A program made the position numbers and the translations under genes. From assembly GCA_036925085.1 (NCBI GenBank), contig JAUPFP010000003.1, positions 3,215,001 to 3,279,000 on the forward strand: DNA of 64,000 nucleotides, written 5' to 3'. The stretch comes from Brachycybe producta (taxonomy: Eukaryota > Arthropoda > Diplopoda > Playtdesmida > Andrognathidae). The notes under the pieces were generated by a model that saw only the letters and a list, made by a program, of their open reading frames with translations, had not been told where the DNA came from and made no database searches. Within the stretch, counting starts at the first letter, position 1, and each line of letters begins with the position of its first letter. Shown here one piece after another: positions 1-64,000 of the stretch.

Positions 1-638
1 TTGTATTGTCAACCTTATCACATCTGTGCCAAATTGAGCATACAAATCACAGAACAACCAAATGTAAGTTTTTTTAATAAGCACTCTTTTAGTTTCAGTA
101 ATACATAGTAGCTAAAATATGTAAATACCGTGGTTTGTTTAATTTAAATTAAAAAGTCAGAAACCGATTTGCTTAAAAATAAAACATAAATTAAAATTGA
201 TTTTTTATGTTTAAAACACGATTTAATAACATTGGTATTCACAAGATTTTGCTGACACACTATAACAGTATGGGAGCTCAATAATTATATATATAATATC
301 CCAGGTCTGTGTATGTGTGTGTGGACTAATGCTGTGTTGGAATTTATATAAATTTAAATAAATGAACTGCTTTTTTTTTCTCAAGGTCAACTATATGTTG
401 CACACTCCCCATCCAAGAACCACATGATATTAAATTGGAGAGGGGAAAAGGTTGGAAAGTGTAGAAGGGGGAGAGAGAGAGAAACGTAGAGGGTTGAAAA
501 AAAGTGGGAGGGGTGACTGAAATTGAAATGAGTAAAAAAAAGAACAAACGACACGCATGCGCACACTAGAGAGAACGCTCTCTTTCAAATATAAAAAGGG
601 GAGGGGATAATAGTAGCAAAATTAAACTAGAATTTATC
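1..638. other. unassigned AT-rich stretch
   Basis: No gene or repeat family was recognised. There is a short TA run near 285-297, a TG run near 308-323 and a purine-rich block at about 435-520. Short open frames here are low-complexity. Confidence 0.5.
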
Positions 639-781
639 ACAGGCAATTGTGCCCAGCATTAGAATTTCTTTTGCTCAGTCCTTTTATGAGCATCATCAAT
701 TTCTAATTGGGTTTGTTACTTGGTCTGACGTCATAAAAGGGCGGAGGAAAAGAAATTCTAATGCTGGGCACAATTGCCTGT
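639..781. repeat. ACAGGC MITE, type 3, internally shortened
   Basis: The ends are ACAGGCAATTGTGCCCAGCA and its inverse complement. The flanks gaatttatc (630-638) and gaatttggc (782-790) match at 7 of 9 bases, which is a decayed 9-bp target duplication. The copy is 143 bp against 197 bp for the copy at 30674, so the centre has been lost. It has no coding capacity. Confidence 0.8.
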
Positions 782-1149
782 GAATTTGGCTCCCGTCATT
801 TATGACGGCTTACCCCACTAGTATAATATATTCATTGCCAAAGGTTATTTTTTATACGTAGATTATGGATAAGAAGCATTGTTGTAACTCTTCTGGGAAG
901 CTATCTGGGTGCAAAATTAATGTTAAAAAGATTCAAATGTTAAAAATGGCGGAATTTTCGTATTAAAAAGGGCGCACATTTTATTTTTCGCTTACATGAA
1001 CTTTTTGCCTAGGACCGGCACTGCAGATCACTGCCACGATAGTACTTTCACAGTATCTCGGATGACTAGATAGTTGTTAGTACCAAGTACTACTGCAACA
1101 GTGATAGTAACCAATCACAATTATTATCACCTTTGCATACAAAACTGTG
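782..1149. other. unassigned, with a decayed family-E fragment
   Basis: About 1020-1125 resembles family E (CACGATAG, GACTAGATAGTTG...AGTAC) but is strongly diverged. Nothing else was recognised. Confidence 0.35.
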
Positions 1150-1300
1150 TCAATAGTGCAACAGTGATTGAGCTACCCTTCTAGTTTCTAAAACACTTTC
1201 TAATTTTCTCTTCATTTTGTTCTTCTAAAAGACCAGAATAACCCGAAAATCAAGCTGTTCATAAACCATCTTTAAAATTAAAACAGGTTTTCACAACTGC
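1150..1300 (-). repeat. family C fragment
   Basis: It contains GTGATTGAGCTACCCTTCTA followed by GTTTCTAAAACACTTTC, the standard right-arm sequence of family C, then a decayed tail reading like CTTCTAAAAGACCAGAATAA. Only one arm is present. Confidence 0.7.
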
Positions 1301-1883
1301 TCTATTTTTCAGTTATTTTTGTCTGCACGTGGGATCCAGGCCTCTATTATTGAATCCCAGCAAAATAAAATAGAGAAGAAAAAAAAAAGTGTCATGTGAC
1401 AATGATTGTAATTTGGTGTGGAGGGGGAGGGGGGGGAGCTTTACTATAGGTGACAAAATGCCTGGAAAACGTTCAATGAAAGCGACAACTTCAATTCCCA
1501 TTTCTCAATGTCCATTATTATTGGAGGGATTCAAAAAGAAGTGAAAAGTGTCAAGCTATGAGCTTTACTTTTATTATAATCCAACTCCCTAAGAAAAAAG
1601 GGGCCAAAAACGCAATGTGTGTCTGGTGGACAGAAAAAAAATAAGGGGACGAGGAGGAGGATGGGCACCAATCTAATTTGATTGATAAAAATAAGGCTCT
1701 CCCCAAAAAAAAAACAGACAAGAAATCTGCGCCACCTAGGGATTTGTGTCTTAAAGATTTTTTTAGTGGCTAACCACAAAGCAAAATAACTTAAGGTATA
1801 GACATTGAAAGTTTCTTAGAAACTAGAATATCCTGCGAATCTTCAAAAATATTTCGAAAACTCTTCTCTGTATTAAAACTACA
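1301..1883. other. unassigned AT-rich stretch
   Basis: No gene was seen. It has G-rich runs near 1421-1437. A GCGCCACCTAG motif at about 1730-1740 is one of the CTCF-like sites discussed in the findings. Confidence 0.4.
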
Positions 1884-2285
1884 TATGGGAGACATTCGAA
1901 TCCCGTGAATCTTGAAAATATTTTGAGATTCGAAAACTCGAATCTTCGCCGCTTTTTTCGTCTTTCGAATCTTTCGAATCCTAACCTTAAAAAAACCGTT
2001 AAAAATGTTTGTAAAATTAGTTTTAACTCCAATTGAAGCGTCCACTAACAACAACAAAAACCGGCGATTGTTGCAAATTCGGTGGTGGTATCCGGATCAC
2101 CAATATCATCACCTTGTGGGCGACACTGAATGCCACACTTGTTTTATTATTAATAATAATTTAATATTTATTATTATTTCATTTATTTCTAACTTCTTAA
2201 TGAATAATATAGGATTCTTATATGAGAGATTCGAGAACCTTTTAGGATTCGGATTCGAGAAAATTTAGGATTCGTCCCACCTCTA
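1884..2285 (-). repeat. hAT-like MITE, copy 1
   Basis: About 400 bp, repeated in inverse orientation at 13477-13918 and 48701-49131. Its right end reads GATTCGTCCCACCTCTA, the inverse of the TAGAGGTGGGACGAATC end of the other copies. It holds subterminal runs of GATTCGA and an AT-rich centre. No transposase is encoded. The target duplication is not clear here. Confidence 0.75.
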
Positions 2286-2375
2286 ATTTTAAGGCTTTTC
2301 TGGATTTTTGAATTACATGTTTTCATATCACCCCCCGTCCAGAATCAGGCTAACTTTTGATATACAGTTTCCATT

Positions 2376-2460
2376 GAAGTGTGCAAGACCAGATTGTCTT
2401 CATTTCCAGAGTGCAATGCACGCACTCTGGAAATGAAGACAATCTGGTCTTGCACACTTC
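2376..2460. repeat. perfect 39-bp palindrome
   Basis: The arms 2376-2414 and 2422-2460 are exact inverse complements with a 7-nt spacer, beginning GAAGTGTGCAAGACC. It lies in the first unit of the 188-bp satellite, and the other units lack the mirrored half. A local inverted duplication is the simplest explanation. Confidence 0.9.
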
Positions 2461-2737
2461 AATAAAAACTGTATTGCATCCAACACTTCCATTCCTGAAC
2501 TTCCGGTTCATGTGGAATGAATTATCGAAATTGCATTGTCTGGAGCCATCTACAGAAAGAGCTTAACCACGTCCGTTCTAAATTGGTCTAACATTTGAGG
2601 CGCGCATTGCACACAGAAAAAAGAAGACATGCTTGTCTTGCACACTTTCAATGGAAATTGTATTGCATCCACCATTTCCATTCTCGCACATCGGGGTTCA
2701 TGTGCAAATGAATTTTCGAGTTGAGCATCTATAGAAC

Positions 2738-2943
2738 ACAGGCAGTTAGAAATCGGGAGGAACTTCAGTTGGCTCCGCCCTTGTTATGACGACCGGCAAC
2801 TTCTAATTGGTTTGTTGTGTGGGTCGTCGTTGAAAAGGGCGGAGCATGTGACGTCAGACTACATAACTAGCCAATTAGAAGTTGCCGGTCATCATAACAA
2901 GGGCGGAGCCAACTGAAGTTCTTCCCGATTTCTAATTGCCTGT
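2738..2943 (+). repeat. ACAGGC MITE, type 1, with perfect 9-bp duplication
   Basis: 206 bp with inverted ends of roughly 75 bp (ACAGGCAGTTAGAAATCGGG...). It is flanked on both sides by ctatagaac (2729-2737 and 2944-2952). The centre carries TGACGTCA next to GGGCGGAGC. It is inserted in the second unit of the 188-bp satellite, whose other unit gives an empty site (ATCTACAGAA). Confidence 0.93.
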
Positions 2944-3070
2944 CTATAGAACAAGCTCAATCACGTCCACTCTGAATAGGGGGTAAACTCAGGCAATGTT
3001 TGAAGCACGTTTTCCAAACTGGAAATGAAGACATGTTTGTCTTGCAGAGTAATCCCATTGAAACAAGACA

Positions 3071-4599
3071 TTAAGGTCGGATTTAAAGTGTGAGGCCACT
3101 TTTAAGGCCCCCCGAGATACAACTCCTAATTTGCCCCTTCCCATTTAAATACAGACCTGACTATTATTTGTCTCCTTTAGCTTTTATTCCATTTTGCGCT
3201 TTGAGTCGAATTTTTAATGATTGCTAAGTCAAAACTCGTGCTAAACTCATGATAGAATGTTCTAAGCTTTGAGCATGATAGCTTTAATTAAAAAAAATCA
3301 TGGTTCCTAATTAGCTCTACTAATCATAGTTCTTCTGTGTCCTGGACAAATTTAAGCTTTTCTTTACTTTTAGCAATAGTTTGTTAGCTTTTATTCATCT
3401 AAATATGATAGTTCAAATGAGGCTAAAAATGAGGCCAATGTATGTGTCTAATATATAAGGCAGAAAAAAATAATAAATGCTATAAGTCAGCAAATAGAAG
3501 CAGAATAAGAAAAGAAAAAGGAAAACAAAAAAAAAGACTGAATAAAGATTGAATATAGGGAGGGGGGAGGCTATATGTAGAGAAAGAGAGGCTAGTACTG
3601 ATAGACACATAACACCCTTTTATAGATGAAGTGTGAAACGGCACAAACGAGCTACAAACTCGTCCAATTAGCCGCCATTCTTGCTTTTCAAATGGTTGGC
3701 AATCAGAAGAGAATACGTTTGTATTAGCCAAGTGGTAAGAGGGGGGGGGGAGTAGGTTTGGGAGGGTTGGAAGGGAGGGTAGGGAGAGAGCCTTAGGTGG
3801 AGGAGGAGACATATATAAGCCTACTTTATTAAGAAAAGAGGCTGAGAGAGAGTGCAACCCATGCTAGCAGCACCCCTGGCCGGGCCAAAAAAAAAGGACC
3901 TGATTAGCTTGCCATTCAATGCAAGTTCAACTGAAAAGAAGGGATACACAAATGGTCCTTGTTAGTAAACCACGGGTTCAATCCCCCCCTTCTATTTCTA
4001 GCCTCACCCCACCCCCTTCCTATATACTGAGCCTATCTAACCCTAGAGTTTTACTCTCTTCCTATCTACCCCACCACCTTAAAAAAAAGAAAATCTGGAT
4101 GATTGGCACCAGAGGGAGCTAGCTACAATTCAACCTTATTACCCCCTCACCTTTCAAAAAATCCTCCTCCTCCTCCTCCTCCTACCCTCTTCCTTAATGA
4201 AGATGCTTTCAGATATACATTACAAACCATGAATTGCACAAATTGTCTCTCTTTTTTCTATAGTCAATGTAAGAAATAAAGAAAAGACAGGCACAAAAAT
4301 CACACACATAAAAGACACTACTAGGGTGTGTCATCAAATGTCATTTTTTTCTTCTTCTTCAATGGAATCTATGGAAAATTGATTTATTTGACTGCATTTT
4401 TTTTTTAGAAAATTAGCACAGTTATTTTTGTTTAGGACAGACAGCGCCACCTGAATTATAGGCGAATTACGAGTCATTTTTTTTACTATTGATAGGGGTA
4501 GACTATATATAGCCATTTGGACCAATTACAAGTGAATAACTGAATAAAGACTAAATTGAACAAAAGTTGCATTTATATAAAAACTTCTGGAATCTGGAA
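3071..4599. other. unassigned stretch
   Basis: No gene or known repeat family was seen. There is an A-rich block at 3480-3540, a G9 run near 3741 and CT-rich segments at 4000-4190. CACCAGAGGGAGCT lies at 4107-4120 and GCGCCACCT near 4446; both are CTCF-like motifs. Confidence 0.4.
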
Positions 4600-4799
4600 C
4601 ATCTAAATAATATCTTGGGCTAAAATAACAGCTAAATTGAATATGAGAGCTAAACTGTATAACAGCTTAAACTGTACAAAAGTTACATTAGAGAACTAAA
4701 TTGGATGACAACTAAACTACAGATAAACTAGACTAAACAAGAGCTAAACAGGACCACAAGCTAAATTTGTACAAGAGCTAAACTCAATAAGAACTGAAC
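4600..4799 (-). repeat. degenerate 16-17-bp minisatellite
   Basis: Repeated GAGCTAAAC, ACTAAAC and CTAAATTG blocks read on the minus strand as GTTTAGCTC and variants. This is the motif of the arrays at 33795, 40955, 44150 and 61990. The units are heavily diverged. Confidence 0.6.
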
Positions 4800-5005
4800 A
4801 CAGGCAATTAGAAAACGGGATGAACGGAAGTTGGTTCCGCCTTTTTATGACGAAAGGCAACTTCTAATTGGTTGGTTATGCAGTCTGACGTCACATGCTA
4901 CCCCTCTTTTCAACGTCGAATCACACAACAAACCAATTAGAAGTTGCTGATCGTCATAAAAAGGGCGGAGCCAACTACTGTTTGTTCCCATTTCTAATTG
5001 CCTGT
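4800..5005 (-). repeat. ACAGGC MITE, type 1, array copy 1
   Basis: 206 bp with ACAGGCAATTAGAAAACGGG...TTTCTAATTGCCTGT ends and a central TGACGTCA. It is the first of three head-to-tail copies. Its left flank gaactgaac is not repeated at its right end, because the array grew by tandem duplication. Confidence 0.9.
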
Positions 5006-5068
5006 GTAACAAACCAATTAGAAATTGATGACACTCATAAAAGGGCGGAAGCTGAAGCTGTCTACAGA
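5006..5068 (-). repeat. linker derived from a type-2 MITE end
   Basis: The sequence from GTAACAAACCAATTAGAAAT to GAAGCTGTCTACAGA corresponds to the terminal half of type-2 elements (36938, 39332), lacking its last bases. An almost identical linker lies at 5278-5340. Confidence 0.8.
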
Positions 5069-5277
5069 ACAGGCAATTAGAAAACGGGACAAACAGAAGT
5101 TGGTTCCGCCCTTTTTATGATGACCGGCAACTTCTAATTTGGTTAGTTATTGTAGTCTGACGTCACATGCTCCGCCCTTTTTCAACGTCGAACCACCCAA
5201 CAAACCAATTAGAAGTTGCCGGTCGTTATAAAAAGGGCGGAGCCAACTTCTGTTTCTCCCGATTTCTAATTGCCTGT
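5069..5277 (-). repeat. ACAGGC MITE, type 1, array copy 2
   Basis: 209 bp, about 269 bp downstream of copy 1 and in the same orientation. It has a central TGACGTCA and CTCCGCCC, and no separate target duplication. Confidence 0.9.
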
Positions 5278-5340
5278 GTAACAAACCAATTAGAAATTGA
5301 TGACACTCATAAAAGGACGGAAGCTGAAGCTGTCTACAGA
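5278..5340 (-). repeat. second type-2-derived linker
   Basis: Nearly the same 63 bp as 5006-5068. This shows that a composite unit of MITE plus linker, about 270 bp, was duplicated. Confidence 0.8.
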
Positions 5341-5547
5341 ACAGGCAATTAGAAAACGGGACAAACAGAAGTTGGTTCCGCCCTTGTTATGACGACCGGC
5401 AACTTCTAATTGGTTGGTTAAGGTAGTCTGACGTCACATGCTCCGCCCTTTTCAACGTCGAACCACACAACAAACCAATTAGAAGTTGCCAGTCGTAATA
5501 AAAAGGGCAGAGCCAACTTGTGTTCATCCCGTTTTCTAAATGCCTAT
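5341..5547 (-). repeat. ACAGGC MITE, type 1, array copy 3
   Basis: Third copy of the array, 272 bp after copy 2. It ends TTTCTAAATGCCTAT, with one change in the GCCTGT end, and keeps the central TGACGTCA. Confidence 0.88.
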
Positions 5548-6419
5548 GTATTTTAAACCCTTTTTTACATTAGAAATTCAAAAGACTAAAACACCTCCTA
5601 ACTTTTTTTTTTGTTGCTGTTGTTAAAAGTCACACAGGTAAAATGTAAAAAAAAAACTAAAAGCTTAAAGAATAGAATATACAACTATCTTGTATATTTT
5701 GTACTCGAATTCACCCAAAGGATCACCTTATTCCACCTCCCCCCCCCCTAAAAAAACTTACTCCTCCCCCCCTCCATTTCCCCACATACTCTCTTCCCCA
5801 CCCCCCACCCATGAAAAAAATAACCTCCCAATGTGGCGCATTATTCATTAAGTGTGTCCAATAATTCTATAAAAATAGAAAGCTTTTAGTTGGTATTGAA
5901 CAACAGCGTCGTTTAATCTCAGCAATACACATAATAATGGCAAAGTCTTGTTCACAGCTAATGGAAAACGGTATACTAAGAAGTAGTCGTAGTATATGGA
6001 TCCATCCATAGGATCCCTGGGATAGGAGGAAATAAAGAGAGCTTTGAAAAGAGAAAAGAAGAAAAAAGGTTGAAATCCACAGCCCCCTCCTCCTCCCACC
6101 CCCCACCCCAAAAAAAAACAAGTTAGAAAAGAGAGAATGTGGCTGGCACACTCCAATCGGAATAAAAAAAGCCAGTCATAGATATATGTTTACTATCAAA
6201 GTGAAAAGTCAGTCATTCTGTAAACTCACTAATCAATCTGAAAAATCATCAATTCAGTCAGCAAATTTGCACATTGACTAATGTTGTAGGTAATGTGAAG
6301 AATGCCTTATATGTATCATAAAGGGACGTTAGAGGGGGCTCCATAGATAGAATATTTGTGCAAAATGCAAGGTAGATGGCGCTTGCAACCCCTCCAATAG
6401 GTGGCCAAACTACACTCGT
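5548..6419. other. unassigned stretch
   Basis: No gene was seen. C-rich runs lie at 5742-5830 and 6083-6110. The segment 6334-6400, with AGATGGCGC at 6374-6382, has an inverted relative at about 30544-30605, so it is probably part of a further dispersed repeat. 6200-6290 has weak similarity to family 4. Confidence 0.4.
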
Positions 6420-6588
6420 CGCCAATTAGTTGAAAACGAATGCAGCCTCCTTTTAGCTCTAAAAGCGTCCAAAACAACCTTAATTATCAAAGCACGTGGA
6501 CAAACTTAATCCCAGAACATAATATAAGTGAAGATAGAGAGAGCACGTGTAGAAATAGCGATGACGCAATCTTTAAAAGTTTGCCACG
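6420..6588 (-). repeat. dispersed repeat, partner of 59899-60066
   Basis: About 165 bp shared in inverse orientation with 59899-60066. Shared blocks include GGCTGCATTCG, GCGTCCAAAACAACC and AGCGATGACGCAA, plus two CACGTG-containing sites. No coding capacity is evident in either copy. Confidence 0.75.
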
Positions 6589-6689
6589 TTTGGACTAAAT
6601 GGTCTCTCTCTCTCTGTCACAGGCCCTTTTTGGGCTGCTTGCTCAGTAATTATTTTAATTAAAAAAAATGTGTTAATCATATTTTTAGA

Positions 6690-6786
6690 AACAACTGTCT
6701 TAAGTGTCTAATTTGAAGAAGTCAGAAAAGTGCCAAATTGAAGAAATGCCAAAACTGAACAAATGTTACAAATAACACCCAATTTT
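6690..6786 (-). repeat. minisatellite, inverted half left of a MITE
   Basis: It reads GCCAAAACTGAACAAATG, the inverse of the CATTTGTTCAGTTTTGGC style of units to the right of the MITE at 6787. The two halves are in opposite orientation. Confidence 0.6.
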
Positions 6787-6993
6787 ACAAGCATTTAGAA
6801 ATCGGGACGAACACAAGTTGGCTCCGCAATTTTTATGACGGCCGGCAACTTCTAATTGGTTTGTTGTGTGGTTCGACGTTGAAAAGAGCGGAGCATGTGA
6901 CGTCAGACTACATAACCAACCAATTAGAAGTTGCCGGTCGTCATAAAAAAGGACGGAGCCAACTCCTGCTCGTCCCGATTTCTAAATGCCTGT
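6787..6993 (+). repeat. ACAGGC MITE, type 1
   Basis: 207 bp with ends ACAAGCATTTAGAAATCGGG and TTTCTAAATGCCTGT, so both ends share a matching AT change. The centre has TGACGTCA. The flanks aacacccaatttt and atttttggtgttt are inverse complements rather than direct repeats, so the element sits at the axis of a larger inverted repeat. Confidence 0.85.
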
Positions 6994-7440
6994 ATTTTTG
7001 GTGTTTATTCAATTTAGCACTTGTTAGGTTTAGCATTTGTTTCATTAGGCACTTGTACACTATGGCTTTTGTTCAGTTATCTAGTTTGGTGCTTATTTAA
7101 TTTAGCACTTCTTTAGTTTAACATTTGTTTCATTTGAGTTTTTCAGTAACTTTTTTTTACAGTTTAACATGTTTTCATTTTACGCTTGTTCAGTTTTGGC
7201 GTTTATTTAGTTTTGTGCTTATTCAAATGTAGCACTTGTTCAGTTTGGCGTTTGTTAAATTTGGCACTTGTTCAGTTTAGCTTTTATTCAGTCTAGCACT
7301 TTTTCAGTTTAACGTTTGTTAATTTTGGCATTTGTACAGTTTGGTGTTTTAATTTAGTTTGGTGCTTATTCAATTTAGCTTTTGTTTCATTTTGGCACCT
7401 ATTCACCTTTGTGCTTATCCCATTTGGCACCTTTTTAAAT
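6994..7440 (+). repeat. 16-17-bp minisatellite array
   Basis: Degenerate units of the type AGTTTAGCACTTGTT, TTTGGCGTTTATTC and TTTGGTGCTTATTC run to about 7440. The array start (GGTGTTTATTCAATTTAGCA) is close to that at 40940 (GGTGTTTATGCAATTTGCGA), so both arrays share a defined boundary. Confidence 0.75.
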
Positions 7441-7622
7441 TTGCCACTAGATTAGCACCACCACCACATTTTATAATGATGGTTTCAGGCATTTCGCTCA
7501 TTGTCTACTAACCACATTGTCTAAAACCATATGTTGATTTCATATAGAATTGGTGGTTTTGCAAATTGACTAGTGACTTTGTACAACGACAAATTTTCCA
7601 TTGCGACTATAACATATATACA

Positions 7623-7824
7623 TGTTACTGTCAATCTACGGAATCAGTCAATCTGCAAAAATTGCCTAGTCAATCTGCAAAACCACCAACCTGCTAATGA
7701 AGCTGCAAAAAAAATTCAATACATTTTAGGTGTTGAATTTTGCAGATTCACTAGCAGGTTGGTTGTTTTTGCAGATTACCTAGGCAATCTGAAGATTGAC
7801 TGATTCCGCAGATTGACAGTAACA
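7623..7824. repeat. palindromic MITE, family 4, copy 1
   Basis: About 200 bp, inverted over almost its whole length, with ends TGTTACTGTCAATCTACGGA and the inverse of it. The centre is near 7725. Flanks are TA-rich (catatataca / aatatatata), which fits but does not prove a TA target. It is repeated at 15244 and partly at 51076. Confidence 0.85.
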
Positions 7825-8329
7825 AATATATATATATATTTCGAAGAAAAGGAGAAACACATAAAAGCGAAAAAAAGATCCTTTGAAAAAACATGTCTCA
7901 CTCAGAAACCCTGAAGTACATTACACATATTATATAAAAGACGTTTGCAAAGCATCTTAAGAGATTGAGACAACCTCTCTTTTAATGGAACTCAATTCAA
8001 GCATCATCATCAGCATCACAATCATCATCATTGAATGAACACTGCCATCTAGTGGCCAGAAGCAAAAACACTTTAAAGTAAACTTTTAACAAAAAAAACC
8101 ACAATACCTGATGAATTGCGTCAAGGGCCCTTTTTGTTAAGTGCCAAAATCTGAAACAATAAACAAACAACAACAAACATCAAAATTTTGTTCAATTTTT
8201 TTTTTCAATTTTCTGCAAAAAGCAAAATAAAATTCGCGCCGAAATAATATTTCGGTCTAATTACAACTTCCGCGCTGCAAAGCTGAAAAGTAAATTATTT
8301 ATAGGATAGGTATAAAACTAAATTAGCAC
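7825..8329. other. unassigned stretch
   Basis: No gene was seen. TGCCATCTAGTGGCCAG at 8043-8059 is the inverse of CTGGCCACTAGATGGCA, a good match to the CTCF core consensus. Confidence 0.4.
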
Positions 8330-8618
8330 TAAATTCAATTGTGCTGTTATTCTGTTTAGCACAAATGTTTTCTGTAGTTTGGCTGCAGTTTGGCAAAAGT
8401 ATTTTCTGTAGTTTGATTTCAGTTTAGCACAAAAGTTTTCTGTTTGACTTCAGTTTAGCACAAATATTTTTTGTATTTTGACTTCAGTTTAGCACAAATG
8501 TTTTCTGTATTTTGACTTCAGATTAGCACAAATGTTTTCTGTATTTTGGCTTCAGTTTAGCAAAAGTATTTTCTGTAGTTTGACTTCAGTTTAGCACAAA
8601 TGTTTTTTGTAATTTGGC
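8330..8618 (+). repeat. minisatellite, about 34-43-bp units
   Basis: About seven units built from CAGTTTAGCACAAATG plus TTTTCTGTATTTTGACTT. The first half is the 16-bp motif of the other arrays, so the unit is a longer derivative. Confidence 0.8.
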
Positions 8619-9260
8619 TTATTATTCAAAAATCAAAATTTGATATTAATTTTTGAATAATAATTAGAAACTTTAGCACATCCTCCTTATGCAGTTATTA
8701 AGTTTAGCTGCTAAACAGAATAACTGCATAAGAAGGATGTGCTAAAAAGCTTTTGAGCCAAAGAAAGCGATGCCAAACTTTAGCTCTGAAGCTTTTATTT
8801 CCTTTTATCATCGAAATTTCGAAAATTCACCACATATAAAAGCTAAAGCTTAAAAAACGTTAGCGGATCAACGTCAGGTTAGTAGTTTGAATTTTTTTCA
8901 GCTTCAGCTAGACAGAATAACTACATAACGGAGGGGGGGGGGGGGGGGGGGTGTGTGCTAAAGTTTCTAATTATTATTCAAAAATCAAAATTTGATATTA
9001 ATTTTTGAATAATAATTAGAAACTTTAGCACATCCTCTCCTTATGCAGTTATTCTGATTTGCTGCTAAATAAAATAACTGCATAAGGCGGATGTGCTAAA
9101 AAGCTTTTGAGCTAAAGAAAGCGATGCTAAACTTTAGCTCTGAAGCTTTTATTTCCTATATCATCGAAACTCACGACATATAAAAGCTAAAGCTTAATAA
9201 AAACTAACGGATCAACTTCAGCTTATTACTGTGAATTTCTTTTTCAGCTTCAGCTATTTC
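8619..9260 (+). repeat. 352-bp tandem duplication with nested hairpins
   Basis: The block starting TTATTATTCAAAAATCAAAA occurs at 8619 and again at 8971. Each unit holds a short AT hairpin, then a hairpin with ~27-bp arms (TTAGCACATCCTCC... at 8673-8745 and 9024-9099), then AGCTAAAGCTT-type blocks. The units differ by small indels. A G run of about 20 at 8932-8951 separates them. Confidence 0.88.
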
Positions 9261-9376
9261 AAATATTAATTTCTTGGATAATAATAAGAAGAATTATCTT
9301 ATCTGTTGTTTCCTTTTTGATAATATAAACCTAAACAAATAGTCCTTATAAATATTACAATGTAATCTGTGTGTGT

Positions 9377-9377
<1 letters not shown>

Positions 9378-9428
<51 letters not shown>
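9378..9428 (+). repeat. (AG)n microsatellite
   Basis: GA dinucleotides with a few interruptions. Confidence 0.95.
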
Positions 9429-9809
9429 TAAAAGCTCATAAATGTAAATAAACTAATAAACGAAAATGCATTGATATGAAAAATCAAAGTGAAATTTATC
9501 GTGAAATTCATAAGAGAATAAATAATAATAAAGAGAGAAAAAGTCTTATAATCTCAATTTCTATACAAATACAACAAACAAAAATGCATTAAAAACGAAA
9601 AAGAGAAGAAAAAAACCTAAAGAAATTTTCAATTTTTTCATAATAAAACCTCATTAAAATTGAATTACTTTCACATTTATATTTTAATCATAAACATCAG
9701 AATAATTAAAAAATAAACTTAACTGTGAAGTACTTTTTATAGTGTAAACACGTCCCTTTCAATTCTGATTATTCTGTTTTTTTTTCAGAAGCAAAATTGC
9801 CAGAAATTT
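9429..9809. other. unassigned A-rich stretch
   Basis: No gene was seen. The last ~50 bp (CTGATTATTCTG...CAGAAGCAAAATTG) are the outer part of a family C unit. Confidence 0.4.
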
Positions 9810-10735
9810 GTGTTTTAGAAACTAGAAGGGTAGTCTTAATCATCTAACAGTATTTTCAGGTTGATATCTTTCAAAATTAGCGTTTTTTATGCAAGTTTTG
9901 TCTTAAAAAATGTTTATTTTGAAAGATATCAACATGAAAATCCTACATAAAGTGATTCAATTACCGTTCTAGTTTCTAAAAAAAATCTAAAAAAATCGAC
10001 CGTTCATAAAAACATCTTAAGAAACTAAAAACTAGAAAGGTAGTTCGATCATCTAACAGTATTTTCATATTGATATATTTTAAAATGAGCGTTTTTTATG
10101 CAAGTTTTGTCTTAAAAAATGTTTATATTGAAAGATATCAACATGAAAATCCTACACAGTGTTCAATTACCGTTCTAGTTTCTAAAAAAATCTAAAAAAT
10201 CAACCGTTGATAACATCTTAAGAAACTAAAAACTAGAAAGGTAGTTCAATCATATAACAGTATTTTCAGGTTGATATCTTTCAAAATTAGCTTTTTTATG
10301 TAAGTTTTCGTCTTAAAAATTGTTTATTTTGAAAAATATCAACATGAAAATCGTACATATAAAGTGATTCAATTACCGTTCTAGTTTCTAAAAAAATCTA
10401 AAAAATCAACCATTGATAAAAACATGTTAAGAAACTAAAACCTAGAAAGGTAGTTAGTTCAATCATGTAACAGTATTTTCATATTGATATCTTTTAAAAT
10501 GAGCGTTATTATGCAAGTTTTGTCTGAAAACATGTTTATTTTGAAAGATATCAACATGAAAATCCTACATAAAGTGATTCAATTACCGTTCTAGTTTCTA
10601 AAAAAAAATCTGAAAAAATCAACCGTTCATAAAACATCTTAAGAAACTAAAAACTAGAAAGGTAGTTAGTTCAATCATCTAACAGTATTTTCATGTTGAT
10701 ATTTTTCAAAATTAGCTTTTTTTCTTGGTGATTTT
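9810..10735. repeat. family C tandem hairpin array
   Basis: Four complete units and part of a fifth. The marker ACTAGAARGGTAGT starts near 9820, 10030, 10231, 10440 and 10650 (period about 205-210). Each unit is a hairpin: a left arm from AAACTAGAAAGGTAG to TTTCAAAAT, a loop of ~45 nt, then the inverse arm ending CGTTCTAGTTTCT. Units are 90 percent or more alike by eye. Confidence 0.88.
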
Positions 10736-10798
10736 CAAAATGACCCAACTAAGCTGACGACATTTCTGCTAATTTGTGGTCTTAAAGTACAGTTAGTT

Positions 10799-11036
10799 AT
10801 ACCTTTGACACACAGTTAAATGCATTTAAATATTAAACACGTTCTACAGAGCCCTGTGAAGGACAAACAAACAATATGTCGAATTCAATTTATTCAGTTT
10901 TTAATCTGAAAATATTGAGTTAATACTTAAATATAAATATATAAACTATTGATAAAATATTGATTTAGTAATTTCAATTTGAAATATTAATAATAAAAGT
11001 TAATTTTTATTTGGGTTCATGTCCTTAACTGGATAT
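10799..11036 (+). repeat. family B copy, 3' shortened
   Basis: It starts ATACCTTTGACACACAG and runs through GAGCCCTGTGAAGGACAAAC, GAATTCAATTTATTCAGTTT and TCCTTAACTGGAT, then stops. An inverted copy lies at 11807-12125, and together they form the arms of a 1.3-kb inverted structure. Confidence 0.85.
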
Positions 11037-11132
11037 ATTATAAGTAAATGCCTTATATTAGAAGTAATGAATGCTATCAGTGATTGCCTCCCGTTAAGGG
11101 GCACATATAGAAGTTTACAGAAGAAAAAAAAC

Positions 11133-11505
11133 TTTTACCTGGTTTTAAAGTAAACGTCTCCTTGAACAGTTGATTATTTTGTTTTTCAGAAGAAAAATTA
11201 AGAAAACATGAAAGTAGTTTAGAAACTAGAAAGGTAGCGCAATCACTTACGGGTATTTTCATGTTGATATCGTTCAAAATAAACTTGTTTTAGGCAAAAA
11301 AATTAAAAAAATATCGTCTGCTTGAAGTTGGGTCATTTTCAAACTCAAATAAAAAGCTTATTTTGAAAGATATCAATATGAAAATATACTTAAGTGATTG
11401 CGCTACCCTTCTAGTTTCTAAAATGCTTTCATGTTTATCCTAATTTTGCTTCTGAAAAACAAAATAATCAACTGTTCAAGAAGACGTTTACTTTAAAACC
11501 ACCGT
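11133..11505. repeat. full-length family C foldback
   Basis: About 370 bp, inverted over nearly its whole length around 11319. The outer sequence GGTTTTAAAGTAAACGTCTC is mirrored at 11484-11503. Inner blocks AAACTAGAAAGGTAGCGCAA and TATCGTTCAAAATAAAC are mirrored by the usual right arm. This is the clearest complete family C unit in the window. Confidence 0.85.
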
Positions 11506-11589
11506 AAGTATGTTTTCATTTTTAATATCTTTCAAAATAAACTTTTTATAGACAAAAATTTAAAAAAAATATCGCCTCGATCATTTTCA

Positions 11590-11720
11590 AACTCAAATAA
11601 AAAGCTTATTTTGAAAGATATCAATACGAAATACCCTGAAGAGATTGAGCAACTCTTCTAGTTTCTAAAACACTTTGAAATTTCTGAAATGAAGAATAAT
11701 CAGTAAGACTCGGATTTTTA
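11590..11720 (-). repeat. family C arm fragment
   Basis: CTTATTTTGAAAGATATCAA followed by CTTCTAGTTTCTAAAACAC; right arm only. Confidence 0.75.
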
Positions 11721-11775
11721 TGCAAATATATAAAAAAATATTTCTCAATTTGTAGGCCGAGTGAGGCTCCATTTA
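11706..11775 (+). repeat. family F end fragment
   Basis: GACTCGGATTTTTATGCAAA then TATTTCTCAATTTGTAGGCC matches one end of family F (45530-45600). Confidence 0.7.
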
Positions 11776-11806
11776 CACTTAAAAACCCACCTTAAGGATG
11801 TTTAAG

Positions 11807-12125
11807 CTATACCTTGTACACAGTCATGAGTTTAAATGAATTCAAATTAAAAGTGTTTAGGGTGAATTATACGGAATCCAGTTAAGGACATGAACTAAAT
11901 AAAAATTGACTTTAATTATTAATATTTGAAATTGAAATACTAAATCAATATTTTTGCCAATCATTTATTAAAATTTAATTATTAAGTATTAACTCAATAT
12001 TTTCAGATTAAAAACTGAATATATTGAATTCGACATATTGTTTGTTTGTCCTTCACAGGGCTCTGTAGAAACACGTTTATTATTTAATTGCATTTAAATT
12101 ATCAGGTGTGTTTACTAGGTATTAA
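11807..12125 (-). repeat. family B copy, inverted
   Basis: It runs from ATACCTTGTACACAGTCATG through ATCCAGTTAAGGACATG and CCTTCACAGGGCTCTGTAG to CTAGGTAT. About 315 bp; no open frame. Confidence 0.85.
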
Positions 12126-12629
12126 ATCTTCTTAGAATATTGTTTCTGAAAAATAAGTTGTTCAACCATACATTTGGCTCACAGTGTACATTTTACAAGC
12201 CTCCGAAATGGCCATAAAAAGACATGATACAACATTGACTACCCACTTAGCGGTTGATCATATAAGATGGACTTCAATACTTAACATCCATTCCACACCA
12301 CCCCCCCCCCCCCCGCCTCTTCCCTTTAACCTCCTCCACCTCACCCGCTATTTCCTTCTCCTACACATCTCCCCCCGCCCAGCCCACTTTAACTTCCGTA
12401 TAATGATTTGATGGGCAAATGCGTAAACACAGCGTCCATCCACACACTGACCATCAACAACCAAAAAAAAAAATAACCTTAGATAACTGATTCACTTGGC
12501 CGATAAATTGTTTGGTCGTGGTCAGTAGGAGATAGCGAACACACACACATACATACATAGGAGGCCCCAATAGACATATATACAACCATAAGACACATAG
12601 ACATTGAGAAACCATGAGAAAAGGTGGAC
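12126..12629. other. unassigned stretch with C16 run
   Basis: A pyrimidine-rich block with a C homopolymer at about 12299-12314. No gene was recognised. Confidence 0.4.
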
Positions 12630-12900
12630 ACACACGAGAGAGAGAGAAATAGAGAGAAAGAGAGAGAGAGAGAAAAAGAGAGAGAGAGAGAAAAATAGAG
12701 AGAAAGAGAGAGAGAGAGAAAAAGAGAGAGAGAGAGAGAAAAATAGAGAGAAAGAGAAAAAGAGAGAGAGAGAGAGAGAGAAAAAGAGATAAAGAGAGAG
12801 AAAAAGAGAGAGAGAGAGGCAGAGAGAAGAGAGAGAGAGAAAGAGAGAGAAAAAGAGAGAGAGAGGCAGAGAGAAGAGAGAGAGAGGCAGAGAGAAGAGA

Positions 12901-12932
<32 letters not shown>

Positions 12933-12980
12933 AAGAGAGAGAAAAAGAGAGAAGAGAGAGAGAGAGAAAGAGAGAGAAAA

Positions 12981-13022
<42 letters not shown>

Positions 13023-13160
13023 AGAGAGGGAGAGAGAAGAGAGAGAGAGAAAGAGAAAGAAAGAAAGAGAGAAAGAAAGAGAGAGAGAAAGAAAGAGAGA
13101 GAGAAAGAGAGAGTGAGAGGAGAGAAAGAGAGAGAGAAAGAGAAAGAAAGAGAGAAAGAA
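12630..13160 (+). repeat. (AG)n-rich microsatellite block
   Basis: About 530 bp of GA with AAAAG, AAATAG and GGCAG interruptions that themselves recur with longer period (for example AGAGAGGCAGAGAGAAGAG). The long leucine/serine-rich frames on the opposite strand are a by-product. Confidence 0.97.
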
Positions 13161-13476
13161 TAACAAGAGTGACCATTTGTGTTTGATTGTGATTTTCAGT
13201 GTTGACCACCATTAACAATTAGATGAAGAGAGAGAAAAAAACAAGTTTGCTTACGTCATAAAATGGTCATCTCATTAAATTACACACAAACACTCAACAT
13301 TTGTTATAATATAACATATGTTATTTATATATAAGCACTTTATATAAGTGTCCATTATTATTAAACATCATTATTATTATTCATTAATATCTTTTCTGCT
13401 GTGTTTATAGTCTTCAGTTTTTTTTTTTGGGGGGGGGGGGGGGGGTGCAAAATGAAGAAAAAATTGAAATGTTTTT
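13161..13476. other. unassigned stretch with poly-G
   Basis: AT-rich. It ends in a T run followed by about 17 G residues (13429-13445). Confidence 0.45.
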
Positions 13477-13918
13477 TAGAGGTGGGACGAATCCTAAATT
13501 TTCTCGAATCCGAATCCTAAAAGGTTCTCGGATCTCTCGAATCCTTCAAATATAAGAATCCTATATTATTCATTAAGAAGATACAAATAAATGAAATAAT
13601 ATTAAATATTAAATTATTAATAATAATAAAACACAGTGTGGCGGCACTCAGGGTCAGGCCACAAGGTGATCCATTGGTGATCCCCGGATAACCACCGAAA
13701 TTGCCAACAATCGCCGGGGTTTTTTTGTTAGTGAACCGCTTCTATTGGACGTCAATTGGAGTTAAAAAAAAAAACATTTTTACCAAAGTTTTTAACAGTT
13801 TTTCTTTTAAAGGTTAAGATTCGAAAGATTCGAAAAGACGAAAAAAGCGCGAGAAGATTCGAGTTTTCGAATCTCGAATATTTTTCAAGATTCGCCGGAT
13901 TCGAATGTCCCATCCCTA
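13477..13918 (+). repeat. hAT-like MITE, copy 2
   Basis: Starts TAGAGGTGGGACGAATCC and ends GAATGTCCCATCCCTA. The right flank is gttttttt and the left flank gttttt, compatible with an 8-bp duplication blurred by the T run. About 440 bp, non-coding. Confidence 0.82.
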
Positions 13919-14082
13919 GTTTTTTTATATAAAAAAACTAGAAGGGTGCTAAAATCACCCTCTAAATCACTTAATGGGATTGGAAGATGTTATTCGGGTT
14001 GCTAATCGAAAGAATTTCCGTATAAGCAATTAGTGTCCTACATTGCTTCTATCAGTCGCAACAAAAGTAGGCATTCTTCAAG
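13919..14082. other. spacer with short family C remnant
   Basis: AAAAACTAGAAGGGTGCTAA at about 13930 resembles the family C core; nothing else was recognised. Confidence 0.4.
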
Positions 14083-14290
14083 ACAGGCAATTAGAAAACA
14101 AGATGAACAGAAGTTGGCTCCACCCTTTTCATGACGAATGGCAACTTCTAATTGGTTTGTTGTGTGGTTCGACGTTGAAAAGGGCGGAGAGCATGTGACG
14201 TCAGACTGCATAACCAACCAATTAGAAGTTGCCGTTCGTCATAAAAAGGGCGGAACCAACTTCTGTTCATCCTGCTTTCTAATTGCCTGT
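14083..14290 (+). repeat. ACAGGC MITE, type 1
   Basis: 208 bp. Flanks ttcttcaag (14074-14082) and ttctccaag (14291-14299) match at 8 of 9. Central GGGCGGAGAGCATGTGACGT with an extra GA. Confidence 0.92.
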
Positions 14291-14299
14291 TTCTCCAAG

Positions 14300-15009
14300 T
14301 CATCTAAGGATATTTTTACTGGTGCTACCTCCTAGCGACTTCCACTCCAGGCAACACGCCAAACAAGGAACCAACCTAAAAGCCAACACTTGGCATTTAT
14401 ATGAAAAGAAAAGATGTTTGGCCTAATGATCCGGCCAACACTGTGCGAGCACCTCTATCTTTAACACCATTTGACCCTGTCTCCATCGAATGGCGACCAT
14501 TCGATGAACGATACGGAGCAAGAAGTGGACGGATTGCAATGGATTCCTTGAAAAGGATGAAACTCTCTAGAAAGGTGGTTGCCACTGCTCTTGCTGGGGT
14601 ACTTTGCCTCCTCCCCCCCCCCAGTGGTGCCTTCGAACTATCTAGAAGTTCAATACGAAACCACAATGCCGTTTCTTGTTGAATACACTTTATAAACTTT
14701 GTACCAGAAACATACTACAAAGTGAATTGTTACATTAAAGATCGAAGAGTTGAAGTGTCCCATAGGCCCATTTTTTTTTAAATTGAGAAATATGAATGGA
14801 CAAAGAACATTGCAGAGCATGTGCAACCAGGTCAAAGCAACCTTACTCCGACGGATATCCCTTTTAAGTGTTCCCAAAACAGGTTTGCAAACAGGGCAGA
14901 GGGGGGGTGGAAATGGCAGTGAGTCATGGACCCCCCCCAGGCTAGCATTTACAGAGGATCATGAAATGCTGGATGTTACAAGTGTGTTTAACCATTGATT
15001 CCGCTATTG
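14300..15009. other. unassigned, somewhat GC-richer stretch
   Basis: Both strands are open for about 280 bp at 14397-14682 (93 and 89 residues). Neither translation shows a family I recognise, and each contains a low-complexity proline or glycine run from a C9 tract. It could be the remnant of an exon or simply less AT-rich DNA. No splice or start context singles out one frame. Confidence 0.3.
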
Positions 15010-15185
15010 GCTTTACTCCATGGCCCAACAATAACTGAACCTGTCATCATTGACCGATAGTATGATTGTTGGGCCAACATATATATTTTTGCAACATTGG
15101 GCCAACATTAAGTGGGCCAAATGCTGTGCCAACAACGTAAATTTGTACATTAGACCAACATGTTGTGCTATACTGGAAAACCGTA
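15010..15185. repeat. GGCCCAACA inverted and direct repeats
   Basis: ATGGCCCAACAATAACTGAA near 15019 is mirrored by ATGATTGTTGGGCCAACAT near 15061. TTGGGCCAACAT recurs near 15090 and, decayed, near 15113 and 15147. It looks like a small foldback element with extra copies of its end. Confidence 0.55.
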
Positions 15186-15243
15186 GTGATTGTGCGAAAT
15201 GACTAATTTTCTACTTTTGACAAAAAAAACATAATAGTATAAA

Positions 15244-15439
15244 TGTTCCTGTCAATCTGCGGTATCAGTCAATCTGGAAACTGCCTAGGCAATCTGCAAA
15301 AACCACCAAACTGCTAGTGAATCTGCAAAATGCAATCCATTTTAGGCGTTGAATTTTGCAGATTCACTAGCAGGTTGGTGGTTTTGCAGATTGCCTAGGC
15401 AGTCTACAGGTTGACTGATTTCGGAGATTGACAGTAACA
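15244..15439. repeat. palindromic MITE, family 4, copy 2
   Basis: About 196 bp, colinear with 7623-7824. Inner blocks CTGCCTAGGCAATCTGC and CTAGTGAATCTGCAAAA are mirrored. The flanks are ATATA-rich. Confidence 0.85.
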
Positions 15440-16027
15440 TACATATATATATATGGATTACAATAATGTAAATAAAAAACGAAAGAAGAAAAGAAGCACT
15501 GAGTGGATCTAAGCTTCTATTCTTTAGCTTTTTTTTTCGGGGAGAGAGAGAGAGTGAAAGTGAAAGGACCTTTTTTTATTCCTTTCTTTCTATCTTATTT
15601 GCTTTTAATACAATGCAATCTCTAATGTAGTAGAATAGAATAGAAAACAGAGAGAGAGAGAGAGAAAAGGTGGTTGCATTTGGTATTAACAAGCACGGCC
15701 ATTAATCTGAGCGCTAATACCTACAAGTATAATCCATTACAGCTAAAATGCGTGCAACTCTTGAACCACTTAGAGCACTTAGGCCCCCTTAGCTTAGCTT
15801 TTCTTCTTTTTTTTTCTTTCTCTAGTTCTTCTTCACTTAGCATTATATTAGACAGAAAATTGCATTATATATATTACTCCATATGGTGTTTTTTTCTTTC
15901 TTCAACTGTTGTTGTGTTTCATCATTAAACACATACAAACGACTGATATATTTTATTAGAAAACATAAAATATCTGTTTCTTTAACAATCTTATTCGAAA
16001 GACTCGAAATATTAACTATATTGTCTT
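15440..16027. other. unassigned stretch
   Basis: Short GA runs near 15543 and 15650 and a T-rich block near 15805. No gene was recognised. Confidence 0.4.
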
Positions 16028-16330
16028 ATACCTAGTAGACGCCTGATAATTTAAATGCATTTAAATAATAAACGTGTTTCTACAGAGTCCTGTGAAGGAC
16101 AAACAAACAATATATTGAATTTAATTAATTCAGTTAATAATCTGAAAATATTGAGTTAATATTTAAATATATAAACTATTGACAAAATATTGATTTAGTA
16201 TTTCAATTTTAAAATATTAATAATAAAGTCAATTTTTATTTGGGTTCATGTCCTTAACTGGATTCCGTATAATTCACCTATAAACACATTTAATTTGAAT
16301 TCATTTAACTCATGACTGTGTACAAGGTAT
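16028..16330 (+). repeat. family B, first of a head-to-tail pair
   Basis: It runs from ATACCTAGTAGACGCCTG to GTGTACAAGGTAT, about 303 bp. The next copy starts one base later at 16332. Confidence 0.88.
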
Positions 16331-16331
16331 T

Positions 16332-16454
16332 ATACCTAGTATACACACCTGATAATTTAAATGCATTTAAAATAATAAACGTGTTCTACAGAGCCCCGTG
16401 TAGGACAAACAAATATATCAAATTCAATTAATTCAGTTAATAATCTGAAAATAT
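16332..16454 (+). repeat. family B, second of the pair, left part
   Basis: From ATACCTAGTATACACACCTG to CTGAAAATAT, where the LTR retrotransposon begins. The rest of this copy resumes at 27935. Confidence 0.9.
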
Positions 16455-17302
16455 TGTAACATCCCCGTTTCCGTCGGGTTAGTAGAGTGATCTCTGCTAG
16501 CCATCTAGAAGTGTCGAGTGGATGTTGATGATTAAGTCTTTCGGTCTATTGGCTCCTGTGTTGCTACTTAACCACCAGGGACACAAGGGTCGGTACCTCA
16601 GGAGACCTGTGGTAGAGAATATTGTAGAGATGTCGTCTTACACTCGGCTGCTGGAGACTTCGTTGTCCGGTGGAAACATCGGCTACGTGGCGGCTATAAT
16701 TCTAAGTCCCACTCCCATAAAATGACTGAGTCCACACATTGAATTCGTATGATGAAAATGCTCTTTTATTCAATAAACAGAGAGTCCTGTAGATTGAGAG
16801 ATATCGCATCGGTCTTAAGCATAAAGACGGTCTGTCCGATCTGCCTGATCTATCCGATCTGTCCTCTCAATCTACAACCTCTTGTATTTATACTCCAAAT
16901 ACAATATAAACATCTGATTATGATAACAAAGGCTCCAGGTGTGTCCAAGTCTCTTGGACACACTCGGACCTAGAAGTGAACTATCACTTGACAAGAAAAC
17001 GAAAACATCTATAAGATGTATAAATTATAACAATACAGAAGGATGTACGATCATCCTCCTATTAACAATTTGTAAAGATTCTCACGTCCAAAAGTTCTGC
17101 ATCGATGGTTCTTCTAGGATCTATCCTATTAACCATCGATGTAGTACTTTTGGGCTATTCTTCTCATCTTGGAGGGCAGGGAGTCATCGTCGTAATGACC
17201 TCCCGGCCACCCCCAAGCATGAGGTGAGAACCTTTCATCGATACAACTTGATTACAGGGTGTTTACAAAAACGGACGAATTCCAAACGGTGAATTCGTTA
17301 CA
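16455..17302 (-). repeat. 3' LTR of the retrotransposon
   Basis: 848 bp, bounded by TGTAAC...GTTACA, a 6-bp inverted repeat. It appears base-for-base identical to 27087-27934 (constant offset 10632; the short open frames in both are the same). On the minus strand TATAAATA at 16892-16885 and AATAAA at 16770-16765 give a promoter and a polyadenylation signal about 115 bp apart. That places U3 in roughly 17302-16860. Confidence 0.95.
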
Positions 17303-17308
17303 CCCCCC
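17303..17308 (-). other. polypurine tract next to 3' LTR
   Basis: On the minus strand AACTAGTTGGGGGG abuts the LTR start TGTAAC. A G6 tract directly at the LTR edge is the expected plus-strand primer site, although it is short. Confidence 0.7.
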
Positions 17309-17747
17309 AACTAGTTTAAGAGTACGTCCCTGTACTCTCAAAAAGCTAACTATTAAAAATACCCGTTGGTATAAAAATCTATACGATAAAAATTATAAAT
17401 CCCGTTGGATAATAAAATTTAAAAATCACAACTCGTGATATTAATAGCATCTCGCTATTTTAAAAATTCCCGCTTGGAATTAAAACAATTCTAAAAATTG
17501 ACAAATAGGCGAAAACCTATCAAATTACAAAAGGGACAATCCCCTAATATAAAAACTTCTATAACAACGCAGGCAACTGCCTTAAAAACTACGAAAAATT
17601 CTAGACAACGGTCTATAAAAATAAATGCGAACGTGCATTAAAAATACAAAATACAAAAGTATAAAACACAATACTTAAAATACTAAAACAAACGAACGAA
17701 CAAGTATACAGGCGATACTTGTGAAGAATCGGTTCACTTTCCGTAAC
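17309..17747 (-). other. non-coding 3' region of the retrotransposon
   Basis: About 440 bp of AT-rich sequence between the pol stop and the purine tract, with no long frame. Confidence 0.7.
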
Positions 17748-20700
17748 CTAATATTCCGCTTCAGCCCATCCGTTGGCAGGACTCTCGGGACTTCTTCGGA
17801 GGGCTCCTTCTAAGATGATGGCAGCGTCCGATGACCCTCTGCACTGTCGGTAGCTCCTGCGACCCTCCGCATAGCTAGTGGCAGCGTCAAATAATAGGTG
17901 GGGTCGATCATCATGAAAATGCGGACAGCGTACGGGACGTCCTGTCAGGCGAATGCTGGCCTGCGGACTCCACTGTAGAAAAGTGCGTGTCCACTTCATG
18001 ATTCCGTCTTCGACCTCCCGGATTCTGATGTCTTCTTCGTAATGAAAGACCATGATGTCTCGGTGCTCTACAGCGATGACGAGGATGGTGGGCCGGCTGC
18101 AGACAACCAGTCCGATGAGAAAGGTCTTCGGACCTTTCGGGATACGGTTTCTTGGCGGTGTCTCATCCCATTCGAAGAGCCCCAAGTAAAGCTGATGTCT
18201 CGGCGTCCTTTTTCGCTGCCAGTGTACACAGAGATTGTTCAGCGTGGTCTCATCTCCTCTGGTACTCCGGTGTGGATGCGCGATGTTCCTGGGGCCTGAA
18301 GTCTCCATGGAGTCCGTTGGAGTCTTTACTACAGACCCCAGGCGCTCCTTTACTGGTCTCTTCGGTATGGCCCCTGTCGCTTGACTTGGTTCTATCTTGG
18401 GCTCGTCGGTCGTCTCCATTTTTGTTTCTGATCCAACTTTGATGGTCACAGGAGACGTTATGGAAGCCCTAGGACTCCCAGGAGCTTCCTTATCGCTCCT
18501 GACGGTAGTCTTTGGCTCCATCATCGTGATGTCATCTCGGTATAGCCCTGACTCACGAGGGCGGACATCTCTCAATACGACGGTATTCTTCGGCGCTTGA
18601 TGAAAGAAGCTTTTTACTTCCGATCTCAATTGGGTTCGCAGGCCCCTGCTGGGCCGGTTTCGCTCGACGAGAGGCCTTGGCTGCCTCCAGCGCCGAACTC
18701 CGCGGACCAACAGGTCTTCTGTGGGGCCCGAGTTGCCAATTTCGATTGGAAGGGCGGTCCCCTTACAATCCATAATGCGGCCGTCGTATAATATGATACG
18801 CTCCCCATCAAAGGTTTCGTAGACCTGATCCACCAATGCCAACCCTCGGAGGTGGTACTCGACCGCGATGTCGACCAATAACCTCAGCTGCGCATGGTAG
18901 TTGTCTCTTGGATCCTCCATGACGGTAATTTCTTTATGTTCTGAAGTCGCGAGTTTAGCATATATCTTGGGAGGAGGAGGAACAGCGGTTTCAACTCCTC
19001 TGGCCTCTTCTTCAGGCCTGGCCCCTGGGAGCTCCTCATCATCGGTGTCGATATACAGGACATCGTTGTCCTCGTCATGGGTATTTCGAATGGTGATGAC
19101 GGGTCCCTGCGTCAGACTCTCGACGACTCTTTTTGGAGGGAGGTGGGCATCGCAGGACTCCGCGAGCCCTGCCTCTCGACGCTTCTTTGCCTCCCTGTGT
19201 CGCTTGCTCAGCTTATTTTTCTTGCGCTGATTAGGTTCGATGACAGGAGCGGCTGCAGGACATTCTACTGGAGCAGGTCTTTTTAGAGTATGGAGGCGGT
19301 CCTTCGTTTTGACGGCTTCCGGCTCTACCAACTCCTGATATGCCTTCTCTGCATCTTTCAGGGCTTGGCTTCTGGGCACATACCGCCCTTTACTGTCCCA
19401 AATCTCATTTAGACTTCTGTGTGGGACGGGTGGTCTGTTCCTACGACCGTGGCGCTCCCAATCCGCAGGGGTCCACTCGCTGGTGTCGTTTGGATCACCT
19501 TCTTTGCCCCAGTTCTTTGGTTCTGCGCCTCCGGGAGCAAACTCTCCGGGTCTGATGGCGTTAAAGAAGTTGGGCTGACCGGCCCCGACGACTCCTGGCA
19601 GAATCTTTTCCGACTGCCGCTTCTTTTGTTGCTTAGTCAGGCTTGGAACAATCGCGTGGTCCCATAATCCATCTTCGATCTCTTTTTCCAGCGCCACTGC
19701 TGCTGTATCGAAGATCAGCTTGGATCCGCCTTCTATCGGCACGATGGAGCTTGGTCTGATTTCGTTTTGCCGTTCAAAATATCGTCCTCTTTTGTGGGCA
19801 CGACCCTGCAAGGTGGGCCCACGGACACCGTGACCCCAACCCTGCCTGGTAGTGGCCACTTCTTCGTAGAGATTCTCCAACGGCGACTGCATAGTCGTAC
19901 TTCTTTTCGAAAAAGACAAAGGAAAAGTGTTTGGATCTCGGAGCCCGAAATTTACATGCTTTTCTTGGCTCCTTCTTACCTCTTTCGATCCATCTTTAGA
20001 TTTTTCCTCGTTCTCTTTGTTGAAGATTTGCACAAACAAAATAAAACTCCCGATATTTTTCGCGATTAAAGAAAATTTACTCGATGTCTTCGTGAAACAA
20101 TCCAAATAAAAACGATAACGCTTCGAAAAATGGCCGATAACGGTAAAGAAGTCTAGGATATGATAAAGATGCCAAAAAATAGTGCCGGTACATGTGGATA
20201 GCACATGGGCACAACTGTCAGTTGTGAAGAAGATAAACAATAGGACCCGGATCCATAGTGGTGCGAGGCTAGTAGACATTTCACTTAATGTATCCCTCCG
20301 CCCACGTGTTTCTTCTATGCTTGGTAGCGTCATTGACCGCTCCCTGTTTACTTCCTCATTTGGGACGTCATTTCCATCTGTGGCGTCACTAGCATCGATA
20401 TCATCGTCCATTTTTGTTGTTTCATCGATAACTTCCGCGTTTTTCACCTCCATTTGAAATTCCATCGGCGAATTTACATCTTTTTCGTCGATTTTCATCG
20501 TTTCTTTAGGAATTTCGCTGATTTCTTCAACAAATCCAATGGTTTCCATGGTAAAATTCGTCTTGTTACCATATTCTCTGGTGAATTTCATCGCATCTTC
20601 GCCAGGTAAGTATGAGAACTGCTGCTGGTTATCGTCTGCTGCCATTTTTCTTCTAATTTCGACGTTACGGTCAGAATGCTTTCGGATTGCTTTCGTAATT

Positions 20701-23700
20701 ATCTCAATTTCTTCTTCATCCTCAGAAGATTCGATCCAAGCATTTTGGCATCTGCAGTGTCCACAACATCTCTTCTTACGCGAAGGTAAGTTTTTCTTCT
20801 TGACAAACGCTGTCATTTCTTTTTCTTTTACAGGTTCCGATTCGGATTCTTCTGGCGATGAGTTACCCATGGACTCCAGGGTGTCTCCAGTCGTTGGAAC
20901 ATTGGGTCCGTCCTTTTGGTAAGTCTCATATAGTGGTCTCAGGTTTGCAACGTTTACAGAGTCCTCCACTAATCTTCCAGCTCGATTCTCGTAACTCAAT
21001 CGGTATACGGTGTCCGATACTTTCGACACAATCGTATATCCCTGTCTCCATTTTGTTAAGAACTTCTTGTTCTGTCCAGGCCTGATTCGCATGTCTCGTA
21101 CAAGTACTTTCTGTCCGATTTGGTACTCGTAAGGCTTCTTATGCCTTTGGTCGTAGTACTTCTTTCGACGATCATGTGCTGCTTTCAGGTTCGCCCTGGC
21201 TGTTCTTAGTTCTTCTTCTTGGCGTTCTTCCGCCTGTTGTCGAACATCCACGAGGTTTCCTGCCTCGTTATCCACAATAACTGGTCGTTCTGGAACTAAG
21301 GTGTCTACTTTAGTTCTGGGCTCCCTCCCAAACATGAGTCTGTACGGCGTAAACTTTGTGGATGAATGTACAGATGAGTTGTACGATTCCAAAACTTCAT
21401 CCAGTTTTGTAGCCCAATCAGTCTGGTTCTTCGCAGGAGTCAGATACTTTTTCATAGTCTGAATAATGCTTTTATTCGTCCTTTCGGCGAGACCATTACT
21501 TTGCGGATGGTAGGCAGTTGTTGTTTCGTGCTCTATCTTGTTTATTTCCAAGAATTCTTGAGTGTTCTTCGCAACAAACGGCGTCCCTCGATCCGAAATG
21601 AGTTTCTCTGGTATCCCGAAGATTCTCTTTACGTCTTTTGATAGGAAGTTCATTACGATTAGTGCGGTTGTGCTTTTTACTGCTTTAGCAACGCAATATC
21701 GAGTGGCGTAATCGACTGCCAGCAAGATATGCTTGTTTCCTCCAACCGACGGTACTAATGGTCCAATGAAATCCATTCCCCAGCAATCACAAGGCTTTCC
21801 AATGGGCATTTCTTGAAGGAACCCTTCAGGTTTCTCCGTACCCAGCTTGTGTAATTGACAAATCTCACATGAGCGCACATATTCGAATATGTCGTGCTTC
21901 ATGTTATTCCAATAAAATCTTTGCCTGGCTCTATTCCAGGTCTTAGTTTGTCCCTCATGACCAGCATCGGGCTCGTCATGGCATAATCTCATTACTTCTG
22001 GGATGAGATGTTTTGGCACCACATTCACGAGTGTGGGTACGGAACTTCCGTGAAACACACAAGCGAACAACTTGTTGTCGTAATCGCAAAACAACTTATG
22101 AAGAGGTGACTCTGGTTGGTTACGCAACTCCTCACGAATCTTCAAAATCTCGGGGTCCAATTTTTGCTCCACCTTCCAATCCCATTGTAAGGTTACATTA
22201 AAGATCACACTGTCATCTAGGTCTTCCGCTTCTGGGATGGCCTTCCAGTTAACAGGCACTCCTGCTGGATATCTTGAGAGGCAATCGGCTTCGATGTGAA
22301 GTTTCCCCTCCTTGTAGATGATTTTGTAGTCGTACTCCTGCATTAGCAGCTGCCAGCGACCAAGTCTTCCTTCTAGACGTGCTGCAGTTTTCATGTAGCA
22401 TAATGCGTGGTGATCCGTCACAATTGTAAAGGGCTTCTGGAACAGGTACGGCCGGAACTTGGTGACTCCATAGATTACTGCTAGGCACTCCTTATCCGTC
22501 GTACTGTAGTTCTTTTCCGCGTCCCTTAGAACTCTGGAGACACTTCCAATGATCTCCTTTCTTCGTTTATCCTCTGACTTCTGGTAAAGCATCGCTCCAA
22601 TTCCGTATCCACAGGCATCAGTATGCATAAATATTGCAGCCTTCGGATCATATACGGCAACCAATGGAGATTTCGACAACATATTCTTTAGCGTGCGGAA
22701 TGCATTCTCGCAATCAACTGACCATTCGAACGGTATATCTTTACCCGTCAGGTCTGACATTGGCTTCGCTATGTTGGCAAATCCAGGTACATGCTTTCGA
22801 TAATAACCCGCCAATCCAAGGAAACTTCTGATTGCGGTTACATTGTCAGGAACTGGGAAGTTCTTTATGGCGACAACCTTATCTGGATCTGGCCGAATTC
22901 CATCAGGCGAGATCAGGTGTCCCAAATACTTCACTTCTTGGAATCCAAAGAAGCATTTCATTGGATGCAACTTCAGGTTTGCTGTCCTCAGCAGGTCCAA
23001 GATAGTTCTCAGTCTTTCCAAAAATTCTTCGAACGTTCTTCCAAACACTACGATGTCGTCAAGGTAGACAAGGCACGTTTCCCATTTGTGCCCGGCGAGT
23101 AGGATGTCCAATGCACGTTGCATAGTGGCAGGAGCGTTTCGGAGTCCGAAAGGCATTCTTACGAACTCGAACAATCCTCGATGAGATGTAAATGCGGTCT
23201 TCTCGATGTCGCTTTCTTCCATCTCGAACTGCCAGTATCCACTCTTCATATCCAGCGTTGCGAAGTAGCATGCTCCTCTCATGGAGTCTAATGCATCATC
23301 AATCCTCGGTAATGGATAAGTGTCTGCCTTTGTAATCGCGTTCAACTTCCGATAATCTACACAGAAACGGTAGGAGCCATCCTTCTTCTTTACAAGGACG
23401 ATGGGCGATGCATACGGCGATTTCGATGGCCTTACAACCCCAGATTTCTTCATCTCCTCTAGCGTCTCATCAATTACGATGCGTTCCCCAGGCCCGCATC
23501 TTCGTAACGTGTCTCGAACAGGTAAATTATCTCCAGTTTCGATCTTGTGTTTGGTCAGATTCGTAGCTCCCAGGTCCTTAGATGAAAAGGCGAAGATCGG
23601 TTGGAACTCCTTCAGTAGGATCGTCAACTCTTCTCTTTGATCATCTGTCAGTTCAGGACCAAGTTGAATTTCTTTTTCAAAATCAACGGGTGCTTCTCCG

Positions 23701-25436
23701 ATGTCTCTAAAGTTTTCCTCTTCGGAAACTTTGCAGGCTTGCTCCTCTTTTAGTTCTTCTAGAAGTTCGAAGTGTCCAATAGTCTCGCGGTCTCCAATCC
23801 CCACGGACTCCAGTGTGGTATTCAGGAGTTGGACTTCCAGTTGTGATGTCCCATTCCCTTGTAGCACACTGCTGGCCACAACGATGCCTTTTCTATTAAA
23901 GAGACTATCGTTCGTTTCAATCATGAGTACTTCGTTTTCCTCAATGATTCGCCCTGCAGCTACTTTGAGGTTCAAAGCCTGGCCCGGATTTAACGTAATC
24001 CTTCCTTGGGCTTTTACGCAGCTTTCCTCTCTAGCTTTTATGGCATAGGAGTTATCCAGATGGCTATTCTGAGCACATCCCTCCTCTTTTAACTCTTTGA
24101 AGAAATTCCAGGGAAGGCTACTACGCGCACTTCCTTTCTTCAACAATTCTCGTGTTCCTTCGTAGAACATCTCATTAGCAAAGTAGATCTTGGAGGTCTT
24201 CATGGAAATGATGAGATCAAACGCAGCTCCCAGGTCTCTCCCCAGCAGTGCTTCTCGTTTTCCATCTATGATGAGCATCCTTGCCGTTACTTGCTTTCCG
24301 TTCAACTCGAACGTTGGCCACAACTGACCCAGTACCTTAATCGGTACCCCTCCTACTGCGCCTAATGCAGGTGCGTTCCGGATTGGTCCATATCGAAGTC
24401 CGTACTCTTTGGCCATTGTGCCTGACAAGATAGTGAACCCAGTTCCGCTATCCGCCAAAAATCGAACTGGTGTGCCGTCAACCTGAATGGTAATCTTGGC
24501 AACATTCTCATCGGGCGTAGTATCTCCTACCTCGATGAGTTCGCATGAGGTGAGTAGGCTGTCTACAGTGATTTCGACACTCTTTCGACAACAAGCCCTA
24601 CTCCTCAATAAATCTCCAACTTCAACGGATTCAATAACCTCGCTGTTCGCAGGGATCCTGCTGGTATCATCTCCTCTACCGATAGCTGCATTTACAATAG
24701 CCTTCTTGGATTTCTTAGCATCAGTTTCGGCCTTGCCCGAGGCAATAACATTGGATGTTACATCTTGAGGGATTTCCTGAGCAACATTGCTTATCCCCGG
24801 TATACACGCCGCAGAATTCTGTTGGGTTCTTCCCTCAATTCCGACTGGCACCGCAGAATTCTGTTGGGTCTCTCCCTCAATTCTGTCTTGATTAACTCCA
24901 GTTTCCATGGCTTCCACAATTCTCTTTGCTTCCTCCAAGCTATTCGCGTAAACTACCATAGCTTTCGTAGGTGACCAGATGATGGGTTCCGGAAATATCT
25001 CCTCGATGATTTCTCCCCTTCGACCAGTATCCTTTCGCAGCTTCTTATTTTTTCGTGAATTCCGTTGTCGTTTTCCATTCGTAATGCCGACTAACAACTC
25101 CGACGATTGCTCAGGGAGTCCTTGAGTGTCCAAATCACATGGTCTCTTCGGTGCTCCAGCCTTTGGTCTAGTTGTGGCGACATTCGAAATGCCGACTAAC
25201 AACTCCGACGATTGCTCAGGGAGTCCTTGAGTGTCCAAATCGCATGGTCTCTTCGGTGCTCCAGCATTCCGTCTAGTTTTAGTGACATTGGTAGCTTCGC
25301 TCACGCCCCTATTCCCCCCCAACAAAGCTTTGTCCACAATGTTTTGGGAATTGGCGATCGCTGTTTCGTTTCGATTTTGTCGTTTTCCAGAGGGTTTTCC
25401 GTTCTTAAAGGGCGGTAGGCCCCTCTTTACTGCCAC
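17748..25436 (-). CDS. pol: pol polyprotein with ~1,050-residue C-terminal extension
   Basis: Encodes the enzymes that copy and integrate the element. The frame is 2,562 codons from a GTG at 25436, but no AUG is seen at the start; entry is most likely by -1 frameshifting from gag. Visible parts by residue: protease DSGT at 329-332 with ALLGRD near 397; reverse transcriptase about 640-830 with YLDD at 791-794; RNase H about 925-1050 (TDACGYG, TDHHAL); integrase zinc finger about 1150-1190 ending CEIC; integrase core D1222, D1282, E1318, spacing D-x59-D-x35-E; a KWRQGY...NVANLRPLY module near 1455-1500. Residues ~1505-2562 are not recognised. They hold a Cys cluster (CCGHCRCQ), acidic and basic low-complexity stretches and a hydrophobic stretch near 1725-1800. 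Most Ty3/gypsy pol proteins are about half this length. A 35-residue unit is duplicated near the N-terminus (25083-25292). Confidence 0.93.
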   Translation of the reverse strand: MAVKRGLPPFKNGKPSGKRQNRNETAIANSQNIVDKALLGGNRGVSEATNVTKTRRNAGAPKRPCDLDTQGLPEQSSELLVGISNVATTRPKAGAPKRPCDLDTQGLPEQSSELLVGITNGKRQRNSRKNKKLRKDTGRRGEIIEEIFPEPIIWSPTKAMVVYANSLEEAKRIVEAMETGVNQDRIEGETQQNSAVPVGIEGRTQQNSAACIPGISNVAQEIPQDVTSNVIASGKAETDAKKSKKAIVNAAIGRGDDTSRIPANSEVIESVEVGDLLRSRACCRKSVEITVDSLLTSCELIEVGDTTPDENVAKITIQVDGTPVRFLADSGTGFTILSGTMAKEYGLRYGPIRNAPALGAVGGVPIKVLGQLWPTFELNGKQVTARMLIIDGKREALLGRDLGAAFDLIISMKTSKIYFANEMFYEGTRELLKKGSARSSLPWNFFKELKEEGCAQNSHLDNSYAIKAREESCVKAQGRITLNPGQALNLKVAAGRIIEENEVLMIETNDSLFNRKGIVVASSVLQGNGTSQLEVQLLNTTLESVGIGDRETIGHFELLEELKEEQACKVSEEENFRDIGEAPVDFEKEIQLGPELTDDQREELTILLKEFQPIFAFSSKDLGATNLTKHKIETGDNLPVRDTLRRCGPGERIVIDETLEEMKKSGVVRPSKSPYASPIVLVKKKDGSYRFCVDYRKLNAITKADTYPLPRIDDALDSMRGACYFATLDMKSGYWQFEMEESDIEKTAFTSHRGLFEFVRMPFGLRNAPATMQRALDILLAGHKWETCLVYLDDIVVFGRTFEEFLERLRTILDLLRTANLKLHPMKCFFGFQEVKYLGHLISPDGIRPDPDKVVAIKNFPVPDNVTAIRSFLGLAGYYRKHVPGFANIAKPMSDLTGKDIPFEWSVDCENAFRTLKNMLSKSPLVAVYDPKAAIFMHTDACGYGIGAMLYQKSEDKRRKEIIGSVSRVLRDAEKNYSTTDKECLAVIYGVTKFRPYLFQKPFTIVTDHHALCYMKTAARLEGRLGRWQLLMQEYDYKIIYKEGKLHIEADCLSRYPAGVPVNWKAIPEAEDLDDSVIFNVTLQWDWKVEQKLDPEILKIREELRNQPESPLHKLFCDYDNKLFACVFHGSSVPTLVNVVPKHLIPEVMRLCHDEPDAGHEGQTKTWNRARQRFYWNNMKHDIFEYVRSCEICQLHKLGTEKPEGFLQEMPIGKPCDCWGMDFIGPLVPSVGGNKHILLAVDYATRYCVAKAVKSTTALIVMNFLSKDVKRIFGIPEKLISDRGTPFVAKNTQEFLEINKIEHETTTAYHPQSNGLAERTNKSIIQTMKKYLTPAKNQTDWATKLDEVLESYNSSVHSSTKFTPYRLMFGREPRTKVDTLVPERPVIVDNEAGNLVDVRQQAEERQEEELRTARANLKAAHDRRKKYYDQRHKKPYEYQIGQKVLVRDMRIRPGQNKKFLTKWRQGYTIVSKVSDTVYRLSYENRAGRLVEDSVNVANLRPLYETYQKDGPNVPTTGDTLESMGNSSPEESESEPVKEKEMTAFVKKKNLPSRKKRCCGHCRCQNAWIESSEDEEEIEIITKAIRKHSDRNVEIRRKMAADDNQQQFSYLPGEDAMKFTREYGNKTNFTMETIGFVEEISEIPKETMKIDEKDVNSPMEFQMEVKNAEVIDETTKMDDDIDASDATDGNDVPNEEVNRERSMTLPSIEETRGRRDTLSEMSTSLAPLWIRVLLFIFFTTDSCAHVLSTCTGTIFWHLYHILDFFTVIGHFSKRYRFYLDCFTKTSSKFSLIAKNIGSFILFVQIFNKENEEKSKDGSKEVRRSQEKHVNFGLRDPNTFPLSFSKRSTTMQSPLENLYEEVATTRQGWGHGVRGPTLQGRAHKRGRYFERQNEIRPSSIVPIEGGSKLIFDTAAVALEKEIEDGLWDHAIVPSLTKQQKKRQSEKILPGVVGAGQPNFFNAIRPGEFAPGGAEPKNWGKEGDPNDTSEWTPADWERHGRRNRPPVPHRSLNEIWDSKGRYVPRSQALKDAEKAYQELVEPEAVKTKDRLHTLKRPAPVECPAAAPVIEPNQRKKNKLSKRHREAKKRREAGLAESCDAHLPPKRVVESLTQGPVITIRNTHDEDNDVLYIDTDDEELPGARPEEEARGVETAVPPPPKIYAKLATSEHKEITVMEDPRDNYHAQLRLLVDIAVEYHLRGLALVDQVYETFDGERIILYDGRIMDCKGTALPIEIGNSGPTEDLLVRGVRRWRQPRPLVERNRPSRGLRTQLRSEVKSFFHQAPKNTVVLRDVRPRESGLYRDDITMMEPKTTVRSDKEAPGSPRASITSPVTIKVGSETKMETTDEPKIEPSQATGAIPKRPVKERLGSVVKTPTDSMETSGPRNIAHPHRSTRGDETTLNNLCVHWQRKRTPRHQLYLGLFEWDETPPRNRIPKGPKTFLIGLVVCSRPTILVIAVEHRDIMVFHYEEDIRIREVEDGIMKWTRTFLQWSPQASIRLTGRPVRCPHFHDDRPHLLFDAATSYAEGRRSYRQCRGSSDAAIILEGALRRSPESPANGWAEAEY
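25083..25292 (-). repeat. 105-bp in-frame tandem duplication in pol
   Basis: Two adjacent 105-bp units (25083-25187, 25188-25292) encode the same 35-residue block containing GAPKRPCDLDTQGLPEQSSE. A shorter repeat with TQQNSA occurs downstream in the protein. It lies before the protease in a region without a known fold. Confidence 0.9.
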
Positions 25437-25441
25437 CCTTT

Positions 25442-25451
25442 CTAGTTTAAA
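25442..25451 (-). promoter_or_regulatory. probable -1 ribosomal frameshift site, gag-pol
   Basis: The heptamer T TTA AAC, phased to gag, is followed directly by the gag stop TAG. A -1 slip there continues in the pol frame, which is open from this point. -1 frameshifting at X XXY YYZ heptamers is a known strategy of retroelements. The downstream RNA structure was not evaluated. Confidence 0.75.
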
Positions 25452-27136
25452 TCAGCCGGGTTTTCCTCTTGCAGGAACTTCTTCTGCCCGTTCTCGCTGA
25501 CGACAAAATACTGCTGGCCATTTCTTCCAGTGGCCATTCCATGTTGAACAAGTCCAACGGTTCCATCCGCAACTACTTTCTTTGGGCAGTTTCTTGAAAA
25601 GTGACCCTTCTCGTGACAGTGATAACACTCTACTGTGCTGAGATCTTTCGGGGTTTTACTTCCATCTTGCGTTTGCTGACCATTGTAGTTCTTCTTCTGC
25701 GGATATCTCTGGTTCCATTTACGACCTTGTTGCTGATTCGAGTTCTGGTTGGTCTTCTGTTGCGTTTGGTTATTTGAATTTGATGGAGTCGAGTGGTTCG
25801 TTGGGTCCGCTTGATCTTGAGTAACAACCGCGTAAGAACGTCCTCCGTCCATTACTGCTTGCGTCTGTTTGGCATTTTGGCGTTGGTTATTCTTCTGTGG
25901 ACCCTTGGAGACCTGGGTCGTCGTTTGTTGACCCATCGTTCCTTCCGGTATCCATAACCCATCAGCCATCAAAACTTCCTCGGTATCCTTGATATATGTC
26001 GTGTACAGCTTCAGATTGCTATTCGGCGCATTCTGTGTAGCATTACGTATAATCGGATGAAGTTTCTGCCGAAATTCCACAATCCGGTATTTGTCGGTTA
26101 CCCCCGGTAACACTTTTCTACTCAAGTCAAGGTAGCGACCCAAAAACTGATTGGTGTCCTCTCCTTTCCTTTGGAGCATGGTATCCAACCTCAGCTTCAG
26201 TTGCACTAACTCGTCTCGACGTCCAAATCTTTCAATTAACTCGCTCCGTATGAAGTCCCACGTGGTCTTTCCTCGATTTTCTTTGTAGAAATTGGATAAC
26301 CAACGTACTACGTCCCCTTCTACCGCCTTACGTAGGTAGTAGGTCTTGTGGACGTTGCTCCAGTCCTCCAGATCTGCGATACTCTCGTAGTCCTCCAGAA
26401 AGGTGTATACAGACGTCAATCCTTTGAAGGTCTCCAGATTCCGGAGTGGGTGAAGACTCTTGTACTTCCCATCCAGCTCCTCACAGGTCCGATGACGATT
26501 GCAAATTGGATTTCCTTCCAGCTCTTCTACGCTGGGATCCTCACTTGTTAGGCTTTCATCCTCTAGCTGGTCCGGGTTCTCTCTCCGTCGAATAGGAGTC
26601 TCAGGTAGGCGACCTCTCTGGGTCCCTCCACTCTTCTTCAGCATGAGCGGCGTCTGGAATACATTAACCTGTCTTAGGTTTTCAGCGTGGGCCGACGAGG
26701 GCTCCCCTTCAGTGTCCAATCCAGGAATCACTGTATGACGCTGAGATTCAGCGTGGGCCGACGAGGGCTCCACTCCGGTATCCACTTCTCGGACTACCGT
26801 ATGACGCTGAACTGTACTTACACCACGCCCGCTCCGGAGTAACATCGATCCTGATGGTTGCTGGGCTTCGAACCAGGCCATCAGTCTCTCCCGTCTTTCA
26901 GCACTTAGATTTTGAAGGATACCTTCAAGTGGATCTTCTCCATCCATTTGGTTTGTATCGTCCTTCTCCCGTGTCTTCGACTTCGATTTCGGTCTGCCTT
27001 TCTTTCCTTTACCACCTGGTGTAACTCCGACATCATTGGTATTCTCTACTGGATCTGTAGTGAGGTACCCCGCACCTCCACCATTTTGTAACATCCCCGT
27101 TTCCGTCGGGTTAGTAGAGTGATCTCTGCTAGCCAT
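25442..27136 (-). CDS. gag: gag structural protein
   Basis: 564 residues. It would form the particle that packages element RNA in the cytoplasm. The first ~200 residues are hydrophilic, with a lysine-rich stretch (KGKKGRPKSKSK) and a 22-residue duplication around SSAHAE. Residues ~225-395 read like a retrotransposon capsid (WLSNFY, ELIERFG, FLGRYLDLSRKVLPG). A Q/N-rich linker follows, then one zinc knuckle near 503-516, C-x2-C-x4-H-x4-C (CYHCHEKGHFSRNC). The AUG at 27136 lies in the 5' LTR, so residues 1-16 are LTR-encoded and the primer-binding site lies within the frame. A second AUG (codon 15) is also in the LTR. The stop codon directly follows U UUA AAC. Confidence 0.92.
   Translation of the reverse strand: MASRDHSTNPTETGMLQNGGGAGYLTTDPVENTNDVGVTPGGKGKKGRPKSKSKTREKDDTNQMDGEDPLEGILQNLSAERRERLMAWFEAQQPSGSMLLRSGRGVSTVQRHTVVREVDTGVEPSSAHAESQRHTVIPGLDTEGEPSSAHAENLRQVNVFQTPLMLKKSGGTQRGRLPETPIRRRENPDQLEDESLTSEDPSVEELEGNPICNRHRTCEELDGKYKSLHPLRNLETFKGLTSVYTFLEDYESIADLEDWSNVHKTYYLRKAVEGDVVRWLSNFYKENRGKTTWDFIRSELIERFGRRDELVQLKLRLDTMLQRKGEDTNQFLGRYLDLSRKVLPGVTDKYRIVEFRQKLHPIIRNATQNAPNSNLKLYTTYIKDTEEVLMADGLWIPEGTMGQQTTTQVSKGPQKNNQRQNAKQTQAVMDGGRSYAVVTQDQADPTNHSTPSNSNNQTQQKTNQNSNQQQGRKWNQRYPQKKNYNGQQTQDGSKTPKDLSTVECYHCHEKGHFSRNCPKKVVADGTVGLVQHGMATGRNGQQYFVVSENGQKKFLQEENPADLN
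26681..26812 (-). repeat. 66-bp in-frame duplication in gag
   Basis: The block TTCAGCGTGGGCCGACGAGG starts at 26681 and again at 26747, giving two 22-residue units (RHTV...EPSSAHAE). Confidence 0.85.
27066..27083 (-). other. probable primer-binding site
   Basis: Three bases after the 5' LTR the minus strand reads TGGTGGAGGTGCGGGGTA, which starts with TGG as a tRNA-CCA complement should. The matching tRNA 3' end would be TACCCCGCACCTCCACCA; I could not assign it to a tRNA. Confidence 0.6.
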
Positions 27137-27934
27137 CTAGAAGTGTCGAGTGGATGTTGATGATTAAGTCTTTCGGTCTATTGGCTCCTGTGTTGCTACT
27201 TAACCACCAGGGACACAAGGGTCGGTACCTCAGGAGACCTGTGGTAGAGAATATTGTAGAGATGTCGTCTTACACTCGGCTGCTGGAGACTTCGTTGTCC
27301 GGTGGAAACATCGGCTACGTGGCGGCTATAATTCTAAGTCCCACTCCCATAAAATGACTGAGTCCACACATTGAATTCGTATGATGAAAATGCTCTTTTA
27401 TTCAATAAACAGAGAGTCCTGTAGATTGAGAGATATCGCATCGGTCTTAAGCATAAAGACGGTCTGTCCGATCTGCCTGATCTATCCGATCTGTCCTCTC
27501 AATCTACAACCTCTTGTATTTATACTCCAAATACAATATAAACATCTGATTATGATAACAAAGGCTCCAGGTGTGTCCAAGTCTCTTGGACACACTCGGA
27601 CCTAGAAGTGAACTATCACTTGACAAGAAAACGAAAACATCTATAAGATGTATAAATTATAACAATACAGAAGGATGTACGATCATCCTCCTATTAACAA
27701 TTTGTAAAGATTCTCACGTCCAAAAGTTCTGCATCGATGGTTCTTCTAGGATCTATCCTATTAACCATCGATGTAGTACTTTTGGGCTATTCTTCTCATC
27801 TTGGAGGGCAGGGAGTCATCGTCGTAATGACCTCCCGGCCACCCCCAAGCATGAGGTGAGAACCTTTCATCGATACAACTTGATTACAGGGTGTTTACAA
27901 AAACGGACGAATTCCAAACGGTGAATTCGTTACA
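27087..27934 (-). repeat. 5' LTR of the retrotransposon
   Basis: 848 bp, same as 16455-17302. TATAAATA at 27524-27517 predicts transcript starts near 27490. AATAAA is at 27402-27397. The last 50 bp encode the first residues of gag. Several AUGs lie between the predicted start and the gag AUG, so gag is not the first AUG. Confidence 0.95.
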
Positions 27935-28126
27935 ATATTGAGTTAATACTTAAATTTAATTCAATAAACTATTTCAGACAAAATATTGATTTAGTATTTC
28001 AATTTTAAAATATTAATAATAAAGTCAATTTTTATTTGGTGTTCCTGTCCTTAACTGGATTCCGTATAAATTCACCTAAACACATTTAATTTCAATTCAT
28101 TTAACTCATGTGTGTGTACACGGTAT
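27935..28126 (+). repeat. family B, second of the pair, right part
   Basis: Continues from ATATTGAGTTAATACTT to GTGTGTACACGGTAT. Together with 16332-16454 it makes one family B copy of normal length, counting the ATAT duplication once. Confidence 0.9.
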
Positions 28127-28317
28127 TAAATTAAATTAAGGTTATTTATTTTGTCCACAAAAGATTTTATTTTAAAAACTTCTATAACTCCTAATTAACT
28201 TATAACTCCCATTCTGTCTTTCAGGTGCAAAATGAACAGAAATCTTAAATTGTGTTTTAGAAACTAGAAGGGTAGTTTTATCATTTATGGTGATTTTTAA
28301 AATGTAAAACTAGGGCT
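28127..28317 (+). repeat. spacer with family C fragment
   Basis: CCCATTCTGTCTTTCAGGTG then TTTTAGAAACTAGAAGGGTA marks one family C arm; the mirrored arm is missing. Confidence 0.6.
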
Positions 28318-28620
28318 ATCGATATTTTTGAAAAATCGAAATCGGTCCGATATTTTTTTAAATCGATTTTAACGATATATCGAAAAATCGAATAAAAATA
28401 AAATTATCGAAAAAGTGAAAAAAAAATCAAAATATCGAAAAAATGAAGAAAAATCGAAAAAAAAATAAAATATTGAAAAATGAAGAAAAATAAAAAAAAA
28501 ATCGAAAATTTCAAAATATTGAAACAAATCGAAATATCGAAAAACCGAAAGTGCGAACCCAAAGCAGTTGCTGCTTGCTGTTGCTGCTAATAGCAAGCAG
28601 CAACCAGCGGCTTGTAAACC
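28318..28620 (+). repeat. ATCGAAAAA-rich repeat, possible element end
   Basis: It starts CTAGGGCTATCGATATTTTT, then many ATCGAAAAA and ATGAAGAAAA units to about 28550. A small hairpin GTTGCTGCTTGCT...AGCAAGCAGCAAC follows. The start is reminiscent of hAT termini, but no matching other end was found. Confidence 0.4.
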
Positions 28621-29074
28621 AGCCTAGTGTGAATGCGCCTTAAAAGTGCAATGATATACATGTGGCTTAATTCTCAGAGCTGTTTGGATTGGTTGCTGGT
28701 GACGATGTTAATACCCCGTGTTTTAAACCCTTCAAACCCCTACAACCCCTTATGACGTGTCCGCAAACACTGTTTATTTCCCCATCTACTAAATAAGGGG
28801 CTTGTAAAATAGACAATAATAAAAAAGCGCAAAGTAAACTAACTTTAGCTCTCTTTCTTTTTATATATTTTAAATTAAACAAACAACCACCGAAAATTGT
28901 GTTTTCTTTATTCAAAAACATGAATCAAGACACAACGAGTTTCACACCATCTAGTGACAGATGAGTGTTTTAAAAAGTAGAATAAGCTTCATACTTAGAA
29001 ATATTTCTACTTCATGTTAGGCTTATGTTAGGCTTAAGATGGTTTTATTTTATGAACAGCTAGCTGAATTTCGA
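28621..29074. other. unassigned stretch
   Basis: No gene was seen. CACCATCTAGTGACAG at about 28946 is another CTCF-like motif. Confidence 0.4.
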
Positions 29075-29135
29075 ACTCTTGATTATTCTGCCAGTCAAAA
29101 GTGTCAAAATGAAGCGAAACTATGAAGTGTTTTAG
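29075..29135 (+). repeat. family C, part left of a MITE
   Basis: TCTTGATTATTCTGCCAG...AAGTGTTTTAG is the outer arm of family C. It continues as AAACTAGAAGGGTAAGCTCA after the MITE. Confidence 0.75.
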
Positions 29136-29341
29136 ACAGGCAGTTAGAAATCGGGACAAACAGAAGTTGGCTCTGCCCTTGTTATGACGACGGGCAACTT
29201 CTAATTGGCTGGTTATGTAGTCTGACTTTGAAAAGGGCGTAGCATGTGACGTCAGACTACATAACAAGCCAATTAGAAGTTGCCTGTCGTCTTAACAAGG
29301 GCTGAGCCAACTGAAGTTCTGACCTATTTCTAACTGTCTGT
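29136..29341 (+). repeat. ACAGGC MITE, type 1, with perfect 9-bp duplication
   Basis: 206 bp, flanked by gtgttttag on both sides (29127-29135, 29342-29350). It is inserted in a family C unit, so it is younger than that unit. Central TGACGTCA kept. Confidence 0.94.
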
Positions 29342-29640
29342 GTGTTTTAGAAACTAGAAGGGTAAGCTCAATCACTTTAGAGCCTAGATACAGCATTTAA
29401 TTCAAAATGTCTCCGAATGTAGGCGCTGCAATCGTTTTTGGATTTAAAAATGTTTTTTAACGTTTGTTTTTTTCTCCTACAGGTTTGAAGTCACATAATA
29501 GTCAATTAAACTTTCGTCTATAAAAGTTTATTTTGAAAGATATCAAACATGAAAATATTATGAAGCTACCCTTCTAGTTTCTAACACACTTTCTAATTTC
29601 TCTTAATTTTTTTCCTGAAACCACAGAATAACCAGTAACC
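29342..29640 (+). repeat. family C, part right of the MITE
   Basis: AAACTAGAAGGGTAAGCTCA at the left and AGCTACCCTTCTAGTTTCTA at 29562-29582 form the two arms. The loop is longer than usual. Confidence 0.75.
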
Positions 29641-30540
<900 letters not shown>

Positions 30541-30673
30541 CACCTATGGAGGTTGCAGGCGCCATCTACCTTGCATTTACACAAGCATTTTTCTACGGAG
30601 CCTTCTTTAGAACCAAACCATCAAAAAAAATGTTTAACAAGTTGAACAACCAAATTTCTAAGCCACAAATGAC
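30541..30673. other. spacer with CTCF-like motif
   Basis: GCGCCATCT at 30559-30567 lies in a block inversely related to 6334-6400. Confidence 0.45.
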
Positions 30674-30870
30674 ACTGGCCAATTGTACCCAGCATTAAAA
30701 TTTCTTTTGCTCCGCCCTTTTATGAACGTCATCAATTTTCTAATTGGTTTGTTACTTGGGCTGATGTGACATGCTCCACCCTTTTCAGTTTCTAATTGGG
30801 TTGTTACTTAGTCTGACGCTCATAAATGGGTGGGGTAAAAAAAAATCTAATGCTGGGCACAATTGCCTGT
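30674..30870. repeat. ACAGGC MITE, type 3
   Basis: 197 bp with ends ACTGGCCAATTGTACCCAGC and GCTGGGCACAATTGCCTGT. Flanks caaatgac at 30666-30673 and 30871-30878 are identical over 8 bp. This is one base shorter than the duplications of type-1 copies, perhaps because the left end is altered. Confidence 0.88.
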
Positions 30871-31684
30871 CAAATGACCCTTTTTAACGCCCCTTGAGAG
30901 CCAATAGGCTGCTCACCCCTTTATGACTACTCCTTAAGTCCAGTCATATCACTTTTGACTTTTCTTTTAGTTTATCAATGTAAATTTAAGCTAAAGGATG
31001 TTGAGAGATATATTGCATAAGTTTTTTTTTTTTAAAAAAAAGCTAAGAGAGATAGAAAGAGGCTATCTTTTTTCTGAATGAAAAAAACCCCCATGAAATC
31101 CAAAAAATATATAGAAAAAAATGCACTATGAGGGTGGGTGAGAGGTTATAAGGGGGGAGGGGAGGGGGTAGTAAATCCAAAAAGAAGAAGAAGAAAAGAA
31201 ATCTTCCAAGACAGATGTAGGGATAAAACATATCCGGGGACAGATTGGTACATTACGACATTTCTAGTATAGATATCTTTGTTCCCATAGAACATGCATA
31301 CAAATGTACCATTTTTACATTATATGGCGGAGCTCTATCTATATGCTTCTCATATCTGGAGATAAAAACGAGAAAGAAAACCTGAAAAGGAAGGATTTTT
31401 AAGCTATTTTTTTTACAATAAGAAAACTAGGAAAAGTAGAAATTTCAAATTCAGGACCAAAACTAAAAAAAAAAACTACTGATAACAAATATGACCAAGG
31501 GCTCATGAGGCCTTTTAACCAGTGCTTAACGGGCCACCATACATGTTTATTAAAACCTTGCCTTTTTAAGGGCAAGATCTCACACGCTGAAAGAAAAATG
31601 TAGATCTGAAAAAGGAATTTATCTAGGAGTTTGAAGGGGGGGGGGGGGGGGACCGCAATTTTTCGGGTTTCATTATTGAAAACC
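30871..31684. other. unassigned stretch with poly-G
   Basis: A-rich and G-rich blocks; a G run of about 16 at 31636-31651. No gene was recognised. Confidence 0.4.
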
Positions 31685-31760
31685 GCGGATAATTTACCTC
31701 TTCTAGTTTCTAATACACTTTTTCTAGTTTTTCTTCATTTTGTTCTTCTGAAAGATGAAA
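31685..31760 (-). repeat. family C fragment
   Basis: TTCTAGTTTCTAATACACTT then TTCTTCATTTTGTTCTTCTG is one family C arm. Confidence 0.65.
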
Positions 31761-31774
31761 GATGATGATTACTG

Positions 31775-31860
31775 CTTTTTGGACTTTGTTGTCTCTCTGC
31801 CATAGGCCATTTGAGCTTCTTGCAGAGTATTAATTCAAATTCAAATAGAATAATAAGGAG
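31775..31860 (+). repeat. short dispersed repeat with CTCTGCCATAGGCC
   Basis: TTGTTGTCTCTCTGCCATAG and GAGTATTAATTCAAATTC recur at about 41897-41955 and, diverged, near 42650-42700 and 6605-6660. Confidence 0.65.
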
Positions 31861-32071
31861 CCTCAATTACCGAAAAAAAGTCATATCTTATGATGTCACT
31901 CCTTGGTGTTGTATTATTTTATGATTGTCATTTTAACTGACAACAATTGTCACAAATTCATAATAATATTTTTTTTTAAATTTGCTTTTGTAACTGTCAC
32001 AAGCTTTATGAGCTAGAAATGACAATTTACTGTCATTATTGTCATATGACAGTCTTAGATTTTCTTTCTGT

Positions 32072-33066
32072 TAAGCCTCGTTTTCACAGTGGCGATAGTT
32101 CTTTCGTGAGAGTAGCTGTCATGAAAGTTCACTCTCACGATAGCAACTGTCTATACATGTGTTGAAGTAACCGTGATAGTTGTGTCACATGACACTGACG
32201 TCTTACTTCACAGATATCATTGAGTCAACAACAGTGTTGCCTCTCTGTCTCTCTCACCCTCCAGAAGCCAAATTTCCCTACAAAGTTGGTATTTCCCTAC
32301 AAGCGGTCACAACAACTATTACTATCGCGACAGGACTATCAACTATCTATAAGCCCCGTTTTCACGATGATAGGTTGTCACGATAGTTGCTGTCATGAGA
32401 GCAACTATCGCGAGAACTATCATCGTGAAAACCACATGATAGTCACTATCACACTGTTGCGACAGCAACCATCATAACTACCTCGTTTGACTAGATAGTT
32501 GATAGTACTGTCGCAATATAGTAATAGTTGTTGAGTGACCGCCGTTTTGTAGGGAAAAATATCCACTTTGTAGGGAAATTTGGCTTCTGGATGGAGAGAG
32601 AGAGGCAACACTGTTGTTGACTCAATGATATCCTGTGAAGTAGACGTGTCACACTGTCATGTGACAGAAATATCACGTTACTTCTAGACGTGTAGACAGT
32701 TGCTATCGTGAGAGTGAACTATCACAACTTTCATGACAGCTACTCTCATGATAGAACTATTACAACTTTCATGACAGCTACTCTCACGATAGAACTATTA
32801 CAATTTTCATGACAGCTACTCTCACGATAGAACTATCACAACTTTCATGACAGCTACTCTCACGATAGAACTATTACAACTTTCATGACAGCTACTCTCA
32901 CGATAGAACTATCGCCACCGTGAAAACGAGGCTATAGTCAAACGAAATAGTTGTGATAGTTGCTATCGCAACAATATGATAGTGACTATCAGTGGTCTTC
33001 ACGATCATAGCTGTTCTCATGACAGCAACTATCGTGAAAACTATCATCGTTAAAAACGAGGCTCCA
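32072..33066. repeat. family E compound foldback
   Basis: A full family E copy, about 32350-32934, colinear with 35574-35983. It is flanked on the left by an inverted partial copy (32072-32349) and on the right by another inverted piece (32935-33066). Ends read AAGCCTCGTTTTCAC and its inverse. Blocks such as CTCTCACGATAG, CATGACAG and CAACAACTATTACTATCGCG recur in both directions. Confidence 0.8.
32724..32913 (+). repeat. 38-bp tandem repeat, five units, inside family E
   Basis: Five units of exactly 38 bp beginning ACAACTTTCATGACAGCTAC, differing at one to three positions. The copy at 35574 has a single unit, so this is a local expansion. Confidence 0.93.
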
Positions 33067-33088
33067 GATTTCTATTTGCGTCTAAATG

Positions 33089-33169
33089 TATATTATAAAC
33101 TAGAAAGGTTAGAAATCTCTCAAAATTTAGACTTTTGAGAGATTTCTAACCTTTCTAGTCTATAATATA
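33089..33169. repeat. 37-bp inverted repeat
   Basis: Arms 33089-33125 and 33133-33169 with a 7-nt spacer, nearly perfect, containing ACTAGAAAGGTTAGAAAT. The core recalls family C. Confidence 0.85.
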
Positions 33170-33540
33170 CATCTATACTAAATGAAACACACCCACATAT
33201 ATTATATGAGTTAGGAGGAGGAGGAGGGAGGCTAGGAGTTAGAAACTTCCGTTGTTGGCATATATAAATAGTGTATGTATGGCAATGAAGAAGAACATGG
33301 GAATGAAAAATTGAGCGGGTAATTACTGCAGAATTCTTAATGGATATTGAATTACCTCACAATGCAATAAAAGCAAATTGATGTCACATGTATTAAATTT
33401 AGAACCACCAACTCTGAAACACACACACACACATGACAGACAGACAGACACACGAAAACCTTTTATTTGCTTTCAAACCCAGGCCGATTTTTATTACTGT
33501 ATATATATGTTACCGGCAATGTATGAAATGCAGGCATTGT
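33170..33540. other. unassigned stretch
   Basis: CA runs near 33419 and GACA runs near 33440. No gene was seen. Confidence 0.4.
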
Positions 33541-33670
33541 GTATATGACGCATCCATTTCGGTGTAATTGTCCATTACACGAAGATTGGCCTTGATATAA
33601 ATGCAAAACGCGAAATGGACAGACATTTCGTGTAATGGGAACAATTACATCAAATGGATGCGTACATATA
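33541..33670. repeat. foldback with ~45-bp arms
   Basis: GACGCATCCATTTCGGTGTA is mirrored by CATCAAATGGATGCGT, and CCATTACACGAA by TTCGTGTAATGG. About 40 nt of loop. The flanks are TATA-rich. Confidence 0.8.
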
Positions 33671-33794
33671 TATAATGCCTAGGAAATCTATAGAATACTG
33701 TAAATGGAGTGTCAAAGTATGGAAACGTTTAATATTTCACACATTTAATAGGCATTCTATGCAATGCCAAAAGGTAAACTGGCAAAGTATAAAA
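33671..33794. other. spacer
   Basis: AT-rich, nothing recognised. Confidence 0.4.
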
Positions 33795-34105
33795 TACTTC
33801 TGCTCTTGTTCTCGTAGCTTTTATTCAGTTTTAGCTCTTCATGTAGCTTTTATTCAGTTTTAGCTCTTGTTCATGTAGCTTTTATTCAGTTTTAGCTCTT
33901 GTTCATGTAGCTTTTATTCAGTTTTAGCTCTTGTTCATGTAGCTTTTATTCAGTTTTAGCTCTTGTTCTTGTAGCTTTTATTCAGTTTAGCTCTTGTTCT
34001 TGTAGCTTTTATTCAGTTTTAGCTCTTGTTCATATAGCTTATATTCAGTTTTAGCTCTTCTTCATGTAGCTTTTATTCAGTTTTAGCTCTTGTTCATGTA
34101 GTTGT
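33795..34105 (+). repeat. 32-bp minisatellite (two 16-bp halves)
   Basis: About ten units of AGTTTTAGCTCTTGTTC plus ATGTAGCTTTTATTC, very regular. The first half is the motif of the other arrays. Confidence 0.93.
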
Positions 34106-34107
34106 TA

Positions 34108-34368
34108 TCGTGGCCCAAACGGCCCACAATTATGATGTTTTTTAATCAAAAAACACTAGTTAGAGGCTAGAACTCTTAATTGACACCTGATAATATCCAA
34201 ACATCTAGCCTCTAACCAGCCTTTTTATTAGAAAAAAAAATCATAATTGCATCTGCTCTAATGATGATGATAATAATTACTTTACAATTGGCACTTAAGG
34301 CCACAGATTGAGGAATATTTCCTTTGATATTTTGCATAAAAATCCGAAACCTACTTATAATAGTTTTG
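34108..34368 (-). repeat. family F foldback, copy 1
   Basis: Colinear with 45530-45836: GTTAGAGGCTAGAACT, ATCTAGCCTCTAACCAGCC and a terminal TTTTGCATAAAAATCCGA. Inner arms TTAGAGGCTAGA and TCTAGCCTCTAA are inverse complements. Confidence 0.78.
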
Positions 34369-35123
34369 AAATTATATAAAAAAAATGTAAAAATAGCAAT
34401 TTAGACAATTTTGAAGCGAAAAAAACAAAAATTAAGGAATGTCAGCTATTTACAATGCAATTCCAAACATAAGTCTGTTTTTTCCCTCCATTTCTATGAA
34501 AAATTACACAAAAAAAAAGGAGAGAAAAGATTCAATTTGATGAATGAATAGAAAACAGCGCCCTCTATCTTAGCAGCGACCTTAGAAGCCAAGAGGAATA
34601 AGTGATATTTTTATGTTATGTTAATAACAAAAATATGTTAATTAATAATTTTTTTGACTGTTTTGATAAATGTCGATAACAGAAATGCTAATAAAAATGT
34701 TTTCGACAAAAAATGTTAGTAGCATGTCGGCAGGAAACTGCTCCCACGAGTATAGGATGTTATTAACAGTGTTGACAACAGAAATAACTTGCTAGTAACA
34801 ATTTTGCTATCAACATCCTTTGATCAGGAACAGCCTTCAAGAACGGTCGCAAAATTTCTGCTCTTAACAAAGTTAGCAACAATACTATTTGAGAATGTTA
34901 ATGGAAAAAGTAACAAAAAAATTAATAACAAAATGTTATTAACATTTCTAGAGACATTTAAAAATATTAATAAGCAAATGTTATCAACAAAATAAGGCTG
35001 ATAACAAAAGTTAATAACATTTTCTAGACCGATTTTTATTATTTGTTAAAAAACATTGCTAATAACACGTGTTTTCAGCAATGTTATCTCCGGTGTAATT
35101 CCGCCTTTAACTCAATTTACTAA
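34369..35123. other. unassigned AT-rich stretch
   Basis: 34600-35090 repeats TGTTATTAACA, AACAAAAATG and TTTCTAGA without a clean period. CGCCCTCTATCT at 34559 is CTCF-like. No gene was seen. Confidence 0.4.
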
Positions 35124-35569
35124 GGCCAGGTGCAAATTAGGCAACAATGGAAGCTTGGCAACCAACAACAGTCTCCAGCAACTGTTGCTCGTGACACTAC
35201 ACTAGTGCCACCGCTGCATTTGCAGGCACCAAACTGAACTAGCATTTGACGACTTGGAGTCGCCTTCATACATTTTGCAGCGCCATCTATTGTATAACCT
35301 AATAACCTAACCTAAAGACTATCAACATAAAAGATGACTCGAAGTCGGATGTTCCAAGTCTCCTGATGCAACTCCAAATTGGTAGTTGCCAGTTGGCAAC
35401 AGTAGTAAAGTGGATGTTCCCTCTGCTCAATATGGTGGAGCAGAGGTGAAGCAACCAACCATTGTGTGTGACAGCAACCACTTTTCTTGTCACGTGATCT
35501 TGATTTTTGGTTGCTGGTTGCTCACTCATTTAGTTCCCTAATTTGCGCCAGGCGTTAAGCCTCGTTTTC
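35124..35569. repeat. possible MITE with ~20-bp inverted ends
   Basis: CCAGGTGCAAATTAGGCAAC at the left pairs with CCCTAATTTGCGCCAGGCG at the right. The interior has several GCAACC / GGTTGC blocks in both orientations. GCGCCATCT lies at 35280-35288. Confidence 0.6.
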
Positions 35570-35573
35570 ACGA

Positions 35574-35983
35574 TAAATGCTGTCATGAGAGCAGCAACTA
35601 TCGCGAGAACTATCATCGTTGAAAACCAACATGGTAGTCACTATCACACTGTTGCGATAGTCACTATCACAACTATCTCGTTTGACTATAGATAGTTGAA
35701 TAGTACTGTCGCAATATAGTAATAGTTGTTGAGTGACCTCTGCCTGTAGGGAAAAATATTCAACTTTGGAGGGAAATTTGGCTTCTGATGGGAGGGAGAG
35801 AGAGACAACACTGTTGTTGACTCAATGATATCCTGTGAAGTAGACGTCACACTTGTCATGTGACACAACTATCACGGTTACTTCAAGACATGTAGACAGT
35901 TGCTTATCATGAGAGTGAACTATCGCAACTTTCATGACAGCTACTCTCACGATAGAACTATCGCCACCGTGAAAACGCGGCTT
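35574..35983 (+). repeat. family E, single copy
   Basis: It starts AAGCCTCGTTTTCACGATAA and ends CGCCACCGTGAAAACGCGGCT. About 410 bp, without the 38-bp expansion. Serves as reference for the compound at 32072. Confidence 0.82.
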
Positions 35984-36532
35984 TTAGAAACATTACTTTG
36001 GTTCACTTATTCCTGTTGGCTTCTCTAAGTCCCAGGCTTTATATTATTTGTTAATGTGATGATAACATATTGTATAGAGTTAATTTATCAACATCCTCCT
36101 CCTTTCTCAATTCCCCCCAAAAATAGGCTAAATTGCATTTCAAGCTTCATTTAAGCGTTTTGTTCTGCAGCTGATAAAACAAAAATACAGCAACAAAAAA
36201 AAAATCACATTTATATACAAAATGCATTACGATAATTATTATTATTATTTGTTCGTTTTTTTTTTTTCTGAAAGTCTATTCAGATTACATTTCGTTTTTA
36301 TTTTTCGAGGAGAAATAACAAAATTAGATATGGATGCGCTAAATAAATTTTAATAATAATAATAATAATAATAAAAAGCTCAATAAACAAATTAATTCAT
36401 TGGAAGAAGAAAAAAAAAGAGCTGAGAGTTTTTCACTGATTATTATTCTGCATTTTAAGAAACAAATTCAAAGTGTTTTTACAAACTAGAAGAGTAAAAC
36501 ACACTTTAAGAGGCTACAGTCGTATATTCGTA
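35984..36532. other. unassigned stretch with family C remnant
   Basis: AT-rich, an (AAT)n run near 36353-36376, and a weak family C piece (AAACTAGAAGAGTAAAACA) near 36484. Confidence 0.45.
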
Positions 36533-36847
36533 ATACCTAGTACGTACACACCTGAAAATTTAAATGCAATTAAATAATAAACGTGTTCTACAGAGCCCTG
36601 TGAAGGACAAACAAACAATATGTCGAATTCAATTTAATTCAGTTAATAATCTGAAAAATATTGAGTCAATACTTAAATATAATTCAATAAACTATTTGAC
36701 AAAATATTGATTTAGTATTTCAATTTAAAATATTAATAATTAAAGTCAACTTTTATTTGGTGTTCATGTCCTTAACTGGATTCCGTATAAATTCACATAA
36801 ACACAATTAATTTGAATTCATTTAACTCACACGTGTGTACAAGGTAT
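36533..36847 (+). repeat. family B copy
   Basis: From ATACCTAGTACGTACACACC to GTGTGTACAAGGTAT, 315 bp. Keeps an uninterrupted equivalent of the LTR-element target (AATATTGAGTCAATACTT). Confidence 0.88.
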
Positions 36848-36937
36848 AAAACCAGAGCTTTATAGCGCTTTATTTTGAAGTACCTATATGGCTTCAAAGC
36901 TAAAGATTGAGTTAGTATAAAGGTGGCGCTACATGCG

Positions 36938-37132
36938 ACGGGCATCTGTAGACAGCTTCAGAATTTCTTTGGCTCCACCCTTTTATGAGCGTCATCCATT
37001 TCTAATTCGTTTGTTACTGAGTCTGATGTCACATGCCCCGCTCCTTTTTTATTCCTTATTGGTTGATATTTGGTTTGACGCTCTTAAAAGAGGGTGGAGC
37101 CAAAAATTCTGATGCTGTCTACAGATAACTGT
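36938..37132. repeat. ACAGGC MITE, type 2, with perfect 9-bp duplication
   Basis: 195 bp, ends ACGGGCATCTGTAGACAGCT and its near inverse. Flanked by ctacatgcg on both sides (36929-36937, 37133-37141). Shows that type 2 uses the same duplication length as type 1. Confidence 0.93.
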
Positions 37133-37141
37133 CTACATGCG

Positions 37142-38019
37142 CGCGCAATAACGCAAAAGAGCTGTCGTACACAAAAGAGCGAGTTAGAGGACGTCACTAT
37201 ACAGTGACGTCATCACTCACAACTTCTTGTTAAAACTCGCTTAAAAAGTTAAAATAACTCACCTAACTGTCATAAAAGCAACTTATTTGACACATTTCAA
37301 TAGTTTTATATAGTTTAAGACACTTTTACGCGATAGAAATCACTTAAAAAACGCGTTTACTAGTAAAATTGCACGGCGATAAAAAATGGCTGCAACACTT
37401 TCACCGACACCAAGAACAATAAATGAAAAAATCGAAAACAGGTGACATGATTTCATAAAATACGAAGTCACTTTATTTGTACGAAAGTGTACTAATATGG
37501 CGGCGTCCATCACATTAGGATCTATACGTTTACGGGTGCCATATTGGTTCACTACTTTCCTTCGTTTGCATTGATTTCTGATACGAGTCTTGGCTTGAAA
37601 TAGTTATTATGCAATAAGTGGTTCATACCCTTCCAACTGTTAACTATTATTTTTCTAGGTGGCTTTTGTATCCTATTATCTAATCTGAGCACTGAGATTC
37701 ACCCAAATTACAGAAATTTCAATGTATTAATCAGTAATCTAACTGCTCCAAAATTCCTTATGACGTTTTGATTTGCATAAATCAAGGGCAAAAAAAATAC
37801 TATTTTCTCTCCGAAATTAAGATTATTTTCAAATAATAAACCAAATCACTTAATTAAAACTTCGGTTTTAAATAATTTTAAATGTTTACGTAATGTATGT
37901 AATTTTAAAAAATAAACGATTTTATAGTTCAGTTTGAAAAATTACCCATTTTTTTTTGGTTTTTCCATTGACATTTTTTGAAAAACTATTTTCGGCCTTT
38001 TTTTCAAACTTGTCATAAA
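37142..38019. other. unassigned stretch
   Basis: 37142-37380 is less AT-rich and holds several CG dinucleotides and GTGACGTC sites, but no coding frame. The remainder is AT-rich. Confidence 0.4.
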
Positions 38020-38160
38020 AAGTTTATTTTGACAAATATCATCATGAAAAAAACTTTTAGCATTATCACTAACTATTCCAGTTTCTAAAACACTTTGAAT
38101 TTTTTCGTAATGTTTTTCCTGAAAAACGTTCGCTTGAAAAATAGCAATTTGCTCAAAATC
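38020..38160 (-). repeat. family C arm fragment, variant
   Basis: AGTTTATTTTGACAAATATC, AGTTTCTAAAACACTTTGAA and CTGAAAAACGTTCGCTTGA. The last block also flanks the MITE at 39332. Confidence 0.65.
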
Positions 38161-39075
38161 ACAGGTGGGAGGAAGCGATCTCCATAAAACAGAATAGCCA
38201 GCACAGTGGCGCCATCTGGAAAGGGGGGAGACGAAACCAAAATAAATATCTATAGAGCCACCATAATGTAAGAGGAATATTTTAGGACGTGGAGCCCCAC
38301 TTTAAAAAGAAAAATCTCTCACGACCCACTCTTTTAATATAAAGTCCACCCCTTCTAATGAGCCTTCAAGAAAACAAACGTATTGGAAAATCATCGACCA
38401 CCGCCACGTTTCACCCACTTTTCCCACCCCACACCCACCCTTGTAGGGTTTTTTTTTCCTTTCTAGCCGACAACTTTCAAGTTGAACCACTTTAGTCAAA
38501 CTGATTTATCTCAAATAATGACCAAAAGGATTTTCATTGACAACAAACAAACGAGAAATTCAGAACCTCTTCCCAACAATGTTCTCTACTCTCCTCCTCA
38601 ACCTCCCCCCATCATAAGACATATTGGACACTATTTATTCAGTTCCATGGATTTGAGAAAATCTTCAAGATTTTGTTAAGAAACAGAGAAATGGCCACCA
38701 TTTGTTACACAACTCCCACCCCCTTAAATACCCTCAAACACCCCCTTCATTTTTTTTTATTCCAACCTCAAACACACATCAATTTTAAGGCTTAAGGTTG
38801 TGAGGGCCGAAATGAGAAATGTCCATATCCAGAAAAAATGTTGAAAGAAAATCTGTAATTGAGCAAAATAGACCACACATACAACCAATAGTAAGGATTG
38901 CTTCACACGGACCACATTGTCGCCTTGTCCCATATAAAGTGGTGTTTTTTTAAAAAAGACCATTGATTATATTGATGGTGTTCCCGCACGAGCCACTGCA
39001 ACAATTTTTTTTTTGCAACAAAGTGGCGATGAGTGGTTTAGTCCTGCCACAAGTGGCGACTAACACTGGTTTGTC
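38161..39075. other. unassigned stretch
   Basis: GTGGCGCCATCTGG at 38206-38219 sits in a block shared with 59073-59150 (both followed by AAATAAATATCTAT and GCCACC). C-rich tracts at 38395-38440 and 38700-38750. No gene was seen. Confidence 0.4.
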
Positions 39076-39281
39076 ACAGGCAATTAGAAATCGGGACAAA
39101 CAGAAGTTGGCTCCGCCCTTTTTATGACGAACGGTAACTTCTAATTGGTTTCTTGTTTGGTTCAACGTTGAAAAAGGCGGAGCATGTGACGTCAGACTAC
39201 ATAACCAACCAATTAGAAGTTGCCGTTCGTCATAAAAAGGAAGGAGCCAACTTCTGTTCATCCCGTTTTCTAATTGCCTGT
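39076..39281 (+). repeat. ACAGGC MITE, type 1
   Basis: 206 bp, ends and core as in the other copies, central TGACGTCA. The flanks (tggtttgtc / cttaacacg) do not match, so the insertion site has been rearranged. Confidence 0.9.
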
Positions 39282-39289
39282 CTTAACAC

Positions 39290-39571
39290 GCGGTTTTAAG
39301 AACATTTACATTTTTCAAGCAAACGTTTTTCACAGGCATCTGTAGACAACTTCAGAATTTCTTTGGCTCCGCCCTTTTATGAGCATCATAAATTTCTAAT
39401 TGGTTTGTTACTGGGTCTGATGTCACATACCCCGCCCTTTTTATTTCTAATTGGTTGATATTTGGTCTGACGCTCATAAAAGGGCGGAGCCAAAAAAATT
39501 CTGAAGCTGTCTACAGATGCCTGTGAAAAAAACGTTCGCTTGAAAAATGTAAATTTTCTTAAATTTTCTAA
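39290..39571. repeat. inverted repeat with a type-2 MITE at its centre
   Basis: AACATTTACATTTTTCAAGC then AAACGTTTTTC on the left is mirrored by GAAAAAAACGTTCGCTTGAA then AATGTAAATTTTCTT on the right of the MITE 39332-39524. Confidence 0.82.
39332..39524. repeat. ACAGGC MITE, type 2
   Basis: 193 bp, ends ACAGGCATCTGTAGACAACT and CTACAGATGCCTGT. No direct duplication; instead the flanks are inverse complements. Confidence 0.9.
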
Positions 39572-39591
39572 TTGCCTGTTAAATTTTCACA

Positions 39592-39660
39592 GTTGCCAGT
39601 CCCAGAGAGTAATGGTCTAAGATTTAACCTTAGACTATTACTTTACTGGACTGGCAACTC
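39592..39660. repeat. ~30-bp inverted repeat
   Basis: AGTTGCCAGTCC...GTAATGGTCTAAG mirrored by CTTAGACTATTAC...GGACTGGCAACT. One arm is repeated at 40437-40475. Confidence 0.8.
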
Positions 39661-39773
39661 CCTATCTTCTCCATGTTAAAGCGTTGAATTGCATGTTCTT
39701 AGGCAAAAGTGATGCCAGCGCCGTCTGGTGCATTAATTTTACAGAAAATCGGAGTGAAAGTCTGTTTTTTTGT

Positions 39774-39924
39774 GTGTGGTTCGACGTTGATTGATGTGAC
39801 GTCAGAGTACATAACCAACCAATTAGAACGTCAGAGTACATAACCAACCAATTAGAAGTTGCGTTCGTCATAAAAGGGCGGAGCCAACTTCTGTTCGTCC
39901 CTCCCGATTTCTAATTGCCAATGT
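39774..39924 (+). repeat. ACAGGC MITE, type 1, 5' truncated
   Basis: It starts at GTGTGGTTCGACGTTGAT, so the left arm is gone. A ~30-bp internal block (ACGTCAGAGTACATAACCAA...) is duplicated in tandem. The right end is altered (AATTGCCAATGT). Confidence 0.85.
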
Positions 39925-40012
39925 AGTTCTTCATCGGCCATACTTTTTATACTAATATATAAAAAATACACCCTACATAGCTACAGAATGAACTCGTCCA
40001 AAACTTAACTTT

Positions 40013-40348
40013 TACCACAGAATAAGGAGACATACAGAAGGGAAACTCTCGTGCGGCGCCTTTGAAGTTGCTGTGACAGAATTTCATGACCTTGGACTGA
40101 AAGCTTCTCATATTTTAACCGGTTACTTGATAGCCGCCACTGTTAAATGTATTACTGCGTGTGTGAAAGTAATACATTTCAAAATGGCGTTTGTAACCAG
40201 TTACTTGATAGCCGCCATTTTGGGATGTATTACTGCGTATGTGAAAGTAATACATTTCAAAGTGTGGCAGCGCCGCACATGCGCAGAAAAAATTCTTGTC
40301 ACAAGTTAATTGCTCATTTTCCCTTCTGTATGTCTCCTTATTCTGTGC
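40013..40348. repeat. MITE-like element with 28-bp inverted ends and internal duplication
   Basis: CACAGAATAAGGAGACATAC at the left is mirrored by GTATGTCTCCTTATTCTGTG at the right. Inside, a 75-bp unit (GTTACTTGATAGCCGCCA to AATACATTTCAAA) is repeated twice at about 40118-40192 and 40193-40263. Confidence 0.82.
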
Positions 40349-40954
40349 TTTTACTATCAAGTTCATATACCATACTCCCACTAGAGGCGCCACTTGGAAA
40401 ATGATGATGCAAAACTGTCAAACACAAAATTTCGGGAGTTGCCAGTCCAGTAAAGTAATAGTCTAAGATTTAACATTATGACATGATGATGTGCTAAAAA
40501 ATAAAAGGTTGATCACCACGAACAAAACAACTTTTAGCTTAGAAATTGTTTATGAACCATGAAAACGAAATTCAAACAATCTAAAGGAAAAATGCCCTTG
40601 TGATAAATAAAACTTCTCTGATGCCTCATATCATTGTACATTGTTATATTATAGCAGATTTTGAACTTTTAAAGGCAATACCCCATACCAGCCCCCCCCC
40701 ATGTATAGGCCTATATATAATAATAATAAAAACAACATCTGTTGACTTTATGCATTACTAAAGATGATGAGAAAAGACAAGAAAAAAGACTTCATTCAAA
40801 CAAAAGCTATTAGAATACAGCATGTTACAAAATGTAAAACTTCCCAAAAATCCAATTACCCAAAAGTATCAAAAATACTGACTCTGTTAAATAGTTTAAA
40901 GTGCTACAAATGTGGCACACTCGATTAACACCTGTATTATTGGTGTTTATGCAA
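40349..40954. other. unassigned stretch
   Basis: CTAGAGGCGCCACTTGG near 40382 is CTCF-like. The rest is AT-rich with no gene. Confidence 0.4.
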
Positions 40955-41410
40955 TTTGCGACTTGTTAGATTTAGGCACTTAATTCATTTTGGCACTTAT
41001 TCACCTTGGCACTGTTTTAGTTTGGCACTTGTTACAGTTTGATGTTGGTTTAGTTTTGTATTGGTTCAGTTTGGCACTTCTCCAGCTTGATGTTTGTTCA
41101 GTTTGGTGTTGATTCAGTTTGGCACTGGTTTAGTTTGGTACTTGTTTAGATTGGCACTTGCTCAGTTTGATGTTTGTTTAGTTTGACATTTATTCATTTG
41201 GCACTTGTTCAGTTTGACATTTGTTCAATTTAGTGTTGGTTCAGTTTGATGTTTATTCAGTTAGCATTGGTTCAGTTTGACGTCTGTTCAGTTTGGCACT
41301 TGTTTAGTTTGGTACTTGCTTACTTTAGAACATGTTCCATTTCTTGATTGATTTTTGCATATATTAAGTTGCCAATTGTTCAAATTGGCTCATTTTTCAG
41401 TTTAGCCTTA
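40955..41410 (+). repeat. 16-bp minisatellite array
   Basis: Units AGTTTGGCACTTGTTC, AGTTTGATGTTTGTTC and similar, about 25 units, moderately diverged. Confidence 0.88.
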
Positions 41411-41508
41411 AAACCAGCGCCACTATATTGAAGTACTGGCTTGTTTTAAAGGAACTTGCTTCCAGAGGATGCTGTACATGGGGAACTTTTCATTTTGGAG
41501 AGTTCATA

Positions 41509-41813
41509 ATACCTTGTAACACAGTCATGAGTTAAATGAATTCAAATTAAATGTGTTTAGGTGAATTAGACGGAATCCAGTTAAGGACATGAACCCCAAA
41601 TAAAAATTGACTTTATTATTAATAATTTAAAATTGAAATACTAAACCAATATTTTGTCAATAGTTTATATGATTTAAATATTAACTCAATATTTTCAGAT
41701 TATTAACTGAATAAATTGAATTCGACATATTGTTCATTTGACCTTCACAGGGGGCTTTGTAGAACGTGTTTAATGTTTAAATGCAATTAACTGTGTATGT
41801 GTGTCCAGGGTAT
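41509..41813 (-). repeat. family B copy, inverted
   Basis: From ATACCTTGTAACACAGTCAT to CCAGGGTAT, 305 bp, with ATA on both sides. Confidence 0.86.
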
Positions 41814-42739
41814 ATAAGGGCTCTCTTTTCAACAATGTAGCTATTGTTAGTTATTATAACAAAGCAATTTGAAATCATGCTGCTGCTTTTGAAATTTGTT
41901 GTCCCTCTGCCATAGGCCATTTGAGCTGAGATCAGAGTATTAATTCAAATTCTGCACAATGCCTACACAACTTTATAGAGATTCGACTAAGAGTGCCGGA
42001 GGTTTTTTGTTTTTGTTTAAATTGACTAGTAACTTTTCAAAGTACCTTATTTTCTCACTTTGACATAAAAGAGTCTTGTTACCAAGACATATATAAAGTA
42101 AACTTTATCGATTTGACTTGACCAACAAAGCTAAAGCAATTTACTCTCTCAGATAGATAGATAGAGAGAGAGAGAGCGAAAAAATGGTAGTAAAAGTAGT
42201 AGAAGTAGGAGGAGAAAAACAAACAAATATAATATTTGATTAACAAATGAGGTACATTTTCCTATCCAAAAAAAAAAAGTGGACTTGAGGCAAATTCCCT
42301 TTTTCAAAATGTATTTCTATATTGGGGGACCTTCTTCTCCTGCCATCAAATAAACAAACAAATGTTTAACTTTTAACAATGATGGTTTAAAGCTCAATTT
42401 TAACCAATTGCTAGTTTAGGTTGTTGTTTTTAAAATAAAATAAAAAAAAGATGGAGAGAAAAATCGGTTTTATGTGAATAATAAAAAAATATATATAAAT
42501 ATTATGGTGGTGGTGATCGTTCTTATTTTATAACTTGTAATAAAGTTAACCATTTTTGGTTTAAATAAAAAGCATTGTTAAAAGTTGTTTGATCAATGAT
42601 AAGATTTCATAGAGAAAATAAATTCACATACAATATAGCAATGGAATATGCTATTGTCCCTCTGCAATAGGCCTATTTGGCTGCTAGCAGCGTATTAATT
42701 ATAAGTGTGATTGTAATTGTATTGAGAATAGAAACTTTT
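41814..42739. other. unassigned, with two copies of a short repeat
   Basis: CTCTGCCATAGGCCATTTGA near 41910 and CTCTGCAATAGGCCTATTTG near 42660 are the short dispersed repeat of 31775. A GA run lies near 42150. No gene was seen. Confidence 0.45.
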
Positions 42740-43300
42740 GCTTATTCTAACATTTTAGAAGCAAACTTATAAATAAATTGAAAGTGGTTTAGAAACTAGA
42801 AGGGTAACTTTAATCAAAGAGTATTTTCCTGTTGTTATCTTTCAAAATAAACTTTTTATAGAGAAAATTTAAACAATGTCGTCTGCCTAAAGTAAATTGA
42901 AGATGTTTTAGAAACTAGAAGGGTAACTTCAATCAGTTAAAGAGTATTTTCCTGTTGTTATCTTTCAAAATAAACTTTTTATAGACAAAAATTAAACAAT
43001 ATCGTCCGCCTAAAAAATTGAATGTGTTTTAAAAAGTAGAAGGGTCGCTCAATCAATTAAATAGTATTTCATTTTCATATCTTTCAAAATAAACTTTTTA
43101 ATATACAAAAATTAAAAAATATAATCTGCTTAAAGTAAATTAAAAGTGTTTTAGAAACTAGAAGGGTAGCTCAATCACTTAAGGAGGTATTTTCATGTTG
43201 TTATCTTTCAAATTAAACTTTTTTCTTAAGTTTGAAAATAACCTATCTCTAAGCAGACGATAATTTAAATTTGTTGTCTATAAAAAGGTTTATTTTGAAA
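42740..43300 (+). repeat. family C tandem arms
   Basis: AAACTAGAAGGGTAACTTYA recurs near 42793 and 42908, then variants near 43035 and 43155, each followed by ATCTTTCAAAATAAACTTTT. Spacing is about 115-125 bp; units are left arms only, except at the right edge. Confidence 0.82.
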
Positions 43301-43872
43301 TATATTAGTTTGGCCCCTATGTAATGGTAATCACTGCTAACCCTTCATCTTCTTGAAGCCTCTAAACAGGATTTCAACTTACCTGTTCAAGATTACACAA
43401 TAAAATATGGTTTTTCTCTAGGTTAGTACCCTGCACAAAAGAGGGTACTCACAAGTGGAAGTACCAAGTTATCTTCTTGAATTTGGTCCTTTGCTTCTTC
43501 TAGTTTTTTTCTTCTTTCTTTCTATTCTTCCACCCCACAAAAAAAACACCTACTGATTGTCAATCAACGTCTGGAGTATCATTTTAACAGATTGTAACAC
43601 AGTTTGTTCCCTATGTGTATACAACATACTGTACAAGACCATCACTTTCCCAGATTAAACACACACTCTTAATACCCTCTAACCCCCCCCCCCCCTCTCT
43701 AACTTCACTTCCATTTAACTAACCTCCACCCCCAACCCCCATTTTTTCCGAATAGTACAATACAAATGTATACAAGGACTACAACAATAATGATACAACC
43801 CTCCTCCTCCACCCAATCCATTTCACATTGTCACGAAAAGGGACAAAAGAAACAAAATACTTTAGATTAAAG

Positions 43873-43915
<43 letters not shown>

Positions 43916-44149
43916 AAGGAAGGTTAATTAAATTAATCGAATAATGGAATGAACTAAAATCATAATGGTGTGTGTGGGGGTGGGGTGGGGGAGGGGAGGG
44001 AAGGGAGAGCTCAACACGAAATAGATTTTATGGTGGTGAGAAAAAAATATCGATTGTAGCGCCATCTATTCGTAAAGTAAGCAAATTATTGAATAAAATT
44101 AATTTGACCACTCTTGGTAAAAATATTAAATAAAAGCTAAATTAAAGCT
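43301..44149. other. unassigned stretch
   Basis: C12 run near 43684, GA run 43877-43911, G-rich run near 43975-44010, GCGCCATCT at 44059-44067. No gene was seen. Confidence 0.45.
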
Positions 44150-45115
44150 TTTATCAGGTTCCATTCTTGTCCAGTTTAACTAATGTCCAGTTTAATTCAC
44201 GTCAAGCTTAGTAATTGTCCAGCTTAACTAGTGTCCAGTTTAGTTATTGCTCAGTTTAGTTCTTATTCAGTTTTGTTAATGCTTAGTTTAATTCTCAGCC
44301 AGTTTAGTAGCTTAATTTTTGTTTAGTTTTTTTTGTCCAATTTAGTTCTATTCCAGTTTAGCTCTTGTCCAGTTTTACTCTTGTTCAGTTTAGCACTTTT
44401 GCAGTTCAGTTCTTAAGTTTAACTCTTTTCCAGTTAAGAACTGAACTGCAAAAGGGCTAAAGTTTAACTCTTGTCCAGTTTAGCCTTATTGCAGTTCAGT
44501 TCCTAAGTTTAACTCTTGTCCAGTTTAGCTCATGTCCAGTTTAGCACTTATAAAAATCATCTGTTGTAACGTTTAACTATTTTCCAATTCATGTGTTATT
44601 CAGTTTAGCTTTTGTCCAGTTTGGCTCTAGTCCAGTGTAGCTCTTGTCCAGTTTAGCCCTTTTGCAGTTCAGTTCTTAAGTTTAACTCTTTTCCAGTTTA
44701 GCTCTTGTCCAGTTTAGCTCCTTTCCAGTTTAGCTCTTGTCCAGTTTAGATCTTGTCCAGTTTAGATCTTGTCCAGTTTAGCTCCTTTCCAGTTTAGCTC
44801 TTGTCCAGTTTAGCCCTTTTGCAGTTCAGTTCTTAAGTTTAACTCTTTTCCAGTTTAGCTCCTGTCCAGTTTAGCTCCTTTCCAGTTTAGCTCTTGTCCA
44901 GTTTAGATCTTGTCCAGTTTAGATCTTGTCCAGTTTAGCTCCTTTCCAGTTTAGCTCTTGTCCAGTTTAGATCTTGTCCAGTTTAGCACTAATCATCTGT
45001 TGTATATGTAATGTTTAACTATTTCCCAATTCATATGTTATTCAGTTTAGCTTTTGTTCAGTTCTGATTCTTGATGGCTAGTCCAGTTTAGCCCTTGTCC
45101 AGTTTAGCATTATTT
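44150..45115 (+). repeat. 16-bp minisatellite array, about 1 kb
   Basis: The unit CAGTTTAGCTCTTGTC is very regular in 44640-44980, with higher-order blocks (for example AGCCCTTTTGCAGTTCAGTT three times). It degenerates at both edges. Confidence 0.93.
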
Positions 45116-45529
45116 TTTTCTTCATCTCTGCTCTTTCACTTACTATTTCTAAAGATGATTTTCTACTTATGCTTCATAGATAATGTTTAATACCATCATA
45201 GAATGGCAGTTAAATTGGGGGTGGTCCTATTTTCCAACCATTGATCACCCATATTATAGTGAGGGGGGCCCCCATATAAGTAGCCCATGTATTAAATATT
45301 TGAGAGAGGAGGACCATGAGGAGGAGGGGAGGGGGAAGGGGAGAGAGTAATTGATAACACACTTCTGTAGGGTCAATATATAATCTCCTCCAGGGGGCCT
45401 AAACGAACGCATAAAACTCAATATAATAGTACTATATGTACATAAAGAATCATAGAATATGATGTCCGAACATAAATATGAACAATACAGGGTGAACTAC
45501 TATTAACATTCCATTACTATTTATGTAAT
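45116..45529. other. unassigned stretch
   Basis: G-rich purine block 45260-45350. No gene was seen. Confidence 0.4.
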
Positions 45530-45836
45530 GGGCTCGGATTTTTATGCAAATATCAAGTAGATATTTCTCAATCTGTGGCCCAAGCGCCAATTGTGATGTA
45601 ACAATCCTGATTAGAGATTAACCAACCATTATGATTTATTTTTTCAATCAAAAACACTCGTTAGAGGCTAGAACTTTCTAGTTGACAAATGATAGTAACC
45701 AGACATCTCTAGTCTCTAACCAGCCTTTTTTTTTAAATTAGAAACAGCATAATTGCAGTTGCTCTAATGATGGCACGTGGGCCACAAATTGCGAAACATT
45801 TGTTTTTGGATATTTGCATAAAAATCCGAGTCCTAA
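45530..45836. repeat. family F foldback, copy 2
   Basis: Ends GGCTCGGATTTTTATGCAAA and TTTGCATAAAAATCCGAGTC are inverse complements, each with the octamer ATGCAAAT or its near inverse. TTAGAGGCTAGAACT is mirrored by TAGTCTCTAACC. 307 bp. Confidence 0.82.
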
Positions 45837-45890
45837 TAAATGATTGATTTGTAGAGAAGAAAATTTGTTATTGATTTTGAATTGAAAACA

Positions 45891-46680
45891 AAACAAACCC
45901 GAAACAACTGTCAGCAGTAACTCAAGACAAAACCACAACAAATTTGTGACACAAAACACAAACAAATTTGGGTTTTGTTTTTGTTTCTATTGCTGTCCTT
46001 TACGTAAACTACGCAACTGTTCTGTTGTTGTTTTAATACTAACTGTCCACAACTGCAACAGACAACAGTTGACAAAATGTTGCATAATACTGAGACAAAA
46101 CAAAAACCTCTTGAAGTTTACCGACTTGCGGCGGGACATGGAATTGTTTGTAAAATTGCAGACAATACAAAAAAAAATACAAAAGTCGCAGTAATGTTTT
46201 AGAATTGTTGCCAATTTGTCTCTCGAAACACTTGAGTTTCTGTTTTGTTTGTGTTGTGTAAGTTTGATGTGGACGTGGCCTTAAAACCAAACAAACCAGA
46301 AACAATTGTCAGCATGTACTCAAGACGAAACCACAAGAAATTTGTGACAAAACACAAACAAATTTGGATTTTGTTTTTGTTTCTGTAGCTGTCCTTACGG
46401 GTAAACTACGCAACTGTTCTGTTTTAATGATAACCATCCACACTGTACAGACAATAGTTGACAAAATGTTGCGTAATACAGAGAGAAAACATAAACATTT
46501 GTTTGATGTTTACCGACTTGCGGCGGGGCATGGAATTGTTTGTGAAACTGCAGATAAAACAAAACACAAAAGTCGCAGAAATGTTTTAGAATTGTCGCCA
46601 ATTTGTCTCTCGAAACACTTGAGTTTCTGTTTTGTTCGTGTTTTGTCGAACTTTTTATGGGCCCATAACAGACCTTTTTA
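45891..46680 (+). repeat. family G, two tandem copies of ~398 bp
   Basis: AAACAAACCCGAAACAACTG at 45891 and AAACAAACCAGAAACAATTG at 46289. Each copy holds CAAGACRAAACCACAA, GTTGACAAAATGTTGC, TTTACCGACTTGCGGCGGG and TCTCGAAACACTTGAGTTTC. Both strands show short frames that are by-products of A/T-rich codon-like repeats. Confidence 0.85.
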
Positions 46681-47383
46681 ATGTTCTTTAAACTTGTTTT
46701 TAATAAGCTGAGTAACCAATTTTCTTCTCTCTCTCTCTCTCTCTCTCTCCCTCCCAAAAGACCGTTAATATTGCAATATTATAAGTCATATTTTTAGTCA
46801 TAACTAAAACCACTAATAATTCATTTAAACCCTAACCCACATCCTTCACCTCCCCCCCACCTCAAGTAAGAAAATTCCTTGCAAAAAAAAATGCCCATCT
46901 AAGCAAAAAAAATTTTTTAGTGGGTCCTAAATGTTGCCACCAGGCGTATATGATGATGTCCATTAAAGTCAATTTGAGAGGCCCTTCTACAAAATTAAGA
47001 CCTATAAATCATTCTTTTTTCTATGGATTTTTACTCCTCTATTTTTTAAGACTGCAAAAATATTCGATTTAAAATTAATAAATTCACTTTTAGTTCTCTT
47101 TTTGGCAGTCTTTTAAATCAAATTAAACATGTATTTTTAAAGGGCGCCATCTGCAGTCATAGTGTGAAAACAAGTCAATAATTGAAATAAAATTGCAGAA
47201 ATATTATTTTCTCTCTTTTATTATTCTTAAATGTCAAAGTGAATAATAGCACATTTTACAAAACAACTAGTCAATTTGTAATGATCAACCAATTTCAATA
47301 TAGTGAATTTATGGGAACATTTAAACTTTAAATTTAAATTAAACTTAAAATATTAAAATTTAAGAACATGTATGTAAGGCAAT
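46681..47383. other. unassigned AT-rich stretch
   Basis: CT run near 46728, GCGCCATCT at 47144-47152. No gene was seen. Confidence 0.4.
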
Positions 47384-48141
47384 TTTCAAAATGCCTAAAA
47401 ATTGTTGTTTCTCTTTTTTTTTTACAAAGTAGAATATTATCTCATAATTTTTTTTAGATAAAATTTAAGTAGAATTTTAGAAATGATGAAATTATGGCAT
47501 TTTAATTCTTTTTAAAATATATTAACTATAAAAATTAAAATTATTTTTAATTGTCTCTAGAATAATTTAAAAAATGTCATAATATATTTAAGAATAAACT
47601 AATTAAGACAACTAATTTAGATTGTCTTACGAAACTATTGCATTTTAATTATTTTTAATAATAATTATTTTTTCATAATAATTTCAATTATTTAAAAATT
47701 TATATAAAAATAAATTAAAATATAACAATTTTTTATATAATATTTGTATTTTTCAAGTAATTAAAAAGTATTATTTTTTTATATAATATTCATATTTTTA
47801 ATATAATAATTAAAATGCCATAATTTTCTAATAACAAATTTAATTAGACTTTTTACGAAAATATCTTATTTTAATAATTTTTTTAAATATATTTTACAAC
47901 ATAAATTTCAGTTATTTTTTATTATTTTTTTAATAATAATTGCAAAAATTTAAAAATATATTTAAAAAATAAATTAAACTGTAATAATTTTGTAAAAAAA
48001 AAAAGATATTTTAGGCTTTTTATTTTTATAAAAGTATGGCATTAAAAATTTATTATAAAAATTTTAGTTAATAAAAATTAGTTTTAATTTCGTAAATTTT
48101 CATATTGTATTTTTAGGCATTTTGCACAACAATTACTTATA
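47384..48141. repeat. AT-rich foldback element
   Basis: TTTTCAAAATGCCTAAAAAT at the left is mirrored by TTTTTAGGCATTTTGCACAA at the right. The interior is extremely AT-rich and repeats ATGGCATTTTAATT-like blocks about every 130-250 bp. No frame. Confidence 0.6.
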
Positions 48142-48700
48142 ATTTAATTCTTTCAATTTTCAAAGAATTAAAATTCATTTCTGAAAAACTTGCTTCTTCG
48201 CAAATTGACTAGTGAATTTGCAGATTGACTGATTTTCAACTATGTTGGTTAACATAATAAGTAGGCCCTAAGAGAGAGAGAGAAAGAGAGAGAAAGGCCC
48301 ACCCCCAAAAAAAGATATATATAAAAAAGGAGATCTAAAAATAATAACCACCATGTTTGATTTATTGGTGTAATATTTACCGGTTACACAATCTGCTCAT
48401 GGCAATCGCGTTTATGAACCCCCTTGTAAATCTATACTTTATGAAGACCATAACCGGTCATCAAATGACGTCATAAATGGCTCGCGGGCCGCTAATAACA
48501 TCAAATGTGCCAATCATAAGTGGCCAAATAACTTACCAATGAAATGCAGGGGGAAAAAACTTTAGAAAATCAGTTATTATAGAAGTTTTATATTTAAGCA
48601 ATTTATGTTAGAAACTAGAATAGTAAATGAACGGCTTAAATGTATTTTCATGATAATACGCTCGTCTCTTTTTTTTTAAAAAAAAAATAAATGTTTTTAG
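48142..48700. other. unassigned stretch
   Basis: A family 4-like remnant (ATTTGCAGATTGACTGATTT) near 48218 and a short GA run near 48272. No gene was seen. Confidence 0.4.
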
Positions 48701-49131
48701 TAGAAGTGGGACGAATCCTAAATTTTCTCGAATCCGAATCCTAAAAGGTTCTCGAATCTCTCGAATCCTTCAAATATAAGAATCCTATATTATTCATTAA
48801 GAAGATACAAATGAATGAAATAATATTAAATATTAAATTATTAATAATAAAAAACACAGTGTGGCGGCACTCAGGGTCGCCCACAAGGTGATATTATTAG
48901 TGATCCGGATACCAACCGAAATTGCAACAATCGCCGGTTTTTCGCTTTAGTGAACGTTTCTATTGGACGTCAATTGGAGTTAAAACTAACTTTACCAAAG
49001 TTTTTAACAGGTTTTTTTAGGTTTGGATTCGAAATATTCGAAAGACGAAAAAGCGCTGAAGATTCGAGTTTTCGAATCTCGAATATTTTTCAAGATTTGC
49101 GGGATTCGAGGATTCGAATGGTCCATCCATA
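48701..49131 (+). repeat. hAT-like MITE, copy 3, with perfect 8-bp duplication
   Basis: 431 bp from TAGAAGTGGGACGAATCC to GGTCCATCCATA. Flanked by gtttttag on both sides (48693-48700, 49132-49139). An 8-bp duplication and TAG-type ends fit the hAT superfamily. No transposase. Confidence 0.92.
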
Positions 49132-49618
49132 GTTTTTAGATAAATTTGTAAAATAATAATTTTTCATTTTGTTTATAGTTTCAAGTTTTGCCGAAAAAAA
49201 AATCTTCAAACTTCCAAACTACCATTAAAAAGTTTATTTTGAACGATATCTCGGTGCGAAATTAGCTTTAGCTAATTTAATTTAAATTATTGAAATTTTC
49301 TCAATAATTTTAATTCTAAAAAGTTAAAAGACAACATTTTCATGTAATTTAATTTCACTTAAGGTGTTTTTTATGCAAATTAAGAAAAAATTGAAAATCG
49401 CAAGTTTTAGAAACTAGAAGAGTAAATTAATAATTTAAGAAAAATTTTAATTCACTTCTCTCCTTGTCTCCCCCTCCCACTCCTCCTCCACCTTCAAAAT
49501 CACTTTTAAGAAAGTTTCTTTTTTTTGTGATGAAAATTAGCTCAAGTGTTGAAGTTCAAGTCCAAAGGCTCAAATTCAAGAAGGAAACTTGACACTAGGA
49601 ACTTCACCCCTCTGAGTA
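49132..49618. other. unassigned, with family C remnant
   Basis: GAAACTAGAAGAGTAAATTA near 49410. The block 49550-49610 (GTTCAAG, CTCAAATTCAAGAAGGAAAC) recurs at 49945-50000 on the other side of a family B copy. Confidence 0.5.
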
Positions 49619-49855
49619 ATACCTAGTACACACCTGATCGAATTCAATTTATTCAGTTAATTAATCTGAAAATATTGAGTTAATACTTAAATAAAAATAT
49701 AGAAACTATTGACAACATATTGATTTAGTATTTCAATTTTAAATTATTAATAATAAAGTCAATTTTTATTTGGGTTCATGTCCTTAACTGGATTCCGTAT
49801 AATTCACCTAAACACATTTAATTTGAATTCATTTAACTCATGTGTGTACAAGGTA
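49619..49855 (+). repeat. family B copy, internally shortened
   Basis: ATACCTAGTACACACCTGAT joins directly to GAATTCAATTTATTCAG, so about 65 bp are missing. Ends TGTGTACAAGGTAA. Confidence 0.85.
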
Positions 49856-50654
49856 AATAAGGTTCCAACTTTCAGAAAGTAACCCTGTTCAAAGTTACTC
49901 AATATAATTGGGTTTTATTAAGTTAGAACCCGGATCAATGTGTTCAAGTTCAAGTGGCTCAAATTCAAGAAGGAAACATGACACTTCAACTTCAACCCTT
50001 TGACTTTCAGAAGGGAAAAAAACCCATTGTTCAAAGTTACTCAAATATAACAAGGTTTTTTCTACGTTAGAACGCCCTGTTTCAGAGGATTCAAGTGGCA
50101 GTTCGAGTGCCCCAAAAATTTCTTTCATGAATTTCGATATTAATCCACTTCTCACCTAGGATTTTTTTTTGTTCCCACCTTCAAAAATCACCTTTTCTAA
50201 GGAAAGGAAAGGAAAGGAGAGAAAAAAACACACACGCACGCAAACAGACAGACAGACAGACACAAAAAGCTCATACCTTTAATGACATATTACAGAATAT
50301 AGACGTGCAAAAACATTAAGTTAATGCACTTTTTTTCTGAGGCACAAACACACACACAAAACTGAGTGCATTATATAAAAAGCACTGTTTTTCGATATGG
50401 CGAACAACAACAACAAAAAAAAAAGATATCTCACACTCTCACTCTATCCGCCCACCACCCCCCCCCCCCCTTTATATACATTATATAAAAACACAACATA
50501 TTTTGGTCCCTGTGTGTCCAACCTCAAAGGCAACATTTTTGCAACAAAATAAAACGAGTGGCACATTTTGATTTTGAACAGCCTTTCAATATCCATAGGG
50601 TTTATTATTATTATACAGTGTGTCCCCCAAAAAAGAAAAACAATGCAACTATAT
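49856..50654. other. unassigned stretch
   Basis: Duplicate of the 49550 block, an AGAC run near 50240, and a C13 run near 50458. No gene was seen. Confidence 0.4.
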
Positions 50655-51065
50655 GGGGTCAGAATAAAAAGATGAACACATTGGGAGTAATTATAAAACC
50701 CAACACAGAATGCATATAGAATTGGATGTACACTATATTAATATGGATGAACACAAATTTTGAAGTGATGAACAGAGAGAAATAAAATTATGAGCATACT
50801 TTAAAGGGAAGAACATGGTTTTATGAAGATGAACATGGTTCATCTACGATAAAACCATGTTCATCCCCCTGAAAACCATGTTCATCCCCCCAAAACCATG
50901 TTCATCCCTTTAAAAGATGTTCGTCCTTTTATTCCTCTATGTTCATCTCTTTAGAATGTGTGTTCATCCATATTAATATAGTGTTCATCCAATTCTATAT
51001 GCATTCTGTGTTGGGGTTTCAAGTTACCACCAATGTTCATCCGTTCATGTTTGTATCCTGACCTG
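50655..51065. repeat. ~410-bp palindromic element
   Basis: Left half (GGTCAGAATA, AGATGAACACATTGG, CCCAACACAGAATGCATATA) is mirrored in the right half (TATATGCATTCTGTGTTGGG, ACCAATGTTCATC, TATCCTGACC). Near the axis AACCATGTTCATCC is repeated three times in tandem. Confidence 0.85.
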
Positions 51066-51075
51066 CGTAAAATGT

Positions 51076-51139
51076 GTTGTTTTTTGCAGATAACCTAGGG
51101 AATCTGCACATTGACTGATTCCGCAGATTGACAGTAACA
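51076..51139 (-). repeat. family 4 fragment
   Basis: GCAGATAACCTAGGGAATCT then TTCCGCAGATTGACAGTAAC, one end of the palindromic MITE. Confidence 0.82.
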
Positions 51140-51599
51140 TGTATAAATTAATGTTAGGTGTTTTAGGTGCATTATGGGTCATATACGAACACCTAACAAA
51201 AATAAATATCTATAAAGCCACCCCACTCCCCCCTTATAAGAATGTTTACATTTTAAAATCACCTTTTAAGTTTTTAAAACAATAGACTGGATCATTTATT
51301 CTGAAACATACTGTAATAATCTGGGCCCACCTACAATGATAAAAAGAAGAAGGTTGGCCATAAGTGTAGTGAAGCCAATCTAATAGAAGCCAAAATACGG
51401 GCACGCATACGATTCACAACAACACCATTTTCCCATTTTTTTTCTAATATCGAGATTGCAAAATAATTACTTTCGTTTTACGCGCGTGCATTAAGTCGTT
51501 TTGCACGTGTTACGTGTGGTGGGCGTGTCTAACAATCTCGTGTTCCTGTATTTCTACATATGTGTATTGTGTGTGGTGGTTATTAAGATGGGGTTTATG
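51140..51599. other. unassigned stretch
   Basis: AAATAAATATCTATAAAGCC near 51201 is shared with 38236 and 59117. No gene was seen. Confidence 0.4.
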
Positions 51600-52180
51600 A
51601 ACGGAACTGATTTTCGAACTTCTCTTGATTATTTCTGTGTTTTTTTTTTCAGAAAGAGCAAGATTCTAATAAACTAGAAAGTGCTTTAGAAACTATAAGG
51701 GTAGCTCAATCGCTTAATAGTTTATATGGATATCTTTCAAAATAAGCTTTTTATGTGAGTTTCTCTAAATGAACCAACTTTAAGCTGACGATATTTTTTT
51801 GTTTAAAGTTTTAGTCTGTTAAAAAGTTTATTTTGAAAGATATCAGCATGAAAATATCATTAAATAATTCAGCTACCCCTTCTAGTTTCCAAAAACATCT
51901 TCAAGTTTCTCTTAATTTTGTCACTGAAAAACTTTGAACATGTTTTTGGAAACTAGAAGGGTAGCTCCATCACTTAAATGTATTTTCATGTTGATATTTT
52001 TCAAAATAAGCTTTTTATGTCAGTTTGAAAATGAGCCAACTATAAAAAGTTTATTTTGAAAGATATCAACATGAAAATACCTTTTTAAGTGATTGAACTA
52101 CTATTTTAGTTTCTAAAACATTTTCTAGTTTATCTTAATTTTGCTCTTTTTTGGAAGATAAAGCCCTCTGGTGGTCAAAT
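51600..52180. repeat. family C, two adjacent foldback units
   Basis: GAAACTATAAGGGTAGCTCA near 51689 is mirrored near 51880, and GAAACTAGAAGGGTAGCTCC near 51949 is mirrored near 52100. Near 52163 GCCCTCTGGTGGTC follows, the inverse of GACCACCAGAGGGC, a strong CTCF-like site. Confidence 0.82.
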
Positions 52181-52239
52181 AAAAGTAATATGTACAGTAT
52201 TTAAGGTGGTTTTAAAAATTGTAAACTCATTTAAGGTGC

Positions 52240-52515
52240 AAAAGGAAGAGAAACCTGATTGCGTTTTAAGAAACTAGAAGGGTAGCTCAATCGCTTAATA
52301 GTTTATATCGATATCTTTCAAAATAAGCTTTTTATGTAAGTTTCTAAATGGTCTAACTCTAAGCAGGCATTGCTTAACAGACGATATTTTTAAATTTTTA
52401 TCTATAAAAAGTTAACTTTGAAATATATCAACATTAACTATTAAGTAATTGAGCTACCCTTCTAGTTTCTTAAACACTTTCAAGTTTATCCTCATTGTGC
52501 ACCTAATAATCAGAA
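52240..52515. repeat. family C foldback unit
   Basis: GAAACTAGAAGGGTAGCTCA near 52271 is mirrored by GAGCTACCCTTCTAGTTTCT near 52450. Confidence 0.82.
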
Positions 52516-52532
52516 TTCGCGGTTCGGTTTTT

Positions 52533-52836
52533 ATACCTTGTACACACACATGAATTAAAAGAATTCAAATTAAATGTGTTTAGAGGTGAATTATACGGAA
52601 TCCACTTAAGGACACGAACACCAAATAAAAAATTAACTTTATTATTAATATTTTAAATTAAAATACTAAATCAATCTTTTAATGTTAATAGTTTATATAA
52701 TTTATATTTAAGTATTAACTCAATATTTTGAGATTAATTAACTGAATAAATTGAATTCAACATATTGTTTGTTTGTTCTTCACGGGGCTCTGTAGAACAC
52801 GTTTATTATTTAAATGCATTTAAATTATAAGGTGTG
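52533..52836 (-). repeat. family B copy, inverted
   Basis: From ATACCTTGTACACACACATG to TTAAATTATAAGGTGTG; the far end is decayed. Confidence 0.84.
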
Positions 52837-53756
52837 ATTTTATTGAATCTAATGAATTTGAACTCAAGTTGAAGAGTTAAGTTTCTTAATTTCTTGAATT
52901 TGGGCCTTTTTTTGTTAAAATTAATCTCAGAGAGGCATTTATCACCCCCCCCCCCTTTTTCCTAAAAAAAAGCCCTCCTACTTTTTTTCTTCTTCTAACC
53001 TTCTCTGATCACCTTTACTGATGATTCAATGGACATATACGAGATTAGTGTATAGCAAATAGCTTTGAATAAAACGTGTGAATTTAACCACATGGTCAAG
53101 TATGAGAGAGAAACTCATGTGGATTATGGAGAGGTTTTTCTCACTCTCTCTCTCTCATTGAATATAGTGAATAATAAACGATACATGACTGCATGAATCA
53201 AAAGGTATCCATCCATCCATCTATCTATTCCATACTTCAATTCAATTGGAAAAAAAAGAAGAAATATTTTGACCACAAAAGAGAGCAGAACAGAAAAAAA
53301 CAAATCAGTTCTCTCTCTTTTCCGCAATTTGTCATCAAGATGAAAAACCGCCAAAAAAATATATAACCACAAAAATAATGAAAACTTCGTTATTTTTCAA
53401 ACTGAAATGTTTATCATTTTTTTAAAAAAAAAGCTGAATACTAGAATTGATTTCTTATTTACCACATTGCTTAAAGAATAAATGACCGGGATCACACATA
53501 CAGAAAAACAAACAAACAGAAAATAGAAAAAGAAAAATATCAGAATAAAAGTTTAATCTATATTTTCTGCTTTCTTTCGCGTATTCACACGTTACACTTA
53601 GAAAAACACTGCTAGGAGATTTTTTAGCTTTAAAAAAAAAGAGGAAAAGCCATAAACTCATTCATTTACTCTTCTAGTTTATAAAACACTTCCAATATCT
53701 TCTTAAATACTTGCTACAAAAATTAACTGCAGTTACATAAACCAAGGTTATAGTTA
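52837..53756. other. unassigned stretch
   Basis: C10 run near 52946, CT runs, and a family C remnant near 53666. No gene was seen. Confidence 0.4.
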
Positions 53757-53782
53757 ACGCTTTCTCTCTATCTTTCTCTCTA

Positions 53783-53824
<42 letters not shown>

Positions 53825-54190
53825 CCTCTCTCCCTCTCTCTCTTCTCTCTCTCTCCATCTCTTCTCTCTATCTCTCTCCATCTATCTTTTTCTCTCTTTG
53901 TCTTTCTTTCTCTTCTCTCTCTCCTCTTCTCTCCCTCTCTTCTCTCTCCTCTTCTCTCTCTCCATCTCTCTTCTCTTCTCTCTCTCTCCATCTCTCTCTT
54001 CTCTTCTCTCTCTCCATCTCTCTCTTCTCTTCTCTCTCTCCATCTCTCTCTTCTCTTCTCTCTCTCTCCATCTCTCTCTTCTCTTCTCTCTCTTCTCTCT
54101 CTCCATCTCTCTCTTCTCTTCTCTCTCTTCTCTTCTCTCTCTCCATCTCTCTCTTCTCTTCTCTCTCTCATTCTTCTCTCTCTCTCTTTT
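53757..54190 (+). repeat. (TC)n-rich microsatellite block
   Basis: CT dinucleotides with TCCATC and TTCTCTTC interruptions repeating about every 28-40 bp. Long charged frames on the other strand are by-products. Confidence 0.97.
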
Positions 54191-54659
54191 AAATAATATA
54201 TTTTGTGCAATATCAAGACGTTCTAATATACAGATAAAAAAGATGGATTTTCTGTTTCTCCCTCTTTTATTTCTCTCTCTCTCTCTCTCTCATATACAGT
54301 ATATATTCTGCCCATCAATTTCTGCTACTTATAATTGATTTCTCTCCAATACTGAAAATTTGACATGTAACCGACTGTCTACTGCATTATGGATGCACTT
54401 CTATCTCTATTTTACATGTCACTCATAATATCTAACTGGCAACCTTTTGAACAAGAAGAAGAAGGAGAAGAAGGGGATGATGGGAAGGGAAACAACCACC
54501 GTTTTATGTATTTGTTACGTGTGTCTTACCCGTCAGCATAGAAAAACCAGTCAATTTACAAGTTTACTAGTTACTTTGCAAAACTACCAATCATTTCTCG
54601 CATAAATCTGCACTTTGCACTTTGCATTTTTTGATGAATAATCTTCAGAATTTGTATTT
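54191..54659. other. unassigned stretch
   Basis: No gene was seen; a weak family 4-like block near 54545. Confidence 0.4.
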
Positions 54660-55445
54660 TCCTCCTGGAAGACAAAATTACCAGAGTTTAAGAAATCACC
54701 TGTTCAAAAACTACCTTATTTAGAAACTAGAAAGGTAGCTCAGTCACTTAAGGGTATGATTAAAAGCTTATTTTCAAAAATAATAACATAAAAATATCAT
54801 CCTCAAGTAATTGAGCTACCCTTCTAGTTTCTAAAAAAAAACTTTCAAGTTTCTCTAAATTTTGCTTCTGAAAAACAGACATTTTTTTTTTAAATTTTTA
54901 TCTATAAAAAGTTTATTTTGAGAGATATCACCATACAAATATGTTCTTAAGTCATAGAGCTACCCTTCTAGTTTCTAAAAAAAACTTTCAAGTTTCTCTA
55001 AATTTTGCTTCTGAGACATTTTTTTTAATTTTTATATATAAAAAGTTTGTTTTGAAAAATAACATACAAATATCCTAAAGTGATTGAGCTACCCTTCTAG
55101 TTTCTAAAAAAACTTTCAAGTTTCTCTAAATTTTCCTTCTGAAAGACATTTTGTTTTTAAATTTTCATCAATAAAAAGTTAATTTTGAAAGATATCAAAC
55201 ATGAAGTACTATTAAGTGATTGAGCTACCCTTCTAGCTTCTAAAATACTTTAAAAGTTTCTCTAAAGTATGCTTCTGAAAGACATAATTTTTTTAATTTT
55301 CATCAATAAAAAGTTTATTTTAAAAGATATCAACATACAAATATGTCCTTAAATGATAGAGCTACCTTTCTAGTTTCTAAAACACAAGTTTCTCTAAATT
55401 TTGCTTATCTGAAACTTGAAAGACTGAAATAATCTAAGAGTTCAA
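54660..55445 (-). repeat. family C tandem array, right arms
   Basis: AGCTACCCTTCTAGTTTCTA-like cores recur near 54811, 54957, 55087, 55221 and 55361, so the period is about 130-146 bp. Each is followed by TTTCAAGTTTCTCTAAATTT and preceded by AGTTTATTTTGAAAGATAT. A single left arm (AAACTAGAAAGGTAGCTCAG) opens the array at 54724. Confidence 0.85.
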
Positions 55446-55899
55446 GAAGCATTTACACTTGAAATTCACCGTAATATTTTTTTTTAAATGTAGAATAACC
55501 ACAGTAATATATTGTAGCCGACCTTTTACTACACATTGACCCAGTGATTATATAGAATGAAAAATTTTCCACTTTGCCTATAACAATGTATGCTTTCTCT
55601 CTCTCTCTCCCCCCCCCCCCCCTTTTTATAAATAATCTTCATTGAACCTTCTATGGAAGAGGCTATCAGACTTTATATGCAGATAAGAAGAAGGAGTTCT
55701 TCGGTCAGTTGTTCACTTTAACCACGTTAAGAAGTTCTTCTTTCCGATTATTTTGCAACTGACTGACTTTTCTTCTTCTTCTTCTTCTTCTTCTGTAATA
55801 TCATATCGAACCTCATTAAAATTTCATGTTCCTTTTTTACTGTAATACATGTATTTATTATAATATCTATCGACCTCTTGCTAAACTTAATCTACATTA

Positions 55900-55932
<33 letters not shown>

Positions 55933-57239
55933 GACCCTCTATCTCTCTCTCTCTCTCTCTCTCTCTTTCTATTTTTTTTTTCCTATATTGCCATATACAA
56001 TCTTTAAAGATTATTTCTGTCTAAAAATCTGCATAAAAATCTATAATATACATTAAAGACAAAAATGGAATGTCCAAATGTCAAAATAGTCTCCAAACTT
56101 TCAGATTTTGAACTTTTTGACATCATTTTTTATAGGTCAACAAGAACAGCTAAAGAACAAAAGCTATGGCCATTTTATCTCAATAACCAAATAAGAGTTG
56201 AAAGCAAGATAAACTTCTGAAAGTTAAAGCAATTCCATGTAAGAAAAAAAAAACGACAATTGTCTGCTTTTTGAAGCAAGAAGGAAGACATCTTTGCCTT
56301 AAAATGTCATCCATTTTTAGTGTATGTCCATTGAACCCTATTATAACTGAGGCACTAACTGCAGTTTGCGCCATCTATTGGCAACACTAAGTTTTGGCAT
56401 GAAAGGCTCCATTGGAAGAGCTCTTAGTTGAGTCACCTCTTTATATTTATCTTGGTCGAAAGTATTTTAGAAACTAAGTTAGGAAAAAATCACGCATGCT
56501 GAAAAACAAGCAGAAAACAGAAATAATTTTAGATACATCTAGGGTCCTGTGCACTGAAAGGTAAATGGCGTTGCTGCTAAATTCCTTACAAAGTGAAATA
56601 TGGTGGGATTTTATTCAGTAGAAAAAAAACCACCAAAAAAATTAGAAATAGAAATAGAAAATTCCGCTTTCCTTCGCATTCAAAGATATATTTGCGCTTC
56701 TGATAAATGCCTTACAAATTGTTGAATTTTTTGGATTTTTTTCAGCATGTGTGATTCTTTCTTAAGAATCTACATGCAGTAAGAATCAACTGAAAATACG
56801 ACTGACATTTTTTTAAATCTAATTTGAATAATTCTATTCTATTTACTTAACAGAAAGTAGGCAGAAAAAAAAGCTGAAATTGTTTCTGTTTTGCCATGCC
56901 TTCAGACACACCATTCTGTAATGGCTTCTCCTATTCTTTCCCTATATTCTATAAATTGATTCACAAAGCAGAAAAAAAAGTTACATTGTTTCTATTCTGC
57001 AACCCGGAATTATAATTTGTTAGCCAATAGGAAGACGTTCTTCGGTAGCATTCTTTTTATGGCTGTTCCTGCTAAATTTTCTGCTTCTTTTCTATACAAT
57101 AAAAAAAATCCTTGAAGTGTTTTCTTCAGTAATGTGTGAGACCCACCCCCCTCGAACGCGACAGAAAGCAGAAAATGTACAAAAATACACTTTTATCAGA
57201 TGATGTTTTCATTTTTAGCCCAAATTGAACTGAAAAATA
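55446..57239. other. unassigned stretch
   Basis: C-run near 55610, CT runs 55900-55970, GCGCCATCT at 56368-56376. The segment 56470-57110 repeats short GCAGAAAA / AGAAATAGAAA blocks. No gene was recognised. Confidence 0.4.
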
Positions 57240-57300
57240 TCTTTTATTGATTCATTTACTCTTCTAGTTTCTAAAACACTTTCAAATTTCGACTTATAGG
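57240..57300 (-). repeat. family C fragment
   Basis: TTACTCTTCTAGTTTCTAAA then ACACTTTCAAATTTC. Confidence 0.6.
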
Positions 57301-58059
57301 GGCTCGCGTATCAAAAAAATGCAGAATAACCAAAATACTAGAATTCTTCATTTGCATAATTTGCATTATATTCAAAAAAGACTTAAGTTAAATCTCTCAT
57401 CTTTAAAACTAGAAAGAGCTGACAATTTTGGGGTTTTTTTTAATTTAAATTTGCATCAAGTGATTCAAGTATTTAACTAAAACGAGAGAGAAATAGAGAA
57501 CCCTCCTCCTCCTCCTCCCCCATTTATAAGAAAAACCGATTTCAGAACATAGATTAAGCTAATGAAGTAATTAAGTATGCAGAAAAGCTTAATTGTTGAG
57601 CTTTTTCAAAATAATATCATTTCAGTAAATTGGAAAATAGAATGAAAAGAAAATGATGAGAGAAGAGAAGGTTTCAAAGTGGTCACCAGAGGGAGCTTTT
57701 TTTTATTTTTCAGAAGGTCCCTTGATATTATACATATATAATGTATATATATAGAAAGAAAACCAACAACCCTCAAACCACTAGATAACTATTAAACTGT
57801 CAGTAAATCTCATCTTGATAAAAATGACCGCGGACATTTGGTGCCCAAATGGACCCCTTTTTCTCTCATTTTAAAAATTGTGGCTTTTACACAATTTTAT
57901 TTCATTCCATTTCTCTTTCTCTTTTAGTGTCACTTTAGGGTGCAATTAATTAGAAACTTGTGAATGAAAACTTGAATAAAACTGTGAAATTAAACTCTTT
58001 ATTTGCATAATTTTCAAAATTAAGTGTTACTTAAAAGTAAAAGTATAGAACAAAGTGAT
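57301..58059. other. unassigned stretch
   Basis: CACCAGAGGGAGCT at 57684-57697 is identical over 14 bases to 4107-4120. No gene was seen. Confidence 0.4.
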
Positions 58060-58760
58060 ACTAAAGGAATCATTTATTTAGTTTTTAAAATAAATTTGAT
58101 GTTGAAATCTTTCAAAATAAACTTTTTATAAGAAAAAAATTTTAAAAAAATATTGTCTGCTTAAAGTTCGACCATTTTAAAACTCAGATATAAAGTTTAT
58201 TTTGACAGATATCGACATGAAAATACTTTTAAATAATTGAGCTACCCTTCTAGTTTCTAAAACATGTTCAAGTTATTCAGTGACAAAATTAAGAGAAACT
58301 TGAAGGTGTTTTTGGAAACTAGAAGGGTAGCTCCATAACTTAATGGTATTTTCATGTTGATATCTTTCAAAATAAACTTTTTATAGTTGGGTAATTTTCA
58401 AACTGACATAAAAAGCTTATTTTGAAAAATATCAACATGAAAATATATTCTTAAATGATTGAGCTACCCTTCTAGTTTCTAAAATACATTCAAGTTGTTC
58501 TTAATATCGTTTATGAACAGCTGATTTTCGAACTCCTGATCTTAAGAAACTCGACAGTCTTTTTAGAAACTAGAAGGGTAGCTCAATCAATTAAGAATAT
58601 TTTCATGATATATCTTTCAAAATAAACTTTTTATGACAAATGAATAATTTTTTCATGAAATGTCAATGAAAAAAAAATCAAAACACGGGTCATTTTTAAA
58701 TTGAACTATAAAATTGTTTATTTTTTATGTTTTACCATTCTAGTTTTGAAAACAATTTGA
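58060..58760. repeat. family C, several foldback units
   Basis: Arms near 58090/58240, 58315/58460 and 58570/58720, the last one diverged. Confidence 0.8.
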
Positions 58761-58849
58761 ATTTTTTCATAATGTTTCTAAAAAAAACGTTCACTTGACG
58801 TTTTTTGCGTTCAAAATTTGCCAAAAAAAAATCTATGTAGCATAGCATT

Positions 58850-59056
58850 ACAGTCAATTAGAAATCGGGACAAACAGAAATTGGCTCCGCCCTTTTTATG
58901 ACGACTGGCAACTTCTAATTGGCTTGTTTTGTGGTACGACGTTGAAAAGGGCGGAGCATATGACGTCAGACTACATAACCAACCAAATTAGAAGTTGCCA
59001 GTCGTCATAAAAAGGGCGGAACCAACTTCTGTTTGTCCCGATTTCTAATTGCCTGT
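58850..59056 (+). repeat. ACAGGC MITE, type 1, with perfect 9-bp duplication
   Basis: 207 bp, flanked by catagcatt on both sides (58841-58849, 59057-59065). Central ATGACGTCA. Confidence 0.94.
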
Positions 59057-59898
59057 CATAGCATTAGCCACTGCAGTGGCGCCATCTGGCTGCAGTGCCG
59101 CCATTCGAGAGGACAAAAACAAAATAAATATCTATTCAGCCACCTTAAGATCCAGAACAAGCAAAGATAAGAGAAAAAAATTCTCATTGATGGGTTCTGT
59201 TATTTTCGCTTATTTTTTTTTTAACAAAAAAAAAGTCCATCAGATTGATTTAGAAAATTACCAAAAAATACATCCTCTCTTTCTCTCTAATTTGATTACG
59301 TTATACAAAAAGGAAATTTCACTTGGTCTTACATCAAGCTAATTGAACAAACAGTGCCGTGCCCCCCCCCCCCTTAACTTCAGGCCCCCCAAACCCACCC
59401 CTTCTAATAAACACATTCACAACTGAATGAGAATCTCTCTTTTCCACCCCCCCCCTATATTAACATATAGTCCACCCTTTAGTTCATTAAGCTAATGATT
59501 CTGTCTTTCTCTCTCTCTTTCATTCTCTCTCTCTCTTTCATTCTCTATCTCTCTCTCTCTCTCACTCACTATCCATCTCTTTGCACTTCATTTTTTTTCT
59601 TTCTAGTATATTATCATCTATTCATACATGTATGTTTAACACACATTAATGAATTAACCGGAAGGTGGGTGGGTGGATAGAGAGAGAGAGAGAGAAACAA
59701 AAAAATGTGACGTCATCAGCTGAAACTATTATTAGCTAAAATAGCTAAAATACAGGGTGGATATATAAAGTACACAACCTTATTTTATTTAAGAATTGCA
59801 AAGTAGATCATTTATTTTGGTGCGTGTAGCGTTAGATGGCGCCACCAGCCCTCCTCCCATAGAAATGTACTGCAGACACTCTTCTTCCTTTTTTTTGT
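59057..59898. other. unassigned stretch
   Basis: GTGGCGCCATCTGG at 59076-59089 in a block shared with 38206. C10 run near 59367, CT runs 59510-59565. AGATGGCGC at 59834-59842. No gene was seen. Confidence 0.4.
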
Positions 59899-60066
59899 CA
59901 CGTGGCAAACATTTAATTTGCGTCATCGCTATTTCTACACACGTGCTCTCACTCTTCATTTATATTGTGTTTCTGGGTTAAGCTTGTCCACGTGCTCTGA
60001 TAATTAAGGTTGTTTTGGACGCTTTTAGAGCTAAAAGGAGGCTGCATTCGATTTCAACTAATTGCC
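59899..60066 (+). repeat. dispersed repeat, partner of 6420-6588
   Basis: Inverse-complement relative of 6420-6588 with two CACGTG-type sites. Confidence 0.75.
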
Positions 60067-60900
60067 TAAAAGGTTTGCCTTTTGTCTCTGTAATATGCAA
60101 CATTTTGTCAACTCTTGTCTGTACAGAAATAAAACACAAAACATAAATTTGTTTATGTTGTGTCACACAAATTTGTTGTGGTTTTGTCTTGAGTACTTTT
60201 GACAGTTGTTTTAGTTTTTTGTTTTGTTTTTCGAAATCGGCTTTTTCTGGCGTTTTTGTTGTGTTTTTGTCTCGAACTCATGTTTCACTTTTGTCAGCTT
60301 GATGTGGGATCTGACATTAATTTAGCTATTTTTTTAGAAGCAGCTTTTTTTATAAAAAAAATGTTAGAAAGTAGAAGTGTAAACGGCCAATGACTTTTGT
60401 TTTTTGTCAGCTTAATGTGGACCGGGTCTTAAGGGTGATCCACAACAAAGATGACAAAACACAAACAAAACAGAAACTCGGTGTTTTCAGATAAATTGGC
60501 AATAATTCTAAAACATTTCTGCGACTTTTCTCTTTTGTTTTGTCCGCAATTTCACAAACTATTCTATGTCCCAGCTCAAGTCGGTAAACATCAAATTGTT
60601 TTTGTTTTGTCTCTGTATTATGCAACATTTTTTGTTTTGTTTTTGTCTCGAAAACTCATGTTGCACTTTTTTGTCAGCTTTGATGTGGACCCTGCTGCCT
60701 TAAAACAAAGAACAGTTCTCGTAGAAACGAACGGCCAGAAAAACAAAAACAAAAACCAAATTTGTTGTGGTTTTGTCTTGAGTATACTGCTGACAGTTGT
60801 TTCGGGTTTCTTTGAGAATCTGCTTTTGTTTCTTCGTTTTGTTTTTGTCTCAAAAACCCAATGTTGCACTTTTGTCAGCTTGACTGTGGACCCGGAGCTT
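60067..60900 (-). repeat. family G, diverged copies
   Basis: GGTTTTGTCTTGAGTA, TGACAGTTGTTT, TTTTTGTCTCGAA and TGATGTGGACC recur near 60180-60310, 60400-60690 and 60760-60890, matching 45891-46680 mostly in inverse orientation. Confidence 0.75.
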
Positions 60901-61585
60901 TTTTTAGCCCATCAAATTTGCTCAAAGCACAAGGCATGCTTAGAAACTGAACGACACACACCTCAGTACTTTTTTTTTAATTTTATTTTTAGCTGACAAA
61001 GTAACAAAGCAACAAAAGAATAAAAATGCTTCTTGGTTACTTTGTTCACATTCCGTATATGAATTTTGAAATTGCATTAAAATGCATTTCTTAATTTCTG
61101 CATTGTGTTTGCAATGTTTTTTTTTTATTTTTTTAAAGAGAAAAATAAAGAAAATGACTCCGTAGATTCATTTATATTATTATTATTATTATTACTATTA
61201 TTATTATAGAAAAATAACAAAATAAAAACGTTCTTTGCATCTTTTCTGTTTCCTTTTTATTTCTCGCTATTGTGTACACACTTAACGTTCTAATGCATTT
61301 GAAAACACAATGGATTTATATATAAAGAAGAAGAATATATAGTTATAGTGGTAGCAGTACTACTAGTAGTAGTAGTGTAGTAAGGGATCCTTCTTTTGTC
61401 TACCATTTCCTTTATATTAAAAAAGTTTTCTTTCTTCCAGAAAAGAGGAGAAAAAGGGAGAAAACGATAAAGGTCCATTAAAAAAATCTACTGAGGGACA
61501 AAAACCTTGAGTTTGCTTTTCAGAAAGAAAGAAAAACCCCATGAAATAATGAAAATGGAAACACGCCTTAATCGTTCAAAAAATT
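60901..61585. other. unassigned AT-rich stretch
   Basis: (ATT)n run near 61175-61207. No gene was seen. Confidence 0.4.
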
Positions 61586-61980
61586 TAACTGCAGTTAAAA
61601 AGTTAATCACAGTTACATTTCTAGTGAAAACAAATATGTTTACATTATTCACTTCAAGGTGAAACTTTTTTGAGAAGTTAAGAGTAATTTTGATGTTAGT
61701 TACTTCTTATACCTCGTTGTTTCCACTTCAAATATTAACTGCAGTTAAAAAGTTAACCACAGTTAAATTTCTAATGAAAACAAATATTTTTACATTATTC
61801 AAATCAAGGTGAAACCGTTTTGAGAAGTTAAAGAATAATTTTGAAGTTAGTTACTTCTTATACCTCTTTTCCACTAAAATAAATAACTGCAGTTATTTAA
61901 CTGCAGAAAATTAATTGTGGTTAACTTTTTAGTTAACAACTGTTAATTTTTTAATGAAAACAAATATTGTTACATTATTC
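61586..61980 (+). repeat. ~150-bp tandem repeat, 2.6 units
   Basis: TAACTGCAGTTAAAAAGTTA starts at 61586 and 61736, and TAACTGCAG again at 61884. Units share GAAAACAAATATKTTTACAT and AAGGTGAAAC. Confidence 0.88.
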
Positions 61981-61989
61981 ACCTCTGGC

Positions 61990-62815
61990 TCATAACTTTA
62001 TTCATTTTCTTGTTTATCTTTTGTCTAGTTTAGTTGTTAGCAAGTTTAGCTCTTGTCAAGTTTAGCACTTAGTTCAGTTTCACTTTTGTTTAGATTAGCT
62101 TTTGACAAGTTTAATTTTATACCAAGTTTAACTCCTGATCAGCTTCACTCTGGGCAAGTTTAATTCTTGAACAGTTTAGTTTTTAATCAGTTTAATTATA
62201 CTGTATACTGGTATATAATTAAACGATTAAAAGTTAAACTGGTCAAGTTTCACTCTTGACCAGGTTAACTTTACAACCAGGTTAACTTTACAACCAGGTT
62301 AACTTTACAACCAGGTTTATTTTACAACCAGGTTTAACTTTACAGCCAGTTTAACTTTACAGCCAGTTTAACTTTACAACCAGTTTAACTTTACAACCAG
62401 TTTAACTTTACAACCAGTTTAACTTTACAACCAGTTTAACTTTACAACCAGTTTAACTTTACAACCAGTTTAACTTTACAACCAGTTTTACTTTACAACC
62501 AGTTTAACTTTACAACCAGTTTTACTTTACAACCAGTTTAACTTTATAACCAGTTTTACTTTATAACCAGTTTAACTTTACAACCAGTTTAACTTTACAA
62601 CCAGTTTAACTTTACAACCAGTTTAACTTTACAACCAGTTTAACTTTATAACCAGTTTTACTTTATAACCAGTTTTACTTTATAACCAGTTTTACTTTAC
62701 AACCAGTTTTACTTTACAACCAGTTTTTCTTTACAACCAGTTTTACTTTACAACCAGCTTAACTTAATAACCAGTTTAATTTTTTTTAACCAGTTTAAAC
62801 CTTGTCTAGTTTATT
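61990..62815 (+). repeat. 17-bp minisatellite array
   Basis: About thirty units of CAGTTTAACTTTACAAC (variants TTTTACTTTATAAC) at 62260-62790, with older AGTTTAGCTCTTGTCA-type units at 61990-62250. Confidence 0.95.
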
Positions 62816-63634
62816 TAGTTTAAGTGCCTGATGAGTTATCACTGACCAGACCAACTCGACTGGTCCAAATACTCTCAAGTGGCCATTTTAAGAAAAAAAT
62901 ATCCCATATTCTAATAATATGTTCAATGGTAAAAAGCCAATATAATTGAACCAAGTTTTAGTCACTGAAAAACCGTCGTTTGGTGAAAGAAGAAGAAGAA
63001 TTTTCTTATCTTTTACTTCTTCTAATAAGATTTTTTCTCTCTCTCTCTCTCTCTCGTTCTTTTAATAATAAAAATAATAAACTTTTGAAATAAGTCGTCC
63101 TAAGGTCTTTTGCATTCACTTAAGTCTTTTGTATCGTAATTGTCACAAATTCCTGCCGGAGCATGAAATTATTTCTGAGTGCCAATTCCAATTAAAATAC
63201 CAGTTCGTCTTACATATTACATTCTCATGACTGAGTGAACAATCACAACCCTTTATCCACCTCCCACCCCCTCAAAAAACAACCCCCCACCAACCCCCCG
63301 CCTCCCCCCTTTATGTAATCTGTAAGATATTTCTATGAATACACAGCAAGTCAGGTGTTTTAGGGCTTTTTTTATAATCGAATATATAAAGTGTGTATAT
63401 TTAAAGTCTGAACGCGCCTCAAACTCTGGTTATTCTGTCTTTTTAGTAGCAAAATGAAGAGAACCTTAAAAAGTATTTTAAAAACTAGAAGAGTAGTTTA
63501 ATCATTTAATACAATGTGAACACATGTTCATTTTCAGCTACTGCTTCAATACAGGAATTTCATCTTCAGCTCACTAGTAAACACGCCTTAACAGTTTCTT
63601 TTTGCGACACTTTTTTTTTAGTAAAAAAAAAATG
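62816..63634. other. unassigned, with family C remnant
   Basis: CT run near 63035; C-rich block 63250-63310; GGTTATTCTGTCTTTTTAGT...AAAACTAGAAGAGTAG near 63430-63500 is a family C arm. Confidence 0.5.
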
Positions 63635-63790
63635 ACAGGCAATTAGAAATCGGGACAAACAGAAGTTGGCTCCGCCCTTTTTATGACGACTGGCAACTTC
63701 TAATTTGTTTGTTGCGTGAAGTTCGACGTTGTCAGTCGTCATAAAAAGTTTGGAACCAACTTCTGTTTGTCCCGATTTCTAATTGCCTGT
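63635..63790 (+). repeat. ACAGGC MITE, type 1, internal deletion
   Basis: 156 bp: both ends are intact but the centre with GGGCGGAGC and TGACGTCA is missing. Flanks aaaaaaatg and aaaaaaaatg fit a 9-bp duplication with one-base slippage in the A run. Confidence 0.88.
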
Positions 63791-64000
63791 AAAAAAAATG
63801 AGGACACAACGCCCTCTATTGGCAACGTTCTCAAAACTGAAATATTTCTCACATTTCTTAAAACATTTGTCTGTATGTGTATAAGTAGATTTTAGTTTCA
63901 CTATTGTTCCAACAATTTCAATCAACTCGCCCGCATTTTGATTGTGTGTCCTCCTCTCCTCCTCCTCCTCTTTCAACATTTAATCCCATTTTTCTATAGG
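63791..64000. other. unassigned end of window
   Basis: CGCCCTCTATTGGCAACG near 63811 is CTCF-like. Nothing else was recognised. Confidence 0.4.

Follow-up and report, generated by a model that had tools for sequence, protein, structure and literature searches.

The window, a 64,000-nucleotide stretch of contig JAUPFP010000003.1 of Brachycybe producta (Diplopoda), carries on its minus strand a fresh Ty3/gypsy-type retrotransposon with identical 5' and 3' LTRs (Table 1). Blastn aligns the LTR pair as 16451-17302/27083-27934 at 99.88%, and the sole mismatch falls outside TGT..ACA, leaving 0 differences in 848 bp. The near-identical LTRs with TG..CA ends, the target-site duplication and the domain order protease, reverse transcriptase, RNase H, integrase (the protease matches lying just under the curated cut-offs) are those of Ty3/gypsy elements, and the sequence indicates that this one is recently active. 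We take the candidate primer-binding site to be tRNA-Ala-like. The heptamer at the end of gag is presumably a -1 frameshift site; regarding a stimulator, the RNA fold downstream of it is not unusual (z -0.76). An Rfam scan of the window returned nothing at gathering thresholds. The pol frame runs from 25451 to 17748 and comprises 2567 codons without a stop. The C-terminal module of the integrase was placed by eye, which sets the integrase end at residue ~1507.

Table 1. Features of the retrotransposon, in window coordinates
Feature	Position	Strand	Pol residues	Remarks
Target-site duplication ATAT, 5' side	27935..27938	-
5' LTR	27087..27934	-		848 bp, TGTAAC...GTTACA
gag	25442..27136	-		564 aa, CCHC knuckle, ATG inside 5' LTR
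Candidate primer-binding site TGGTGGAGGTGCGGGG	27068..27083	-		within gag reading frame
TTTAAAC heptamer	25445..25451	-		directly before gag TAG
Protease	24234..24494	-	320-406	PF13975 and PF13650, each slightly under its curated cut-off
Reverse transcriptase	22917..23393	-	687-845	PF00078
RNase H	22332..22724	-	910-1040	PF17919, PF17917
Integrase	20931..22019	-	1145-1507	H2C2, core and C-terminal module; PF17921, PF00665
Post-integrase tail	20277..20930	-	1508-1725	nearly invariant between copies
Conserved hydrophobic stretch MSTSLAPLWIRVLLFIFF...	20151..20279	-	1725-1767	hydropathy
Open spacer	19905..20150	-	1768-1849	7 types
FGLR	19938..19949	-	1835-1838	candidate protease site
Module X	17751..19892	-	1854-2567	hypervariable, mosaic, purifying selection
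Basic, NLS-like stretch RKKNKLSKRHREAKKRRE	19173..19226	-	2076-2093
DVL[YF]ID	19047..19064	-	2130-2135	acidic surroundings
Hypervariable block 1 of X	18873..19172	-	2094-2193
Hypervariable block 2 of X	17913..18152	-	2434-2513	includes hydrophobic TFLIGLVVCSRPTILVIAV
Polypurine tract GGGGGG	17303..17308	-		adjoins 3' LTR
3' LTR	16455..17302	-		same sequence as 5' LTR
Target-site duplication ATAT, 3' side	16451..16454	-

An earlier note on this DNA had claimed that the pol frame stays open far past the integrase. This is borne out, on the minus strand, with ~1,060 codons following the integrase end. The extension is real, but it is not one unit and divides into four parts with different constraint: the tail, the hydrophobic stretch, the spacer and module X. 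The two stretches quoted in that note map to residues 2191-2210 and 1993-2011.

The 295-Mb genome holds many copies of the element. The proposed search for them, with a 715-residue X query, found at least 62 places at 58-100% identity, of which 60 cover nearly the whole query and 58 are free of internal stops; scoring was limited to the top 62 among 974 first-look candidates, so that the count is a lower bound. The long open frame is accordingly no product of chance. Gag copies, among the best-scored 77 of 2316 first-look candidates, are 98-100% identical, with a frame of 564 residues in 76 and of 573 in one. Because only these best-scored places were listed, the floors of 58% for X and 98% for gag are partly cut-offs. 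However, 98-100% identical gag is joined to diverged X in the same copies, a link independent of the cut-offs, and in 41 of the 77 gag copies a listed X is found as far from an intact gag as expected. Forty-four open frames were compared, namely the window and 43 of the first 48 loci, leaving out L001 (the window itself) and four interrupted frames (L021, L046, L047, L048). Openness was judged on the fetched stretch, which begins near residue 1353 in L002-L008. L020, whose C-terminal end is frame-shifted, is retained in the 44-frame counts and excluded from the 12-sequence pS/omega table, the Rmin counts and the column entropy.

The four parts behave differently across these frames. The tail is weakly constrained (omega 0.64-0.65; pN/pS 0.64 over all 44 frames). 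In the hydrophobic stretch, which we take to be signal-peptide-like by pattern match only, STSLAPLWIRVLLF[IT]FF is present in 43 frames. In the spacer amino acids are almost free (omega 0.77). Its seven types nevertheless contain no in-frame stop, against 6-7 expected per type by shuffling, and its length is divisible by 3 in 44/44 frames, indels being in-frame only. FGLR is unchanged in every frame despite the free spacer around it, its codons varying at third positions only in the seven types, and M[QA]SPL is likewise kept in 44/44. Pyrimidine-rich stretches precede the X start codon (M1854) in all seven types, and GTAAG lies at -87 in two of the three types scanned for splice donors; a second, spliced mRNA for X is possible. 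Excision of an intron is not by itself a sufficient explanation of the spacer, which is open and keeps its length modulo 3.

The dN/dS comparison across copies that the earlier note had advised reveals purifying selection on X: omega is 0.24 (12 of 44 frames) at near-saturated synonymous divergence, a value below 1 that denotes constraint and not diversifying selection. X is therefore, to judge from its coding sequence, a genuine extra protein of the element, as that note had suggested, a conclusion also supported by the many in-frame copies, the 44 open frames and the linkage to gag. Two motifs, assigned by pattern match only, stand out. The basic stretch, presumably of the NLS-like class, is present in 39 or 40 of the 44 frames, and DVL[YF]ID, which we assume to belong to the SUMO-interaction-like class, in all of them.

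Despite this constraint, X differs extremely between copies. Synonymous divergence (12 of 44 frames) is 0.568 in X versus 0.047-0.057 in the integrase, and the median amino acid identity of X is 62% among 18 types. Over the 44 frames, nucleotide diversity per 40-codon window is 0.005-0.055 at residues 1340-1739 and 0.15-0.46 from residue 1780, marked divergence beginning only beyond residue ~1740. Mean column entropy per 20 residues reaches 0.91-1.26 bits in hypervariable block 1, and it is 1.03-1.36 bits in block 2. Outside X the copies are ~98-99% alike in gag, in the integrase end and, in the two copies tested, in the 5' LTR: L049 and L050, with different X, match the window at 98.8 and 99.4% over 2.85 kb spanning the 5' LTR, gag and the start of pol. 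LTRs can diverge too, as in L022/L051, so that X is not the sole exchangeable part.

Five to eight X allele types occur per window of the alignment, and they combine into 28 mosaics among the 44 frames (27/43 without L020, which contributes one mosaic and a single-member type in the last windows). In the backbone, measured over residues 1370-1649, same-mosaic pairs (36) are 0.0116 apart and different-mosaic pairs (910) 0.0119, while the corresponding X distances are 0.0058 and 0.281. X mosaics are thus unlinked to the backbone, against which X blocks reassort. Rmin counts (18 at residues 1371-1725, 24 at 1750-1853, 241 at 1854-2567) carry no evidential weight, since recurrent mutation at saturated sites inflates them. 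The same mosaic is found at separate places, in groups of 7, 4, 3, 3, 2, 2 and 2, and the 3' flanks differ within the group of 7; one X type has therefore been inserted repeatedly, and the mosaics are not assembly errors. Of note, a hypervariable, mosaic module on a homogeneous backbone is invisible from one sequence alone.

Such variation, limited in its strong form to one coding region of the compared frames, might come from a diversity-generating or hypermutating process acting locally on X. This is scarcely credible and largely contradicted by the same-mosaic comparisons: pairs sharing a mosaic are on average closer in X than in the backbone, and X pS lies below backbone pS in three of four same-mosaic groups, so that X is no mutation hot spot, group C4 being the exception (0.0446 in X versus 0.0249 in the backbone). 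Moreover, the divergence of X is synonymous-rich and constrained. A history without selection for diversity would have old, diverged X alleles arrive by introgression or horizontal transfer and recombine onto one expanding backbone. X is indeed younger than the backbone in the same three groups, and such a history is reported for the Ty1 and Ty1' gag (PMC7055915). Nonetheless, this number of allele types and mosaics needs many separate entries that spared gag and pol, and strong divergence is confined in these frames to the region beyond residue ~1740. We regard this history as somewhat unlikely, even though introgression without selection would also bring old X alleles together.

Regarding the nature of X, no credible relative was found among Pfam, PHROGs and PDB sequences (best E values 0.04-0.95, judged chance), NCBIfam, a prokaryote library, gave no match for the three X proteins searched, and an IMG/VR scan gave three pattern matches, none of which was confirmed. 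Hhalign gave X a probability of 0.5 per cent against gag and 0.1 per cent against the remainder of pol, so that X is a copy of neither. Two single-sequence AlphaFold2 models of X (pLDDT 35.0 and 40.4) are too poor for use. The suggestion that X is a captured host segment finds no support in these family and structure searches, a stand-alone host copy having been sought among the 62 scored places only.

X might instead be an Env-like surface protein, with residues 1725-1750 as signal peptide, a membrane anchor at ~2443-2461 and variability that, as for retroviral Env, would reflect interference or the choice of receptor. The conserved signal-peptide-like stretch would fit, as would a hydrophobic 19-mer near the C-terminus (10/10 representatives, mean hydropathy 1.4-2.6), and a spliced env-type mRNA might make use of the pyrimidine-rich stretch that precedes the start codon. 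However, this C-terminal stretch carries an Arg or His mid-way (12 sequences), and X contains 15-16% KR and 13-15% DE, with few cysteines (2-7) and NxS/T sites (1-4), in the 10 representatives. The best two cysteine columns are shared by 29/44 and 25/44 frames and the best NxS/T site by 31/44, but no cysteine is invariant among 15 aligned X proteins. Furthermore, Pfam reports no env match up to E = 1, and a frame kept open with pol through the spacer would be needless for a spliced env alone. An Env-like X is accordingly improbable.

X follows the integrase directly and conserves its SIM-like and basic motifs, which would also suit a domain that steers integration, with types differing in target. 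The tails of some Ty integrases are targeting domains. Against this stand the 3' flanks of eight copies (the window included; seven with the window's X type throughout, one from residue ~1880), which are mutually unrelated by eye, and we consider the idea very doubtful. The same flanks argue against site-specific insertion. Blastn of the flanks was run against the window only, where some match repeats, and the comparison between X types consists of two 5' flanks.

Six places were examined among the 36 gag copies that lack a listed X, and in two of them (L053 and L057) X is mostly deleted. Gag beside these deletions is 99% identical to that of the window; the two copies match each other at 98.9% as far as the end of the LTR, beyond which their flanks differ, and both still hold a piece of X. 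Since they are inserted at separate places, X is either supplied in trans or dispensable, and is not strictly needed in cis. Copies lacking the segment, named in the earlier note as evidence against a functional extension, do therefore occur, but they arose by deletion and coexist with many copies under constraint. The retained pieces also bear on self-interference as a form of copy-number control, in which X or a fragment of it would block particles of the same type, allowing rare types to spread. The coexistence of many X types unlinked to the backbone in one genome is consistent with it, and the Ty1 p22 protein, a Gag fragment, is a precedent (PMC7055915), although the variable part is Gag in Ty1 and a Pol extension here. 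We consider this unlikely as a specific reading. Self-interference is at the same time one form of the explanation that we prefer.

That preferred explanation, to which we give an even chance, is a Gag-Pol-X polyprotein delivering X as an accessory protein whose diversity is maintained by interference (from the host or from the element itself) and reshuffled through template switching. X would be made as the last part of the polyprotein after a -1 frameshift, and an accessory protein of ~80 kDa would be freed either through cleavage by the protease of the element, for which FGLR may be the site, or through translation starting internally at M1854. X could be packaged together with Pol, in the amounts that frameshifting yields, and act either on a host factor or on other resident copies. 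A rare-type advantage would preserve many old X alleles, and template switching between co-packaged RNAs would move them onto the currently successful backbone. More tentatively, and with rather more doubt than belief, the element may be viewed as an antigen-like locus: a homogeneous, sweeping gag-pol backbone would bear exchangeable, ancient, balanced recognition proteins, and their type specificity would determine which copies can transpose despite interference from the host or from siblings, X-less copies riding along. The confinement of diversity to one module on ~98-99% identical elements probably marks where selection acts. Small-RNA silencing could just as well be directed at gag and pol, which the copies share, and this suggests a conflict at the protein level. 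If this holds, an LTR retrotransposon keeps and shuffles allelic diversity as viruses do with envelope genes, and dozens of natural recombinants in one genome offer ready material for finding the part of X that is important and the partner that X encounters.

The element shares with Ty3/gypsy elements (Metaviridae) the LTRs, a CCHC gag, the order of pol domains and PBS- and PPT-like sites adjoining the LTRs, and differs by its 714-residue hypervariable module in frame after the integrase and by a gag ATG within the LTR. Bdelloid rotifer LTR elements with ORF3 also possess an extra, often non-envelope coding module after pol (PMC5408684). Their ORF3s are separate ORFs, clones and reference differing by 0-8 bp (PMC5408684, Table 1), whereas X is fused to pol and shows near-saturated divergence within one genome. 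Gypsy-type Drosophila iERVs carry a third protein after pol, but the env-F tree mirrors those of Pol and Gag, which argues against env exchange between lineages (PMC12992720), unlike X, which is unlinked from pol. Retand elements have a long coding region between pol and the 3' LTR, consisting of antisense ORFs (PMC11963269) and not of an in-frame pol extension as here. In Arabidopsis, Athila env and gag recombination likewise reassorts modules between distant lineages, in four between-family events (PMC2410132), as compared with extensive shuffling within one family here. ONSEN supplies a mechanism, since members of that family frequently recombine in pairs during transposition bursts, the abstract mentioning no hypervariable module (PMC5668417). 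Lastly, in Ty1 and Ty1' a single coding region has likewise diverged while the backbone is common to both, with purifying selection and recombinants, the divergent gag subfamilies (dS 0.252, omega 0.496 between the two types) recombining alongside p22 copy-number control (PMC7055915). In contrast to these two main gag types, X occupies the opposite end of the element, with 5-8 types per window and a pooled dS of ~1.

Past its integrase and an ensuing spacer, the pol frame of the Ty3/gypsy-type LTR retrotransposon in the window runs into X (residues 1854-2567), a coding module of the element that is constrained, diversified, shuffled and in frame with pol. The earlier note had pointed to about 1,050 unrecognised residues after the integrase, either an additional protein or a captured host segment. 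The long frame is borne out: pol is a single frame of 2567 codons with recognised PR, RT, RNase H and integrase domains, the integrase ends at residue ~1507, and ~1,060 further codons are open. The LTR pair is bordered on both sides by an ATAT target-site duplication, and the insertion is recent, as judged from the identity of the LTRs. The ATG and first codons of gag lie within the 5' LTR (27068-27136, together with the primer-binding-like site). The candidate primer-binding site, which we take to resemble the complement of the tRNA-Ala 3' end, is located directly past the LTR, inside the gag frame. Ty1 is similar, with a gag start in the LTR and a primer-binding site within gag. The gag stop immediately follows a TTTAAAC sequence (25442-25451), presumably a heptamer of the -1 frameshift class, and the fold downstream of it is not exceptional. 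At the pol start, ahead of the protease, a 105-bp tandem duplication (25076-25285) has units 92-93% alike. The retrotransposon is itself inserted within one copy of a ~300-bp repeat family, 85-93% alike, with several copies in the 64-kb window.

Coordinates of the retrotransposon and of the repeat family in the window
Feature	Position	Strand	Remark
Whole element including target-site duplications	16451-27938	minus	
5' LTR, 848 bp	27087-27934	minus	identical to 3' LTR
3' LTR, 848 bp	16455-17302	minus	identical to 5' LTR
gag, 564 aa			start inside 5' LTR
~300-bp repeat copies	16028-16456, 27934-28130, 36533-36853, 41506-41790, 49637-49855, 52533-52836, 11808-12124		

The last 715 residues of pol served as query against the genome of the window (295 Mb in 442 contigs), and the best 62 of 974 first-look candidates were scored (identity 58-100%). 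Near-full query coverage in 60 of these 62 places and the absence of any stop in 58 place the extension beyond chance. Forty further places were fetched and eight were supplied by the search; the resulting alignment comprises 44 frames, counting that of the window, each open throughout the stretch fetched, among them the copy L020, the end of which is frame-shifted. The substitution test suggested in the earlier note reveals constraint: across 12 representatives, X exhibits an omega of 0.24 (pS 0.568, pN 0.215), the integrase segments of the same representatives having a pS of 0.047-0.057. The median identity of 18 X proteins differing by more than 3%, drawn from 47, is 62% (minimum 55%), with 248 invariant columns out of 740, and the most variable blocks cover residues 2094-2193 and 2434-2513. 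A basic stretch, which we assume to resemble a nuclear localisation signal, is kept in 39-40 of 44 copies, while DVL[YF]ID, with its acidic surroundings, is kept in all 44 and presumably resembles a SUMO-interaction motif. It is unlikely that X is an Env-like protein: signal-peptide-like and C-terminal hydrophobic stretches are both present, but an alignment of 15 X proteins has no invariant cysteine, the best-shared cysteine columns reach 29/44 and 25/44, and the best NxS/T site 31/44.

Between the integrase and X, residues 1508-1725 show few differences among copies yet weak constraint (pN/pS 0.64, all 44), residues 1725-1767 form a conserved hydrophobic stretch, and divergence among copies sets in at residue ~1750. 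Residues 1768-1849 fall into seven types (omega 0.77), all devoid of in-frame stops, as compared with 6-7 per type after shuffling of the same letters, and their length is divisible by three in 44/44 copies. These two features suggest that the ribosome most likely traverses this segment although its amino acids hardly matter. The FGLR motif of the spacer is kept in 44/44, its codons varying at third positions only in the seven spacer types printed. Strong constraint starts at M[QA]SPL, found in 44/44 and located 14-20 residues past FGLR in the seven types. A pyrimidine-rich stretch lies shortly upstream of M1854, the X start codon, in the seven types printed, and could be a candidate 3' site for the splicing or trans-splicing of an mRNA for X alone.

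Nucleotide diversity and allele types were computed in 40-codon windows over the 44 copies. Residues 1340-1739 have a diversity of 0.005-0.055; it rises to 0.118 in the window at 1740-1779, where the transition falls, and to 0.15-0.46 from residue 1780 onward, with 5-8 allele types per window. These types combine into 28 mosaics in 44 copies (27 in 43, leaving out L020). The backbone (residues 1370-1649) differs by 0.0116 between same-mosaic copies (36 pairs) versus 0.0119 between different-mosaic copies (910 pairs), and X by 0.0058 versus 0.281; X is unlinked from the backbone. Over 2.85 kb (5' LTR, gag, and pol start), two copies with another X share 98.8 and 99.4% identity with the window, and in the diverged-X copies with their 3' side seen, similarity resumes 45-70 nt past the X stop. 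The exception is the L022 lineage (L022, L051), with a 3' UTR ~74% and a 3' LTR 83-86% like those of the window, despite an integrase protein 98% identical to the window's; on this ground, LTRs may be exchanged as well as X. An assembly artefact is rejected since the same mosaic recurs at distinct loci, in groups of 7, 4, 3, 3, 2, 2, and 2. The 3' flanks seen in the group of 7 differ, and this X type was therefore inserted repeatedly. A mutation hot spot is also rejected, synonymous diversity being lower in X than in the backbone in three of four same-mosaic groups (0.0107 vs 0.0426, 0 vs 0.0180, and 0.0014 vs 0.0238) and higher in the fourth (0.0446 vs 0.0249). The lower diversity of X inside such groups indicates that old alleles moved onto different backbones.

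Gag is 98-100% identical in 77 scored copies, 41 of which have an X from the scored 62-place list at the right distance. Six of the other 36 were looked at. Four contain a complete X, 55.8-57.4% identical to that of the window, and three of these four modules, on three contigs, merge into one type at 97%. The remaining two, L053 and L057, have lost most of X and end in a 465-codon frame, next to a gag 99% identical to that of the window. Copies without the segment, which the earlier note had regarded as telling against a functional extension, thus exist, beside the 62 scored X copies. L053 and L057 share the same deletions on different contigs and are 98.9% alike to the LTR end with differing flanks; therefore, a copy without complete X can insert. 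X would be either supplied in trans or not needed for movement, and the two copies possibly represent a derivative line living on complete copies.

X might travel in the particle together with Pol and meet a variable partner. The first choice would be a host factor; other candidates are sibling copies, chromatin, or, if X is Env-like, a receptor. Escape from small-RNA silencing is unlikely to drive X diversity, because gag and pol, ~98% identical between copies, would remain targets. As to where the diversity came from, pure introgression of old alleles is a serious rival; a history of this kind is described for Ty1 gag (PMC7055915). Among the matches listed, no title or abstract opening of an open-licence PMC paper reports an LTR element whose Pol extension is hypervariable and shuffled. 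Among related elements, clones of the bdelloid ORF3s depart from the reference by 0-8 bp (PMC5408684, Table 1), the env-F of Drosophila tracks Pol (PMC12992720), and Retand possesses a long region from pol to LTR with antisense ORFs (PMC11963269). Four exchanges of modules are described for Athila (PMC2410132), and recombination during bursts of ONSEN supplies a mechanism (PMC5668417).
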